Shown: piece by piece, positions 1 to 55,926 of the stretch | Layout of the letters: the number at the start of each line of letters is the position of its first letter | How positions within the stretch are numbered: position 1 is the stretch's first letter | Origin: Arcticibacter eurypsychrophilus | Lineage (GTDB): Bacteria > Bacteroidota > Bacteroidia > Sphingobacteriales > Sphingobacteriaceae | Direction: 5' to 3' | DNA length: 55,926 bases | NCBI RefSeq assembly: GCF_001730525.1 | Contig: NZ_MDFN01000033.1 | Coordinates: 1-55,926, forward strand | Notes under the pieces: generated by a model | The model's input: only the letters and a program-made list of their open reading frames with translations | Databases searched by the model: none | Told to the model about the DNA's origin: nothing | Program-made: the position numbers and the translations under genes

Positions 1-41
1 TTATCCCGGTTTTACCGGACAACAATAATTTGTAGTATAAT

Positions 42-779
42 ATGAGCACACATCGCATTATTCCGTTTATTTTGAGCATCTTGATGTTATGCTGCTTTTT
101 TCAGGGTTATTCTCAATCTATAAAAGCGCAACAAGGCGCTATTTTAAAGGCGGGAGGTAATTTGCGGATTAGTGGGGCAAACATTAAAAATCAGCGGAGT
201 AATTTCAGCGTCGTGTCTAACGAACTTGGGATATTTACTATTCTATCTTCGGTGGGAGATACGCTTGAAGTATCGGCGATGGGCTATATGACTAAATATA
301 TTGTAGTCGTGGATTTTAAAGATGTGATTCTTTATCTTCAGCAAATTACCCAGCTTGATGAAGTGACGGTACATGGAAAGTCGTTGGAGGCAGATCTTAA
401 TGACATCAGAAAGGCTTATAAAAGTAAAGGCTCGTATTTTAGTGGTAAACCCCCTGTTCTTGCTTATATTTTTAGTCCGTTATCCGCTCTTGGCGATCGT
501 TTTGGTAAAACAGGGAAACGTGCTAGGCGCTTTAATAACTTTGCATCGCAGGAACTTGAATATCAGGAAGTGACTAGAAAATTTAATGATCTATCAATTA
601 AAACTGCCGTGCCAGCAATTACGCCGGAAGAGTTGCCTGATTTCAGATCAGATTATTTACCTACATTGGAGCAGGTTCGCTTATGGAATGAATATGATAT
701 GGTCGTTTATATCCGTAAATCGTATAAAGAATTTAAAGCTTTTAAACAACAAGATAAAGGAACAGTTTCTGCTCCTTAA
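42..779 (+). CDS. Secreted CarboxypepD_reg-like domain protein
   Basis: A 245-residue protein with an N-terminal signal peptide (hydrophobic stretch at residues 8-24, probable cleavage after GYS). Residues 30-110 look like a carboxypeptidase-regulatory-like beta-sandwich as found in many Bacteroidota envelope proteins: an opening segment, a 'GDTLEVSAMGY' turn and an 'LDEVTVHG' end. The rest (residues 115-235) is charged and matches no enzyme I recognise. It has the same architecture as the protein at 45023-45778, so the two are probably paralogs. The function is unknown; a periplasmic or outer-membrane location is inferred. The stop overlaps the convergent gene at 776 by four bases. Confidence 0.75.
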   Translation: MSTHRIIPFILSILMLCCFFQGYSQSIKAQQGAILKAGGNLRISGANIKNQRSNFSVVSNELGIFTILSSVGDTLEVSAMGYMTKYIVVVDFKDVILYLQQITQLDEVTVHGKSLEADLNDIRKAYKSKGSYFSGKPPVLAYIFSPLSALGDRFGKTGKRARRFNNFASQELEYQEVTRKFNDLSIKTAVPAITPEELPDFRSDYLPTLEQVRLWNEYDMVVYIRKSYKEFKAFKQQDKGTVSAP

Positions 780-976
780 ATCTTATTGTTTCTTTTCTTT
801 ATTAACTCAGTCACTTCTTTTTTAAGCTTAATCTTTAGGAATATGATAAAAGCTGAAATGAATACGGAGCCAAGTGTGATGGCATATTGACCGTCTTTAG
901 CGCTCCAGAATACACATAACACTAAAATTATTAAAGCTAAGTTGTATAATACATTAAGAAAAATCTTTTTCCCCAT
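776..976 (-). CDS. Small two-helix membrane protein
   Basis: A 66-residue protein with two hydrophobic segments (about residues 5-23 and 29-47) and a Lys-rich C-terminal tail, consistent with a small inner-membrane protein with a cytoplasmic positive tail. It starts 18 bases after the rhodanese gene on the same strand, so the two probably share a transcript. No catalytic motif is visible. Short proteins of this kind are common as uncharacterised families in Sphingobacteriaceae; I cannot assign a function. Confidence 0.6.
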   Translation of the reverse strand: MGKKIFLNVLYNLALIILVLCVFWSAKDGQYAITLGSVFISAFIIFLKIKLKKEVTELIKKRNNKI

Positions 977-994
977 TGGATCTGGTCAAACTTA

Positions 995-1312
995 TTAATA
1001 TACAGGCATTGATGGATCAATTTTTTCTTTCCAGGCCAGTATTCCACCTTCCAGATTATATAGATTTTCCAAATCCAGAGTCTGTTCCAGTTGCATAATA
1101 GCGGCGGCACTTCTCTTGCCACTTCTGCATTGAACAATCACAGGTTTATCTGTTGCAATTTTATCCGATTCTATTAGAATACCCGACAAAGGAATGTTTT
1201 CGCCATTCAGATTAGATACCTCATATTCAAAAGTTTCTCTAACATCTATTAACTGAAAATCTTCGCCATTATCTATTTTCTGTTTAAGCTCTTCAACTGT
1301 AATTTCTTTCAT
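995..1312 (-). CDS. Single-domain rhodanese-like protein
   Basis: A 105-residue single-domain rhodanese. The 'LIDVRE' motif (residues 21-26) and the active-site loop 'QCRSGKRS', with the persulfide-forming Cys at 62, are both present, as is the closing 'NLEGGILAW' motif. There is no signal peptide, so it should be cytoplasmic. Rhodaneses of this kind carry or transfer sulfane sulfur. It closely resembles the C-terminal rhodanese domain of the E1-like protein at 20718-21875, sharing the DVRE, loop and NLYNLEGGI segments, so it could serve or substitute in the same sulfur relay. That link is an inference. Confidence 0.85.
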   Translation of the reverse strand: MKEITVEELKQKIDNGEDFQLIDVRETFEYEVSNLNGENIPLSGILIESDKIATDKPVIVQCRSGKRSAAAIMQLEQTLDLENLYNLEGGILAWKEKIDPSMPVY

Positions 1313-1455
1313 GACCTCAAGTTTGTATATTCAAAGATATGAATTATGATGAAACATACCAGTTGGTTGTTTCAAAGCGTTATAATATCGTAATTTTACA
1401 TCCTACTGTAACAAGTTCCCCCTGCAGCTGTTCTAATATATGATTATATCAATAG

Positions 1456-2565
1456 ATGAAAAATCTTAATCAATTCTTCTGGTTTTGTTCAGGAGTACAT
1501 ATCAATACGTTAAAAGATTACCCTACCGAACATAATAAATATGTAGGAATTGGGGCTACCATTTTTTTTACTGCACTATTCGCCTCTCTCTCTGGTGGGT
1601 ATGCTATGTATTTTGTCTTTTCGGGTGACGTTGCTGCGGTGTTTTTTGCTATCCTATTTGGGATCATCTGGGGACTTGCTATCTTTAATATGGACCGTTA
1701 TATTGTATCCAGCATCAGCAAAAACGGGACTGTAAACAAACAAATTCTGCAGGCTACTCCTCGAATTCTCTTAGCTTTTATGATTGGTATAGTCATATCA
1801 AGGCCTTTGGAACTCAAGATATTCAACAAGGAAATCCGTGAGAAATTGAAGCTCTCTTATTTAAACGGTCAACGTTCTAAAATAGATACCCTGAATAATA
1901 CGTTTACCTATAAATATGGATTGGAGTTAAAGAAGGTTAAGGACCTTGTGACTGAGCGGGATTCGCTTACCACTGATATAAATAGGTCTCGTTACCTTTT
2001 AAACCAGGAAATCTTTGGGGATAAAACTAACCAGACATCAGGGAAGGTTGGATACGGTACTTATGCCAAGCAGAAAGAAGAGGTGCTGGCACAAAAAGTG
2101 AATCGTCTGGATGTTTTACGTACTGATATTACCGCCATGGAAGGCTTTATAAGGCAACGTAGAGATTTGGATGGGATTACCAGTGAGCGTATGTTTAGTG
2201 GTAAGCAGCTGGATAGCTTAGCTAATGTTGCAGGTTTTGCTGACCGGAACTGGGCGTTAGGGCAATTAAGTTTTAAGGCAGATGGCACTCGTGAGTTGGG
2301 GACTTTTCTTGCTATTTCATTTATAGGATTACTTTTTATTCTTTTTGAATGTTTGCCTGTATTCGTTAAACTAATGAGTGACAAGGGTCCTTATGATGTC
2401 GCCTTAATGAATACGGAAGAGTCATCTATCCATGGATCATTTAAAAACAAAGACTACCATATAGCCGTTATTGACGCTGTACAGGAAACAAAAATAGAGA
2501 ATGAAACGGAAAGGCAAAAAAGAGAAATTATTAATTCTTCTAAATCAGCTGTTTACGGAGAATAA
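1456..2565 (+). CDS. DUF4407 membrane protein
   Basis: A 369-residue integral membrane protein of the DUF4407 type. The N-terminal 'FFWFCSG' and 'PTEHNKYVGIGATIFFTA' segments are hallmarks of the family. There are three hydrophobic segments in residues 30-125, a coiled-coil-rich extramembrane region at about 135-270, and a final transmembrane helix near 280-300 followed by a cytoplasmic tail. The long helical loop suggests a scaffold or sensor role, but the biochemical function of the family is not known to me. Its 3' end overlaps the convergent GNAT gene by 26 bases. Confidence 0.85.
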   Translation: MKNLNQFFWFCSGVHINTLKDYPTEHNKYVGIGATIFFTALFASLSGGYAMYFVFSGDVAAVFFAILFGIIWGLAIFNMDRYIVSSISKNGTVNKQILQATPRILLAFMIGIVISRPLELKIFNKEIREKLKLSYLNGQRSKIDTLNNTFTYKYGLELKKVKDLVTERDSLTTDINRSRYLLNQEIFGDKTNQTSGKVGYGTYAKQKEEVLAQKVNRLDVLRTDITAMEGFIRQRRDLDGITSERMFSGKQLDSLANVAGFADRNWALGQLSFKADGTRELGTFLAISFIGLLFILFECLPVFVKLMSDKGPYDVALMNTEESSIHGSFKNKDYHIAVIDAVQETKIENETERQKREIINSSKSAVYGE

Positions 2566-3043
2566 AGTCGTTCATCCAATATTTATAATAAGGAATATCT
2601 TCTTCTTTGAAAATTTCAAACCCTAGCCTTTTATAAAAGTCAAATGCCTTGTTTTGTCTGTTTACATTAAGCTCCAACTGCAAGACACCTGCTTTTATGG
2701 ATTCATTTTCTATGTATTGGAGAAGCAATCTGCCTATGCCTTTACCATGCTCTGCCGGCTGGACATAAAGCTTATGAACCTTTAAAAGAGCAGGATCAAT
2801 TTCGGATCTGGAATATCCTGCAAAGGCAACAACATTATTCAGGTATTCCGCCAGTATAAAGATTATCCCTTGATTGATCTGTTGGGTTAGCGCATCTAAG
2901 GAGTACATATGGTCCAGCATAAAGCGTAATTGCTCCTCTGATAAAATAGAATGGTAGGTAGGCCACCAAATATCCTCTGCCAATTGATGTATTACAGGTA
3001 CGTCTTCTATTGTAGCTGTGCGTATATTGATGGTCGAACTCAT
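2540..3043 (-). CDS. GNAT family N-acetyltransferase
   Basis: A 167-residue GNAT-fold protein. It begins with the beta1 segment 'IRTATIEDVPVI', and the acetyl-CoA binding motif appears as 'VQPAEHGKGIGRLLLQYIE' (the R/Q-x-x-G-x-G/A signature). It ends with 'AFDFYKRLGFEI', the usual motif B. This predicts transfer of an acetyl group from acetyl-CoA to an amine; the substrate (small molecule or protein N-terminus) cannot be read from the sequence. It is a single cistron between the thiE terminator and the convergent DUF4407 gene. Confidence 0.88.
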   Translation of the reverse strand: MSSTINIRTATIEDVPVIHQLAEDIWWPTYHSILSEEQLRFMLDHMYSLDALTQQINQGIIFILAEYLNNVVAFAGYSRSEIDPALLKVHKLYVQPAEHGKGIGRLLLQYIENESIKAGVLQLELNVNRQNKAFDFYKRLGFEIFKEEDIPYYKYWMNDFILRKQLI

Positions 3044-3063
3044 TAGTAGTTTTGAATGTTATA

Positions 3064-3124
3064 AAAAAACGAATAGCTGTCTTGAATGATTAAATTTTCT
3101 CATCAAGACAGCTATTCGTTTTTT
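3064..3124 (-). terminator. Strong bidirectional terminator after the thiamine operon
   Basis: A perfect 22-base inverted repeat (3064-3085 with 3103-3124) flanks a 17-base loop, and the pairing extends into the loop with one bulge. The stem ends in a run of A on the left and T on the right, so it can act as an intrinsic terminator in either direction. It lies about 90 bases downstream of the ThiE-like gene and 20 bases upstream of the GNAT gene, insulating the two. Confidence 0.85.
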
Positions 3125-3211
3125 ATCGTTAATACTCAATTTTTTAATATAACTCTATGTGCAATGAACGGTCTTTTGACCTTCTAAAACGAAGAAGACA
3201 TAAAAAACGTT

Positions 3212-3847
3212 TTAATGCAGCTTTTTATAAATTTCCTTAAAAGCTTTTGAAGGATCTGGAGAAAGGTTTACTGCCGCAGAAACGGCAACCCCATATACTC
3301 CTGCTTTCAAGAGTGCATCAACATCCTCTGCCGTAACTCCACCAACTGCAAGTAAGGCAATAGATATTCCCCTTTTTTTCATCTCATCTGTGATAAGCTG
3401 ATAGCCATTTATACCAAGCAGAGGATAATCATTAGGTTTAGTGAGGGTTATTCTCAATGGCCCGCAACCTATATAATCCACAACCTTGCTGTCTGCAATA
3501 CGTTGGATATCTTCTATTGTATTAGCAGAGGCACCAAGCGTTTTATCTGGTCCTATTTCTTTCCTTATTGATCTAAAATCAGCATTCATATCTTCAATAT
3601 GAATCCCTTGAATATCTGCTTTTGAAATTAAGGAGATATGATCGGTGACAATCAGGGTGGTACCCCAATCATCGCAAACCTCAGCTATCCGGTTAATATC
3701 ATCTAAAAGCTGTTCTTCATCCTTAGAAAAACAACGGTATTGAATCCAGTTTGCTCCATTTTCACATGCTATCATGACCTGTTCCAAGTGGCTCCTTCGG
3801 GAAAGATCCTGTGTCAGGTAATGGAATTTTGATATGTACTTATGCAT
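3212..3847 (-). CDS. thiE: Thiamine phosphate synthase (ThiE/TenI family)
   Basis: ThiE joins HMP pyrophosphate and thiazole phosphate to give thiamine phosphate. The TIM-barrel family motifs are visible: 'IQYR' (strand 2), 'IVTDHISL' and 'GIHIEDM' (the active-site Asp and the H-x-x-x-D/E segment), 'LGASANT', 'YIGCGPL' and 'LAVGGV'. A 'TK' pair follows GPL, as in ThiE proteins. An upstream in-frame start at 3871 is possible, but the Met at 3847 ('MHKYISKFHYLT') begins where the family begins. It is the last gene of the TPP-riboswitch operon and lies directly behind the phosphatase gene. The 'IQYR' variant and short loops leave a TenI-like or atypical ThiE role possible. Confidence 0.82.
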   Translation of the reverse strand: MHKYISKFHYLTQDLSRRSHLEQVMIACENGANWIQYRCFSKDEEQLLDDINRIAEVCDDWGTTLIVTDHISLISKADIQGIHIEDMNADFRSIRKEIGPDKTLGASANTIEDIQRIADSKVVDYIGCGPLRITLTKPNDYPLLGINGYQLITDEMKKRGISIALLAVGGVTAEDVDALLKAGVYGVAVSAAVNLSPDPSKAFKEIYKKLH

Positions 3848-3879
3848 GTTTTCTAAATTATTTACCTTCAATTACGTGG

Positions 3880-5532
3880 TTATTTACTTTCAGACGTGAG
3901 GGCCTCAATAACTGGTTTACCAATGTTTCCATTAGGTGCCTGGATATGAAGTAAGGCAGATATAGTAGGGGCAATATCGGTCATGGCAACCGGACGATTG
4001 GTGGCTCCCTGTTTAATTCCCCATCCCATTAATACAAAGGGGATATGGGCATCATAAGGGTTCCATGTACCATGTGTGGTACCTGTTGCTCCTCCACTAT
4101 AAAACCCGGGCTTCAATATAATTTGAATGGCCCCACTTCTGTCTTTATTATATCCGTTAATGATTCGGGTCTTTAATTGCTCAGGTATAGAGGCTTGCTG
4201 TGCCTTTTCCATTTCAACAACATAAGCGATATCACTTCTTTTATTGAGATATTGAATGCATGTTTTTATAATAGCAGATTCATCCAGCTTGCTTTTCTCC
4301 ATAACCAACTTGTTTAAGTTGACCTGATAGTTAGTTAAGCCAATAACCAAGTTTGGCTGCTTGAACTCTTTCTCTAATATAGCATTCAACTCTTTGGTAA
4401 TCGTGCCGGAAGGAAATAAACCTGCAGGAATATGGTGTGACAGTAAAAAGTTAGGATTATGTGCAGCACCGTGATCAGCAGATAGAAAAACGGTATAATT
4501 CCCTTTCCCTAGTTTATTATCTATAAAGGTTAAAAAAGAAGCAATATCCTGATCAAGGCGTAGATAAGTGTCCTCTGCCTCTATGGAATTTGGCCCAAAT
4601 TGATGCCCCACATAATCGGTTGATGATAAACTTACTGCTAAGAAATCGGTTACATCACCTTGTCCCATTTGCTCATTGTCGATAGTGGCTTTTGCCATAT
4701 CAAAGGTTATTGAATTTCCATAAGGGGTGGCCCGTATAACAGATAAGTCTTTTTTATGCATGGTGGATGTTTCATATGGAAATACAGGAGCATTCACACC
4801 ACTAAACTTTCCTTCAAAGGGACTATCATCTTTTTCACTTTGCACGTAGGTGTTAGTAGGATATAGGGTATTCCAGTTTTTGTCCAGATACTTCTGAGGA
4901 AGCTTCTGATTGTTAACCGTTTTAACCCATGCAGGAAGATCTTTCATGTAATAGGTACTTGTAATCCAGTTACCCGTTAAATCATCAAACCAATAAGCTG
5001 CATTTGCTGCATGTCCCCCAGGTAATATTCCCCCTCTGTCTTTTATCGCAATGCCTATTGTTTTGGAGCGAAAGTTGGTAGCCAGCTTCAATTCATCAGT
5101 TACCGTAGTAACCAGTAAATTATTAGGTGACATTTCGCCTGCATTTGAAGTGCTTCCTACCGTTTTTACTGTGCTATCATCTGTGCAATACATGGATTTT
5201 CCGGTTGCCTGAATGATAAAGTCGTTGCCGGCAATGCCATGAAGCGAAGGTACCGATCCGGTATAAATAGTGGAATGCCCAATAGCGGTGACTGTAGGAA
5301 TATAATCAATATTGGTATTCTCGCAGGAGAATCCTTCCTGAAGAAGGCGTTTAAACCCGCCTTTAGCATATCTGTCCTGGTATCGGTAAAGGTAATCCCA
5401 CCTCATTTGATCAACGACAATCCCAACAACAAGTTTGGGTCTTTCTATTGAAGAAGAGGTGCTTTTTTTCTGTGCCGAAGCACCAAGGGTAAGCAAAATG
5501 AATGCAGTAACAAATAGATAGCTTAATTTCAT
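3880..5532 (-). CDS. pafA: PafA-type alkaline phosphatase (phosphate monoesterase)
   Basis: A 550-residue secreted enzyme (signal peptide residues 1-20, 'LGASA-QKK') of the PafA/nucleotide-pyrophosphatase branch of the alkaline phosphatase superfamily. The metal ligands and active site are visible: Asp41 in 'VVDQMRWDY', the nucleophile Thr (about 82) in 'PTVTAIGHS', Asn103, the phosphate-binding Lys164/Arg166 pair in 'IKDRGGILPGG', 'DYVGHQFGP', 'SADHGAAHNP' and the late His in 'THGTWNPYDAH'. The Lys/Arg pair distinguishes PafA monoesterases from diesterases. It should hydrolyse phosphomonoesters in the periplasm. It sits between the TonB-dependent receptor and the ThiE-like gene under a TPP riboswitch, which suggests thiamine phosphates as a physiological substrate (inference). 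Confidence 0.9.
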   Translation of the reverse strand: MKLSYLFVTAFILLTLGASAQKKSTSSSIERPKLVVGIVVDQMRWDYLYRYQDRYAKGGFKRLLQEGFSCENTNIDYIPTVTAIGHSTIYTGSVPSLHGIAGNDFIIQATGKSMYCTDDSTVKTVGSTSNAGEMSPNNLLVTTVTDELKLATNFRSKTIGIAIKDRGGILPGGHAANAAYWFDDLTGNWITSTYYMKDLPAWVKTVNNQKLPQKYLDKNWNTLYPTNTYVQSEKDDSPFEGKFSGVNAPVFPYETSTMHKKDLSVIRATPYGNSITFDMAKATIDNEQMGQGDVTDFLAVSLSSTDYVGHQFGPNSIEAEDTYLRLDQDIASFLTFIDNKLGKGNYTVFLSADHGAAHNPNFLLSHHIPAGLFPSGTITKELNAILEKEFKQPNLVIGLTNYQVNLNKLVMEKSKLDESAIIKTCIQYLNKRSDIAYVVEMEKAQQASIPEQLKTRIINGYNKDRSGAIQIILKPGFYSGGATGTTHGTWNPYDAHIPFVLMGWGIKQGATNRPVAMTDIAPTISALLHIQAPNGNIGKPVIEALTSESK

Positions 5533-5583
5533 TTTTTCGAATGTGTGAGCTCAAATATCGTAAATCCTCCAGTACTATTCCTA

Positions 5584-8037
5584 TTAAAACTTTAAACTTA
5601 ACGAAAGCATAAAGTTCCGCGTTGCCTGCGGGAAATAGTTGTTACTGGTGGTTTTAACTCCGTAATAAGTAAAACTATAGGTGTATCCATTTGACTCATA
5701 GAGCTCACTGAAAACATTGTTAGCCAATAAGGTTATACCGATGTTTTTCACCTTTCCAAGGGAAGTATTGTAGCCTAATCTTAAATCGTTAACGAAAAAG
5801 GCATCTATTGTACGGGTGTTGTTGGAGGTGTTATCCAAATATTGCTTACTTACATATTTATTTAACAGCCCGATCTCTGCCTTTTTGAATGGGCGGAACG
5901 ATAATTCACTGGAGCCTATAAAAGAGGGAGAAAATGCAATGTTCGTATGAGTATGATTGAAACTGTCATTAATTTCGGTATCGTAGTTGTACACATATTC
6001 CGTAAAATCTTTGATCTTATTCCGGCTCAGATTAGCGGCAACTCCCCAGCTTAGATTAGGGAGTAGGGCAAATTGTATATCTGCTTCTGCTCCCAGGCGA
6101 TAGCTGTCGGCCACATTCTGCCTCAAAGCCTCTCCTTCTGTATTTAATTGTCCGGTTAAAACTAACTGGTCTTTGTAAATCATCCAATAACCGTTTATTC
6201 CTGCTTTAACCGAATTTCCGGTAAAACGGTATCCTGCTTCCAGGTCTTTCAGGTTTTCGCGTAAGGGACTTAAACCTGCCGCTATATTGATATAATCATC
6301 CCGGTTAGGTTCTTTATTGGCTACTGCAATTGAGGCGTAAACGTTGCTTTCGTTATTCAGCAGGTAGGTAATTCCAGCCTTCGGATTGAAAAAGTTAAGA
6401 TTGTCCTTTACATTTAGCGCCGTTCTGTTTTTATCTGTTCCTGTAATGGAATACCCAATTTTGCGATATTGCAGATCTCCGTATAAGATCACGCTTCCCA
6501 GCTCGTAGGTCGCTTTCCCATAGATATTGAAATCGGTTTTAAATCCATTTCCGTTATAATAACGATCTCCCGGTTGTCCGTTGGAATTAAAAGTAGCCCA
6601 GGTAACTTCCCCAAAGTGGTCTCCATCGTATTCATTATAAGCACCACCTAATGTGAAGTTAATCCGTGTTGATGGCTTGTAGTTTAACGAGTAGGTTACG
6701 CCATAAAAATCATTGTCCAGCCACCTGCGGCGTACTAAATCAGTGTTCTCAATGACTTCTGATCCTAAAACAACATCTTCAAGACCATAATCTTTTAAGT
6801 CCTGTTCGTTTTTATATTCTTCATAATAACCACTTCCATGTGTATAATGCAGCGCTGTATTTAAGGAAAGCTGATCATTAAAGGTATGGGTATAAAATGC
6901 CTGGTAATGGTTTTGGGTATAGTTATCAGTTTGGTTTTTATACAGGAAGGAGTTGTATTTCCGTTTGTCCGAATTAAATAAGTTGGATGAGTCAGCTGGT
7001 GTAAAAAAGGATACGCCTTTATTATTCTGATAGTAAGCCTCTAATTCCGCAGGAGTTCCTTTCAACTTTTCTCCAGGAATACCATTCCATGCCTGATAGG
7101 TCTTCTCGTCTCCTGAAAATACATTTGCACGCAACAGATCTTTTTTGCCATAATAGGCTCCAGATAAGAAATAAGACTTCAGATTGGATGCCCCTCTGTC
7201 AATATAACCGTCTGATTTAATCCTCGAAAGTCGCCCGTCAAAAGTAAACTTATCATTGATCAGTCCGGTTCCAATATTGACTGTATTCTTCCAGGTATTA
7301 TAAGAACCAAAGGTATTGTTCACTTCAGCATAAGCAGAATCCCTGCGGGTAGTGGTTTGAATATTCAAACTCCCACCAAAAGCACCTGCCCCATTTGTGG
7401 ATGTTCCTACTCCTCTTTGGATCTGGATGTTATCTACAGATGACGCAAAATCAGGAATGTTGACAAAAAAGGAACCCTGACTCTCCGCATCATTTAGCGG
7501 GATCCCATTTAAGGTTACATTTACGCGGGTGGCATCACTTCCACGGATCCGAATACCGGTATATCCAATTCCTGTACCCGCATCTGAGGATACAACCACC
7601 GAAGGGGTCTGGTTAAGTAGAAAAGGCAGATCCCGACCATGATTATACTTTTCTATTTCTTGTTTATCGAGGTTTTTATAAGTAGTAGCCGTATTTGCTG
7701 TAGCTCTGGTAGCGCTTACGATCACTTCATCTGTGATAATGTTTGTGGGTGCCATTGCTGCATTGAAGATCCGGTTGTTGGTCAAACTTATTGTCGTACT
7801 TATTTCAGAGAAACCAATAAAGCGAAACGTCAAGGTATATGTCCCAGCTTTCAATCCTGAGATCCTATAATCTCCATTTGGATTGCTCTCTATTAATGTA
7901 TTTCCGCTCAGGATACTTGCTCCTGAAAGAGGCTGACGGCTAGAACGATTTGTAATTGTTCCCGAGATTGAGTACTGTGCCCAAGCTAAAGCTGGAAACA
8001 GGAGTGCCATAAGGGCAACTAAGTAGATTTTTTTCAA
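5584..8037 (-). CDS. TonB-dependent receptor, TPP-riboswitch controlled (thiamine-type)
   Basis: An outer-membrane receptor of about 817 residues. From the N-terminus: signal peptide ending 'FPALAWA', a CarboxypepD_reg-like domain (about 85 residues), a TonB-dependent plug ('IRIRGSDATRVNVTLNGIPLNDAE' region) and a 22-strand barrel ending in an aromatic 'LSLSLKF'. No ATG precedes the signal peptide. A TTG at 8037 gives a normal '(M)KKIYLVALMALLF' signal peptide, while an earlier TTG at 8082 would sit at the foot of the riboswitch. It is the first gene of a probable operon with pafA (51-base gap) and thiE. TPP control predicts uptake of thiamine, its phosphates or a precursor; the ligand is inferred from regulation, not from the barrel sequence. 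Confidence 0.88.
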   Translation of the reverse strand: MKKIYLVALMALLFPALAWAQYSISGTITNRSSRQPLSGASILSGNTLIESNPNGDYRISGLKAGTYTLTFRFIGFSEISTTISLTNNRIFNAAMAPTNIITDEVIVSATRATANTATTYKNLDKQEIEKYNHGRDLPFLLNQTPSVVVSSDAGTGIGYTGIRIRGSDATRVNVTLNGIPLNDAESQGSFFVNIPDFASSVDNIQIQRGVGTSTNGAGAFGGSLNIQTTTRRDSAYAEVNNTFGSYNTWKNTVNIGTGLINDKFTFDGRLSRIKSDGYIDRGASNLKSYFLSGAYYGKKDLLRANVFSGDEKTYQAWNGIPGEKLKGTPAELEAYYQNNKGVSFFTPADSSNLFNSDKRKYNSFLYKNQTDNYTQNHYQAFYTHTFNDQLSLNTALHYTHGSGYYEEYKNEQDLKDYGLEDVVLGSEVIENTDLVRRRWLDNDFYGVTYSLNYKPSTRINFTLGGAYNEYDGDHFGEVTWATFNSNGQPGDRYYNGNGFKTDFNIYGKATYELGSVILYGDLQYRKIGYSITGTDKNRTALNVKDNLNFFNPKAGITYLLNNESNVYASIAVANKEPNRDDYINIAAGLSPLRENLKDLEAGYRFTGNSVKAGINGYWMIYKDQLVLTGQLNTEGEALRQNVADSYRLGAEADIQFALLPNLSWGVAANLSRNKIKDFTEYVYNYDTEINDSFNHTHTNIAFSPSFIGSSELSFRPFKKAEIGLLNKYVSKQYLDNTSNNTRTIDAFFVNDLRLGYNTSLGKVKNIGITLLANNVFSELYESNGYTYSFTYYGVKTTSNNYFPQATRNFMLSLSLKF

Positions 8038-8083
8038 AACTAAAATTTTATAAAAATGAATGCGTATCGGGGCTACACGCAAT

Positions 8084-8213
8084 TGTCCTTGTTACAATTC
8101 CTACGCCGGCATTATCCGGATCAGGTTCACGGAGAAAAGTATACGCTTTTGTATAACAATCCTTCCGATGGGTGTAATCTCAGCCTGTTTTTACACAAGC
8201 ACCCCCTAAGACA
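8084..8213 (-). promoter_or_regulatory. TPP riboswitch (THI element)
   Basis: The minus strand carries the conserved TPP aptamer. A 'GGGGTGCT' segment is followed by the 'CTGAGATtacACCC' core (complement of 8170-8183) and then the 'ACCTGATCCGGATAATGCCGGCGTAGG' region (complement of 8100-8126). A P1 helix can form between 8208-8213 and 8084-8090. It lies about 45 bases ahead of the receptor TTG start. A short hairpin (GCGTGT with ATACGC) followed by a T-rich stretch lies between the aptamer and the start and may be part of the expression platform, but whether control is by termination or translation cannot be settled by eye. Confidence 0.95.
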
Positions 8214-8306
8214 CCACGAAGTTAAGTATCAAATTTTGAAATACCTATTTTTCTGCTTAATTTTATGATTTTTAACTTAGGCTTATTTTACTTACTATTC
8301 ATATTC

Positions 8307-11204
8307 ATGCTACGTGTTGATAGTTCCAAGCCTTTTAAAGTCGTGTATTCATTGTGTAAACATGAATACCTTGGTTGGTTAATAGAACCTCATGTGGTTC
8401 AGTTAAACTCCGATGGAGGCTTTTCCCTTACCTACCAAAGGCTTTTTTCAAATACCATACAGGAGTTTGCCAAGGAGTTCGATGAGATAGATTTTAAACT
8501 GATTAAGCTTCTTGATGAAACGGAACAGTCTCATGTCATCAAGCGGTTTTATAAGAAACTAATCCGTCCGGCAGAATTCTTTGCGCGGATCTTCGATGAT
8601 AAGTTATTTCAGGTTATCCGTCCCAAAATAGAAAAACGCCTTATTGAAGCGATCGCTCTACTTCGACATAAAGGATTCTATCTGATGAGCAGGGAAGGCT
8701 GGCCGGTAGATCATCTACTTGAAGTCGCTGAAGAACCTGCATCCGTTTTATTTCACTTCCGACGTAATGAAGAAGAGACACGCTATTTTCCAACCATAAA
8801 ATATAAGGGTACGCGCATCGAGTTCATGTTTAAGGATGCGCAGATCATTTGCAATGAACCAGCCTGGTTATTATTGGAAAATGTGGTGTATAACTTCCAG
8901 GATGAGATGGAAGGTAAAAAACTGCAACCTTTTCTTAATAAACGGTTTATCTCTATTCCTAAAACTTCTGAAAAGAACTACTTTGAACGATTTGTAGCTC
9001 CTCTTATTGAGAAACATAACGTGTTTGCGGATGGATTTCAGATTAACACAGAGAAGTTTGATGCCTTTCCCGTATTAAAAGTAGATTTTGTGCCTGGTGG
9101 AACATCCCGTCTGGAACTTTTATTCAAATACGGGGAATATACTTTCCCTGCTGGGGTGGGAAGGAAGGTTTCTGTGCGCATGCAAATAGAAGGTGATGAC
9201 TATATCTTCCATCGCATCAAACGATCGCAACTCTGGGAGAAAAATAAACTGGATGAGTTACTGCATCTTGGCTTAAAAAAAACCAGTGATCTCTTTACTC
9301 AGTTCGAGGTAGAACCTCAATCAGATGAAACAGACCCTGCTCTTTCTATTATAGAATGGCTGAATGCCAATCATGCTGCACTGGCTGATTTAAATTTTGT
9401 AATCGAACAGGTTGAAGGGAAGAAGCGTTTCCTATTTGGTACCAGTAAGGTAGAGCTTGACTTCCAGGAGAACAACGATTGGTTCGATCTGAAAGCAGTT
9501 GTCTTTTTCGGGCCTTATCAGATTCCATTTATTGATCTGCGCCATCATATTTTAAATAAAATAAGGGAATATGTATTGCCATCTGGCGAAATAGCCATTA
9601 TTCCTGAAGAGTGGTTTGCCCAATATGGAAATTTGATGATGTTTACTGAACTTCATGGTGAGCATTTAAGACTAAAAAAACACCATATTGGACTGATAGC
9701 CGATTATGCGAATAGTGAGTTGGCAACCATTACGATGGGAAGAAAACTTCAGATGCTCAGTGCCTTTGAAGAGATCGAGGAGGCTCCTGTACCCATTAAC
9801 TTTAAAGGTGTCTTGCGCCCCTATCAGAAAGCGGGGTATGATTGGTTTCATTTCCTCCGTAAATATCACTTCGGAGGATGTTTGGCTGATGATATGGGTC
9901 TGGGTAAAACAGTGCAAACGCTTGCATTGCTGCAAAAGATTAAAGAGGAAAACGTAAAAGAGGGTACATTATCTACCTCTTTGATTATTATGCCTACTTC
10001 TTTAATTTATAACTGGGAGAATGAAGCCGGAAAGTTTGCACCCGAATTGAAAATACTGGTACATACCGGAAGTCTTCGCAGTAAAGATCTAAGCCGCTTT
10101 CTGGAATACGATGTGGTGCTAACCACCTATGGTATTACCAGGGTCGACATCGAGCTGATGGTGCATCTCTATTTTCATTATATCATTTTAGATGAAAGTC
10201 AGAACATCAAGAATCCCGCATCAAAAGCCTATAAAGCCGTAAGGCAGCTTAAATCAAAGAATAAGTTGATCCTCAGTGGAACTCCTGTGGAGAACACGGT
10301 GAATGATCTTTGGGCGCAGATGTCTTTCATTAACCCTGGCTTACTTGGAAACCAGACGTTCTTTCAAAATGATTTCGCAAACCCCATAGAGAAAAAGAAA
10401 GATGATGAAAAGGCGAAGAAGCTGCTCGCTTTAATCAAACCGTTTGTATTAAGGCGCACAAAAAATCAGGTTGCCAAAGAACTTCCTGACAAAACAGAAC
10501 AGCTTTTTTATTGTCGTATGACCGATGATCAGGCCGAATATTACGAAAATGTGAAGTCTGAATACCGGAATGCACTGTTGGACTCCTTAGAAGACGGCAC
10601 TTATGTGAAATCTCAGATTCAGGTATTGCAGGGATTGACCAGACTTCGTCAAATTGCCAATCACCCACTGATGGTGGACAAAGAATACGAAGGTGAATCC
10701 GGTAAATTTGAAAACGTGATTCATACCCTGGAAAATGTACTAGCAGAAGGGCATAAAGTATTAGTTTTTTCCCAGTTTGTGAAACAGCTTGATATCTACA
10801 GGACCTATCTGGATAAAGAAAATGTCACCTACGCTTATCTGGATGGAAACACGAAGAACCGAGGTGAGGTAGTAGAAGAATTTCAGCGGAATGATGATAT
10901 TAAGTTATTCCTTATTTCACTAAAAGCGGGGGGTGTAGGACTCAATTTGACCGAGGCTGATTACGTATTTCTACTTGATCCATGGTGGAATCCTGCTGTG
11001 GAGCAACAGGCCGTAGACCGCACACACCGCATAGGCCAGACTAAAAACGTATTTATTTATAAGTTTATAACCAAAGATAGTGTGGAGGAAAAGATTCTTG
11101 CCTTACAAAACAGAAAGCGAATTGTAGCTGAAACTCTTATTACTACCGAGGAAAGCTTCGTTAAATCATTATCTCCTGAAGATATTAAAGAAATTTTAAA
11201 TTAA
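8307..11204 (+). CDS. SNF2-family DEAD/DEAH-box helicase
   Basis: A protein of about 965 residues with a C-terminal SNF2/Rad54-type ATPase. Walker A is 'DDMGLGKTVQT' (about residues 527-537) and motif II is 'DESQNIKNP', with 'LSGTPVEN', 'KVLVFSQF' and the motif VI region 'GVGLNLTEADYV...DRTHRIGQ'. The N-terminal 500 residues are the long, poorly conserved region typical of bacterial SNF2 proteins. The Met at 8307 ('MLRVDSSKPFKV') is preferred; an upstream start at 8265 would add a hydrophobic 14-residue stretch overlapping the divergent promoter region. The role is probably nucleic-acid translocation in transcription or repair; no defence-island partners are present. Confidence 0.9.
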   Translation: MLRVDSSKPFKVVYSLCKHEYLGWLIEPHVVQLNSDGGFSLTYQRLFSNTIQEFAKEFDEIDFKLIKLLDETEQSHVIKRFYKKLIRPAEFFARIFDDKLFQVIRPKIEKRLIEAIALLRHKGFYLMSREGWPVDHLLEVAEEPASVLFHFRRNEEETRYFPTIKYKGTRIEFMFKDAQIICNEPAWLLLENVVYNFQDEMEGKKLQPFLNKRFISIPKTSEKNYFERFVAPLIEKHNVFADGFQINTEKFDAFPVLKVDFVPGGTSRLELLFKYGEYTFPAGVGRKVSVRMQIEGDDYIFHRIKRSQLWEKNKLDELLHLGLKKTSDLFTQFEVEPQSDETDPALSIIEWLNANHAALADLNFVIEQVEGKKRFLFGTSKVELDFQENNDWFDLKAVVFFGPYQIPFIDLRHHILNKIREYVLPSGEIAIIPEEWFAQYGNLMMFTELHGEHLRLKKHHIGLIADYANSELATITMGRKLQMLSAFEEIEEAPVPINFKGVLRPYQKAGYDWFHFLRKYHFGGCLADDMGLGKTVQTLALLQKIKEENVKEGTLSTSLIIMPTSLIYNWENEAGKFAPELKILVHTGSLRSKDLSRFLEYDVVLTTYGITRVDIELMVHLYFHYIILDESQNIKNPASKAYKAVRQLKSKNKLILSGTPVENTVNDLWAQMSFINPGLLGNQTFFQNDFANPIEKKKDDEKAKKLLALIKPFVLRRTKNQVAKELPDKTEQLFYCRMTDDQAEYYENVKSEYRNALLDSLEDGTYVKSQIQVLQGLTRLRQIANHPLMVDKEYEGESGKFENVIHTLENVLAEGHKVLVFSQFVKQLDIYRTYLDKENVTYAYLDGNTKNRGEVVEEFQRNDDIKLFLISLKAGGVGLNLTEADYVFLLDPWWNPAVEQQAVDRTHRIGQTKNVFIYKFITKDSVEEKILALQNRKRIVAETLITTEESFVKSLSPEDIKEILN

Positions 11205-11833
11205 GGCTTCACATAGGGCAGGAATAAATCCCTACTCAATATTTCAGCACCTAGTGTAGCCAAATGTTCACTATAGATCTGGCAGTCAATTAATTCATAC
11301 AGGTTAGTATGACACAGCCAGATTAAGGCAATTTTAGAAGCATTGCTGACATGGCTAAACATACTTTCGCCACAAAATGCCTTCCCGGAACTGATGCCGT
11401 ACAAGCCGCCAACCAGTTGATCCTCCTGCCATACTTCAACTGAATGGGCTATTCCTATTTGATGCAGACGGATATAAGCCTCCTGCATCTCCTTGGTGAT
11501 CCATGTTCCATCCTGATCCTTGCGTTCTTTTGCTGCACAAGACTTGATTACTTTTTCAAAAGCCGTATCAGTAGTCACTCTGAACTTTCCTGATCTTAAA
11601 GTCTGCCGCATGCTTTTAGAAATTCTAATCTTCTCGGGAAACAAAACAAAGCGTTCGTGTGGGGAATACCATAAGATAGGTGAATCATCCGAATACCAAG
11701 GGAAAATGCCATTGTGGTAGGCATTCATAAGTCGTTGAGCGGTTAAATCTCCACCAACAGCCAATAAGCCATCTTCTTCTGCCAGTTCTGCAGGAGGAAA
11801 ACGAGCGTCCAGATCATCAAGCTCAAATATCAT
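11201..11833 (-). CDS. aat: Leucyl/phenylalanyl-tRNA--protein transferase
   Basis: A 210-residue Aat enzyme, which adds Leu or Phe to the N-terminus of proteins starting with Arg or Lys and marks them for ClpAP-type degradation. Diagnostic segments are 'FPPAELAEEDGLLAVGGDLT', 'AYHNGIFPWYSDDSPILWYSPHERFVLFP', 'TWITKEMQEAY', 'GGLYGISSGKAFCGESMF' and a C-terminal 'HLATLGAEILSRDLFL'. Length and order are normal. Its 3' end overlaps the convergent SNF2 gene by four bases. Confidence 0.95.
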   Translation of the reverse strand: MIFELDDLDARFPPAELAEEDGLLAVGGDLTAQRLMNAYHNGIFPWYSDDSPILWYSPHERFVLFPEKIRISKSMRQTLRSGKFRVTTDTAFEKVIKSCAAKERKDQDGTWITKEMQEAYIRLHQIGIAHSVEVWQEDQLVGGLYGISSGKAFCGESMFSHVSNASKIALIWLCHTNLYELIDCQIYSEHLATLGAEILSRDLFLPYVKP

Positions 11834-11856
11834 TCATACAAAAATACGACAGAATT

Positions 11857-12522
11857 TTATTTACAATACGTGGCGATGAGCTTATCAGCCTTATCACTGC
11901 CTATTTTTCGAACAAATTGCAGGTCTTTGCAAGCCCCTTCCTGATCTCCTTGCTTGATTTTCTGCTTTGCCTGATCAATAACCCGGCTTATATAATCATC
12001 ATCGTAACCAAGTTCCTCTTTCAGCTGGATGATTTTTTGTTCATCGTCAGCAGTATAATTACCCTTATCTTTTTTTTCGTAATAGGTTATTACCGCATCG
12101 CTTAAATAGCCCTGTGCCTTATAAGCATCTATTGCCGCTTTAATTTCAGTGGCAGAGCGCCAGCAGTTAAATTGTCGCAGTGAAAAATTAATGGGTAGAG
12201 TGATTACGCTTGTGGTGTCATACAGAGCAGGAATTGTCCACTTTCCTGAAGTAAGCCTGATCAAACGGAGAGCCTCATCATCAAGATCTATTCCTAATCC
12301 TTTTTGCACCTTGGATTCAATGATTCGACCCTGACTATTTAACCGGAAACTAACCTCAATAGTCCCTTCAATGCAGTTTTGTTTCGAGTACTCCGGATAA
12401 ATCATACTCTGATTAATAAAGTTAGCTAAACCGGATGCCCCTCCTTTAAAAGAAGGGTTTTCTGCTGGCTTAAAGGATGCTTGCAGAAAAAATATAAACA
12501 ATACGAGTAAATTCAGTTTCAT
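11857..12522 (-). CDS. Secreted protein with TonB C-terminal-like domain
   Basis: A 221-residue protein with a short hydrophobic leader (residues 3-15) and a TonB C-terminal-like domain at about 25-115 ('MIYPEYSKQNCIEGTIEVSFRLNSQGRI'). A helical C-terminal region of about 100 residues follows, ending near 'GACKDLQFVRKIGSDKADKLIATYC'. It lacks the proline-rich linker and the strong membrane anchor of real TonB, so it is likely periplasmic and not an energy transducer in the usual sense. The GACKDL..IG segment recurs in Bacteroidota TonB-C and SEL1-like proteins. Confidence 0.75.
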   Translation of the reverse strand: MKLNLLVLFIFFLQASFKPAENPSFKGGASGLANFINQSMIYPEYSKQNCIEGTIEVSFRLNSQGRIIESKVQKGLGIDLDDEALRLIRLTSGKWTIPALYDTTSVITLPINFSLRQFNCWRSATEIKAAIDAYKAQGYLSDAVITYYEKKDKGNYTADDEQKIIQLKEELGYDDDYISRVIDQAKQKIKQGDQEGACKDLQFVRKIGSDKADKLIATYCK

Positions 12523-12568
12523 TATTACTATAACGAATTGAAGCCCAATTTATTGATTAAACTTCAAA

Positions 12569-12946
12569 TTACTCTTCCTCTGTATCCGGTTGACGGGGTT
12601 CTTTGCTTATTTTATCAAATATCTGATCCATCCGATTCACATATTCACTCGTATCATCAATAAAAAACTCCAGACTTGGAACAACACGTGCCTGATTCCT
12701 AATCCTCGAACCCAACTTGTATCTGATTTCGTTAGCATGTGCTTTAATGGTACTCAAGGCAAGTGCAGCATCCTGACTATTAAAGAAACTTAGAAATACA
12801 CGTGCAATAGCCAAATCAGGAGTCATGCGCACCTTTGTAATAGTGACCAGCATATTTGGTAAAAAGCTCATTCCCTCCCTTTGAAATATCTCAGCCAGAT
12901 CCTGTTGTATCACCCCTGCAAATTTTTGTTGCCGTTTGCTTTCCAT
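12569..12946 (-). CDS. rbfA: 30S ribosome-binding factor A
   Basis: A 125-residue RbfA, a KH-type assembly factor for 16S rRNA 5' end maturation in the 30S subunit. It opens with 'ESKRQQKFAGVIQQDLAEIFQRE', continues with 'ITKVRMTPDLAIARVFLSFF' and ends near 'RVVPSLEFFIDDTSEYVNRMDQIFDKI', all typical of the family. A short acidic tail follows. It lies downstream of hflX on the same strand, with a 104-base gap holding a possible hairpin. Confidence 0.95.
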   Translation of the reverse strand: MESKRQQKFAGVIQQDLAEIFQREGMSFLPNMLVTITKVRMTPDLAIARVFLSFFNSQDAALALSTIKAHANEIRYKLGSRIRNQARVVPSLEFFIDDTSEYVNRMDQIFDKISKEPRQPDTEEE

Positions 12947-12961
12947 AATAATATTATTTGT

Positions 12962-13001
12962 AACAGGTTAAATGGGTCCAATACCCCAAAATTAGCCTGT
13001 T
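12962..13001 (-). terminator. Possible hairpin between hflX and rbfA
   Basis: Arms 12962-12971 and 12992-13001 pair over ten bases with one G-U on one strand, and an inner TGGGT/ACCCC stem can extend it. No long U-run follows on the minus strand, so this is a weak terminator or an RNA-processing structure. Confidence 0.35.
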
Positions 13002-13050
13002 CAAAGTTAATGATTAGAATTAAAGTATGAAGAACCCTTTATTAGAGCCC

Positions 13051-14229
13051 TTAAAAGAGTAAATTATCATAAGGATACCTTACTGTATGCATTGCTTTTG
13101 CTTGCTCATAAACAAGCTGTTTAAGCTCTTCCAGATTTTCCTTATTTAGTGCTGAGATGAATACAGCAGGACTATTATGCTTACCCATCCAGCTATTCCT
13201 GAAATCGTCCAGACTTAAAATTTCTGCATCATGACCGCTTTCTGATTTCCAGGCATCAATTTTATTAAATACTGTGATGGTTTTTTTATCAGCTACTCCC
13301 AGTTCTTTTAGCGTTTCATTCACTGTTCTGATCTGGTCTTCAAAATTAGGATGAGAAATATCAACCACATGCATCAAAATATCAGCCTCTCTGACCTCGT
13401 CCAACGTAGATTTAAAGCACTCAACCAGGTGAACAGGGAGTTTACGGATAAACCCTACAGTATCAGAAAGCAGAAATGGGAGATTATCAATTACCACTTT
13501 CCTGACGGTAGTATCCAGCGTTGCAAACAACTTGTTTTCCGCAAAAACATCCGATTTAGATAGCATGTTCATAATAGTTGACTTCCCAACATTAGTATAT
13601 CCTACCAAAGCCACACGAATAAGCTGACCACGGTTTTTGCGCTGTGTTCCATTCTGTTTATCAATCAGTTTAAGTTTTTCCTTCAGTATAGAAATTTTAG
13701 TCTGAATAATTCTTCGGTCACTCTCAATTTGACTTTCTCCAGGACCACGCATCCCAATACCACCTTTTTGTCGCTCAAGGTGAGTCCACAAACGTGTTAA
13801 ACGAGGTAATAGATATTGCAGCTGAGCCAGTTCGACCTGTGCTTTAGCCTGTGCGGTTTGCGCTCTACTGGCAAAAATATCAAGGATCAGATTACTTCTA
13901 TCCAGTATTTTAACCTCAAGTTCATTCTCAATGTTTCTGATCTGCGAAGGCGTAAGCTCATCATCAAACACTACCAAATCTATTTCTTCCGACCGCACAT
14001 AGGCCTGTATTTCTTCCAGTTTACCCTTCCCTACAAATGTAGCCCGGTCTGTATGAGTCATCTTTTGAGTAAAGATTTTCTCCGTAACACCTCCGGCAGT
14101 ATCCACCAGAAATTCCAGCTCTTCCAGATATTCGCGCACTTTGGCTTCCGATTCATCCTGGGTAATCACACCCACCAGTATAGCCCGTTCTTGTTTTATA
14201 GTAGTATCAAATGATTCTTGTTTTGGCAT
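13051..14229 (-). CDS. hflX: GTPase HflX
   Basis: A 392-residue HflX, a ribosome-associated GTPase that splits stalled or heat-damaged 70S particles. The N-terminal HflX domain is followed by the glycine-rich 'GGIGMRGPGESQIESDRR' (about 156-173). The G domain has G1 'GYTNVGKST' (210-218), the G2 region 'FATLDTTVRK', G3 'DTVGFI' and G4 'NKID'. Length is normal. It begins only 13 bases after trpC on the same strand, so it may be read from the trp promoter and fall partly under trp attenuation. Confidence 0.95.
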   Translation of the reverse strand: MPKQESFDTTIKQERAILVGVITQDESEAKVREYLEELEFLVDTAGGVTEKIFTQKMTHTDRATFVGKGKLEEIQAYVRSEEIDLVVFDDELTPSQIRNIENELEVKILDRSNLILDIFASRAQTAQAKAQVELAQLQYLLPRLTRLWTHLERQKGGIGMRGPGESQIESDRRIIQTKISILKEKLKLIDKQNGTQRKNRGQLIRVALVGYTNVGKSTIMNMLSKSDVFAENKLFATLDTTVRKVVIDNLPFLLSDTVGFIRKLPVHLVECFKSTLDEVREADILMHVVDISHPNFEDQIRTVNETLKELGVADKKTITVFNKIDAWKSESGHDAEILSLDDFRNSWMGKHNSPAVFISALNKENLEELKQLVYEQAKAMHTVRYPYDNLLF

Positions 14230-14242
14230 GTATAAATTGTTA

Positions 14243-15082
14243 TTAATCCGCCTTTAGCTCATTCACAAATTCTTGTATAGCTAATCCCGGATCATGATGT
14301 TTCATAAAATTTTCCCCTATCAGGAAACCATTAAATCCAGCTTTTTTTAATTCAATTATCGTTTGCGGATCGCTGATTCCGCTCTCTGAGATCTTCAGGA
14401 ACTGATTAGGTATTAATTTAACCAAATCGTAAGAGTTCTGAACGGAGACCGTAAAGTTATCCAGATTACGGTTATTTACTCCTATAGCATCCAGGTCATC
14501 CATCATACTCTGTTCCAGTTCCTGTTGGTTATGCACTTCGAGTAAAACGTTCAAGCCAATACTTTTCGCCAACTTTGCAAAATGAGCAATCTGTGGAGGG
14601 GTCAGTATAGAAGCAATGAGCAGAATTATATCAGCTCCAATCGCTTTCGATTCAATGATCTGGTATTCGTCAATAATAAAATCCTTGCGTAAGATAGGGA
14701 TTTGAATAGCCCCTCTTGCTTCAAGAAGATCGCGCATCCGGCCACCAAAGAACTTCTTATCCGTTAATACGGATACAGCAGAAGAGCCTGCAGCAGCATA
14801 TTGTCGGGTCACCACAGATGCAGCAGCCTGATCATTAATAATCCCTTTTGATGGAGAGGCACGTTTAAATTCCGCTATAATCCCTGTACGAGCAGGATCA
14901 AGCATAAAATCGCGCATTGATAGACAGGTACGATGGAAGTGTTCCGTCTTCTCCAGGCTGCTCATCGCCACCTTAATTTTCGCATCCCTGATCTCCTGCT
15001 GTTTATACGATACAATTTTTTCAAGTATACCACCCTGTTCAATCGTAGGAACAAAAGTGTCCGGTATATTTCGTGACTCCAT
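14243..15082 (-). CDS. trpC: Indole-3-glycerol-phosphate synthase
   Basis: TrpC closes the indole ring in tryptophan synthesis, converting CdRP to indole-3-glycerol phosphate. The single TIM barrel has the catalytic Lys in 'AEFKRASPSKG', 'PILRKDFIIDEYQ', 'LLEVHN', 'IGVNNRNLDNF' and 'SESGI'. I use the Met at 15082 ('MESRNIPDTF'), giving 279 residues and a 10-base gap from trpG. The ATG at 15127 would make a 35-base overlap with trpG and a non-conserved extension. There is no TrpF fusion. Confidence 0.93.
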   Translation of the reverse strand: MESRNIPDTFVPTIEQGGILEKIVSYKQQEIRDAKIKVAMSSLEKTEHFHRTCLSMRDFMLDPARTGIIAEFKRASPSKGIINDQAAASVVTRQYAAAGSSAVSVLTDKKFFGGRMRDLLEARGAIQIPILRKDFIIDEYQIIESKAIGADIILLIASILTPPQIAHFAKLAKSIGLNVLLEVHNQQELEQSMMDDLDAIGVNNRNLDNFTVSVQNSYDLVKLIPNQFLKISESGISDPQTIIELKKAGFNGFLIGENFMKHHDPGLAIQEFVNELKAD

Positions 15083-15092
15083 TTCTTTATAT

Positions 15093-15656
15093 TTATAAAA
15101 GCCAGTTTGCAATGATTTGTTTTCCATGTTCAGTTAATACTGACTCTGGATGAAACTGAACGCCTCGAACGTCATATTTGATATGTCTCAAACCCATGAT
15201 CACCCCTTCAGCATCTTTGGCTGTGATCTTTAACTCTTCAGGAAGACCGTCCCGACTCACTGCCCAGGAATGATAACGTCCAATGTTAAAATGATCAGGC
15301 AACCCATCAAACAGCGTCTCCTCTCTATCCAGTACCTGCATTTCAGTCGATCGGCCATGAACCGGGTAAGAAAGGTTATACAGCTCGCCTCCAAATACCT
15401 CAGCAATGGCCTGCACACCCAGGCAAACCCCTAAAATACTCTTTGTTGGTCCATATTCTCTAATCACATCCAGTAATAAACCAGCCTCTGAAGGAATGCC
15501 GGGACCAGGTGATAATAAAATCTTATCATATTCTTCTATGTCCTCGAGTTTAAACTTGTCGTTTCTCAAAACAACAGGAGTTTGTCCGCATTCATTCAAC
15601 AGATGAACAAGGTTAAACGTAAAAGAATCGTAATTATCTATTACTAATATTTTCAT
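15093..15656 (-). CDS. trpG: Anthranilate synthase component II (glutamine amidotransferase)
   Basis: A 187-residue class I glutamine amidotransferase that supplies ammonia to TrpE. It shows 'DNYDSFTFNLVHLL', 'LSPGPGIPSEAG', the nucleophile Cys in 'LGVCLGVQAIAEVFGG' and the His-Glu pair in 'GVQFHPESVLTEHG'. It may also serve para-aminobenzoate synthesis, as many TrpG/PabA proteins do. It is located between trpE and trpC. Confidence 0.94.
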   Translation of the reverse strand: MKILVIDNYDSFTFNLVHLLNECGQTPVVLRNDKFKLEDIEEYDKILLSPGPGIPSEAGLLLDVIREYGPTKSILGVCLGVQAIAEVFGGELYNLSYPVHGRSTEMQVLDREETLFDGLPDHFNIGRYHSWAVSRDGLPEELKITAKDAEGVIMGLRHIKYDVRGVQFHPESVLTEHGKQIIANWLL

Positions 15657-15823
15657 CAGAATAATTCTTTTTAAATTTAATACTAATAAACCATTAAGGT
15701 TCTATTAATTAGGGCAGCTTTAATTGGTGCTGAATCATCAAGGAAACGCGCTTTAAACCAATATTTGCACCTTTGGATTTCCTTAAAGCTTAAATAAATA
15801 TGGAGCATGTGTAACAGTTTAAG
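15657..15823 (-). other. trpE-trpG intergenic region, no gene
   Basis: This 167-base gap holds no credible ORF. A 7-base inverted repeat (15740-15746 with 15778-15784, and an inner CCAA/TTGG) may form a hairpin but has no U-run, so it looks more like an mRNA processing or stability element than a terminator. Confidence 0.35.
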
Positions 15824-17245
15824 TTAAGCATTTTCCAGTTTAGATACAATTGTTTCAGCCATATCGATTGCCTTTCGAAGGGCCATAATCTTGTTATTTA
15901 CCTCATTCAGCTCACTTAAGGGATCTGAATCGGCAACAATACCAGCACCCGCCTGGTAATGCAGTACATTGTTTCTACTCATGAAAGATCGGATCATGAT
16001 GGCATGATTGAAGTCGCCATTAAATCCCATGAAACCGATAGCACCGCTATAAAATCCCCTTCCCGTATTTTCATATTGATCAATCAGCTGCATGGCCATA
16101 TACTTAGGCGCACCACTTAAAGTGCCGGCAGGGAAAGTATCTCCAACCACTTTAAAAGGATCAACATTACTTTGCAATTTACCAGTAACTCTGGATACCA
16201 GATGAATCAAGTGCGAGTAGTACTGCACTTCTTTAAATGCCTTCACCTCTACCTTATTGCAATGCCGGCTCAAGTCGTTACGTGCCAAATCCACTAGCAT
16301 CACATGCTCAGCACTTTCCTTCGGATCGTTTTCCAATTTTTCTGCCAGTTCAGCATCAAGGACATCATTACCGGTTCTTTTGAACGTACCTGCAATAGGA
16401 AATATCGTAGCCTCCCCATTTTTAATCGTAAGCTGAGCTTCAGGAGAGGATCCAAATAATTTAAAATCTCCATAATCGTAATAGAACAGGTACGGTGATG
16501 GATTAATGGACCTTAAGGCTCGATATACATTAAATTCATCTCCGGTAAAGGGTTTGCTAAAACCACGGGAAGGAACGATCTGGAAAACATCACCTCTGAA
16601 GATATGCTTTTTCATACTTTCTACAATGGACATAAACCCCTCATCCGTTAAATTCGAGCTTTCTCCTTCTTTTGATTCAAAAGGATATTCCGGATAATCT
16701 TTGTTTTGTGTTAAATACTGCAACTTATCCAACCCTATGGGCTCTTCTTCACTTGCCCTATGCTCAAACAAATAGAGTTCATTTTTAAAATGGTCAATGG
16801 CAATAACATATTTGTAAACATGATATTGCAGCAGTGGAATTTCCCTTGCTTCTGACAACTTCGACTTCAGCTTGATGTCCTCAAAATATTCAATCGTTTC
16901 GAAAGTAAAGTAACCAAACAAACCATTGGAGCTAAACTTGAACCCACTGTCGTCAAATTCAAATTGCTGACGAAAAGCGGTCACTTCATGCTGTAGATTA
17001 ATTCCTTCAGAAGGAATCTCGTTCTTTGTCCCATCCGGGAAATAAGTCTTCAACGAATTTTTCTCCAGTACGATCCCCGCTATCGGGTCGCAGCAGATAA
17101 AACTCATGCTGTTTTCGCGACTATGATAATCAGAACTTTCCAATAAAATGCTATTGGGAAAGACATCCCTGATGCGTAGGTAGATACTTACAGGGGTAGT
17201 GGTATCTGCCAATAATTTTTTAAATGAAGTATACAGTTTGTACAT
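15824..17245 (-). CDS. trpE: Anthranilate synthase component I
   Basis: A 473-residue chorismate-utilising enzyme that converts chorismate and ammonia to anthranilate. The N-terminal 'SILLESSDYHSREN' contains the LLES motif involved in feedback binding of tryptophan. The C-terminal chorismate-binding domain has 'GDVFQIVPSRGFS', 'PSPYLFYYDYGDFKLFGSSPEAQ', 'PIAGTFKRTG', 'HVMLVDLARNDLSR', 'TFPAGTLSGAPK' and 'GAGIVADSDP'. The gene is preceded by a trp leader peptide and attenuator and followed by trpG and trpC. Confidence 0.95.
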   Translation of the reverse strand: MYKLYTSFKKLLADTTTPVSIYLRIRDVFPNSILLESSDYHSRENSMSFICCDPIAGIVLEKNSLKTYFPDGTKNEIPSEGINLQHEVTAFRQQFEFDDSGFKFSSNGLFGYFTFETIEYFEDIKLKSKLSEAREIPLLQYHVYKYVIAIDHFKNELYLFEHRASEEEPIGLDKLQYLTQNKDYPEYPFESKEGESSNLTDEGFMSIVESMKKHIFRGDVFQIVPSRGFSKPFTGDEFNVYRALRSINPSPYLFYYDYGDFKLFGSSPEAQLTIKNGEATIFPIAGTFKRTGNDVLDAELAEKLENDPKESAEHVMLVDLARNDLSRHCNKVEVKAFKEVQYYSHLIHLVSRVTGKLQSNVDPFKVVGDTFPAGTLSGAPKYMAMQLIDQYENTGRGFYSGAIGFMGFNGDFNHAIMIRSFMSRNNVLHYQAGAGIVADSDPLSELNEVNNKIMALRKAIDMAETIVSKLENA

Positions 17246-17292
17246 GAGCGTAGTATTCTAGGTATAGTTAGTTACAGATTCCCGGATATAAA

Positions 17293-17319
17293 AAAACCCG
17301 GTGTAATACACCGGGTTTT
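17293..17319 (-). terminator. trp attenuator terminator
   Basis: A perfect 12-bp stem (17293-17304 with 17308-17319) with a three-base loop is followed on the minus strand by a run of seven T. It lies between the trpL stop codon and the trpE start, so it is a leader terminator rather than an end-of-operon one. A competing antiterminator can form: complement of 17370-17374 (CCGGG) with the CCCGG of the terminator arm, plus an 8-bp UAUAUUUA/UAAAUAUA helix (17356-17363 with 17319-17326). This is the classical mutually exclusive arrangement. Confidence 0.88.
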
Positions 17320-17349
17320 ATATTTATTTGAAATTTTCTTAAAATCAAT

Positions 17350-17424
17350 CTAGTATAAATATACAATATCCCGGGGCACATGTTCTTGCCACCACCATAG
17401 TTGCGTATATTTATTTTTTAACAT
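17350..17424 (-). CDS. trpL: trp operon leader peptide with three consecutive Trp codons
   Basis: A 24-residue ORF, too short for normal gene calling, with sequence start MLKNKYTQLWWWQEHV and a TAG stop at 17350-17352. Three TGG codons in a row (17389-17397) are extremely unlikely by chance directly upstream of trpE. With the downstream terminator and alternative pairing, it forms a ribosome-mediated attenuator: stalling at the Trp codons when charged tRNA-Trp is low would mask the segment containing GGCA and free the CCGGG segment to form the antiterminator. Confidence 0.88.
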   Translation of the reverse strand: MLKNKYTQLWWWQEHVPRDIVYLY

Positions 17425-17428
17425 AATA

Positions 17429-17460
17429 CAAATGAAGCTAAAGGAATTTACAACTCCAAA
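17429..17460 (-). promoter_or_regulatory. Probable trpL-trpE promoter (Bacteroidota type)
   Basis: On the minus strand a -33 TTTG (17457-17460) is separated by 20 bases from a near-consensus -7 element TTCATTTG (17429-17436). Transcription would begin close to the leader ATG at 17424, suggesting a leaderless or nearly leaderless leader-peptide mRNA. The match is good but not perfect (TT instead of TA at the start of the -7 box). Confidence 0.5.
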
Positions 17461-17572
17461 TTTTTTATATAAATAATTTATAAAGTCTTTTGATCGGATT
17501 AATTTACATAGCAGTCTGATTCCGGAAATATCTATCTGGTCATTGGCCAGCTTAATATATGCAGAGAACAGA

Positions 17573-18439
17573 TTATAGCTCTTCTATTTCTAATACGGAC
17601 AGATCAGTAAATTCAGCGATCTTTTCAATTGGAACGCCTTGGGTTTTCATCTTACGAGCTGCTTCTTTTTTCCCTTCTATTTTCCCTTCCACATATTTCT
17701 TTTCTTCTGCTTCTTGAACTGCATAGAAAAGGACATTCTCATAATCCCATTTTTGCTCTAAACTTGTTCTGTATGACATATACTCCTCCTTTGTTAAATT
17801 GCTTACCTCTGCTATCTGGAACACCTTTTCAAAAACACGTTTGTTAAAGTAGACGGGCATTTTGTCCAGTCGGCTCATGTTCTTCAATAGATAAAACCAG
17901 CGATCAAGCCCTGTTTCTAATTCTTCAGCTCTTTTCGTAAAGTTAGGCAATTCCAAAAACTTATAACCCAGTTTCTTATAAAATATTGTGCCTGTATCTT
18001 TGTCCATCAAACAGATGTCGTGCAAGTATTGTTTGGAAGGTAATTTGTCAATGGTAAAGTCCAGAACGGCGATTAAATATACTTCCTTCAACTCATAGGT
18101 GTCGCTTTCCTTTCCAACTGACAATTGTTCATTGATCAGGCGCGAAGTATAGAATATAGAGCGGTCCCGGAAATAAAGCTGTTTTCCGCGTTGCATCTCT
18201 ACGATAAATTGCTCTCCATTAGCTCCTGTACATGATAGATCGAAAATTGCTTTTTTAAAATCACGCAAATTAGCAGCATGTTCGTTGGGTTTATAGGTAA
18301 TATCAACGATATGTTTTTCACCTTTAAAAAGTTCATTCAAAAAATCTTTAATGATATCTTTATTAGGTTCAGATCCGAAAAGGCGTTTAAATCCCCAATC
18401 TGTTAGAGGGTCAATATAGCGACCTGTATTTAGTTCCAT
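17573..18439 (-). CDS. PD-(D/E)XK nuclease family transposase (Rpn-like)
   Basis: A 288-residue protein of the PD-(D/E)XK nuclease family transposase group, starting at the Met at 18439 ('MELNTGRYIDPLTDWGFKRLFG'), which is the family start; the open frame runs 65 codons further upstream without conserved sequence. The nuclease core is the 'FDLSCTGANGEQFIVEMQRG' region, with Asp and E-x-Q as catalytic residues, followed by 'YFRDRSIFYTSRLINEQL'. The C-terminus is charged and helical. No terminal inverted repeats or target duplication are evident, so it is annotated as a gene of this family and not as an insertion sequence. Confidence 0.85.
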   Translation of the reverse strand: MELNTGRYIDPLTDWGFKRLFGSEPNKDIIKDFLNELFKGEKHIVDITYKPNEHAANLRDFKKAIFDLSCTGANGEQFIVEMQRGKQLYFRDRSIFYTSRLINEQLSVGKESDTYELKEVYLIAVLDFTIDKLPSKQYLHDICLMDKDTGTIFYKKLGYKFLELPNFTKRAEELETGLDRWFYLLKNMSRLDKMPVYFNKRVFEKVFQIAEVSNLTKEEYMSYRTSLEQKWDYENVLFYAVQEAEEKKYVEGKIEGKKEAARKMKTQGVPIEKIAEFTDLSVLEIEEL

Positions 18440-18785
18440 TGGTTTATTATGGTTTAGAATACAGGCAATGTACAAAGAAATTGCCTGTATGAGCTTTCCA
18501 TAAATAGAAAAACATGACAATGAATTTCTCAATGATTTAAGTCCAATTATCCTTTTAGATAATCTAATTTTCGAATAGTTATAATAGTCTGTAAATACTA
18601 CTAAAGCTTCCTTCGCTATACCTACTTTGCTCAAATCCTGCTATAGCATGCGGAATGACAGGAGAGGTTTTATTATCAAATAAAGGATTGATATGTTAGG
18701 TAGTAAGCATGGGTAATCAACACCTAATTTTCTTCCACTGAAAACTAACTCCAAGGGGTTCAAACAACTCGATTTTATTGAATTG
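18440..18785. other. Intergenic region without a recognisable gene
   Basis: This 346-base stretch between the nuclease-transposase start and the end of the next minus-strand gene contains only an open but non-conserved upstream extension of the nuclease frame. I see no RNA gene, strong hairpin or consensus promoter in it. Confidence 0.4.
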
Positions 18786-19232
18786 TTAATGACTTACCCC
18801 TAACAAAGGTCTTCCGCTTTGTAAAATCGCAACAACGATAATCAACAAGGCCAAACTAAAGTAAATGGCAACCGGGCGATGTTTCGCAGTTAAATCAGCA
18901 ATTCTTTTTGATTTTGCATTCCCGATTGTAATTAATATAACCGCTACCAGCATCATTGCCAGATGTTCCACCTTCCAATAGCGTAATGTGCTGTCTTTCA
19001 TTGCTTCTCCCATGGTGTGGTTTATGACCCAAGGGCTTACAAAATATAATAACAACCCGAGCACAAATTGAATATGCGTCGATATTAAAGTAACCAAGTT
19101 GAGCGTTTTGTTTGCCTTGTTAAAAGGTTTTTTGCCAAACCATCCTGCAAAAGCTAAAATAATAGCAATTATTAACGCAAAGAATAAAACGAACCGAAGT
19201 CCGGAATGTGCCTGAAATAAGAAATCGTACAT
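18786..19232 (-). CDS. Four-helix membrane protein, conserved in Bacteroidota
   Basis: A 148-residue membrane protein with four transmembrane helices (about residues 12-30, 45-66, 86-104 and 120-140). Each helix or its edge carries a conserved-looking His (His9, His52, His89 and His118), and basic residues lie in the loops. Relatives in the phylum are often labelled cytochrome b-like; the paired histidines would fit haem binding, but I cannot show this. It is a single gene on its strand. Confidence 0.65.
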   Translation of the reverse strand: MYDFLFQAHSGLRFVLFFALIIAIILAFAGWFGKKPFNKANKTLNLVTLISTHIQFVLGLLLYFVSPWVINHTMGEAMKDSTLRYWKVEHLAMMLVAVILITIGNAKSKRIADLTAKHRPVAIYFSLALLIIVVAILQSGRPLLGVSH

Positions 19233-19318
19233 AGATATTTTGATTGTTATTCAAAGAAACGAAAATTGTGTTAATTAAAGAATTATTCGTTTTCTAATGA
19301 CATTAAATTGTGTAATTA

Positions 19319-20284
19319 CTATTCCTGTTTAAACGAAACCCGCTCACCCAGAACAACTGCATGAACAGTGCTAAAAGGACTCAATTTTTTACTTGCTGTA
19401 CTGGCATACCGGTCAATACGCGATGAAAGGCCTTGCATCAGGGTGTTGCCTAAATAACCCATATCATAAATATGACCCTTTTCGACCGGATAGCCTTGTG
19501 CAGTCTTATCAATTGCTTCCTTGGGATAATCAGCGGGCTCAGGAGACTGAAAGGTACCGATGATGGCACAAGGACTGAAGGCTTTGCAGTTTAGCAGCAC
19601 GTATTCCTGTGTGGCATTTACATATTTATAAAACAGCAGCGACATGCTGACCATCAGTATACATGCTGGATTGATCGTGCCATTAAAGGTAACCGTTTGT
19701 CCGGCAAGTGTATCGTACTTATCCAAATCAATATCCTGGATATCCAGATGTTCATAGTACTCTTCCCGGAAGTTAAAGGCCACCAGGGTTAGCCTGATGC
19801 GGTATTTGTTACTTTGCTCGTTGAGCCATTTGGGCTTTTTGATGTCCGTTTGGGTGTTCAGCTCAGGAAGGGTGACAGAAATCTTTCCTTCGGCAGACTG
19901 CAATACCTGCGGTACTACACGGAGCACATCGGCCAGCTGGCTGTCTGCATTAAACTCCATACCGTTCAGGTAAGACAGGTCCGCATCGTGCAGATCCCGT
20001 TTTCCTACAGCTGCGCTGGCACTGTTGCGGATGCTATGATACACATAACGGGTACTGCGACTAACGGCAGCCCCATCCCGAAAAAGATAGGCCGGATCAA
20101 ATGCCCTGCGGATAATGGCCGCAGTCGAGCTGGAAAGCCCGAATTCGGTCGAAGTTTTAATACTTTCCTGCGTTTGTTTAAATGCTTTGGGCTTGCCTTG
20201 AATAAGGTTCTTTTTGCCGTAAGTTCGGTATATAACGGAGCCTGCTTTACCGCGGATCATCCCATTTTTATCTACATGAGCCAT
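19319..20284 (-). CDS. Unrecognised protein with GKAGSV N-terminus
   Basis: A 321-residue protein starting at the Met at 20284 ('MAHVDKNGMIRGKAGSVIYRTYG'). The upstream 25 codons look like non-coding extension. There is no signal peptide, transmembrane helix or known catalytic motif. The 'GMIRGKAGSVIYR' opening and the later '...RSTRYVYHSIR' resemble the opening of repetitive uncharacterised Sphingobacteriaceae proteins with a GKAGSVVG-like start, some of which occur near mobile DNA. The third-position GC looks higher than in neighbouring genes, hinting at separate ancestry. I do not assign a function. Confidence 0.6.
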   Translation of the reverse strand: MAHVDKNGMIRGKAGSVIYRTYGKKNLIQGKPKAFKQTQESIKTSTEFGLSSSTAAIIRRAFDPAYLFRDGAAVSRSTRYVYHSIRNSASAAVGKRDLHDADLSYLNGMEFNADSQLADVLRVVPQVLQSAEGKISVTLPELNTQTDIKKPKWLNEQSNKYRIRLTLVAFNFREEYYEHLDIQDIDLDKYDTLAGQTVTFNGTINPACILMVSMSLLFYKYVNATQEYVLLNCKAFSPCAIIGTFQSPEPADYPKEAIDKTAQGYPVEKGHIYDMGYLGNTLMQGLSSRIDRYASTASKKLSPFSTVHAVVLGERVSFKQE

Positions 20285-20717
20285 AATAGTATTTATTAGG
20301 TAGGCAAAGTAATCATATAAGAATCTTGACAGGTAAATAATAGGATTATTTCCAAACAAAGACAGAAAACGGTAGGGAAACAGCAGATTTTGCTTAACCC
20401 CTTATGTAGGAGATCGATGTAGAAATGGGTTACTCTTCCAGGCAAAAAAGGATCTGCACAAAGCCTTAAATTATTTTCGCTAAACTAATCAGGATAAATC
20501 CACTTAATGAAAGCCCAAATAAACAAATAGAACCAAGATAAATTCCACTTAATGAACCCCAAAATAAACCCTGTATAACCAGGCATAAGTCCCATTTACG
20601 GACGTTCAGGTGGGACTTATTGCGGGATTATCTCTGATTTATCTCCGCATAATTCAATATCAGGTTTAACTCTTATAACCCACCCAAAAGGAAGTTACAA
20701 GAGCCCCGATTTATTCT
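20285..20717. repeat. Intergenic region with degenerate direct repeats and an inverted repeat
   Basis: This 433-base gap contains no gene. Two about 34-base direct repeats are present (20491-20524 and 20536-20569), both with 'CCACTTAATGAA' and ending in AAATAAAC. Just downstream is a perfect 10-base inverted repeat (20585-20594 with 20611-20620) with a 16-base spacer. The arrangement resembles a decayed repeat element or a remnant of a mobile sequence. It separates the unrecognised ORF from the end of the E1-like gene. Confidence 0.45.
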
Positions 20718-21875
20718 TTAATAAGTAGGAAGATCTAATTCCAGCTCATTGATATAATTAATTATCCCTCCTTCGAGATTATACAGATTATTAAAACCAT
20801 ACTTATCCTCCAAAATGCGAATGGCTTTGGCACTGCGTACACCAGATTTACACATCACTACTACCCTCGTGTTCCTGTCAATAGTACCTCCCGAAGCACT
20901 TATGGTAGAAAGCGGAATTAATTCCGTTCCAATATTCACATAATCATACTCATCCGCTTCGCGCACGTCAATGATCTGAAAATCCAAACCCTGTTCCTGC
21001 CAATCCTGCAAATCCGTAGGACTTACTTCTTTAAGTGGCTTTTCAATGGCTTTTACGCCGCAAAATTGTTCATAATCAATCAATTCTTTGATCGTCGGAT
21101 TTTCTCCGTTTACAGGGTTAGCCGGGTTTTTGCTGATATTGAAAGTTCTGGATTCAAAACTAAGGGCATCAAATGTAAAAAAACGACCACTTAGGGTGTC
21201 TCCTACGTTGGTAATAACCTTAATGACTTCCAAGGCCTGAAGGCTGCCGATAATACCTGGCAAAACGCCTAATACGCCAGCTTCCGAACAATTAGGCACA
21301 GCTCCCGGATCGGGAGGAGTTGGAAACAAGTCCCGGTAATTGGGTCCACGAACTCCTTGGTCATTTAGCTGATTGAATACAGAAACCTGTCCTTCAAACT
21401 GGAAAATAGATGCATACACATTTGGCTTATTAAGCAACAAGCAGGCATCATTTACCAAATACCGGGTAGGAAAATTGTCAGTGCCATCGGCTACAACATC
21501 GTACCCGCCTATAATTTCTAAGGCATTTTGAGATGTCAGCTGCGTATTATATACGGTAATATTAATGTGTGGGTTTAGAGATAACAGCCGTTTTTTTGCC
21601 GCTTCAGTTTTTGGAATGCCGACCTCCTCGATGCCAAACAGGACTTGCCGATGCAGGTTACTGTCGTCGACCACGTCGCAATCCACAATCCCAATATGGC
21701 CTACTCCTGCTGCAGCGAGGTACAATAGAACAGGACTGCCTAATCCACCCGCACCTACTACCAGTACGCTTGATTTCTTTAATTTTTCCTGAGCTTCCAT
21801 GCCAAAACCAGGAATGATAATATGGCGATTGTAACGCGCCAGTTCTTCTTTAGAAAAGAGGGTATTCTGAGTCAT
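20718..21875 (-). CDS. E1-like MoeB/ThiF adenylyltransferase with C-terminal rhodanese (MoeZ-like)
   Basis: A 385-residue two-domain protein. The E1-like domain (about 1-250) has the nucleotide-binding 'SVLVVGAGGLGSPVLLYLAAAGVGHIGIVD', 'DGTDNFPTRYLVND' and 'PNCSEAGVLG'. The paired CxxC zinc motifs of E. coli MoeB are not seen. The rhodanese domain (about 285-385) has 'IIDVREADEY' and the active loop 'MCKSGVRS', with its Cys near 342. Such proteins adenylate the C-terminal glycine of a ubiquitin-fold carrier and load it with sulfur as a thiocarboxylate. It starts six bases after the CysO-like gene, its likely substrate. Mycobacterium MoeZ, which serves CysO, has the same architecture. Confidence 0.9.
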   Translation of the reverse strand: MTQNTLFSKEELARYNRHIIIPGFGMEAQEKLKKSSVLVVGAGGLGSPVLLYLAAAGVGHIGIVDCDVVDDSNLHRQVLFGIEEVGIPKTEAAKKRLLSLNPHINITVYNTQLTSQNALEIIGGYDVVADGTDNFPTRYLVNDACLLLNKPNVYASIFQFEGQVSVFNQLNDQGVRGPNYRDLFPTPPDPGAVPNCSEAGVLGVLPGIIGSLQALEVIKVITNVGDTLSGRFFTFDALSFESRTFNISKNPANPVNGENPTIKELIDYEQFCGVKAIEKPLKEVSPTDLQDWQEQGLDFQIIDVREADEYDYVNIGTELIPLSTISASGGTIDRNTRVVVMCKSGVRSAKAIRILEDKYGFNNLYNLEGGIINYINELELDLPTY

Positions 21876-21881
21876 TGGTGA

Positions 21882-22163
21882 TCAAATTAAATTTCCGCCT
21901 GCTATAGCTGGTACAATGCTGATAACTGAACGTGTTTCTACGTGTGTGTGGTTATACTGTAGGTTTCGTATATCATCTTCATCTACGAATACATTAATAA
22001 ACGATCGAATGGAGCCGCTTGGATCAAGAAGATGTTTCTGTACATCGGGATATTGATGTACAAGATTGGCGATAATTTCAGACACATCATTTCCTGAGAT
22101 ATTGATTTTAGCTGAATTGCCGGTAAACTTCCTTAAGGGGGTTGGAATTATAACAGTAGCCAT
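21882..22163 (-). CDS. CysO/ThiS/MoaD-like ubiquitin-fold sulfur carrier with C-terminal extension
   Basis: A 93-residue beta-grasp protein. It opens with 'VIIPTPLRKFTGN', contains 'FINVFVDEDDIR' and ends 'ISIVPAIAGGNLI', matching the CysO/MoaD layout. The usual C-terminal Gly-Gly is followed by three extra residues (NLI), so a peptidase must expose the glycine before activation. This is how JAMM-dependent carriers work (known for CysO-adduct release and for carriers such as HcyS and QbsE). The adjacent upstream gene encodes the expected JAMM peptidase and the downstream gene the E1. The final sulfur acceptor is unknown. Confidence 0.88.
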   Translation of the reverse strand: MATVIIPTPLRKFTGNSAKINISGNDVSEIIANLVHQYPDVQKHLLDPSGSIRSFINVFVDEDDIRNLQYNHTHVETRSVISIVPAIAGGNLI

Positions 22164-22189
22164 ATGTTTTGAGTTAAGTTTTACTTATT

Positions 22190-22623
22190 TTACAATAATA
22201 TTTCTATAATTTGTTCTTGAAATTTTTGCTCTTCATCCAGTTGCCAGCATTTAGGTGCCGAAACACCCCGTCCTGATACGGAGATAATGAGATATGAAAT
22301 ATTGGGCAAAGCAAACTGCTTGTCATCAGGAGAAGGTAATGCGGGCTGATTGGGATGGGAATGATAAATTCCCAGCAATGCAAGGTTATTTTGTTCAGCA
22401 TATCGTTCAGCTTTCATATAGTCGTATGGATTTATTTTAAAATAACGATGCTTTTCTGAACCCTCATCATTTTTAACTTCCAAAGCAATTTTTACATTAT
22501 CTTCCTGTGTTCCCTGAATGCCAAAAAAAAACCACAACATTCATTTGGAAATATACGTACAGCACTTTCAATCATTACTGACCAGGGATCCGCTGCTATG
22601 ATCAATTTGTTAAAGTTTGCCAT
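22190..22623 (-). pseudogene. JAMM/M67 metallopeptidase, frameshifted at a nine-T run
   Basis: A Mec/QbsD-like JAMM zinc peptidase whose frame is interrupted. From the ATG at 22623, frame one encodes residues 1-33, including the catalytic Glu28 in 'FPNECCGFF'. It then runs into the T9 tract (22523-22531 on the plus strand as A9) and stops near 22492. The other frame continues from the same tract as 'FFFGIQGTQED' and holds the zinc motif 'GIYHSHPNQPALPSPDD' (H-x-H-P-x7-S-x2-D). One extra T restores a normal 144-residue protein. The short ORF from 22540 alone lacks the catalytic Glu. Explanations are a real inactivating deletion, a homopolymer sequencing error, or slippage at the tract. It lies 23 bases after the SDR gene and 26 bases before the carrier gene. 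Confidence 0.85.
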
Positions 22624-22646
22624 ACCTGTAGATTTTTAAATCGGGG

Positions 22647-24065
22647 TTAAGAAATATTTTTTTCTACTATCAAATCTTTTATCTGTTCTGAATACTCAGA
22701 ATCTTCCAGACTCTCAATCAACAATGAAACAGTGGGACCATAATGAGCTATAGTAGTGCCCTCTGCTTTTAAATATTGAGGTTTAAGTCCCCATTCTAAT
22801 ATTTTAAAAGTTACACGTTTATCGACTTTCTTTAATGCAGCCCGTACAAGAATCTTTAGTTCAGTAAGTAAACGTACTTTGGAGCAGTTTTCTCCCTCGG
22901 TATTTTGAATACGGATCAGGGAATCAAGTAGAATTTTTTCATCAACTGGACAAACATGCGAAATGATAATATCACCCTCTTCATTATATGATTTGTCTTT
23001 GCATTCATATACATTAATCAGCAAATTTAATTCCTGGGGATGAGACCAATCCATTTGTCCTCTAAAGAATTTTTCCGAGTATCCTGGTGGGTTTCCTCTA
23101 AAAATGACTGGGATAAAGCTGCCGGCCTCTTTAATGTAATACAGGGCAACTTCCAAACTTTCAACTGGCCATTCGAGGTTTCGTACAATTAGAAAATTAG
23201 CTTTTCCGGTCGTAGAATGGAGTAAGGCATTTAGCATCAGGTCAGCTGCTTCTTGAACGTTCTGAGCCGTTACATACTTTCCCGGGCTGTGGAGGGAAAG
23301 ATGATCTGCATTTCTGGCGTTTTGAAATTCAATATCCATCAAACTATTATCCAGAATATGAGTAAACCTAACTATTGAATAGAGTACGTCACTACGCCGG
23401 GCATAGGTATCAAATATTAATTCACATATTTTCTTCGTAGCAGAGTAAACCTCGTCTGTATAATACCTGCTGGATTTGCCAGTGGATGAAAAAACACATT
23501 GTTTTACTGAAGGTGTGTTTTCGCATGCTTTAGCCAGATTCCAGGTTCCTATTACATTTATGTTTACAGCATCGAAAATATGGTTTTCAGCAAAACCAGG
23601 ATCGCGCTGAGCCGCGGTGTGAAATACGAACTCTGGTTGATAGGTTGCAAAAATTTCATTTAGTTCATCCGAATTGCAGATGTCTGCCTGAATATATTCT
23701 ACGCGGTTGTTGCTAGTATTTGCTTTATCATTAAAAGGTTTTTTATCTATAACAATTATTTTACTGATTTGGAAATCCAGTAATTTATTTAAGAGACTGC
23801 TACCTACGCATCCCAATCCTCCGGTAACTATGCAGGTACTTGATTTTAACAAATCGTTTATTTCAGCTACAGGCAAGCTTAATTTTCTTTTTGTAGTCGG
23901 CGAAAATGGATTTTCATCTAATCGACCCTCTGCATTATATAGTTCAATAAGCTGTTTCGTTAAATTCAGCAGTTCGGAATATGATTCTGGTAAATGCAGT
24001 TTAGGAGACAATTCCCATATTTTCTCAAAAATTGAAGAAATTGTATACATGTTTTTATTATTCAT
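22647..24065 (-). CDS. SDR-family NAD(P)-dependent epimerase/dehydratase-like protein
   Basis: A 472-residue protein. After about 70 helical N-terminal residues it has a Rossmann domain with the 'TGGLGCVGSS' nucleotide motif (81-90), an acidic 'IVIDKKPF' at the end of strand 2, 'YIQADI', 'FHTAAQRDPGFAENH', 'VFSSTGKSS' and the catalytic Y207-x3-K211. This resembles nucleotide-sugar dehydratases and epimerases of the polysaccharide-biosynthesis SDR type. Residues 330-472 match no domain I know. It is the first gene of the four-gene set SDR, JAMM, carrier, E1, so it may act on a sugar or metabolite modified with sulfur. That link is inferred only from operon position. Confidence 0.8.
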   Translation of the reverse strand: MNNKNMYTISSIFEKIWELSPKLHLPESYSELLNLTKQLIELYNAEGRLDENPFSPTTKRKLSLPVAEINDLLKSSTCIVTGGLGCVGSSLLNKLLDFQISKIIVIDKKPFNDKANTSNNRVEYIQADICNSDELNEIFATYQPEFVFHTAAQRDPGFAENHIFDAVNINVIGTWNLAKACENTPSVKQCVFSSTGKSSRYYTDEVYSATKKICELIFDTYARRSDVLYSIVRFTHILDNSLMDIEFQNARNADHLSLHSPGKYVTAQNVQEAADLMLNALLHSTTGKANFLIVRNLEWPVESLEVALYYIKEAGSFIPVIFRGNPPGYSEKFFRGQMDWSHPQELNLLINVYECKDKSYNEEGDIIISHVCPVDEKILLDSLIRIQNTEGENCSKVRLLTELKILVRAALKKVDKRVTFKILEWGLKPQYLKAEGTTIAHYGPTVSLLIESLEDSEYSEQIKDLIVEKNIS

Positions 24066-24379
24066 AGAAATGATGTACCATTTAATTACGTCGCTAAAGG
24101 AATTTATTAACGAGTCTGGATGTAGTCATATTGATTTTCTTCATATCAAATTTTACTAATTTTATTAATCTCTGTTGAAATTCTACGCTAATTTTATTAA
24201 GAATTAAATGTTAGTAGAATTGAATTTTCAACATAAACTTACTGTATTTGTTTCGTAGATCAACGAGGTGAGAATTAGATTTACTTACTTTTGTATAAAA
24301 GTGTAAAATAACGGTAAACAAATTAATTGAGGATTATTAGCATCAAGATAAAGAAGAGAATAGCGATTTGGGAGGTATT

Positions 24380-24410
24380 AAAAAAATGAAGCTTCCGATG
24401 GGCGGAAGCT
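24380..24410 (-). terminator. Intrinsic terminator of the tRNA-like transcript
   Basis: On the minus strand an 8-bp stem (AGCTTCCG with CGGAAGCT, 24403-24410 with 24390-24397) and a five-base loop are followed by TCA and seven T. It lies about 40 bases downstream of the tRNA-like repeats and well before the SDR gene, so the RNA unit is terminated separately. Confidence 0.8.
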
Positions 24411-24445
24411 CAAACTAACCAATTATAAACCTAAATTATTGAAAG

Positions 24446-24603
24446 GAGCTGTAAGGGAAGGAATCGAACCTCCAAGGAGTGGTTAACCGTTGCCGGATTC
24501 CCATGATCTCCACCAAGGGAAGGAATCGAACCTGAGCTGTAAGGGAAGGAATCGAACCTCCAAGGAGTGGTTAACCGTTGCCGGATTCCCATGATCTCCA
24601 CCA
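24446..24603 (-). repeat. Tandem partial duplication of the tRNA-like 3' half
   Basis: Two identical 70-base copies (24446-24515 and 24534-24603) are offset by 88 bases. The 18-base sequence beginning AGGGAAGGAATCG occurs three times (24454-24471, 24516-24533 and 24542-24559), and one copy bridges the two repeats. The unit corresponds to the variable arm, T arm and 3' acceptor strand of the tRNA-like RNA, so the transcript would carry a complete tRNA-like fold followed by a second truncated 3' half. Confidence 0.85.
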
Positions 24604-24644
24604 CCGAGACAAGGAGGTGTGTCTGCCTATTTCACCACCTTACA
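24538..24644 (-). tRNA. Atypical class II tRNA-like RNA (Leu-type D arm, apparent GUC loop triplet)
   Basis: The minus strand folds as a tRNA. The acceptor is TGTAAGG/CCTTACA (24638-24644 with 24538-24544), with D stem GTG/CAC and an AAATAGGCAGA loop as in tRNA-Leu. The anticodon stem CCTCC/GGTGG has a central U-U mismatch and loop TTGTCTC. A variable region of about 39 bases contains CCG-GCAA-CGG, and the T arm is GGAGG-TTCGATT-CCTTC. The triplet at positions 34-36 would be GUC (Asp), yet the D arm and long variable arm are class II, position 37 is U and the discriminator G differs from the A of leucine tRNAs. No CCA is encoded, which is normal for the phylum. It has its own promoter and terminator. 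It may be a degenerate tRNA or a non-canonical one; identity is uncertain. Confidence 0.6.
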
Positions 24645-24679
24645 GTATGTAAACATTTGCTATTTGCATTTGCTTGAAA

Positions 24680-24712
24680 CAAATATAGTAGGTTATTTGG
24701 TATTGTTGCAAA
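24680..24712 (-). promoter_or_regulatory. Consensus Bacteroidota promoter for the tRNA-like unit
   Basis: On the minus strand TTTG (24709-24712) is followed after 21 bases by TATATTTG (24680-24687), a perfect match to the TAnnTTTG -7 element. Transcription should start near 24672, about 30 bases ahead of the tRNA-like 5' end. Confidence 0.75.
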
Positions 24713-24788
24713 TATTTTAACAAATTATTTTAATTTTTGTAAAATTTTTATTTACTTCGTATATATATTAATATCTTTCAAATTATTT

Positions 24789-25265
24789 ATGGAAAAGAAG
24801 AGCCTTAATTTAGAAATTGATAATCTGGATATGCAGATTCTGTCAATCCTTATGGAAGATGCAACAATCCCTTATACAGAGATAGCTAAAAAGCTAATTG
24901 TTTCGGGTGGCACCATTCATGTGAGGATGAAAAAGATGCAGGATCTGGGTATAATAAAAGGGTCAAACTTATTGGTGGATGCCCAAAAAATCGGATATGA
25001 TGTTTGTGCTTATCTGGGTATTTACCTTGAAAAGGGATCAACTTATAAAGATGCGGTAGAAAAGTTGAGAAATATAAAGGAAATTGTCGAGTTGCATTAT
25101 ACTACAGGTGCCTGGAGCATGTTCGCTAAAATTATTTGTCGTGATACCAATCATCTTCGGTTAGTATTAAATGATCATATTCAATCTGTACCAGGAATTC
25201 AACGTACAGAGACCTTTATTTCACTTGAAGAAAGCATTAAAAGACAGATTAATTTGGATTTATAA
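24789..25265 (+). CDS. Lrp/AsnC family transcriptional regulator
   Basis: A 158-residue Lrp/AsnC protein. The N-terminal winged helix-turn-helix has 'LDMQILSILMEDATIPYTEIAKKLIVSGGTIHVRMKKMQDLGII', followed by the RAM ligand-binding domain with 'CAYLGIYLEKGS', 'IVELHYTTGAWSMFAKIICRD' and 'PGIQRTETFISLEE'. Such proteins sense amino acids or related metabolites and bind DNA as multimers. It is divergent from the tRNA-like unit and the SDR-JAMM-carrier-E1 genes and convergent with pdhB. A regulatory link to either is possible but unproven. Confidence 0.92.
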   Translation: MEKKSLNLEIDNLDMQILSILMEDATIPYTEIAKKLIVSGGTIHVRMKKMQDLGIIKGSNLLVDAQKIGYDVCAYLGIYLEKGSTYKDAVEKLRNIKEIVELHYTTGAWSMFAKIICRDTNHLRLVLNDHIQSVPGIQRTETFISLEESIKRQINLDL

Positions 25266-25300
25266 TACTAAAAATTTGTATTGATCAAGCGCCATATAAT

Positions 25301-25334
25301 AAAAAGACCAACCTGATGACAGATTGGCCTTTTT
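25301..25334. terminator. Bidirectional terminator between the Lrp gene and pdhB
   Basis: An 11-base inverted repeat (25301-25311 with 25324-25334, one imperfect pair) has A-rich and T-rich flanks and separates two convergent genes. Confidence 0.75.
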
Positions 25335-25365
25335 AAATTGGTGTTTATTTCGGTTGAATAGACAA

Positions 25366-26352
25366 TTATTTATTTACGTATAAAACGCTTTTAACAGCTT
25401 TCACAACGCGTTCTGCATTAGGTAATGCTTCTTTAATTAAAGTTGGGGCATAGGGTAGAGGAACGTCTGCCGAAACAACACGTACTACCGGAGCATCCAG
25501 GTAATCAAAGGCTTCATTTTGTACCTTAAATGCGATCTCTGTAGCAATAGAACCAAGTGGCCAAGCTTCTTCAACAATAACCAAACGGTTTGTTTTCTTC
25601 ACAGAATTAATAATTGTTTCGTAATCAATAGGGCGAACAGTACGCAAGTTAATTACTTCTGCACTGATACCTTCTTTGATTAATTCCGCAACAGCAGGAT
25701 GAACTACGCGGGAAAGCATTTTTCCAAAAGATACGATGGTGACATCGGTACCTTCAGTTTCTACATGTGCTTTACCTATTTCAAGATAATACTCCTCTTC
25801 AGGAACAGGACCTTTATCGCCATACATCACTTCAGATTCCATAAAAATTACGGGATCAGGATCGATGATAGCTTGTTTCAGTAATCCTTTTGCATCGTAT
25901 GGGTTAGAAGGAATAACTACTTTTAATCCGGGCACGTTAGCAAACCAGTTCTCAAAGTTCTGCGAGTGTTGAGCGCCTAACTGACCTGCATTACCTGTTG
26001 GTCCGCGAAAAACGATTGGAATTGGAAACTGGCCAGCACTCATGGAGAGGATCTTGGCTGCACCGTTAATGATCTGGTCTATGGCAACCAGGGAAAAGTT
26101 GAAGGTCATGTATTCAACAATGGGTTTCAAGCCATTCATGGCCGCGCCTGTAGCAATACCAGTAAAACCTAATTCCGCGATAGGGGTATCGATTATCCGC
26201 TTAGCTCCGAATTCTGCAAGCATACCCTGACTTACTTTATAAGCCCCGTTATACTCAGCAACTTCTTCGCCTATTAAAAAAATCTTTTCGTCTTTGCGCA
26301 TCTCTTCGTTCAATGCTTCACGAAGCGCTTCTCTGAACTGTATTTCTCTCAT
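25366..26352 (-). CDS. pdhB: Pyruvate dehydrogenase E1 component, beta subunit
   Basis: A 328-residue E1 beta subunit of a 2-oxo acid dehydrogenase complex, which with the alpha subunit decarboxylates pyruvate using thiamine diphosphate. Visible motifs include 'REALREALNEEMRKDEKIFLIGEEVAEYNGAYKVS', 'PIAELGFTGIATGAAMNGL', 'RGPTGNAGQLGAQHSQ', 'VVIPSNPYDAKGLLK' and 'DAPVVRVVSADVPLPYAPTLI'. Length is typical. The alpha subunit and E2 genes are not adjacent. A good promoter lies just upstream. Confidence 0.93.
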   Translation of the reverse strand: MREIQFREALREALNEEMRKDEKIFLIGEEVAEYNGAYKVSQGMLAEFGAKRIIDTPIAELGFTGIATGAAMNGLKPIVEYMTFNFSLVAIDQIINGAAKILSMSAGQFPIPIVFRGPTGNAGQLGAQHSQNFENWFANVPGLKVVIPSNPYDAKGLLKQAIIDPDPVIFMESEVMYGDKGPVPEEEYYLEIGKAHVETEGTDVTIVSFGKMLSRVVHPAVAELIKEGISAEVINLRTVRPIDYETIINSVKKTNRLVIVEEAWPLGSIATEIAFKVQNEAFDYLDAPVVRVVSADVPLPYAPTLIKEALPNAERVVKAVKSVLYVNK

Positions 26353-26379
26353 TATTTGCTAAATCAATATTTTGGAAGG

Positions 26380-26411
26380 CAAATATAACGCAGTATTGCT
26401 TGGGAAACAAG
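26380..26411 (-). promoter_or_regulatory. pdhB promoter
   Basis: On the minus strand a perfect -7 element TATATTTG (26380-26387) is preceded at 20 bases by CTTG (26408-26411), one base from the -33 TTTG. This predicts a 5' leader of about 20 bases. Confidence 0.6.
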
Positions 26412-26587
26412 TACTGAAGGTTAGGATATCGGTGCTTTACACCGGAGATGACATAGATATGTGTTCTAACGACTGTTTTTAGCTAAGAGGGGACGATTGA
26501 GGGCTGATGTTTATAGTAATTGTTACAATATTGAAAGGCGTTATTTTCTTTTTTAGGTCTGATTATTTTTAAAAATCGGATTAAAAC

Positions 26588-26619
26588 AAAAAATGACCGG
26601 ATTTCTCCAGCCATTTTTT
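26588..26619 (-). terminator. Terminator after the DUF4890-like gene
   Basis: Arms AAAAAATG (26588-26595) and CATTTTTT (26612-26619) pair perfectly, with partial pairing of the inner CCGG/CCAG segment. It is about 25 bases downstream of the stop codon and ends in T on the minus strand. Confidence 0.6.
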
Positions 26620-26642
26620 AAATGATTTATGAGGATTAGACC

Positions 26643-27116
26643 TTATAGTTTATGGTCAAATGCTGGTCTGTTTTTTGGAGAGGCATCCTGATCTAGCCGA
26701 TTTTTGCTTCTTCTGTTGGGTGTACTTCTACGGCCTTTAAACTTATCTGCTCTTCCTTTTTTTAATGAAGCGTATTTGCTTTGTTGAGCCGGACTTAGGA
26801 CACTATTGATTTTCCTATCGCTGGAAGCATGTTCGACTAGCATTTGCTTGTGTTGTTCCATCCGTTGCTTTTCAGCCTTTTCGTGGGCTTTGGTCATTTT
26901 TTTTGCCCGGTTCAGGTTCAGGTTATAGATCTGAGTTTTTTGCTTTTCAGAAAGAACGAGTTGTTTGTCCATCCTGTCGGTAGCGAGGCGTGCTCGTTGT
27001 TCCGGACTTTCTATGCGCTTATTGTTTCTTTCTAAGCGTTGAGTGTTTCTTTCTTGAGAGAACCCTGCAGTTGCAAATCCGGCGAACAATAGAGCTGTTA
27101 TGATTAAGTTTTTCAT
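26643..27116 (-). CDS. Small basic periplasmic protein, DUF4890/Spy-like
   Basis: A 157-residue secreted protein (signal peptide to about residue 20, 'ATAGFSQ'). The central helical region 'SPEQRARLATDRMDKQLVLSEKQKTQIYNLNLNRAK' resembles the LTxxQ/Spy-like and DUF4890 helical proteins of the Bacteroidota periplasm. A second helical segment, 'INSVLSPAQQSKYASLK', and a very basic disordered tail follow. A chaperone- or stress-related role is a guess from resemblance only. Confidence 0.7.
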   Translation of the reverse strand: MKNLIITALLFAGFATAGFSQERNTQRLERNNKRIESPEQRARLATDRMDKQLVLSEKQKTQIYNLNLNRAKKMTKAHEKAEKQRMEQHKQMLVEHASSDRKINSVLSPAQQSKYASLKKGRADKFKGRRSTPNRRSKNRLDQDASPKNRPAFDHKL

Positions 27117-27498
27117 TTCTTTGTGTGTTTTAATGAATAGATAAATCCGGAGGAGAATAGTTTAACGGGGGTTTATTTAAAAAATGTTAATTCAGGGATT
27201 TACCTACAGATCTGTCTTTTTGTTATGCTCTGGTTGGATGCTTTTATTCTACTCAAAATGAATGCTTTAATGTGCTATGTAGCAACAACAGCACATAATC
27301 AATAAAAAAGATAGAATACTGTTATTTTTTAATAGATTCGTTTTGGTAATCAGTTTACTTCTATATTAAATAACAAAATGCGCTTTGGGAAAGGTATTGG
27401 AGCCTGAATGTTGAAGCGTTTTTGTAGTTTAAGGGGAGTGTTTTGTTTATGTAATTATTAGCCTACGTATAATTGATCAATAGATCTAAACCACTCAT
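27117..27498. other. Intergenic region between divergent genes, nothing recognised
   Basis: A 382-base AT-rich stretch that must hold promoters for the minus-strand DUF4890-like gene and the plus-strand haloperoxidase-like gene. I see no clear consensus promoter pair, RNA gene or strong hairpin in it. Confidence 0.4.
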
Positions 27499-28830
27499 AT
27501 GAGACCTTTAAGCGTTTTTTTGTTATTATTTAGCACATGCATGTGCTTTTCGGCCTGTCAGCGAAGCAAATCAGAATCTATGTCTGCAAGAGAGGAAGCC
27601 TTTGTTCTTCATCAGAATGAAGATAAACTGACGCAACTCATCATTTACGACGTATTTACTCCTCCTGTGGCGAGCCGGATTTATGCTTATTCTGCATTGG
27701 CTTCTTATGAAGCAATGCGCTTTCAGGATTCGAAATATAAATCTATAGTAGCTCAATTAAGAGGATTTGGCCCTATTGCAGCACCAGAGAAGGGTAAAAA
27801 ATATAATTTCACCTTAGCGGCGACTCAAGCATTTTTTACTGTGGTAAGAAAAGTTACTTTTTCGGTTGATTCGCTGAAGGGTTATGAGGATCGTTTGTAC
27901 GCGAAATTTAAAAGTGGAATGGATGACTCCACCTTTGCCCGGTCGATAGCCTTTGGGGACTCGGTGGCAAAGGTGATTTTAAAGCGTGCTAGTACGGATA
28001 ATTATCAACAGACACGTTTTAAACCTAAGTTTTTAGGCAGTCAGAATCCTGGAATGTGGCGTCCTACTGCGCCTGATTACTTAGATGGTGTGGAATATTG
28101 CTGGGGAACGATGAAAACGTTTGCTTTGGATACTTCGTCGCAAATTACTTTGCCTCCGCCTCCGGTATACAGTGAAGATAAAAACAGTACCTACTATAAA
28201 CAGAATCTGGAAGTTTATGAGCAAAGTAAAACGTTAACGCAGGAACAAAAAGATATTGCGCGTTATTGGGATGACAATCCTTTTGTGATGGAGCATGCCG
28301 GACACATGACATTTGCTAATAAAAAGATTACGCCGGGGGGGCATTGGATTGGAATTACAGCCATTGCCTGCAAAAAGACGGATGCAGATGCAGTTAAAAC
28401 GGCTCAGGCTTATGCTTTAACCTCGGTTGCGATGTATGATGCATTTATATGCTGTTGGAATATAAAGTATCAAACATCTTATATCCGCCCGGTAACAGTG
28501 ATCAACGATTTGATAGACCCGAACTGGTTACCCCGCCTGCAAACTCCACCTTTTCCTGAGTATCCGAGTGGTCACAGTACGATTACCCGCTCAGCAGCTG
28601 TTATGCTTACCCATCTTTTTGGCGATCACTTCGCTTTTCAGGATACCAGTGATTTGAGATATATCGGGATGAAAAGGGATTTTAAGTCATTTGTACAGGC
28701 TGCTGACGAAGCATCTATAAGCCGCTTTTACGGTGGCTTACATTATAAGAATAGTGTAGATAAAGGAGCGGAACAAGGTAAAAAAGTGAGTGAATACATT
28801 TTAAGCAAGTTAAAGCTGGTAAATCCATAA
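27499..28830 (+). CDS. Vanadium haloperoxidase/PAP2-type phosphatase lipoprotein
   Basis: A 443-residue protein with a lipoprotein leader ('CFSACQRS' lipobox near residue 20). The three PAP2/haloperoxidase motifs are present: 'KYQTSYIRPVT' (K-x6-RP, about 322-332), 'YPSGHST' (about 354-360) and 'SRFYGGLHY' (SR-x5-H, about 409-417). These bind phosphate or vanadate. The family includes acid phosphatases and haloperoxidases, and the motifs do not discriminate between them. It is probably anchored at the periplasmic face of the envelope. The thioredoxin-like gene follows after 86 bases on the same strand. Confidence 0.88.
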   Translation: MRPLSVFLLLFSTCMCFSACQRSKSESMSAREEAFVLHQNEDKLTQLIIYDVFTPPVASRIYAYSALASYEAMRFQDSKYKSIVAQLRGFGPIAAPEKGKKYNFTLAATQAFFTVVRKVTFSVDSLKGYEDRLYAKFKSGMDDSTFARSIAFGDSVAKVILKRASTDNYQQTRFKPKFLGSQNPGMWRPTAPDYLDGVEYCWGTMKTFALDTSSQITLPPPPVYSEDKNSTYYKQNLEVYEQSKTLTQEQKDIARYWDDNPFVMEHAGHMTFANKKITPGGHWIGITAIACKKTDADAVKTAQAYALTSVAMYDAFICCWNIKYQTSYIRPVTVINDLIDPNWLPRLQTPPFPEYPSGHSTITRSAAVMLTHLFGDHFAFQDTSDLRYIGMKRDFKSFVQAADEASISRFYGGLHYKNSVDKGAEQGKKVSEYILSKLKLVNP

Positions 28831-28916
28831 AGGTATGACCAATTTGTTCAAAAAGGCTTTTATCTTTGAACCCTGTTTGGATATGGATAGGATGACTATC
28901 GCAAAAACTTGTATGA

Positions 28917-29408
28917 ATGAAAAAAGTGTTCCTATTACTGATGTTGCTGCTGGTTTTGAATACGGCAGGAAATGCACAAGATGTAAAATTATATAATCCC
29001 AATGCCGATGCGGCAAAGGAGATCAAGCTGGCTGTTGATAGGGCCGCTAAGGAAGGGAAACACGTGCTGCTTCAAATTGGAGGTAACTGGTGTGTTTGGT
29101 GTCTTCGTTTTAATCAGCTGGTCACATCCAATGATACATTAAAACTAGCTTTGAGTTCAAATTTTGTGGTGGTACATGTCAACTATAGCAAGGAAAATGA
29201 AAACAAAGCAGTTCTTGCTTCTTTAGGCTATCCTCAGCGGTTTGGGTTTCCAGTATTTGTTGTGCTGGATGGAAAAGGACACCGGCTGCATACGCAGAAT
29301 AGTGCGTATCTGGAGAGTGGCAAGGGGCACGATCCCAAAATGGTACTGGAGTTTCTTACCAACTGGTCACCAGCTGCTCTTGATCCTAAATCTTATTTAA
29401 AAAACTAA
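28917..29408 (+). CDS. Secreted thioredoxin-like protein
   Basis: A 163-residue protein with a signal peptide ('LLVLNTAGNAQ') and a thioredoxin fold with the active site 'GGNWCVWCLRF' (C-V-W-C, about residues 60-63) and a cis-Pro region 'RFGFPVFVVLDGKG'. The CxxC and periplasmic location fit a disulfide reductase or oxidoreductase. It lies between the haloperoxidase-like gene and an M1 aminopeptidase on the same strand and may be co-transcribed with the former. Confidence 0.85.
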   Translation: MKKVFLLLMLLLVLNTAGNAQDVKLYNPNADAAKEIKLAVDRAAKEGKHVLLQIGGNWCVWCLRFNQLVTSNDTLKLALSSNFVVVHVNYSKENENKAVLASLGYPQRFGFPVFVVLDGKGHRLHTQNSAYLESGKGHDPKMVLEFLTNWSPAALDPKSYLKN

Positions 29409-29493
29409 TTATCTGAAAAAAGTGTTGTTTATTCATCTTACTTAGATATTAATCGCTTTTTAACATATTATTCTATAGTATTTTCTTTCGTTT

Positions 29494-32010
29494 ATGAAAT
29501 ATTTTCCATTAAAGCAATTTGCATTATTGATTGCTGTTGCATTTACTCTTAGCTTAAATGTTCAGTCGCAGGTAAAAAAGTCACCTGATTTTTTAGTCCA
29601 GATTTACAGGGAGACCCCAGTAAAGATCAATGCCCTGATACATACTAAACTGGATGTCCGCTTTGACTATGCCAGGTGTTATTTGTACGGGAAGGCCTGG
29701 CTGACTTTGAAGCCTTATTTTTATTCGACCGATTCTTTGCGACTTGATGCAAAGGGAATGGAGATTAAACAAATTTCAATGGTAGAGGGGAACGTGCTAA
29801 AGCCGTTAAAATACACGTATGATATGCAGCAGTTGAATATCAAACTAGGTCGTACATACAGTAGAACAGAAAAGTATACACTATTTATTGACTATGTGTC
29901 TAAGCCAAATGAACTGAAAACTAAAGGTAGTGCAGCGATAACCAATGCGAAAGGCTTGTATTTTATCAATCCGATGGGAGAAGATAAAGATAAACCGGTG
30001 CAGATCTGGACACAGGGAGAAACGGAAGCTTCTTCGGTTTGGTTTCCAACAATAGATCATTCTAATCAGAAAACAACGTCTGAAATAGCTATGACTGTGC
30101 TTTCTAAATATGAAACACTTTCGAATGGAAAGTTAATTTCCAAGAAAATGAATGTGGATGGAACCCGTACAGATATATGGAAGATGGATTTGCCTCATTC
30201 CCCTTATCTGTTTATGATGGCAGTTGGTGATTTTAAAATATTTAAAGATAAATGGAGAGATAAGGAGGTTAATTATTACCTGGAACCTGCCTTTGCTCCT
30301 TATGCTAAACAGATATTTGGACATACGCCTGAGATGATGGAGTTTTTCTCTAAAAAATTGGGTGTTGATTTTCCATGGAATAAGTATTCGCAGATTGTGG
30401 TGCGTGATTTTGTGAGTGGGGCAATGGAAAATACAACGGCAACTTTGCATGGGGAGTTTGTGCAAGCTAATGCCAGAGAGTTGCTGGATGAGAATAAGGG
30501 GGAGGATGTAATTTCCCATGAGTTGTTTCATCAATGGTTTGGTGATTACGTGACTACTGAAAGCTGGAGTAACCTCACCGTTAATGAGTCGTTTGCTAAT
30601 TTCAGCGAGGTGCTATGGCGGGAATATAAATACGGGAAGGATGAAGGGGATGCAGGCAACTATAAGGATATGCAGCAATATCTGGGTTCGCCTAAAGATG
30701 CGTCTAAAGATCTTGTTCGCTTTCATTATACTGATAAGGAAGATATGTTTGACCTGGTCAGCTACCAGAAGGGCGGTAGGGTGTTGTATATGCTGCGCAA
30801 TTATTTAGGTGAGGAGGCTTTTTTTAAAGGGATTAATATTTATTTGAAGCAGAATGCTTTTAAAAATGGTGAAGCGCATCAATTGCGACTGGCGCTGGAA
30901 GAGGCATGTGGAAAGGATTTAAACTGGTTCTTTAATCAATGGTATTTTGGAAGTGGTCATCCTGAATTGCAGATCAGCTATCAATGGGATGAGGTTAGCA
31001 AAACGCAAAAAGTATTTTTAACGCAATCTCAGAGTGGTGCGGCATTTATATTGCCTATGGCTGTGGATGTTTATGCGGGTGGGAAAAAAGTACGCCATGA
31101 TTTCTTGATGAAGGCCAAAATGGATACTTTAAGTTTTGTGGTTAATGCTCGTCCGGATCTGGTTAATGTGGATGCGGATAAGATATTACTGGCTAAGAAA
31201 GAGGACCATAAGGTATTATCTAACTATGTATTTCAGTACTATCATGCACCTCTGTATGTAGATAGGCTTGAGGCAATTGATAGTTGCAGCGCGAATCAGT
31301 CAAAAAATGAGGATGCACGTAAAGTGATGCTTGCTGCATTAAAGGATCCTTATTATGGCTTGCGTATTCTGGCCATAAATTCAATTGACCTGACAGATTC
31401 TCTTGTTAAAGTGGCGGCGTTGCCTGTATTGAAAACGCTGTCTGTATCTGATCCCCGTAATTTGGTCCGTGCGGCTGCATTACAAAGTCTTGCTTCTATG
31501 CGTGATTTTAGCAACAGACCTTTATTTGATGTGGCATTAAAAAGTGAATCGTACTCGGTTCAGGGTGCTGCGTTGGCGGGTGTGATTATGCTTGATCCGA
31601 AAGAAGCGTTTGCTATAGCAAAAACGTTACAAAAAAATAGTAAAGGTGATTTGACTAAAGCTATTCTTGCTGCATATACCTATGGTGGAACAGAGAAAGA
31701 ACTTCCTTTTTTTAATGATTCTTATGAGAAAGCGGGATTGCAGGATAAGGTTGAAATGATCAGTCCTTATTTAAGTATCCTGGCGCGGATTGATAATAGT
31801 GAGGAAGTAAACAAACGTGTTACCGATTTTAAAGAAGTAGGGATCAAAAATAAGAAATATGATATTGATAAATATGTTTTAAATCTATTTGAATCATTCA
31901 AGGAGATTAAGGTGGAAATGGCCAAACAGGCAAGTCCTGAAGTAAAGGTTGAATTACAAAAACAGCTTGCTGTATTGTCCCAGGCAATGGCTGAACTAAA
32001 AGGTTCATAA
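29494..32010 (+). CDS. M1 family zinc aminopeptidase with C-terminal HEAT-like region
   Basis: An 838-residue secreted (signal peptide to about residue 25) M1 metallopeptidase. The exopeptidase motif 'GAMENTTAT' and the zinc motif HELFH (His342, His346) followed by the third ligand in 'NESFANFSE' are intact. It cleaves N-terminal residues from peptides, here presumably in the periplasm or at the cell surface. The last 280 residues form a HEAT-like helical repeat region. A paralog lies at 50352-52460. A short hypothetical gene starts 16 bases downstream. Confidence 0.92.
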   Translation: MKYFPLKQFALLIAVAFTLSLNVQSQVKKSPDFLVQIYRETPVKINALIHTKLDVRFDYARCYLYGKAWLTLKPYFYSTDSLRLDAKGMEIKQISMVEGNVLKPLKYTYDMQQLNIKLGRTYSRTEKYTLFIDYVSKPNELKTKGSAAITNAKGLYFINPMGEDKDKPVQIWTQGETEASSVWFPTIDHSNQKTTSEIAMTVLSKYETLSNGKLISKKMNVDGTRTDIWKMDLPHSPYLFMMAVGDFKIFKDKWRDKEVNYYLEPAFAPYAKQIFGHTPEMMEFFSKKLGVDFPWNKYSQIVVRDFVSGAMENTTATLHGEFVQANARELLDENKGEDVISHELFHQWFGDYVTTESWSNLTVNESFANFSEVLWREYKYGKDEGDAGNYKDMQQYLGSPKDASKDLVRFHYTDKEDMFDLVSYQKGGRVLYMLRNYLGEEAFFKGINIYLKQNAFKNGEAHQLRLALEEACGKDLNWFFNQWYFGSGHPELQISYQWDEVSKTQKVFLTQSQSGAAFILPMAVDVYAGGKKVRHDFLMKAKMDTLSFVVNARPDLVNVDADKILLAKKEDHKVLSNYVFQYYHAPLYVDRLEAIDSCSANQSKNEDARKVMLAALKDPYYGLRILAINSIDLTDSLVKVAALPVLKTLSVSDPRNLVRAAALQSLASMRDFSNRPLFDVALKSESYSVQGAALAGVIMLDPKEAFAIAKTLQKNSKGDLTKAILAAYTYGGTEKELPFFNDSYEKAGLQDKVEMISPYLSILARIDNSEEVNKRVTDFKEVGIKNKKYDIDKYVLNLFESFKEIKVEMAKQASPEVKVELQKQLAVLSQAMAELKGS

Positions 32011-32026
32011 AGGTGTATATTTGGCC

Positions 32027-33004
32027 ATGAGTACTTCATTATTTCGACCGTTTGAACGGTTTGATTTTAGCGAAAAGGTTTGTTTTATGACTGGTTTGGA
32101 AGCAGACCGACAGATTCAACTGTTTCCCGAATGGATGGTCAATACATTTAATCTGAAAGATCAAGCTTTAAAAATGCTGGATGAGCATATTCTGACTTAT
32201 CCGGACATTAAAATTCCAGTTTCTGAGTTCGCTTATCAGGAGATAGAAAAATTAGAGCAAGAGGTTAGTTTGGCTCTGAATACAGGTTATGCGGCCGTTA
32301 AGGCGTTGGATGACCTCCGCTTATTTCAATGGATTGCCAAGCAGGTTTATGGCATGATCCACTATGAGGTGCGGGCGGGAATCAGGCAGCAAAGATCTAC
32401 TGGTGAGGCATTAAATTTCTCGCAGGGTTTAATGCAGAAATTCGGTAATCTTCATCTCATGTTGCAGTCGCTTCTTAATCCGATGGAGTTTGAGGGCGTT
32501 CTTCCATGGAAGATCATGGTATTTCCGGTAGATAACCCTCCTGAAACTTTCAGCTACAGGGATGAGATCAATACATTGGTTTTTTCTTTAAAGATGAAGG
32601 ACTTTGGACTGATTGCCTGTTTACAGGATAATGGTGAAAACGCAGCGTATCATCATGCTGTGCTGAGTACGGTTTCAGACCATACGTTACAGCCTATCCA
32701 GTTTGAAGAGATTTGTGCCCGGTTCTTTTATTCTGCTTACATATTTAATCGTTTGCCTGAGTACTCCTTGCTTTCTACGGGTGATATGTACTATATTGAT
32801 GGGATGCCGTTGCGGATTAGCAGCAGGCCGTTATTTGATAACTGGCAGGTGAAGACTTACGGACAAGTACTTGAAAACTTCTGGAAGCCCTGGGGTTTTG
32901 TATTGTTTGAAATTATCAAAGATCCAGAGAATCCATTAAGCTTTATATTAGATGATCAGGGTAAATTCATCAAAAGTCCTTCAGTACCGTTAAGGCTTGG
33001 TTGA
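32027..33004 (+). CDS. Conserved hypothetical cytoplasmic protein
   Basis: A 325-residue protein starting at the ATG at 32027; the TTG six bases earlier is not needed. It begins 'MSTSLFRPFERFDFSEKVCFMTG' with a single Cys in a FxxKVCFMTG context reminiscent of small zinc-binding N-termini, but no second metal-ligand pair is seen. No signal peptide or membrane segment is present. The remainder is alpha/beta with no known motif ('FGLIACLQDNGENAAYHHAVLS', 'WKPWGFVLFEIIKDPENPLSF'). It follows the M1 peptidase gene closely and may be co-transcribed. Function unknown. Confidence 0.7.
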   Translation: MSTSLFRPFERFDFSEKVCFMTGLEADRQIQLFPEWMVNTFNLKDQALKMLDEHILTYPDIKIPVSEFAYQEIEKLEQEVSLALNTGYAAVKALDDLRLFQWIAKQVYGMIHYEVRAGIRQQRSTGEALNFSQGLMQKFGNLHLMLQSLLNPMEFEGVLPWKIMVFPVDNPPETFSYRDEINTLVFSLKMKDFGLIACLQDNGENAAYHHAVLSTVSDHTLQPIQFEEICARFFYSAYIFNRLPEYSLLSTGDMYYIDGMPLRISSRPLFDNWQVKTYGQVLENFWKPWGFVLFEIIKDPENPLSFILDDQGKFIKSPSVPLRLG

Positions 33005-33071
33005 TAATAGGAGTTCTCAGCGATCAATCATATTACCTGAAAGCAGTATGCTGGGTTGATTACTTGAGTGA

Positions 33072-33695
33072 TCAGTGACCAACCATTCTTTGGATTTCGG
33101 AGAAAAAGTGACTTAGTACTCCGGGATTAAAGATGATCGTGATAATTAGTCCGGAAAGTGCGCCATAGAAATGGGCATCGTGGTTAATGCCACTGGATTG
33201 TTTCGATGCATAAGCGCTATAAAGCAGGTACAGGACACCAAAGATAACGGCAGGGATTCCGATAGGAATAAACATGATGTAAAATTTGGTACTGGGATCA
33301 AAGAGGATATAGCTGAAGATTATGGCAGATATGGCTCCTGAAGCGCCAAGACTGTTGTATCTGAAATCATCTTTATGACGCATAATGGTGCTGAGGTCGC
33401 TTAGTATCAGACTAACTAGATATAAAATAGCGAATTGCCCGCTTCCAATAATACCTTCAAGGGTAAAGGCAAAGAAATAGAAAGAAAACATATTGAAAAA
33501 CAGGTGTCCCCAATCGGCATGTATAAATCCGCTGGTGATGATAGAATAGACCCTTTCTCCCCGGGTAACACTATAGGGATGAAGCATTAACTTTCCATAC
33601 AGCTGTGGATTGGAGAAAGTATAGATACTTGTTATAATCGTTAATATAAAAATGAGGGCAGCAACGGGTGCCTGACTGAAGATCGCTTGAATCAT
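33072..33695 (-). CDS. Rhomboid family intramembrane serine protease
   Basis: A 207-residue rhomboid, taking the Met at 33695 ('MIQAIFSQAPVAALI') as start; the open frame extends further upstream into the divergent pepT region. Six or so transmembrane helices carry 'HADWGHLFFNM', the catalytic Ser in 'GASG' (about residue 119) and the catalytic His in 'HFYGALSG'. It should cleave membrane proteins within the bilayer. It is divergent from pepT, with a 46-base gap. Confidence 0.93.
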   Translation of the reverse strand: MIQAIFSQAPVAALIFILTIITSIYTFSNPQLYGKLMLHPYSVTRGERVYSIITSGFIHADWGHLFFNMFSFYFFAFTLEGIIGSGQFAILYLVSLILSDLSTIMRHKDDFRYNSLGASGAISAIIFSYILFDPSTKFYIMFIPIGIPAVIFGVLYLLYSAYASKQSSGINHDAHFYGALSGLIITIIFNPGVLSHFFSEIQRMVGH

Positions 33696-33741
33696 GCCCG
33701 TAATGTACAAAATATTTACTTTTGTTTTAAAATCAGAATTA

Positions 33742-34995
33742 ATGGAAAGTTTAAAATCATATTCATTCACAGCACTTGAACGCTTTTTGAAATATGTGAA
33801 AATCGATACGCAGTCAGATCAGAATTCTTTATCACAGCCTTCAACTGAAAAGCAAAAGAATTTGGGCAAAATATTAGTGGAAGAACTTCTGGAAATTGGT
33901 ATAAAAGATGCAGAATTGGATGAGTTTGGATATGTATATGCCACTATTCCTGCTACGACAACAAAAAAAGTTCCGGTAATTTGTTTCTGTTCGCATATGG
34001 ATACTTCTCCGGATTGCAGTGGACTAGATGTTATTCCTGTTATTCATCACAATTACCAGGGACAGGATTTGGTGTTACCGTTGGATCAAAATCAGGTGAT
34101 GCGGATGGTTGATCATCCTGATCTGGAGTTTCAGATTGGGAATGATATTGTAACAGCAAGTGGAAATACGTTGTTAGGGGCCGACAATAAAGCCGGTTTA
34201 GCAGAAATTATGGATGCAGCTGCTTTTTTAATCGCTCATCCTGAATTGAAACATGGAAAGATCCGGATTCTTTTTACACCTGATGAAGAAATTGGTCGTG
34301 GTGTTGATAAGGTGGATATACAGAAGTTAGGAGCTGATTATGGTTATACAGTAGATGGAGAGTCATGTGGTTCTATTGAGTATGAAACGTTTTCAGCAGA
34401 TTATGCCACGATCACTATCTCGGGAGTCAGTTCTCATCCTGGTTTTGCAAAAGGGAATATGGAAAGTGCGATAAAAATTGCTGCGGAAATAGTTTCTTTT
34501 TTGCCTAAAGACAGGCTTTCGCCGGAAAGTACAGAAGGTAAAGAAGGATTTATTCATCCGGTAGCGATGCAGGGATCGGTGGAAGAGGCATCTATTGAGT
34601 TTATATTGCGTGATTTTGATGATGCTGAACTTAAAAATCATGAAGGGATTCTGAAAGCGATTGCAGACGATGTACTGGAAGGCTATCCGTCATCTTCATA
34701 TAAATTGGAGGTGAAGGAGCAGTACCGGAATATGAAAGTGGTGCTGGATAAACATCCTGAACTTATTGATTATGCGAAGATTGCGGTGGAACGTACGGGT
34801 GTAAATCCGAAACTACAGAGCATCCGTGGAGGCACAGACGGCTCTCGTTTATCATTTATCGGGTTGCCTTGTCCTAATATTTTTGCTGGCGAACATGCCT
34901 TTCATGGCAAGCAGGAATGGGTGTCAGTACAGGACATGCAAAAGGCGGTTGAAACCATTGTGCAAATTGCCTTAGTTTGGGAAGAAAAAAAATAA
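33742..34995 (+). CDS. pepT: Peptidase T (aminotripeptidase)
   Basis: A 417-residue M20B metallopeptidase that removes N-terminal residues from tripeptides. I use the Met at 33742 ('MESLKSYSFTALERFLKYVKIDTQS'), the family start. Zinc ligands and catalytic residues are visible in 'CSHMDTSPD', 'LLGADNKAGLAE', 'TPDEEIGRG', 'TVDGESCGSIEYE' and 'GEHAFHGKQEW'. It is cytoplasmic, with no signal peptide. Confidence 0.94.
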   Translation: MESLKSYSFTALERFLKYVKIDTQSDQNSLSQPSTEKQKNLGKILVEELLEIGIKDAELDEFGYVYATIPATTTKKVPVICFCSHMDTSPDCSGLDVIPVIHHNYQGQDLVLPLDQNQVMRMVDHPDLEFQIGNDIVTASGNTLLGADNKAGLAEIMDAAAFLIAHPELKHGKIRILFTPDEEIGRGVDKVDIQKLGADYGYTVDGESCGSIEYETFSADYATITISGVSSHPGFAKGNMESAIKIAAEIVSFLPKDRLSPESTEGKEGFIHPVAMQGSVEEASIEFILRDFDDAELKNHEGILKAIADDVLEGYPSSSYKLEVKEQYRNMKVVLDKHPELIDYAKIAVERTGVNPKLQSIRGGTDGSRLSFIGLPCPNIFAGEHAFHGKQEWVSVQDMQKAVETIVQIALVWEEKK

Positions 34996-35067
34996 TTTTT
35001 CAATTAAACCTCCTTGTATTTATAAAGTCTTAGAAGGGTAGCAAATAGTATTACTCAATAAGGCTTC

Positions 35068-37899
35068 ATGAAACAATTTTTATTTTTATTTTTTACTTGT
35101 CTCTGTACCACAATTTTACATGCACAAGGGAGCCGGGCCGTAAGCGGAATTGTGCTTGATTCGACAAATGTCAGCGTAATTGCCGCTTCTATTAAACTAA
35201 CATCAGCTAAGGACACACTTTTTACCCGCAGCGATGTTGACGGTAAGTTTTCTTTTAGAAATGTTAAATCGAGCCAGTTTGTTTTAAGTGTTACTAGCTT
35301 AGGATATAAGAATTTTAGTCAACGTTTTCAGTTCGCTCAGGCTGCGACACCGCTCAAGCTTTCTACTGTTATATTAAAAGTGGAAAGTAATTTGTTGAAT
35401 ACGGTGAACATATCAGGTGTAACTCCAATTATGGTAAAGGAAGATACGATTCAATACAGCGCGAAAGACTTTCCTGTAAGGGAAAATTCGGTTGTAGAAG
35501 ATGTATTGAAGAAGTTGCCGGGAATTGAAGTAGACAAAGATGGAAATGTGACTACCCAGGGTAAAAGTGTAACGCGGGTTAGGGTTAACGGTAAAGATTT
35601 TTTTGATGGTGATTTAAAAACGGCCACACAGAATCTTCCAGCAGACGTTATTGAGAATATTCAGATCATTGACGACTATGGAGATCAGGCTAATGCTAGC
35701 GGTATCAGGGATGGAGATCCGGATAAAATATTAAATATTACCATAAGTCCCAGCAAGAATAAAGGGATGATAGCCAATGGCGTTGCCGGTGGAGGTAATG
35801 ATAACCGTTATATAGTATCGGGTATGGGAAGGCTTATGAATAATGATGAACAACTTTCCATGATGCTTAATTTGAATAATACAAATGCCAATCTGTTTGA
35901 TTTTGCTGGTGGTGGAAATCAAAGAGGCGGAAGATTTCGTGGTAGTGGTGGTGGCAGAGGGGGAAATGCAGGAGGAATTACCAACACACAAGCCGGTGGA
36001 TTTGACTATAGAAAAGATGTTTCGAAGAAGATTACGGTGTTTGGTAGTTACAGGGTATCCTCATCTGATAATAACGCTAAAACAGATCGTTTTACGGAAA
36101 CTACGACTGGTGATCAATTGATTACGACTACTCAAAGAAGCAACAACAATAGTAACAATCTGAATCAGGGACTTAACTTTAATTTAGAATATAAGATTGA
36201 CTCCTTAAATTACTTGAAAGTAGCACCCTCTCTAAATTTGAGTACAAATAAGAATGATGGTGACAGCTATAAGCAAATACAGGAACTGGTTAGACAGGAT
36301 CAAAATACAAGGTCGAGCAATGAGTCAAGCTCTCCGGCTTTTGGTGCTGATATTCTTTACAATAAGCGTTTTTTAAAGCAAGGAAGGAATCTGTCATTAA
36401 ACTATTCAATTAATAAGTCTTACAATAAGAATGATCAGGATATTAGTGATGCCTTTAATTTTTATGATACAGGAGGAATTATAGTTGCGGGTGCAGACTC
36501 TAGCTCTCGCCGTTTGATTAATACGGATAATGAACGCTTGAGCAATCAATTAAATGTGACTTATAGTGAGCCTTTAGGGGTCTATTCCCGTTTGGATTTC
36601 TCGTATAGATACAGCCGTACAGAAAATGATAATAGCAAGATTACTGATTTGGCTGATGTCAATGGTGCGTATTTTCGATCAGATTCATTAAGTAATATTT
36701 TTAATTATTCTTTTACTGCGAACCGGTTTGGCTTAAGCTATCGGTATGACCGTAATAAGTTGTATAATTTCTCTATTGGTATGGCTGCTCAGCCTACTAC
36801 ATTAAAGGGTTATTCGGAGACTAATCATGTAAGTGCGGGAAAAACAGGATTTAACGTGTTCCCTACTGTACGATTCTCGTATAATTTTGCCAAAACTGTA
36901 TCTTTAAAGATCAACTATTCAGGAGAGAGCAGTGAACCTGGTTTTGAGCAGATTCAGCCGGTGGTTGACTTAAGTAATCCTCAAAGTCCGGTAATTGGAA
37001 ATCCTAATCTAAGGTCAGCATTAAATCAGAATGTAAATATTGAGTACAATAATACGGATGCGCAGACAGGGGCCTACTTTAGTGCAGGAGCGAGGGGAAA
37101 CATTATCAGTGATCGGATTATCAACAATACGGTCCGAATCAGGGAGCCCATTATTAGCGGAACGGATACAACTTATAATTTGATTCAGGAAAGACGATTC
37201 TTAAATGAAGATGGCTATTATGCTTCCAATGTATATTATAGATGGTCTAAGCCGTTTATGGATAAGAAATACAGGCTTCAGGTAGGAGGAACCGTGAATT
37301 ATACCAATGATGTCTCTTATGTGGATAACGAAAAAAACATTGGTAAGAACTGGACCTTTTCTCAGAATGCCAGATTTCAGATCAACCCTAACGAAAATAT
37401 TGATATTACACCGGGAGCTTCTTACCGGTACGGATTTGTAAATTATTCTCTCCCGAATAGTATTGATTCCAAGAACTCTACTCTCTCTTTGGATTTGAAT
37501 GCAAAGATCTATGTTTTTAATACATGGATTCTTGGCTTTGACGGAAGTAAGAATATTAATTCAGGCTTTAGAAGTATCAATGCGAATCCATTAGTTATAA
37601 ACAGCTATCTGGAAAAGCAGATGTTTAACCGAAAGGGACGACTAAGATTACAAGGGTATGATTTATTAAATCAAGCTGCCACTGTGAATGCCACTCAGGG
37701 GGATAATGGTTATTCAGTTAGTAATACAAACCGCTTAACACGGTATTTCATGTTAACCTTTGCTTATCGCTTCAATAAATTTGCAGGAAGAACACAAAAC
37801 AACCGTGGGGATATGCCTCCTGGGGGTGGTGAAAGAAGAGAAGGTGGATTTAATCCTGGTGGTGGAGGTGGTGGGGGTTCACAGGGAAGAGATCAATAA
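35068..37899 (+). CDS. Outer-membrane beta-barrel protein with CarboxypepD_reg and plug domains
   Basis: A 943-residue outer-membrane protein: signal peptide to about residue 20 ('ILHAQG'), CarboxypepD_reg-like domain (about 25-105), a plug-like domain with 'VVEDVLKKLPGIEVDKDGNVTTQGKSVTRVRVNGKDFFDGD' and a long beta-barrel of the outer-membrane beta-barrel family 3 type. A Gly/Arg-rich loop lies near residues 280-315. The tail is Gly-rich (7 to 8 consecutive Gly) and ends in RDQ, with no terminal aromatic residue. It is not in an operon with a SusD-like lipoprotein. The substrate cannot be inferred. Confidence 0.88.
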   Translation: MKQFLFLFFTCLCTTILHAQGSRAVSGIVLDSTNVSVIAASIKLTSAKDTLFTRSDVDGKFSFRNVKSSQFVLSVTSLGYKNFSQRFQFAQAATPLKLSTVILKVESNLLNTVNISGVTPIMVKEDTIQYSAKDFPVRENSVVEDVLKKLPGIEVDKDGNVTTQGKSVTRVRVNGKDFFDGDLKTATQNLPADVIENIQIIDDYGDQANASGIRDGDPDKILNITISPSKNKGMIANGVAGGGNDNRYIVSGMGRLMNNDEQLSMMLNLNNTNANLFDFAGGGNQRGGRFRGSGGGRGGNAGGITNTQAGGFDYRKDVSKKITVFGSYRVSSSDNNAKTDRFTETTTGDQLITTTQRSNNNSNNLNQGLNFNLEYKIDSLNYLKVAPSLNLSTNKNDGDSYKQIQELVRQDQNTRSSNESSSPAFGADILYNKRFLKQGRNLSLNYSINKSYNKNDQDISDAFNFYDTGGIIVAGADSSSRRLINTDNERLSNQLNVTYSEPLGVYSRLDFSYRYSRTENDNSKITDLADVNGAYFRSDSLSNIFNYSFTANRFGLSYRYDRNKLYNFSIGMAAQPTTLKGYSETNHVSAGKTGFNVFPTVRFSYNFAKTVSLKINYSGESSEPGFEQIQPVVDLSNPQSPVIGNPNLRSALNQNVNIEYNNTDAQTGAYFSAGARGNIISDRIINNTVRIREPIISGTDTTYNLIQERRFLNEDGYYASNVYYRWSKPFMDKKYRLQVGGTVNYTNDVSYVDNEKNIGKNWTFSQNARFQINPNENIDITPGASYRYGFVNYSLPNSIDSKNSTLSLDLNAKIYVFNTWILGFDGSKNINSGFRSINANPLVINSYLEKQMFNRKGRLRLQGYDLLNQAATVNATQGDNGYSVSNTNRLTRYFMLTFAYRFNKFAGRTQNNRGDMPPGGGERREGGFNPGGGGGGGSQGRDQ

Positions 37900-39647
37900 G
37901 AGATCTTTCCTAGGACTGGTTTGGGCTCAGGAAAATAGTCCAAACCATCTCCGTACTTATAAAAGGAGTTAATAGTTACCGGAAGTTTTCCCGTAGCTGG
38001 CATTTGTCCTGTTAGAATTTTAACTACAGAACGTTGTGCCTCATCACTATTTTGGTAGGTTACAAGGACACTTTTACTAGCTTCTATGCCGGGTAAACCT
38101 GCAATAGTATAGGGATTTGCAAAAACACAGGATATGGTGTTTAATTGAGCGAGTTCTGCTATGAATATTTTGAGTGGAGTATTGTAATCCAGGGAGCTTT
38201 GTGGCCTTTTGCGGTAATCATGGATTGCCATAATTACCTGATCGTACTTTTTAACTTCCTGAAGCATTGCGTTCATGTCTGTGGCAGAACCAATTTTAGA
38301 CATAAGGAAGAGCATGGAATTGGGGATCTTTAATTTAAGATCCTTTTGGAACTTAGTAAGTTCAGTTACTCCCAGACTAATAATTGCAGTCCGTTTTTTA
38401 GTGTCGAGTGCTTTTAAAAGGCTATCACTATGCAAAACAGTAATGGATGCATCTACAAGGTGTTGATTCAAACTGAGAGCTTCACCACTATTTAAGTCTT
38501 TCAGGAGATTAATGGTATTTATTGGGTGATAGTTATTGAGACCGGCCCAGTATTTTGCTTCTAATATCTTCTTAACACTTTGGTTGATTCTTTCCCGAGT
38601 GATTCTACCTGTTTTAACGGCTTTCTTTACTAGTTTGATGGCACGTTTTGTATTTTCAGACAATTCAATAATATCGTTCCCTGCAATTACTGCTCTTACA
38701 TCAGCTTCACCATCGGGGAAAAACTTAACTACACCTTTCATTTCCATTGCATCGGTAATGGCAAGTCCTTTAAAGCCTAGTTCCTCTTTAAGTAAGCCGG
38801 TAACTATTGTTTGTGATAATGTAGAGGGTAAATTTTTAGTAGGATCGAGTGCCGGGATATTCATATGTGCGATCATGACACCTGAAGCTCCTTGCTTGAT
38901 AAGCTCCCGAAATGGATATAATTCCAGTGAATCGAGCCTTTCCTTTGTGAAATTCAATACAGGTAAACTTTGATGGGAATCCACATTGGTATCTCCGTGA
39001 CCTGGAAAATGTTTAATGCTCACTAATATGCCCTCGTCTTGTAACCCGCGCATGTAGGCTAGTCCTTTTGCTGCAACGTTGTATTTATTATCCCCAAATG
39101 AACGGTATCCAATTACAGGGTTGTCCGGATTATTGTTAATATCAACTACTGGTGCAAAGTTTAAATGCATCCCTAGCATTTTAAATTCTTTTCCAATTTC
39201 CTTTCCCATCTGATAGATCAGGTCATTGTTCTGAATGGCACCAAGTGTCATTTGATAGGGATAGGATATTGTACTATCGAGTCTCATTGATAAACCCCAT
39301 TCTGCATCCATTGCAACAAGTAATGGGACAAGTGATACCGATTGATAGGAATTCGTTAATACAGCCTGCCGTAGGGGGCCTCCCTGGAAAAAGACCAGTC
39401 CCCCTACTCGTGAATTGTGAATTAATGTTTGTATTGAGTCCTCGTAAGCTTTTCCTTTGTCTGTGTGCGCCCTGATAAAAAACATCTGAGCTATTTTCTC
39501 TTTCTTATTTAATTTCTTTAAAACGGAATCTACCCATTGATCTTTGCCTGACATGGGTTCATAAAAGGGAGTTCTGGTTTGTGCGGAAAGGTGGGTAACA
39601 ATAGAAAGTAAGAGTATAAAAAACAACAGGGGCCGGGTGGCTCTCAT
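37893..39647 (-). CDS. Glycoside hydrolase family 3 (NagZ-like)
   Basis: A secreted GH3 enzyme of 584 residues starting at the Met at 39647 ('MRATRPLLFFILLLS'); the GTG two codons upstream is less likely. The catalytic region has 'GQLGVTIKHFPGHG'-type motifs: 'KHFPGHGDTNVDSHQSLPVL' carries the acid/base His-Asp pair of NagZ-type enzymes, and 'GLAITDAMEMKG' holds the nucleophile Asp. A GH3 C-terminal domain completes it, with no fused beta-lactamase. It likely cleaves beta-N-acetylhexosaminides from muropeptides or surface glycans. The 3' end overlaps the convergent beta-barrel gene by seven bases. Confidence 0.9.
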   Translation of the reverse strand: MRATRPLLFFILLLSIVTHLSAQTRTPFYEPMSGKDQWVDSVLKKLNKKEKIAQMFFIRAHTDKGKAYEDSIQTLIHNSRVGGLVFFQGGPLRQAVLTNSYQSVSLVPLLVAMDAEWGLSMRLDSTISYPYQMTLGAIQNNDLIYQMGKEIGKEFKMLGMHLNFAPVVDINNNPDNPVIGYRSFGDNKYNVAAKGLAYMRGLQDEGILVSIKHFPGHGDTNVDSHQSLPVLNFTKERLDSLELYPFRELIKQGASGVMIAHMNIPALDPTKNLPSTLSQTIVTGLLKEELGFKGLAITDAMEMKGVVKFFPDGEADVRAVIAGNDIIELSENTKRAIKLVKKAVKTGRITRERINQSVKKILEAKYWAGLNNYHPINTINLLKDLNSGEALSLNQHLVDASITVLHSDSLLKALDTKKRTAIISLGVTELTKFQKDLKLKIPNSMLFLMSKIGSATDMNAMLQEVKKYDQVIMAIHDYRKRPQSSLDYNTPLKIFIAELAQLNTISCVFANPYTIAGLPGIEASKSVLVTYQNSDEAQRSVVKILTGQMPATGKLPVTINSFYKYGDGLDYFPEPKPVLGKISY

Positions 39648-39744
39648 AATCACTGATATTAATAGAATATATAGGATACAATATTAACAATCCTGGATTG
39701 TTTTTCATCTAAATGAGTTAATAAAAGAATAAAAAGGTAAGTTA

Positions 39745-39777
39745 TCAGTCTGTTATTCATATTTGATAACAGACTGA
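39745..39777 (-). terminator. Terminator after the small lipoprotein gene
   Basis: A 12-bp perfect stem (39745-39756 with 39766-39777) with a nine-base loop follows the stop codon of the small lipoprotein within about ten bases. Confidence 0.6.
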
Positions 39778-39785
39778 CAATAAAA

Positions 39786-39998
39786 TTACATACCAGTTTT
39801 TGTGGTATCTGTTGTGGTGGGAGTAGATGTAGGTGCTGATTCAGTCGAAGTGCTGTCAGTCATTGTTCCAGATCCAGTTCCAGTTGAAGTGGAATCTACC
39901 ATTGAACTGTCCATGTTGGATTGAGATTCTCTGCTTGCAGAGCATGATGCCAGACCTAGTCCGGCCGTAAACATTAACATAATGATTTTAGTTTTCAT
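39786..39998 (-). CDS. Small Ser/Thr-rich lipoprotein
   Basis: A 70-residue protein with a lipoprotein signal peptide ('GLASCSA', Cys near residue 19) and a mature part consisting almost entirely of Ser, Thr, Gly and Asp. Such low-complexity tails are common in small surface lipoproteins in this phylum. No functional motif is present. Confidence 0.65.
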   Translation of the reverse strand: MKTKIIMLMFTAGLGLASCSASRESQSNMDSSMVDSTSTGTGSGTMTDSTSTESAPTSTPTTTDTTKTGM

Positions 39999-40278
39999 AG
40001 CTGTTTTTCAAGTGTTTGCAATCTGTTAATTGTCCAACTTGTAACAAAGAAAGTAGTTATAGGTTTCCGAAATAGCAATTAAATCGAATTTTGATACGAT
40101 AACATGTAATTAAGTTGTCATCAATTTTGAAATTCTCAAATGACATACGTTTGCATAGGTGTATTTTTAATATTTTAATAAATAATCCTATTTATTGTGA
40201 AAATATCATAAAAAGTAAAATATATTTTAAATATGTTTAACAATACGTTACTTTTGATGTGAAAATAAAAACAGCGTT

Positions 40279-40773
40279 ATGAAAAAGATTTTTTACTTAG
40301 CCTTTTTAGTTCTGGCTTTGTCAACAAAAGGATTTGCTGATGATAAAAACGAAAGTAAGGAAGCAAACGTTTCTTATTTTGCAGAAAATAACTTCCTAAA
40401 TAAATACCAGGCAGCTAAAGATGTAAAATGGACGGTTACAAATGACTTCCAGAAGGCAGTCTTTACATTAGACGGTCAAAAATTATCTGCATTTTTTGAT
40501 ACTAATGGTGAGTACATCGCCACTACACAATATGTAGCTGCTGATAAGATCCCTGCAGTTGGTCAACGTAGATTATCAAAGCTTTATAATGATTATAAGG
40601 TGAATGAAGTTGTTCGTTACGATTTTGATGGTGAAGCGGCTTCACCTCTACAAATGCTTACTGGCAAAAGATTTTATAATACTATCTATTTTGCCAATAT
40701 TAAGAAAGACAATACAAACGTATTAGTTAAGATTACTCCAGATGGAGATGTTTCTTTCCTGAAGGATTTATAA
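40279..40773 (+). CDS. Secreted PepSY-like/BLIP-like protein
   Basis: A 164-residue secreted protein with a signal peptide ('ALSTKGFADD'). The mature part has a repeated pattern of 'VKWTVTNDFQKAVFTLDGQKLSAFFDTNGEYIATT', with alternating strands and a W-x-V/T motif like putative beta-lactamase-inhibitor-like PepSY proteins of Bacteroidota. A -7-like promoter element TACTTTTG lies at 40249-40256, and a strong terminator follows the gene, so it is a single-gene unit. Function unknown. Confidence 0.75.
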   Translation: MKKIFYLAFLVLALSTKGFADDKNESKEANVSYFAENNFLNKYQAAKDVKWTVTNDFQKAVFTLDGQKLSAFFDTNGEYIATTQYVAADKIPAVGQRRLSKLYNDYKVNEVVRYDFDGEAASPLQMLTGKRFYNTIYFANIKKDNTNVLVKITPDGDVSFLKDL

Positions 40774-40794
40774 AAAACTCTTAAACTTCTTTAG

Positions 40795-40820
40795 AAAACC
40801 GGCTAAGTCCGGTTTTTTTT
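40795..40820 (+). terminator. Intrinsic terminator
   Basis: An AAAACCGG/CCGGTTTT stem with a six-base loop and an eight-T tail directly follows the PepSY-like gene and precedes murF. Confidence 0.88.
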
Positions 40821-40887
40821 GTTTCATTTTTTTAACAAACGGCAATCCTCTCTTTATTTAATTTATAATTGCATCAAAGTGTTTGTC

Positions 40888-42186
40888 ATGAATATTGAAG
40901 CGTTATACATCCTCTATACGAATAACCGGACAGTTAGTACGGATACGAGAAATATTACACCAGGAAGTCTGTTTTTTTCACTTAAAGGGGAGAATTTTAA
41001 TGGAAACGAGTATGCGGCCAAGGCATTAGAAGCGGGAGCATCCTATGCAGTGATTGATGATAGCCGGTATTATAAAAATAACCGGTACATATTAGTCCAG
41101 GACACCTTAAAAACTCTTCAAGAATTGGCCATGTATCACCGTGCTCAGCTTACTATTCCAATTATAGGTATCACCGGAACAAATGGGAAAACAACAACTA
41201 AAGAATTGCTGAATGCTGTGCTTTCCCAACACTATGTAACATATTGCACCACCGGTAATTTAAATAATCATATTGGTGTGCCTTTGACGCTGTTAGCTAT
41301 ACAGCCTGATGTTGAAATTGCCATTGTAGAAATGGGAGCCAATCATAAGAAGGAAATTGAGGGTTTGTGTGCTATTGCCCAACCTACACACGGTTTAATT
41401 ACAAATGTAGGAAGAGCCCATTTAGAGGGATTTGGTGGATTTGAAGGTGTCAAAGAAGCAAAAGGGGAGTTATATGATTTTATTAAATCAAGTAAGGGGA
41501 TAATTTTTGTAGACGGCGATAACTTACTTTTAAAGGAGATGTATCTTTCCCGGGGAATTGATCAGGCAGTAAGGTATGGGCAGGGCAAGGAAAATGAAGT
41601 TTCAGGTTCTATTCTATCAAATGACCCTTTACTCACTATAGAATGGTTATCCCATACAGAGAGACGTCAGCTAAAAACTAATCTAACAGGGAGTTATAAC
41701 TTAGAGAATATTTTAGCGGCAGTTACTATTGGTCTTTATTTTAGTGTGCCAGCGGATGAAATTGATTTGGCTATATCCTCTTATACCCCAGGAAATAACC
41801 GTTCCCAAATTATTAAAACAGCTATAAATACACTGATCTGCGATTATTACAATGCTAATCCTAGCAGCATGAGGGTGGCAATAGATAATCTCAACCTTGT
41901 TCATGCCAGTAAAAAAGTGCTTATTTTAGGCGATATGTTTGAATTGGGCGCTAATTCTCTGGAAGAACATCAGCAAGTGGTAAATCATGCATTAAGTATA
42001 CCCGTTGAACGACGGATATTCATCGGTAAGGAGTTTGACGCTTTGAAAACGGATATTCAGGCTGAGTTTTATTCAGATGTTGACAGTGCGATGAATGGCC
42101 TATCGGATAATCCTATCAAAGATGCCATGATACTTATCAAAGGATCCCGGGGAATGAAAATGGAAAAGTTGGTACCGATATTATAA
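40888..42186 (+). CDS. murF: UDP-N-acetylmuramoyl-tripeptide--D-alanyl-D-alanine ligase
   Basis: A 432-residue Mur ligase that adds D-Ala-D-Ala to UDP-MurNAc-tripeptide in the cytoplasmic step of peptidoglycan synthesis. Start taken at the Met at 40888 ('MNIEALYILYTNNR'); the longer frame from 40819 overlaps a terminator. The ATP-binding motif 'GITGTNGKTTTKELL', 'EMGANHKKEIE', 'TNVGRAHLEGFG' and 'DYYNANPSSMRVAI' are present. It stands alone, not in a dcw cluster. Confidence 0.95.
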   Translation: MNIEALYILYTNNRTVSTDTRNITPGSLFFSLKGENFNGNEYAAKALEAGASYAVIDDSRYYKNNRYILVQDTLKTLQELAMYHRAQLTIPIIGITGTNGKTTTKELLNAVLSQHYVTYCTTGNLNNHIGVPLTLLAIQPDVEIAIVEMGANHKKEIEGLCAIAQPTHGLITNVGRAHLEGFGGFEGVKEAKGELYDFIKSSKGIIFVDGDNLLLKEMYLSRGIDQAVRYGQGKENEVSGSILSNDPLLTIEWLSHTERRQLKTNLTGSYNLENILAAVTIGLYFSVPADEIDLAISSYTPGNNRSQIIKTAINTLICDYYNANPSSMRVAIDNLNLVHASKKVLILGDMFELGANSLEEHQQVVNHALSIPVERRIFIGKEFDALKTDIQAEFYSDVDSAMNGLSDNPIKDAMILIKGSRGMKMEKLVPIL

Positions 42187-42189
42187 ATG

Positions 42190-42226
42190 GAGGCTGTATC
42201 TTAATTCAAGATTGAAATACAGCCTC
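42190..42226. terminator. Terminator between convergent murF and ffh
   Basis: A 10-bp stem (42190-42199 with 42217-42226) separates the two stop codons, with short T/A tracts at its outer ends. Confidence 0.7.
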
Positions 42227-42231
42227 TTATA

Positions 42232-43572
42232 TTATTTCCCGAAAGGCATTTTAGGCATGCCTTTCATCATTTTAGTCATAGCCGCAGGATTACTAAACTG
42301 CTTCATGACTTTTCGCATGTCATCAAATTGTTTAATTAGCTTATTCACTTCCTGAAGGTTTGTTCCTGATCCTTTTGCAATACGACCACGGCGACTCTGA
42401 TTTATAGAGTCAGGATTCTCGCGCTCATATGGGGTCATAGAATGAATAATGGCTTCTATAGGCTTAAATGCATTGTCATCAATGTCCATATCTTTAACCG
42501 CTTTACCAACCCCTGGAATCATTCCCATAAGGTCTTTCATGTTACCCATCTTTTTAATTTGCTGGATCTGTCCGATAAAGTCGTTAAAGTCAAATTTATT
42601 CTTGCGTATTTTTTTCTGTAATTCAGCTGACTCCTTTTCGTCAAACTGCATTTGGGCACGTTCTACCAGGGATACCACATCACCCATTCCGAGTATTCTG
42701 GATGCCATTCTTTCCGGATAAAACACATCCAGTGCTTCCATTTTTTCGCCAGTACCAATAAACTTAATCGGTTTATTGACAACAGACTTAATAGAAAGGG
42801 CGGCTCCACCTCTTGTATCACCATCAAGCTTGGTTAAAACAACACCAGTAAAGTCCAGACGGTCATTAAATGCTTTAGCGGTATTCACAGCATCCTGTCC
42901 GGTCATTGCATCTACAACAAAGAGAATCTCATGAGGTTTGGTACTACTCTTAACAGCAGCAATTTCATTCATCATGGCCTCATCAATAGCAAGACGACCA
43001 GCAGTATCCAGAATGACAACGGTATTCCCATTTCGCTTAGCTTCGGCTATACCTTCAAGAGCAATTGCAACAGGATCTTTTGATTCAAGATTAGCATAAA
43101 CAGGGATTCCGATTTGTTCTCCAAGAACCTGAAGCTGGGTAATAGCTGCAGGACGGTAAACGTCTCCAGCCACTAACAAAGGTTTTTTCCCTTTTTGTGT
43201 CTTCAGATAGTTAGCCAGCTTACCTGAAAATGTAGTTTTACCAGCACCATTTAATCCTGCAATAAGTATGATTGTAGGATTGGCGGTTAAATTCAATTCA
43301 GTTGCAGTGCCACCCATTAGTCCGGCAAGCTCATCATTCATGATCTTGGTAAGAAGCTGTCCGGGAGACACAGCCGTTAAAACATTTTCACCTAAGGCTT
43401 TTGCTTTAACGTCATCTGTAAAAGTTTTGGCTGTTTTATAGTTTACGTCGGCATCAAGAAGGGCTTTTCGAATCTCCTTCATGGTTTCCGCCACGTTAAT
43501 TTCCGTAATCGAACCTTGACCTTTAAGTACTTTAAAGGCTCTGTCTAGTTTATCCTGTAAATTTTCAAACAT
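42232..43572 (-). CDS. ffh: Signal recognition particle protein Ffh
   Basis: A 446-residue Ffh GTPase that with SRP RNA targets membrane proteins to the translocon. The N domain is followed by the G domain with 'GLNGAGKTTFSGKLA', 'DVYRPAAI', 'DTAGRLA', 'TKLDGDTRGG' and a GTP-binding 'GTGEK'. The C-terminal M domain is Met-rich, ending 'MTKMMKGMPKMPFGK'. All parts have normal length. Confidence 0.96.
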   Translation of the reverse strand: MFENLQDKLDRAFKVLKGQGSITEINVAETMKEIRKALLDADVNYKTAKTFTDDVKAKALGENVLTAVSPGQLLTKIMNDELAGLMGGTATELNLTANPTIILIAGLNGAGKTTFSGKLANYLKTQKGKKPLLVAGDVYRPAAITQLQVLGEQIGIPVYANLESKDPVAIALEGIAEAKRNGNTVVILDTAGRLAIDEAMMNEIAAVKSSTKPHEILFVVDAMTGQDAVNTAKAFNDRLDFTGVVLTKLDGDTRGGAALSIKSVVNKPIKFIGTGEKMEALDVFYPERMASRILGMGDVVSLVERAQMQFDEKESAELQKKIRKNKFDFNDFIGQIQQIKKMGNMKDLMGMIPGVGKAVKDMDIDDNAFKPIEAIIHSMTPYERENPDSINQSRRGRIAKGSGTNLQEVNKLIKQFDDMRKVMKQFSNPAAMTKMMKGMPKMPFGK

Positions 43573-43640
43573 ATTAATAATCCGCTTTTAAACAGCTGTT
43601 GCAAAGTTAAGTAATATTTTTAAATGAACGTTGGGTGGCG

Positions 43641-44639
43641 TTAGTATGGAAATTTATAAAGGATTCCTAATGAGATCGTCTGACTTGCCTGAATTTTATT
43701 ACTGGCATCATCGTCATAAAGGACTACTGCAGCTACAGTCACATTAATGAATCTATTTACTTTCGCAATCATGGTAAGGTCGAGACGTTGGTCAATATTT
43801 CCAAGCTTTTCGTAATTGGCAAACATGGTATACACACTTTTAACTACTAAATTAGGCATCACTTCTTTTTCAAAGTTACTCACCAGCTGAAAGGCGAGCT
43901 CATTTCGGATGACTTTACCAGTATCCACACCATAATTTTTAGAACTATTTTTATAAATATTCTTATCCAAAACAAAGGTTTGACGGGCTGTTCCAGTACC
44001 GATACGTAAGGAATAAAAGCGACTTGGTCTAAACTCCAGACCTAACGATTCCGTTAAATAACCTGGCGACATAAAACGGGAAATAGTTGTAGCCTTTTCT
44101 CTCTTGACATCATCTTCAGTTATAGTTGAGTAGGCAAATCCTCTGTCAAATTGAGATTCAAAGTTGATAGACCCAAAGAAATTCCAGCTTTTAGATAATT
44201 TTAAGGCCACTTTATTATCCCAATACAAGCGGTCATTTGTTTTTCGCTGCAACTGACCTTTATTTTTTATCTTACCATATTGCAAAATAACTTCCGAAAC
44301 ATAACTTTTATCGCCTTTAGTATAGTCTGTTTTATAATTGAAAGACGTTCCTACAGCGAGCGAAGTAATACCCCCACCACTCCAATTATCACTAAAAGAA
44401 GCCTGATTCATATTAATTCCAAAAGATACCCAATTCCGCCAGTAATTTACTTTCAGGTTAAGTTCCGATTCGGGAATTTGTATTGGTTGAAGCTGCAGAA
44501 ACGGTCGTCTAACAGAAAGACTTTTTTTTTGAGGATATTGTCTTAATTCGCTTAACTCAGTTGTGTCCGATTTGATATCCTGTGAAAATGCATTTAAAGA
44601 ACAGGCCAAGCACAGCAAAAATAATAGTCTTGTCACCAT
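43641..44639 (-). CDS. DUF3078 outer-membrane-like protein
   Basis: A 332-residue secreted protein (signal peptide to 'LNAFSQ'). The 'NYWRNWVSFGINMNQASFSDNWSGGGITSLAVGTSF' region is the DUF3078 hallmark, and the rest alternates beta-strand patterns suggesting a barrel, ending 'ISLGILYKFPY' with a terminal aromatic residue. The function of the family is not known to me. It is upstream on the minus strand of ffh by 68 bases. Confidence 0.82.
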   Translation of the reverse strand: MVTRLLFLLCLACSLNAFSQDIKSDTTELSELRQYPQKKSLSVRRPFLQLQPIQIPESELNLKVNYWRNWVSFGINMNQASFSDNWSGGGITSLAVGTSFNYKTDYTKGDKSYVSEVILQYGKIKNKGQLQRKTNDRLYWDNKVALKLSKSWNFFGSINFESQFDRGFAYSTITEDDVKREKATTISRFMSPGYLTESLGLEFRPSRFYSLRIGTGTARQTFVLDKNIYKNSSKNYGVDTGKVIRNELAFQLVSNFEKEVMPNLVVKSVYTMFANYEKLGNIDQRLDLTMIAKVNRFINVTVAAVVLYDDDASNKIQASQTISLGILYKFPY

Positions 44640-44698
44640 ATTAGGACAATATTAAAGAAAAAAAGAGACAGCAAAGCCATTATTTAAAAATACTACCA

Positions 44699-45022
44699 TT
44701 AGAAAAACTTAAACCAAGAAAAGATTTTACGCTTTTCGAGATAGGAAATATCATGATCCATTGAAAATGCCTCCTTTTCAAATACGATATTTGCATAAGC
44801 TTTGTGGTGATTTCTATAGCGCAAAAGGTTCAGTAAATAGTGTATAACATAAAATAAATAGAAAAACAGGACCAGCAATTCAATCTGTTGATAGATGTGG
44901 ATCCTTTCATGGTTGATTAAATACGGATCCTTTTTGTAGGAAGCATGCTTGACAAGTATAAAGGGGAATAAAGCCATTCCTGCAGCCGGCAAAAAAGATA
45001 TTTTTCGTATAGGAAACTGCAT
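44699..45022 (-). CDS. Small membrane protein with HExxH motif
   Basis: A 107-residue protein with two or three hydrophobic segments. Its central 'INHERIHIYQQIELL' contains a zincin-type H-E-x-x-H signature flanked by membrane helices, and 'FEKEAF' downstream could supply a third ligand. It directly abuts the CarboxypepD_reg-like gene (no gap), so the two are probably translationally linked. Proteolytic activity is unproven; this could also be a chance motif in a small family protein. Confidence 0.7.
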   Translation of the reverse strand: MQFPIRKISFLPAAGMALFPFILVKHASYKKDPYLINHERIHIYQQIELLVLFFYLFYVIHYLLNLLRYRNHHKAYANIVFEKEAFSMDHDISYLEKRKIFSWFKFF

Positions 45023-45778
45023 TTATTTATACTCGGGAATAAGCGGCGGCAGCCGGTTGAGTGTAGGATTGGATTGATATCGCCTAAATGATTCTTTAAT
45101 AAAGCTAATTAATTGATATTCATCTGCTCGCAGAATGAAGTTGTAGGAAGGACGATACTGCTGCATAAAATCAAGCAGTTTATCCTCTGTTAATCCGGTC
45201 ACTCTATTTACTATCGCAGAAGTATACCTGTAATTGATGATATTTTCCTTGTAATCCCGCTCTATGATTTCCTGAAGATAACGGGCGTTTTTCCCTTCTC
45301 TGCTTAACAGACTAAAAATGGCATCTATGCCAAGTCCTGCACCTCCAGGCCTGTTTTCTGATCCCATCTGTAGAATATCTTGTGGATCACCTTTAAAATA
45401 AATATCCTTGTACTCATTTTTAGTGCGATTTAAACGCTTGTCCGGATTGAGTAAAGTGTCATTTATCGTGACTTCCTGAAGCTGAATGCTGTTTCGTTTT
45501 AAATAAAACAGCACTGTATTGGCCTTTGGAATAACCAGTGTATCAACGCTATAACCATGAACAGCTGCGACAAGCGTGTCTCCTAACAGGGCCTTAGTGG
45601 TAAATTCCCCTTTCGTGTTATTGTAAAACCCAGTATGGGTACGCATATTATACAGATATACACGAGTAATCCTGAGCTTAGAATCTCTGTCAAATATGAT
45701 TCCTTGTACTGTTTTTTCTTGCGCAAAAACAGTACAACTTACCTGAAGTAATAAAAGCGAGATTATTAAATTTTTCAA
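45023..45778 (-). CDS. Secreted CarboxypepD_reg-like domain protein
   Basis: A paralog of the protein at 42-779, with a signal peptide and a CarboxypepD_reg-like domain ('GIIFDRDSKLRITRVYLYN...LGDTLVAAVHGYSVDTLVIP') followed by a 'LQEVTINDTLLN' end and a charged C-terminal region with 'RYQSNPTLNRLPPL'. The best start is a TTG at 45778 giving '(M)KNLIISLLLLQVSCTVFAQ'; the TTG at 45826 would put a hydrophilic extension before the signal peptide. Co-linear with the HExxH gene. Function unknown. Confidence 0.75.
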   Translation of the reverse strand: MKNLIISLLLLQVSCTVFAQEKTVQGIIFDRDSKLRITRVYLYNMRTHTGFYNNTKGEFTTKALLGDTLVAAVHGYSVDTLVIPKANTVLFYLKRNSIQLQEVTINDTLLNPDKRLNRTKNEYKDIYFKGDPQDILQMGSENRPGGAGLGIDAIFSLLSREGKNARYLQEIIERDYKENIINYRYTSAIVNRVTGLTEDKLLDFMQQYRPSYNFILRADEYQLISFIKESFRRYQSNPTLNRLPPLIPEYK

Positions 45779-45834
45779 CAATGGTAAATCTACCCAGAAT
45801 GATATAAAAGGCGCTAAGTTTAACAACTCTTAAC

Positions 45835-46698
45835 CTATTTTGAAACAACTAAGAGCTGTCCAGGTTTTAGGTCATTTCCCCCCATAGAATTAAGTAATTT
45901 AATCTCATCTACCGATAAACCTACTTTCCTGCTTATTGCAAATAAAGTGTCACCTGGAACAACCTCATAAATTTTCAATGCAACAGCTGGTTTAATTATT
46001 TCAGCAGGGGTCTCTGCAGGTTTCTCAGCAATCTGAGCCAACACTTTGTCCTCTCGTTGAACTTTATTATAAATAGACTCGCCCCTATCGTAGCGGTCAA
46101 GGCCATACCTTTCTATCAGGCCAATTAATAATTCCGGGTACTTGGGATTAGTCGCATATCCAGCCTTTTTGAGTCCCTTTGCCCAGCCTTTGTAATCATC
46201 CCTTTGTAAATCGTACAAAAAGGAATAATGACTGCGCTTCAAAAACTCACTGTGGTCTTTATACGATTCCTCTGCCGAATTATAATAGCGGAAGCACTCA
46301 CCTGCAGTATCATCATCTTTTAAAATCGTCTTACCTGTCCAGCCGGCATGGCATTTAATCCCAAAATGATTATTTGCTTCGCGTGCTAAGGGACTATTTC
46401 CACTTGCAGATTCCAGCATACCTTGAGCAAGTGTGATACTCGCCGGGATACCATTTTTAACCATCTCTTCGATAGCTATATCCTTAAAACGTTCGACATA
46501 ACCGTTGGTAGAATACACTTTAACAATCTTGTCTTCAACAAGGACACCGTCATGTTTGGGAAACTTTATTCTATCAGGCTTGTTGGTTATTATTTTTTCA
46601 GGCTTTTTATAGGTATGATGAGTTCCAACAAGTTGTTTTTTGCTGCTACAAGAGGCCAGCATTGTGGCTATCAATGCAATCAGAAGATATTTTTTCAT
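45835..46698 (-). CDS. Glucosaminidase (GH73) lipoprotein with LysM domain
   Basis: A 287-residue lipoprotein ('MLASCSSKKQL' lipobox). The glucosaminidase domain (about 75-210) contains the catalytic Glu in 'GMLESASGNSPLAREANNHFGIKC' and 'FRYYNSAEESYKDHSEFL'. A C-terminal LysM domain ('YEVVPGDTLFAISRKVGLSVDEIKLLN', about 243-285) binds peptidoglycan. It should cleave the GlcNAc-MurNAc glycan backbone during cell-wall turnover. A tandem paralog follows it upstream at 46707-47366. Confidence 0.92.
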   Translation of the reverse strand: MKKYLLIALIATMLASCSSKKQLVGTHHTYKKPEKIITNKPDRIKFPKHDGVLVEDKIVKVYSTNGYVERFKDIAIEEMVKNGIPASITLAQGMLESASGNSPLAREANNHFGIKCHAGWTGKTILKDDDTAGECFRYYNSAEESYKDHSEFLKRSHYSFLYDLQRDDYKGWAKGLKKAGYATNPKYPELLIGLIERYGLDRYDRGESIYNKVQREDKVLAQIAEKPAETPAEIIKPAVALKIYEVVPGDTLFAISRKVGLSVDEIKLLNSMGGNDLKPGQLLVVSK

Positions 46699-46706
46699 TC
46701 AGAATA

Positions 46707-47366
46707 TTACAAATGTAAGCTCTGGCCAATATTAAGCATACTGCTTGTTAAGCCATTTTTGTTTTTTATTTCTTTAACAGTAGTTCTGAAACGCTCGGCG
46801 ATCCTTATTAGTGTATCCCCTCTCTTTACATTATAAGTATTGATCTCTTCTGATGTGGCAGGCGCTGAAACATTGCTTTGCAAGATACTCGAAGAAGGGG
46901 TATCCAGCTCGTTAAGTTTATATTTTCTAATAATGGCAGTTACCTGGCTTGCCCAGGTACGACTGTGCGCATATCCGCCACGTTGAATGCCCATTGCCCA
47001 ACCTCTGTAATCGTCAGATGCATAACGGGTAAATAAGCCTGTAAATTGATTCTTTAAAAACGATACGAAGTCAACGTAACAGTCGTTCACGTTGTCATAC
47101 CCTTTATATGCAGATTTTATTGGTTTAGGTCCACTTTTTCCTTTTAGTCCAAAATGGTTATTGAGGTATTTTGCTATTCTGCTGGTTCCACTTGCCGATT
47201 CATGAATAGCGATGCCAAGGATAATACTAGCTGGAATACCATGTTGGTTCATTGTAGTAACAGCTACTTTTTTATACGATTCAATGTAGTTTTCTGCTGG
47301 AGTTTGAGCTACGGCTGTCCCTGAAATGAAAACTATAAGGCTGGCATATACTATTTTTTTAAGCAT
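46707..47366 (-). CDS. Glucosaminidase (GH73) with LysM domain
   Basis: A 219-residue paralog of the preceding enzyme, secreted by an ordinary signal peptide ('SGTAVAQTPAEN') rather than as a lipoprotein. The catalytic region is 'AIHESASGTSRIAKYLNNHFGLKGK' and 'DCYVDFVSFLKNQFTG', with a C-terminal LysM 'YNVKRGDTLIRIAERFRTTVKEIK'. Eight bases separate the two stop and start codons, implying co-transcription with the O-methyltransferase gene upstream. Confidence 0.9.
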   Translation of the reverse strand: MLKKIVYASLIVFISGTAVAQTPAENYIESYKKVAVTTMNQHGIPASIILGIAIHESASGTSRIAKYLNNHFGLKGKSGPKPIKSAYKGYDNVNDCYVDFVSFLKNQFTGLFTRYASDDYRGWAMGIQRGGYAHSRTWASQVTAIIRKYKLNELDTPSSSILQSNVSAPATSEEINTYNVKRGDTLIRIAERFRTTVKEIKNKNGLTSSMLNIGQSLHL

Positions 47367-47369
47367 AGA

Positions 47370-48005
47370 TTACTTTTTACGGATTATTAATAAACCATCG
47401 CGCACGGGAAGAATTAATTTTTCAACGCGATGATCGTTAGTTACTTTATTATTAAATGTACTGATATTTTGAGTGTCTTTGTCTTTTGCTCCCATGGCTA
47501 TCTTACCATGCCACAACACATTATCGACAATAATAAGGCCTCCCTTGTTCACCTTATCAAACACCATATCGTAATAAACGCCATTATTCTTCTTGTCAGC
47601 GTCAATAAAAACCAAATCAAAAGATTCATTTAAGGTTGGAATTACCTCAACCGCTTGCCCTATATGGTAAACGATTTTGTTACCTAATTGTGAACTTTTG
47701 AAATACTCCCTTACACGTTCTTCAAGTTCTTCATTCACATCAATCGTGTGCAATAACCCATCTTCTGTAAGTCCTTCAGCCAGACATAATGTTGCATAAC
47801 CCGTATAAGTTCCAATTTCAAGAACTCGATTCGGATAATGCATTTTACTCAGAAAACTTAGCACACGACCCTGATAATGCCCTGAAAGCATCCGGGCCAT
47901 TGGCACCTTTAAGTGTGTTTCGCGACTTATATATCTGAGCAACTCTGACTCTTCTTCGCAGTGTTGTTCCAGATAGATCTGCACGTCATCAGTTAGCAGT
48001 TCCAT
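47370..48005 (-). CDS. Class I O-methyltransferase (caffeoyl-CoA type)
   Basis: A 211-residue SAM-dependent O-methyltransferase of the catechol/caffeoyl-CoA family. Start at the ATG at 48005 ('MELLTDDVQIYLEQHC'); the upstream TTG is less likely. Motifs are 'RVLEIGTYTGYATLCLAEGL' (SAM binding), 'DLVFIDADKKNN' (metal-binding Asp) and 'GGLIIVDNVLWHGKI'. It is cytoplasmic; the substrate is unknown. Its stop is three bases from the glucosaminidase start. Confidence 0.9.
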   Translation of the reverse strand: MELLTDDVQIYLEQHCEEESELLRYISRETHLKVPMARMLSGHYQGRVLSFLSKMHYPNRVLEIGTYTGYATLCLAEGLTEDGLLHTIDVNEELEERVREYFKSSQLGNKIVYHIGQAVEVIPTLNESFDLVFIDADKKNNGVYYDMVFDKVNKGGLIIVDNVLWHGKIAMGAKDKDTQNISTFNNKVTNDHRVEKLILPVRDGLLIIRKK

Positions 48006-48096
48006 GGCTGCAAATATAGACAATTATCTTTTTATGGAAATTATTTCCGGATAAGCCCAAGATTATCAGGCAAATGATATATGTAATACGGCTTTC

Positions 48097-49911
48097 CTAT
48101 CTATAGGGCCGCTTTTTGCGGACCATATAATTTCCTATTAAATCAAGGAATTCTTCACCGTAACGATCAAACTTATGCTCTCCAACGCCAGTTATCGACA
48201 ACATTTCACTTGTCGTGAGTGGTTTTTTATTCGCCATTTCATACAGTGTTGCGTCACTGAAAATGATATATGCAGGAACCTTTTCTTCCAATGAAAACTT
48301 ACGTCTTACCTTTTTCAATTGTTCAAATAATTCATCTTCATAATTCACCGGTTTAGCCTGACTAGTAAAATTAGATTTTGCAGGTTTAATTAAAGGTGGA
48401 AGTACAATCAGCTCTGCTTTTTTCTTGCCGAATAAGATCTCTTTGCCGTAAGCAGTACTTTTAAGAGCGAAGTTTTCGTCGTAAGCCATCTCTATAATGC
48501 CCAGATTAAGCATTTGCATCAAATAGCGTTGCCAGTCTGAAGTACACAAATCCGATCCAATACCATGCGTTTTCAATTTATCATAGCCGGCCTCTCTTAA
48601 GTCAGTCCTCAGGGAGCCCCTTAATACATCTATAACCATAGTTGCTCCTTCTTTCTCTCTCATTCTAGCCATTGCTGAGAGTGCTTTTTGAATGAGGAGC
48701 GTGCCGTCGAAGTGTTTCCTGGGATGGCGGCACACGTCGCAGTTGCCACAGTTCTTTTCCAGCGTCTCAGAAAAGTAACTGAGCAATATCTTTCTCCTGC
48801 AAATATCTGCTTCAGCGTAGTGTTGAATCCGCTTCAGCTTTTCCAGGTTAATGTCAGCCTGTCCACTTTGAGCTGCAAACCTATTCAGCATCGTGAGGTC
48901 CGAGTAATTATAATAAAGGATAGTTGCTGCCGGAAGCCCATCTCTGCCTGCACGGCCAATCTCCTGGTAGTAGCTCTCCATACTTTTGGGTAGATTATAA
49001 TGAATCACCCAGCGGACATTCGATTTGTCTATCCCCATTCCAAAAGCGATAGTAGCACAAACTACCAGTAAATCATCGTTTATGAAGTTCTCTTGAACGC
49101 GCTCCCTTTCCCTTGCATTCATCCCCGCGTGGTAGTATCCGGCATTGATACCCTTTATTTTAAGTTCATAAGCCACTTCCTCGCAGGTAGTCCTGCTTAA
49201 ACAATAAATGATTCCACATAGATTGTTGTTCTGCTTAATGAAAGAGGATATTTCTTCGAGTTTTTGTTTCGTTTTAACGCCTATTCGTACATCCAGACTC
49301 AAATTCTTCCTGTCAAAAGAAGAAACAAAGATCTTCGGATCCTTTAAATGAAGCTGCTTGATAATATCCCTTCTGGTTACTTTATCTGCGGTTGCCGTGA
49401 GCGCAATAAAAGGAAGATGACTGAATCGTTGCCTCAATAAGCCGATATGCCTGTATTCAGGTCTGAAATCATGTCCCCATGCGGAGATACAATGCGCCTC
49501 ATCAATGACAAACATCGATGGGTTAGTCATGGATGTAATAGACGAAATATCAGAGATAAGCCGTTCAGGCGATACATATAATAGCGCAATCTCCTTCTTG
49601 TAACAGGATTCGAGAATTTTTTGCTGTTCCTCAAAGGTTTGTGTGCTATTTAAAAATGCAGCCGCTATACCATTTACCTTTAATGCATCTACCTGATCTT
49701 TCATGAGCGAAATCAAAGGGGAGATTACGATACAAACTCCATCCCTCAGTAATGCCGGAATTTGAAAGCATACTGATTTCCCCCCACCTGTTGGCATTAA
49801 TACCAATACATCGTTTCCGGACAGGACTTCATGGATGATATCTTCCTGCTGTGGGCGGAAATCATCGTATCCGAAATACTTTTGTAAAATTTCCTGAGCA
49901 GATAAGGACAT
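48097..49911 (-). CDS. recQ: ATP-dependent DNA helicase RecQ
   Basis: A 604-residue 3'-5' DNA helicase. It has Walker A 'LMPTGGGKSVCFQ', the DEAH box in 'VIDEAHCISAWGHDFRPEYR', 'HYNLPKSMESYYQEIGRAGRDG', the zinc-binding RQC region 'CRRKILLSYF...NCGNCDVC' and a C-terminal HRDC domain ('FSDATLYEMANKKPLTTSEMLSITGVGEHK'). Order and length are normal for full RecQ. Confidence 0.95.
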   Translation of the reverse strand: MSLSAQEILQKYFGYDDFRPQQEDIIHEVLSGNDVLVLMPTGGGKSVCFQIPALLRDGVCIVISPLISLMKDQVDALKVNGIAAAFLNSTQTFEEQQKILESCYKKEIALLYVSPERLISDISSITSMTNPSMFVIDEAHCISAWGHDFRPEYRHIGLLRQRFSHLPFIALTATADKVTRRDIIKQLHLKDPKIFVSSFDRKNLSLDVRIGVKTKQKLEEISSFIKQNNNLCGIIYCLSRTTCEEVAYELKIKGINAGYYHAGMNARERERVQENFINDDLLVVCATIAFGMGIDKSNVRWVIHYNLPKSMESYYQEIGRAGRDGLPAATILYYNYSDLTMLNRFAAQSGQADINLEKLKRIQHYAEADICRRKILLSYFSETLEKNCGNCDVCRHPRKHFDGTLLIQKALSAMARMREKEGATMVIDVLRGSLRTDLREAGYDKLKTHGIGSDLCTSDWQRYLMQMLNLGIIEMAYDENFALKSTAYGKEILFGKKKAELIVLPPLIKPAKSNFTSQAKPVNYEDELFEQLKKVRRKFSLEEKVPAYIIFSDATLYEMANKKPLTTSEMLSITGVGEHKFDRYGEEFLDLIGNYMVRKKRPYR

Positions 49912-50007
49912 GGATAAAATTAAGAATAATACGAATCAATGCACAATTTGAAGTATGTTTAAACTTTATGAGCCTAAATACTGTTCGTACTTAAAAAGAT
50001 AAACTTA

Positions 50008-50346
50008 ATGGGAATTATAATTGAAATATTACTTACCGGTATAGCCGTTTCTGTAGCCGCCTTTCTTGTTCCGGGAGTGCATGTTGATGGTTTTATAAGT
50101 GCCATCATCGCCGGTATTCTAATTGCTTTAGCCAATGCCACAATTGGTACGCTACTTCGGCTTTTTACGTTTCCTATCAATATTTTAACTCTTGGTTTGA
50201 TGTCTTTCATCATCACCGTGTTAATGGTTTTATTGGTTGATCATTTTATGAAAGGCTTTAACACAACAGGCTTTTTAGCCGCATTAATCTTTGCTTTAGT
50301 GCTTTCTATTATTAAAATGGTCTTCGGGTCGTTAAACAGAGGTTAA
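50008..50346 (+). CDS. Phage-holin-family 4 membrane protein
   Basis: A 112-residue very hydrophobic protein with four transmembrane helices, matching the family named after a mycobacteriophage holin (phage holin family 4 superfamily IV) that is widespread in bacterial chromosomes. The glycine- and alanine-rich 'ISAIIAGILIALANATIGTLLRLFTFPINILTLG' is typical. There are no other phage genes nearby, so it is a chromosomal membrane protein of unknown role. It lies divergently from recQ. Confidence 0.85.
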   Translation: MGIIIEILLTGIAVSVAAFLVPGVHVDGFISAIIAGILIALANATIGTLLRLFTFPINILTLGLMSFIITVLMVLLVDHFMKGFNTTGFLAALIFALVLSIIKMVFGSLNRG

Positions 50347-50351
50347 AAAAG

Positions 50352-52460
50352 CTATCCTGATATGGCTTGAATCACACTGGGAGACTGGTCTTGTGCTGCT
50401 TTCTTAAACACTTCAGCATTGTTTTTGGACTTATAAATACTCTTTAAGGCATTTATTGCTGTCGACCGAACATACGACCTGACATCTTTTAATGCCAGGT
50501 CCTTTACTTTATTATAAGCAGTAGCCTGTGCTTCAGAAGGAAGCAAACTCAAACTCCGGACTGCCATTCTTCTTATAGCCCATTGTTTGTCATTTAGGGC
50601 CTTAATTACAGTGCTAATCGAAAGAGTTTGCAAAGGCTGTTTAACCAAGCCCTGCAGGGCTTCCATCCGGTCAGCAAATAAGGGAGCATTCGCATATTGA
50701 AATGCATACTGTTTGATACTTTTATTCTCCTTTTTACTGCAAAGAATATATTTTTCTGCGTCTACGTTAATCAAATCGGGCTCAGTCTCCTGGTCAAACG
50801 TTAATGTTTGATCCGCTTTATCGATAATCACCTCTTCTCTCCGAACTTTTCCGTTACTATAAATATCAATTGCTAATGGTAACCGATACAAAGGAGCGGT
50901 GTTTAATGATTGCGTCTGAATGATACTTACAATCGACTTTTTAGTCAGAGCATCATATTTACTGTTTATAGTAAGCTCAGGGTTACCAGAGTTTAGAAAC
51001 CACTGATTAAAAAACCAGTTCAGATCCTTTCCTGTAACCTCTTCAAAAGCCAAACGGAGATCATGAATTTCTGCATTCTGATAAGCGTGCTTTTTTAAAT
51101 ACAAATTCAAGCTTTCAAAAAAAGCATCATCACCAACTGTTTTCCTTAACATATGAAGAATCCGTCCGCCTTTTTGATAGCTTACCACATCAAACATCTG
51201 CTCGCGGTCCGAATAATTAAACCGGATTACATCTTTTTCTTTCGCCCTTGTATCGTTTAAATAGGAATTCGCATCCCCCCATCCTTTATAATCAGCCTCG
51301 TCCAAGCCGTATTTATGTTCCTCCCAGAGGTATTCCCCATAAGTAGCAAATGATTCATTTAAGGGTAAATTTGACCATGATTTCGCTGTAACAAAATCAC
51401 CAAACCAATGATGGAAAAGCTCATGGGCAATAATATCTTCATGGTCTTCATCCAGATGATACCCCGCGGTCATATTCATCCCTTCAAAAAAGGTCGTCGC
51501 CGTTGTGTTTTCCATGGCTCCTCCCTGAAAATCACGCACCACAATCTGAGCGTATTTATCCCAGGGAAATTCTACCCCCAGCTTTTTAGAAAAGAACCCG
51601 ATCATTTCGGGTGTTTTTCCAAAAATAAGTTTTGCATTATCTGCAAATTCAGGCTCCATGTAATAACTGACCTCTTTGTCATTCCAAGAATCTTTTACTA
51701 TTTTAAAATCGCCGCCAGCAAGCATGGTCAGGTAGGTAGAATGCGCTTGTTCTTGTCGCCAGTTGTCTGTATGAGTTCCATCTCCATTGTCCGTAGAGAA
51801 ATCCAACAGGCCATTGGACAGAGAAACCATATCCTTTGGTAAGGTGATACTGATTTCCTGAGTCATCTTCTCCTGCGGATCATCAATTGTAGGGAACCAA
51901 CCTGAGTTACTTTGAGTTTCACCCTGTGTCCAAAACTCCCTGGGTTTCTTAGCAATTTTGCCATCGCGATTAATAAAATAAAACCCTCTGTCCGCTGACG
52001 AACCAATATCCTTACCTACTATTAACCTTTCGGGCATTGCCACATAGTCGATCATGATTTTGAATTCCTCATCATGCGTATAGGTTTTATTCAGATCAAC
52101 TGTTAGTAATTTGCCGTCGTATGTATATTTTAATGGTTTTTGATCATAGTTATCCAGAAGAAATACCTGATTGATTTTAAACCCTTTTGCATTCAATATA
52201 ATCTGAGCGGATGGATAGATATAGGGTCTGGCTTCTATCGTGGCCTTCCCGATTACAAAAGCACTGTCCCAATCTAATTTGATGTCAAGCCCCGTATGGA
52301 TAATATCTGTAACCTGCGTATAAGCGGGTTGGTAAATATGAGCACCCGGTCTGGTTTCATATACCGACAAAGGATCCATTACCACCTTTTTAGTGCTGGA
52401 ACAGGTAATCAGAAAAAGCCCTGCCACAAAAAGGCCGAGCAGTTTATAAGGGTCTTTCAT
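50352..52460 (-). CDS. M1 family zinc aminopeptidase lipoprotein
   Basis: A 702-residue M1 peptidase with a lipoprotein leader ('FLITCSSTKK', Cys near 20). 'GGAMENTTATTFFEG', HELFHHWFGD and 'NESFATYGEYLW' are intact, so the enzyme should be active. It shares the layout of the 838-residue paralog at 29494-32010 but has a shorter C-terminal HEAT-like region, ending 'DQSPSVIQAISG'. It starts two bases after the stop of the TlpA-like gene, so the two are translationally coupled. Confidence 0.92.
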   Translation of the reverse strand: MKDPYKLLGLFVAGLFLITCSSTKKVVMDPLSVYETRPGAHIYQPAYTQVTDIIHTGLDIKLDWDSAFVIGKATIEARPYIYPSAQIILNAKGFKINQVFLLDNYDQKPLKYTYDGKLLTVDLNKTYTHDEEFKIMIDYVAMPERLIVGKDIGSSADRGFYFINRDGKIAKKPREFWTQGETQSNSGWFPTIDDPQEKMTQEISITLPKDMVSLSNGLLDFSTDNGDGTHTDNWRQEQAHSTYLTMLAGGDFKIVKDSWNDKEVSYYMEPEFADNAKLIFGKTPEMIGFFSKKLGVEFPWDKYAQIVVRDFQGGAMENTTATTFFEGMNMTAGYHLDEDHEDIIAHELFHHWFGDFVTAKSWSNLPLNESFATYGEYLWEEHKYGLDEADYKGWGDANSYLNDTRAKEKDVIRFNYSDREQMFDVVSYQKGGRILHMLRKTVGDDAFFESLNLYLKKHAYQNAEIHDLRLAFEEVTGKDLNWFFNQWFLNSGNPELTINSKYDALTKKSIVSIIQTQSLNTAPLYRLPLAIDIYSNGKVRREEVIIDKADQTLTFDQETEPDLINVDAEKYILCSKKENKSIKQYAFQYANAPLFADRMEALQGLVKQPLQTLSISTVIKALNDKQWAIRRMAVRSLSLLPSEAQATAYNKVKDLALKDVRSYVRSTAINALKSIYKSKNNAEVFKKAAQDQSPSVIQAISG

Positions 52461-52462
52461 AA

Positions 52463-53707
52463 TTACTTTACAGTAAGTAAATGATTTACAAGCGTTTCGA
52501 ACTCTTTAATAAAGTCGGTGTAATACTTACCTGTACCCGGACCACTGAATCCGGTATGGATTTTATTTACATTTCCTTTTTTATCAATGATGATAGTGGT
52601 AGGGAATGCATTAAAATCCTGAAGAGCTGGTATGCCTTTTAGAACATCTTTATTTGTATATCCGGTTACTAAAAGTGGATAAGTGATATCAAACCGCTTC
52701 CGGAGTTGCTCCATACTCTTTTTCGACTTCATAGGATCACTTGTGCGCTCAAATGCCAGACCTATTACTTCCACTCCCTTGTCCTTATACTGTTTGTAAA
52801 AATCGGTCATAAAAGCCGTTTCATCCATACAATTCGGACACCAGGTTCCTAGAAACTGGATAATAACAACCTTGTTTTTATATACAGGATCAGTCAGAGA
52901 TACCATTTTTCCATCTAAATTCGGGAAGCTGAAAGCCAGTGTAGAATAGCCGGGTTTAAGCGTAGTTAAGGAATAAGCATCAGGAAGTATGGCTTTATCA
53001 TCTTTCGCTGCCGACCAGTTTTTAACCGATGAAATCCCTGAATACAATTTGCCATCCAAAATATTTTTACCATCAACTGTACCTGTGAAAAGCATACAAT
53101 TTGATCCATCAAAGGCAGAGAGAAAAAGCTTGCCTTGCGAAATAGATCCTTCAAGAAAACGGTAATCACCAGTAGTGGTAAGAAATGTACCAGTCACTCT
53201 AGACTTATGCTGTGTAAATTCACCTACAGCTAAGGTAGTGTCTTTGCCATCTATGCTGGTAAAATTACTAGACCATCTTCCCGTTATCTGTTCAGGCGTT
53301 TCTGGATCCTCTTCAAAGAAGCGATAACTTACGTCTCTTTCCGCATTGAATTCCATACTTACATCCTTATCTGCTAAATGCCTGACCCAATTTCCAGTCA
53401 GACCATCTGATGTAAAAGCTGCTCTGAATTCAGAGTCAAACAAAGGAAGTTTAATGATAGCCGAATCGGCAGTTATCGTAATATCGTCGACCTTTAACCG
53501 ATCATTTGCATTTAATATATAAATGACTTTCTTCCCTGCAGAATCTAATACCTCGAAATTGAAAGGAACCTCTGTACCTGCTCCATTTTTAATTGTTGCC
53601 CTCCAGGTACCTTTAGATAGACCGTTTTCTGATTTTCCACATGCTGAAAGAAGGACAGTTGATATAATTATAAAAGTATAAAACAGGCGAAAAGTCTTTG
53701 AAGGCAT
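52463..53707 (-). CDS. TlpA-like thioredoxin-fold lipoprotein
   Basis: A 414-residue lipoprotein ('VLLSACGKSEN') with two N-terminal beta-rich regions of about 115 residues each (about 30-145 and 140-255), then a TlpA/AhpC-type thioredoxin fold (about 270-410) with the active site 'FLGTWCPNCMDE' (C-P-N-C) and a cis-Pro loop 'FNAFPTTIIIDKKGN'. It is probably a periplasmic disulfide reductase. It is coupled with the downstream M1 aminopeptidase. Confidence 0.88.
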   Translation of the reverse strand: MPSKTFRLFYTFIIISTVLLSACGKSENGLSKGTWRATIKNGAGTEVPFNFEVLDSAGKKVIYILNANDRLKVDDITITADSAIIKLPLFDSEFRAAFTSDGLTGNWVRHLADKDVSMEFNAERDVSYRFFEEDPETPEQITGRWSSNFTSIDGKDTTLAVGEFTQHKSRVTGTFLTTTGDYRFLEGSISQGKLFLSAFDGSNCMLFTGTVDGKNILDGKLYSGISSVKNWSAAKDDKAILPDAYSLTTLKPGYSTLAFSFPNLDGKMVSLTDPVYKNKVVIIQFLGTWCPNCMDETAFMTDFYKQYKDKGVEVIGLAFERTSDPMKSKKSMEQLRKRFDITYPLLVTGYTNKDVLKGIPALQDFNAFPTTIIIDKKGNVNKIHTGFSGPGTGKYYTDFIKEFETLVNHLLTVK

Positions 53708-53739
53708 AATAAAGTTGTTAAAAATGAAATATATTAGTT

Positions 53740-54231
53740 CTATTGCTCACGTATTTTACGCTCAATTGAAGAAGTGGAATATCCATCTAAAAAGGGAATG
53801 GTTTTCACTTCACCACCATTAGCCAATACAATATCTGCTCCTACTATCTGGTCTACTGTATAATCTGCTCCTTTAACCAAAATATCAGGCATAATTGCTG
53901 TAATCAGGTCTGCAGGAGTGGACTCATCGAACAATACAACTGCATCAACAAAAAATAAGGAGGCAAGGAGTGCTGCTCTTGATTTTTGGTCCATAATAGG
54001 TCTTGATGGACCCTTGATCCTGGACACAGAGCTATCTGTATTCAATCCGATAACTAGTTTATTACCTAATGCTGCTGCTTTAGCCAGATAATCAATATGT
54101 CCCAAATGTAATAAGTCAAAACATCCGTTGGTGAAAACGATTTTTTTATCAAGAAATTTCCACACATTAATCAATGGACTAATTTGTTGTAAACTAAGTA
54201 TCTTTTTGTCGATGATTTCTAACTGATCCAT
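53740..54231 (-). CDS. rfaE2: D-glycero-beta-D-manno-heptose 1-phosphate adenylyltransferase
   Basis: A 163-residue nucleotidyltransferase of the RfaE2/HldE C-terminal type, which makes ADP-heptose for lipopolysaccharide. The motif 'KIVFTNGCFDLLHLGHIDYL' (HxGH) and 'GLNTDSSVSRIKGPSRPIMDQKSRAALLASL' are diagnostic. It is a stand-alone enzyme without the HldE kinase domain. It is downstream of panD with a 25-base gap. Confidence 0.92.
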   Translation of the reverse strand: MDQLEIIDKKILSLQQISPLINVWKFLDKKIVFTNGCFDLLHLGHIDYLAKAAALGNKLVIGLNTDSSVSRIKGPSRPIMDQKSRAALLASLFFVDAVVLFDESTPADLITAIMPDILVKGADYTVDQIVGADIVLANGGEVKTIPFLDGYSTSSIERKIREQ

Positions 54232-54256
54232 AAGCTATTCAACAGTATCCTGATAT

Positions 54257-54607
54257 TTATTTAATAAGTCGGTTGTTGTCATCCGGGAAAACCAGGATAG
54301 GCTGATACTTTCTGCCCTCTTCCATTGTCAGCGAACCAAAAGACATCACAATGATGATATCGCCAACCTGAGCAAGGCGTGCACATGAACCATTCAAACA
54401 AACTATGCCGGAGCCACGCTCCCCTTTAATTACGTACGTTTCAAAACGGGCTCCATTGTTATTGTTAACAATTTGAACCTTTTCATTTGGAATAATATTC
54501 GCTGCATCAATTAAGTCTTCATCAATTGTGATACTTCCCACGTAATTTAATTCTGCCTGGGTAACTTTTACCCGGTGTATCTTTGACTTCAAAACCTGAA
54601 TAATCAT
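54257..54607 (-). CDS. panD: Aspartate 1-decarboxylase
   Basis: A 116-residue pyruvoyl-dependent decarboxylase that makes beta-alanine for pantothenate. The self-cleavage site is between Gly24 and Ser25 in 'NYVGSITID', with Lys9 and His11 in '[12 protein letters not shown]' before it. Later segments '[19 protein letters not shown]' and '[30 protein letters not shown]' complete the family. Paired with panC. Confidence 0.96.
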
Positions 54608-54662
54608 GATGCAAAATTAGCAAAAGGTATTGAAAGTCTACTAGTTGAAATCCCCTCTCCTG

Positions 54663-55499
54663 TTAATTAAAAATCATATTATCAATCAACCGAGTTTTCC
54701 CAATAGTGGCCGCTAATAAGGCCACGATGCCTTTACTGTCATTATTTAGGGTTGTTAAGGTATCTTTATCTAATAGTTCGAAATAATCCAGTTTAATTTC
54801 AGCATCAGATTCCAGGATGTTCAGGGCAATGGATTTTAATTCTTCGGGAGTATGATTTGCTGAAACGTCTCTTATTGTAAGGAGTGCTCTGCTGAGTAAG
54901 AGTGCCTTACTTTTTTCAATATCCGATAAATGTATATTCCTGGAGCTTAACGCCAAGCCTTCGTCATTCCTTTTGATAGGGCACATCACTAACTCAACAG
55001 GAAGGTTTAGAATGTCGACCATTTTGCGAATAATAAGCACTTGCTGATAATCCTTTTGGCCGAAAAATGCTTTTGTAGGGTTTACAATTTGAAATAATTT
55101 AAAAACCACTTGTGTGACGCCCTGATAATGTCCGGGACGGAATTTACCTTCCAGAATATTTTCCAGATAGCCTAAGTCTAAATGCCAGGTTTCGTTCTCT
55201 TCGTACATTTCAGTTACTTCGGGAAGAAATAAGTAATCGCAAGCTGCCTCTGTGAGTTTTTCAATGTCCGCAGAAACTGTACGAGGATATTTTTCCAGAT
55301 CTTTTTGATCTGTAAATTGAGTTGGATTAATAAAAATGCTGCAAACTACGACATCTGTCTGCTGTTTGGCCGTTTTGATTAAAGATAGATGACCAGAATG
55401 AAGAGCGCCCATTGTAGGAACTAAACCTATGTTTTTATTTTCCTTTTTTAACTCCGTTAGCAAATGAGATAACTCTGCTTTTGATGTAAAGATTTTCAA
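54663..55499 (-). CDS. panC: Pantothenate synthetase
   Basis: A 278-residue pantoate-beta-alanine ligase. The nucleotidyltransferase motif 'VPTMGALHSGHLSLIKTAKQ' and 'GQKDYQQVLIIRKM', 'MCPIKRNDEGLALSSRNIHLS' are present. The best start is a TTG at 55499 giving 'MKIFTSKAELSHL'; no ATG precedes the conserved 'GLVPTMGALHSGH'. It shares a transcript with panD, which supplies its beta-alanine. Confidence 0.94.
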   Translation of the reverse strand: MKIFTSKAELSHLLTELKKENKNIGLVPTMGALHSGHLSLIKTAKQQTDVVVCSIFINPTQFTDQKDLEKYPRTVSADIEKLTEAACDYLFLPEVTEMYEENETWHLDLGYLENILEGKFRPGHYQGVTQVVFKLFQIVNPTKAFFGQKDYQQVLIIRKMVDILNLPVELVMCPIKRNDEGLALSSRNIHLSDIEKSKALLLSRALLTIRDVSANHTPEELKSIALNILESDAEIKLDYFELLDKDTLTTLNNDSKGIVALLAATIGKTRLIDNMIFN

Positions 55500-55926
55500 T
55501 TGTAATAATATTTAATGACAATTATGCTGAACGATAAGAGATGTTAAATAGTTGTAACACTTTATCTTCTACAAAAGTCAAGCGTTTTAATTTAGATCCA
55601 TTTAAATGAATTAAAACCTGCTTTTATAGGTTCAGCGAAGCTATAAGAAAAATGAATAGCTAGCAATGATTATCATCACAAAAAGCCTTGAGTTTTAAAT
55701 TACATGGTCATGATCCATTGTTCGGTTAATTCAATTCAAATAGGAATTTCATATTGTATGTATAATTAATAGTGTTTTAAGTTTCAAATGATCCCCAATT
55801 TGCTTTATTTAAGAGCGGAGAAGGTGCGGAGAAGGTGCGGAGAAGGTGCGGAGAAGGTGGGTATATTGTGCGGGTTTTTTAATAACCAAAACAGATTGTC
55901 TCGTCCTAATATAGCTATACACTTAT
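55500..55926. other. Intergenic region upstream of panC
   Basis: This 427-base AT-rich region has no ORF I can support. It contains the 11-bp tandem repeat at 55815-55858 and must hold the panC promoter; no perfect TTTG/TAnnTTTG pair is seen. Confidence 0.4.
55815..55858. repeat. Four-copy 11-bp tandem repeat
   Basis: The unit GCGGAGAAGGT occurs four times in perfect tandem (55815-55825, 55826-55836, 55837-55847 and 55848-55858). It is a minisatellite-like repeat of G-rich, coding-poor sequence that could vary in copy number by slippage. Confidence 0.9.

Follow-up and report, generated by a model that had tools for sequence, protein, structure and literature searches.

Each protein-thiocarboxylate pathway known to us ends in a specific acceptor enzyme (ThiG, MoaE, CysM or BexX). 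A cassette in Arcticibacter eurypsychrophilus joins genes for a JAMM peptidase, a ubiquitin-fold carrier and an E1-rhodanese fusion to an SDR gene, raising the question of what receives the sulfur and whether the SDR is the acceptor. The window, the whole stretch of 55,926 nucleotides analysed here, contains the following features:

20718..24065, minus strand: whole cassette of SDR, JAMM, carrier and E1-rhodanese genes
20718..21875, minus strand: MoeZ-like E1 fused to rhodanese, with GAGGLGS and PNCSEAG, no CxxC pairs, and the rhodanese loop CKSGVRS
21882..22163, minus strand: CysO-like ubiquitin-fold carrier, 93 aa, with the three-residue cap NLI following AIAGG
22190..22623, minus strand: JAMM peptidase gene in two frames, frame 1 from 22623 to the T9 run (MANFNK...NECCGFF) and frame 2 to 22190 (HSHPNQPALPSPDD)
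22523..22531, minus strand: T9 run (nine T on the coding strand), where the JAMM frame shifts by -1
22647..24065, minus strand: SDR of the PglF/CapD branch, 472 aa, with the active site TGK...YxxxK (T195, G196, K197, Y207, K211)

The arrangement given in the preliminary description, four minus-strand genes with gaps of 23, 26 and 6 bases, was confirmed in the sequence, as were the E1-rhodanese fusion with its motifs intact and the out-of-frame JAMM gene, whose break lies at T9. Its interpretation of the locus as a whole is partly supported.

Conservation and genomic setting of the cassette

Nine further Bacteroidota genomes contained the four-gene order that the preliminary description proposed to seek in relatives, with JAMM missing from one of the nine. 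Carrier and E1 genes adjoin all ten full-length SDR loci, which supports a dedicated JAMM, carrier and E1 set with the SDR as its fixed partner; an SDR that never co-occurs with the other three genes was not what these ten loci showed. In a draw of 400 genomes from the window's order, the SDR occurred in six, each time beside this carrier, and the close carrier family occurred only with the SDR; a distant carrier was found in one further genome of that draw. The SDR was found in 2 of 201 genomes of the family draw and in the window genome alone among 188 of the class draw; of the 395 in the phylum draw, the window genome had it and one further match, at 28%, was partial. The draws overlap one another. 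Scanning genome contigs by exact peptide patterns returned five loci, and did not return L030, L038, L039 or L040. None of 291 plasmid records reached 80% query coverage with the SDR, the best 20 of the 291 being Sinorhizobium proteins of about 24% identity; the one plasmid region inspected was a polysaccharide region with neither carrier nor E1 annotated. None of 18 candidate stretches on viral contigs was confirmed. Correlations of gene distance between members of the cassette (r 0.85-0.91) may reflect shared species history.

All ten E1 proteins are of the MoeZ/MoeB type, combining a ThiF domain and a rhodanese domain with the active Cys and the rhodanese loop. The window protein passes the MoeB subfamily model (281 bits, cut-off 266) and fails the MoeZ equivalog (428 bits, cut-off 647), and it has NYRD and lacks CxxC pairs, as does MoeZ. 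There was no E2 domain beside the E1 of the kind found in anti-phage ubiquitin-like E1-E2/JAB systems. We rejected a phage-defence role, as PADLOC matches were limited to the generic E1 part (window E1) and JAB part (L008 JAMM), with none to the SDR or carrier.

The surrounding genes vary among the ten loci, for most of which no linked pathway is apparent. The only evident sugar operon is at L030, where the cassette lies within a seven-gene run with CDP-sugar-type enzymes. The L040 cassette lies divergently beside sugar genes and is convergent with a gene for DXP synthase. At L038 the cassette is preceded by a Wzz-type gene and followed by a Moco region, and a carbohydrate esterase gene lies upstream of L009 and of L010, on the opposite strand. 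Among the genes scanned or inspected, no linked sugar pathway was evident at the remaining five loci (window, L007, L008, L011 and L039).

The capped carrier and the JAMM peptidase

Among solved carriers, the window carrier is nearest to CysO by match score rather than by tree (3dwg, 1.8e-15; 4n6e, 5.8e-15), with MoaD and SAMP1 entries weaker, and all ten carriers have the AIAGG of the CysO-type PA(V/I)AGG end. These scores bear out the CysO-like carrier of the preliminary description, and a firm clustering with the ThiS/MoaD of a known cofactor pathway was not seen. A thiamine or Moco carrier was also rejected, since in the window genome ThiS (beside ThiC and TMP synthase) and MoaD (between MoaA- and MoaE-type genes) are encoded in operons of their own, and the JAMM-less genome, G1153, has its own MoaD-like carrier adjoining E1-rhodanese and MoaA.

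Nine of the ten carriers are capped past Gly-Gly, seven by 2-6 residues and two, those of L011 and L030, through fusion to the E1, and JAMM is present at all nine of these loci. The sole carrier with a bare Gly-Gly end is that of G1153, where JAMM is missing from the cassette and no Prok-JAB match over cut-off was found in the genome (one contig). The cassettes thus resemble, at the sequence level, the QbsE/QbsD type in pairing a capped carrier with a JAMM motif in the same nine of ten loci. Since JAMM is missing from precisely the locus whose carrier has no cap, JAMM is most likely the carrier-uncapping protease, a rule that rests on one natural loss.

The T9 run in the Arcticibacter JAMM gene

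The JAMM motif (Glu plus HxH...SxxD) is complete in one frame in seven of the nine JAMM genes and split by T9 in two, those of the window and of Arcticibacter svalbardensis, which carry an identical break. Changes after the break fall 8/9/21 by codon position (dN/dS 0.18), showing purifying selection on this portion of JAMM, which suggests slippage rather than decay. The portion before the break has 2 synonymous and 2 non-synonymous changes, too few to inform. A run of U in mxiE provides a precedent, as slippage there adds a nucleotide and joins two frames, and 9A/9T runs are slippage-prone (PMC1088944). We consider it probable from these substitution patterns that JAMM is functional in Arcticibacter via slippage at T9.

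The competing possibility, which we hold to be the less probable while giving it real weight, is that no recoding occurs and that the Arcticibacter JAMM gene is a pseudogene in decay or its break a sequencing error. T9 runs readily mutate, 454 sequencing is prone to homopolymer errors, each of the other seven JAMM genes is in a single frame, and dN/dS is higher for JAMM than for the SDR (0.09), E1 (0.04) or carrier (0.03), so that the break could represent a very recent loss or an error. The A. svalbardensis genome was indeed obtained by 454 sequencing (PMC3709154). However, the same T9 occurs in both species, and A. eurypsychrophilus MJ9-5 was sequenced with Illumina (4,687,084 bases, 97 contigs; PMC5435697); the window genome has 4,686,437 bases in 93 contigs. 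The codon-position pattern, the absence of a rate excess of JAMM over the SDR and E1, and the mxiE precedent also favor slippage.

The SDR as a candidate sulfur acceptor

The preliminary description likened the SDR to nucleotide-sugar dehydratases, and this held for its fold and triad but probably not for ordinary dehydratase chemistry. PglF was the best match by both fold and sequence, the protein has the extended SDR fold of the PglF branch, and the Thr/Tyr/Lys triad is present. In 4,6-dehydratases the acid/base pair lies in [ST]D[EK] ahead of YxxxK (PMC8987622, Table 1), whereas all ten SDRs have TGK, with Asp396 of PglF aligning with Gly196 in the window protein. Because Gly replaces the acid Asp in each of the ten, we rejected an ordinary 4,6-dehydratase of the PglF/PseB/CapD type, and ordinary 4,6-dehydration appears unlikely from these alignments. 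The 140-residue C-terminal region described as unknown did not remain so, most of it being accounted for by the fold search; the predicted model (10 sequences, pLDDT 83; an earlier 6-sequence model gave 76) places extra helical stretches at residues 1-51 and about 405-472. The SDRs also differ from UDP-sulfoquinovose synthase, having TGK...YxxxK instead of [ST]MG...YxxxK in 10 of 10; the NCBIfam UDPsulfquin_syn model gave E 0.0045 and 16 bits (cut-off 575) with the window SDR, while the absence of SQD1 from the 50 matches listed in the fold search carries no weight. No known sulfur-transferase motif was found in the SDR.

On balance, we favor a model in which the four genes make up a self-sufficient unit for sulfur delivery, where the E1-rhodanese makes a carrier thiocarboxylate that the SDR uses, probably on a nucleotide-sugar-like substrate. 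JAMM would trim the short cap that follows Gly-Gly in the CysO-like carrier, the E1 would adenylate the exposed end, and the rhodanese domain would provide sulfane sulfur to give carrier-COSH, a step proposed because of the MoeZ/CysO precedent. The SDR, as a putative NAD(P)-dependent enzyme with PglF fold and Thr/Tyr/Lys triad, would oxidise a substrate hydroxyl to a ketone, take sulfur from carrier-COSH and perhaps return the hydride to yield a thio-sugar. The SDR is cast as acceptor because the carrier and E1 have no other constant partner, and a sugar substrate and thio-sugar product are suggested by its fold and by a single gene cluster. JAMM would probably be made at a reduced level in the two Arcticibacter species, through T9 slippage. 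A more specific version, which we put forward only tentatively, is that the SDR acts as a thiosugar synthase dependent on a protein thiocarboxylate, one that oxidises a nucleotide sugar, receives carrier sulfide and reduces the product, as a counterpart of BexX/ThiG and SQD1, while JAMM solely uncaps the carrier or cuts it from the E1 and is throttled in Arcticibacter by transcriptional slippage at T9.

Other uses of the carrier seem less probable. It is rather unlikely that it feeds an unlinked acceptor, such as a cysteine or homocysteine synthase or tRNA thiolation, with the SDR acting later or separately on that product. CysO works with CysM, consistent with such a role. At L030, a gene for a PLP enzyme of Cys/Met metabolism (1.1e-130) lies some 2 kb downstream in the same orientation, past the ribosomal L25 and peptidyl-tRNA hydrolase genes, and this PLP enzyme is a possible other sulfur acceptor. 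A minimal JAMM, carrier and E1-rhodanese operon without linked acceptor is also a known type, according to Table 1 (row 4b) of PMC1779556. Nevertheless, visual inspection of the other nine loci did not reveal this PLP neighbour, which at one locus in ten does not much alter the weighing of the readings; the close carrier family was confined to SDR loci in the 400-genome order draw; and no PALP-family (cysteine synthase type) gene lay within 100 kb on the cassette contig in the five cassette genomes searched, the remaining five, judged by eye, likewise giving no CysM partner in the operon. We regard as improbable a reversible tagging system, in which the E1 alone would conjugate the carrier to the SDR or other proteins, as do SAMP1 and UbaA of Haloferax, which need no E2, and JAMM would be a desampylase. 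NCBIfam models for SAMP1 (1.2e-11), UbaA (7.1e-87) and desampylase (1.5e-11) all matched, each under its cut-off. Yet the uncapped carrier of G1153 has no JAMM, which means that this genome does not need a JAMM of this family for deconjugation; the rhodanese domain is retained in all ten, and the nearest solved carrier is CysO.

The favored model, with the SDR as acceptor, has partial counterparts among known systems. Mycobacterial CysO/Mec/MoeZ/CysM supplies the nearest solved carrier, but the cassette carrier is capped and CysM is absent nearby; Mec acts on the CysO-cysteine adduct, whereas the cassette JAMM appears to act ahead of thiolation. SQD1 and Agl3 are NAD-dependent SDRs that couple nucleotide sugars to a sulfur nucleophile and likewise lack the dehydratase Asp ([ST]MG...YxxxK), but they use sulfite rather than a protein thiocarboxylate. 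PglF/WbpM, a UDP-GlcNAc 4,6-dehydratase, has TDK...M (PglF) where the cassette SDR has TGK...Y and extra terminal helices. BexX is ThiG-like, whereas the cassette has an SDR with its own carrier set. In the BexX 2-thiosugar system (BE-7585A), sulfur-carrier and MoeZ chemistry supplies the sugar with carriers borrowed from primary metabolism, as outlined in PMC5321127. The Qbs (QbsE/QbsD/QbsC) and Pdt (PdtH/PdtG/PdtF) systems share a protease-exposed capped carrier, QbsE being capped past Gly-Gly and exposed by QbsD in the account of PMC6006322, but no CoA-transferase or AMP-ligase partner was seen beside the cassettes. Rows 4b-4c of Iyer et al. 2006 (PMC1779556) list operons with the same carrier, JAB/JAMM and E1-rhodanese fusion and a similarly sporadic distribution; the constant partner here is a PglF-fold SDR, as opposed to the cysteine synthase of row 4c, and the cassette also has fused carrier-E1 and JAMM-less variants. 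No description of a carrier, E1 and JAMM set with a sugar SDR was recognised in the portions of the literature covered by our search.

If true, an acceptor of the nucleotide-sugar SDR type would open a new chemical outlet for protein thiocarboxylates, predicting sulfur-containing sugars in Bacteroidota and, if confirmed, a new route for sulfur into a sugar-like molecule. What JAB genes do in operons of this sort was described as mysterious in PMC1779556, published in 2006. In the match between cap and JAMM described here, a natural gene loss separates uncapping from deconjugation.

Organization, identity and distribution of the cassette

Re-reading of the sequence together with Pfam searches bore out the preliminary description of four minus-strand genes, with the JAMM out of frame, a carrier ending AIAGGNLI and an E1-rhodanese, separated by 23, 26 and 6 bases:

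within 20718-24065, minus strand, SDR, 472 aa (Pfam Polysacc_synt_2/Epimerase)
within 20718-24065, minus strand, JAMM gene in two frames (Pfam Prok-JAB)
within 20718-24065, minus strand, ubiquitin-fold carrier ending AIAGGNLI, 93 aa (Pfam ThiS)
within 20718-24065, minus strand, E1-rhodanese, 385 aa (Pfam ThiF and Rhodanese)

A carrier/JAB/E1-rhodanese operon comprising three of these four genes has been published, as have other carrier fusions to ThiF-type proteins (PMC1779556). No account of the SDR partner, of the match between carrier cap and JAMM, of this group's carrier-E1 fusions or of the JAMM frame break came up in the one open library searched; they appear to be additions to a known core.

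Scanning genome contigs with the SDR yielded five full-length relatives (identities are for the best segment): Arcticibacter svalbardensis (93%), Pedobacter MR2016-24 (61%), two Chryseolinea (55% and 52%) and Algoriphagus aestuariicola (48%). Profile searches added G847, from the order of Chryseolinea, and G979, G1080 and G1153, from the window's family; G1026, in the list that gave these last three, has the same genes as Pedobacter MR2016-24 and was not counted apart. The carrier and E1 genes lie downstream of the SDR gene on the same strand in all ten cassette genomes, the window's included, with the JAMM gene between SDR and carrier in nine, so that both the gene order and the co-occurrence of the SDR with the other genes hold in relatives. 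The four proteins give correlated matrices of pairwise distance (Mantel r 0.85-0.91 for 10 or 9 loci), as would be expected for genes travelling together; species history alone could also give such values. Because the flanks vary from lineage to lineage, the cassette stands alone in most. Two similar genes flank the Algoriphagus cassette (L011 8489-9271 and 13609-14397; compared by eye over the first residues, no Pfam match), which suggests insertion between duplicated genes.

The SDR was present in 6 of 400 genomes drawn from the window's order, Sphingobacteriales, and in 2 of 390 from Chryseolinea's order, the Chryseolinea genome itself counted. In a Sphingobacteriales draw of the same size, the carrier profile matched seven genomes, namely the six with the SDR (E 7.2e-44 or better) and G1071 (1.4e-14). 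No close carrier lacking the SDR was found in this draw with a profile that, being built from SDR-linked carriers, is biased toward them. At the G1071 locus (L049 80-1243, 4962-5246), a CysO-like orphan carrier with the C-terminal sequence SRAGG is grouped with genes that, judged by eye, resemble ABC transporters, and with a rhodanese-first E1; no JAMM or SDR was seen by eye in 10 kb.

The best solved matches of the carrier profile were CysO (3dwg_C, 1.8e-15) and 4n6e_B (5.8e-15), with four more entries, including SAMP1- and MoaD-type, matching less well (1e-9 to 2e-4); by profile match CysO is thus the nearest, and grouping with ThiS/MoaD, raised earlier as a possibility, was not favored. Three carriers exceed the Pfam cut-off in the window genome; besides the present one, these are a ThiS adjoining ThiC and TMP synthase and a MoaD flanked on its two sides by MoaA- and MoaE-type genes. 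The nucleotide loop, active Cys and rhodanese loop of the E1 are conserved at 10 of 10 loci, and the protein is without CxxC pairs; that of the window scores above the NCBIfam MoeB subfamily cut-off and below the MoeZ equivalog cut-off.

Carrier caps and the JAMM peptidase

Residues following AIAGG in the carriers
Window and L007: NLI
L008: KI
L009: AYRI
L010: APSTKA
L039: IYKK
L040: NYKGE

In two further loci, L011 (Algoriphagus) and L030, Gly-Gly continues directly into the E1; the resulting proteins, of 470 and 476 aa, combine ThiS, ThiF and Rhodanese domains. The carrier of L038, in G1153, terminates exactly at Gly-Gly, and no JAMM gene lies in its short SDR-carrier interval. Prok-JAB exceeded the cut-off in eight of nine cassette genomes searched (all except that of L011), each time within the cassette; the one-contig genome of G1153 gave nothing over the cut-off and three weak matches below it. 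Since the JAMM is missing exactly where the carrier is uncapped, the simplest explanation, a rule resting on one loss, is that it would free the Gly-Gly end and have no other essential role. Capped carriers are said to need a protease, for example QbsD (PMC6006322). In the fusion lineages (L011 11400-11813; L030 8968-9387) HTHL replaces HSHP in the JAMM, possibly fitted to a different cleavage site.

The window JAMM changes frame by −1 at a run of nine T (T9, 22531-22523), and A. svalbardensis has the identical run and break; its genome was sequenced by 454 (PMC3709154) and that of A. eurypsychrophilus MJ9-5 by Illumina (PMC5435697). Over the 330 bases past T9, the two species differ by 20.5 synonymous changes in 68 sites and 17.5 non-synonymous in 262 (dN/dS 0.18; Fisher p 2.7e-6 with counts rounded), with dN/dS of about 1 or above in the other two frames; the 90 bases before T9 carry 2 changes of each kind, too few to inform. 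Recent loss leaving a dead Arcticibacter JAMM is the alternative, and its dN/dS does exceed that of SDR (0.09), E1 (0.04) and carrier (0.03). When divergence is scaled to that of the two Chryseolinea, in which the JAMM is read in a single frame, it is 0.264 for JAMM, 0.252 for SDR, 0.238 for E1 and 0.086 for the carrier; the JAMM is therefore not in excess of SDR and E1. Slippage across a U run is reported to join two frames in mxiE, and 9A/9T runs are described as slippage-prone in many bacteria (PMC1088944). Given the shared T9, the selection beyond it and this precedent, slippage or a −1 ribosomal shift is likely. A second T9 (44522-44530) lies inside a 332-aa minus-strand ORF (43641-44639), so T9 as such is not unique in the window.

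The proposed sulfur acceptor

We propose that the JAMM would uncap the carrier, the E1 would adenylate it and the rhodanese persulfide would thiolate it to the thiocarboxylate (carrier-COSH), from which the SDR, having oxidized its substrate, would take sulfide, perhaps reducing the product afterwards. BexX, acting with MoeZ and carriers, forms a 2-thiosugar (PMC5321127), a precedent for the supply of sulfur to a sugar. A second precedent is SQD1 and Agl3, SDR enzymes that add sulfur as sulfite (PMC4388408) rather than from carrier-COSH. The carrier could instead tag proteins or serve an unlinked acceptor; the SDR is the sole constant extra partner of the carrier/E1 set, and in five cassette genomes the contig that bears the cassette has no cysteine-synthase-type gene closer to it than 100 kb.

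For the proposed SDR acceptor, the fold and one operon suggest a sugar substrate. At L030 the cassette ends a seven-gene same-strand run with gaps of 118 bases or less, which begins with:

glucose-1-phosphate cytidylyltransferase, 434.9 bits (cut-off 300.25)
epimerase
RmlC, 176.5 (cut-off 155.75)
DRL-type oxidoreductase

About 2 kb downstream on the same strand, beyond ribosomal L25 and peptidyl-tRNA hydrolase genes, a Cys/Met-metabolism PLP enzyme gene (L030 4400-5569, 1.1e-130) could encode another sulfur acceptor at that locus. L040 is divergent from adjoining epimerase, GFO/IDH and WecG genes, and its opposite side is bordered by a DXP synthase gene; upstream of L038 are genes of NusG and Wzz type, and downstream of it is a Moco region with its own carrier; and a carbohydrate esterase precedes the cassette in L009 and L010. 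No sugar-nucleotide genes were present among the scanned or read neighbors of the window, L007, L008, L011 and L039. The window cassette is flanked upstream, on the other strand, by an Lrp/AsnC-type regulator (24789-25265) with 0 amino-acid changes relative to A. svalbardensis, and about 2 kb downstream by a PD-(D/E)XK nuclease family transposase gene (17573-18634; Pfam PDDEXK_2, 6.4e-72).
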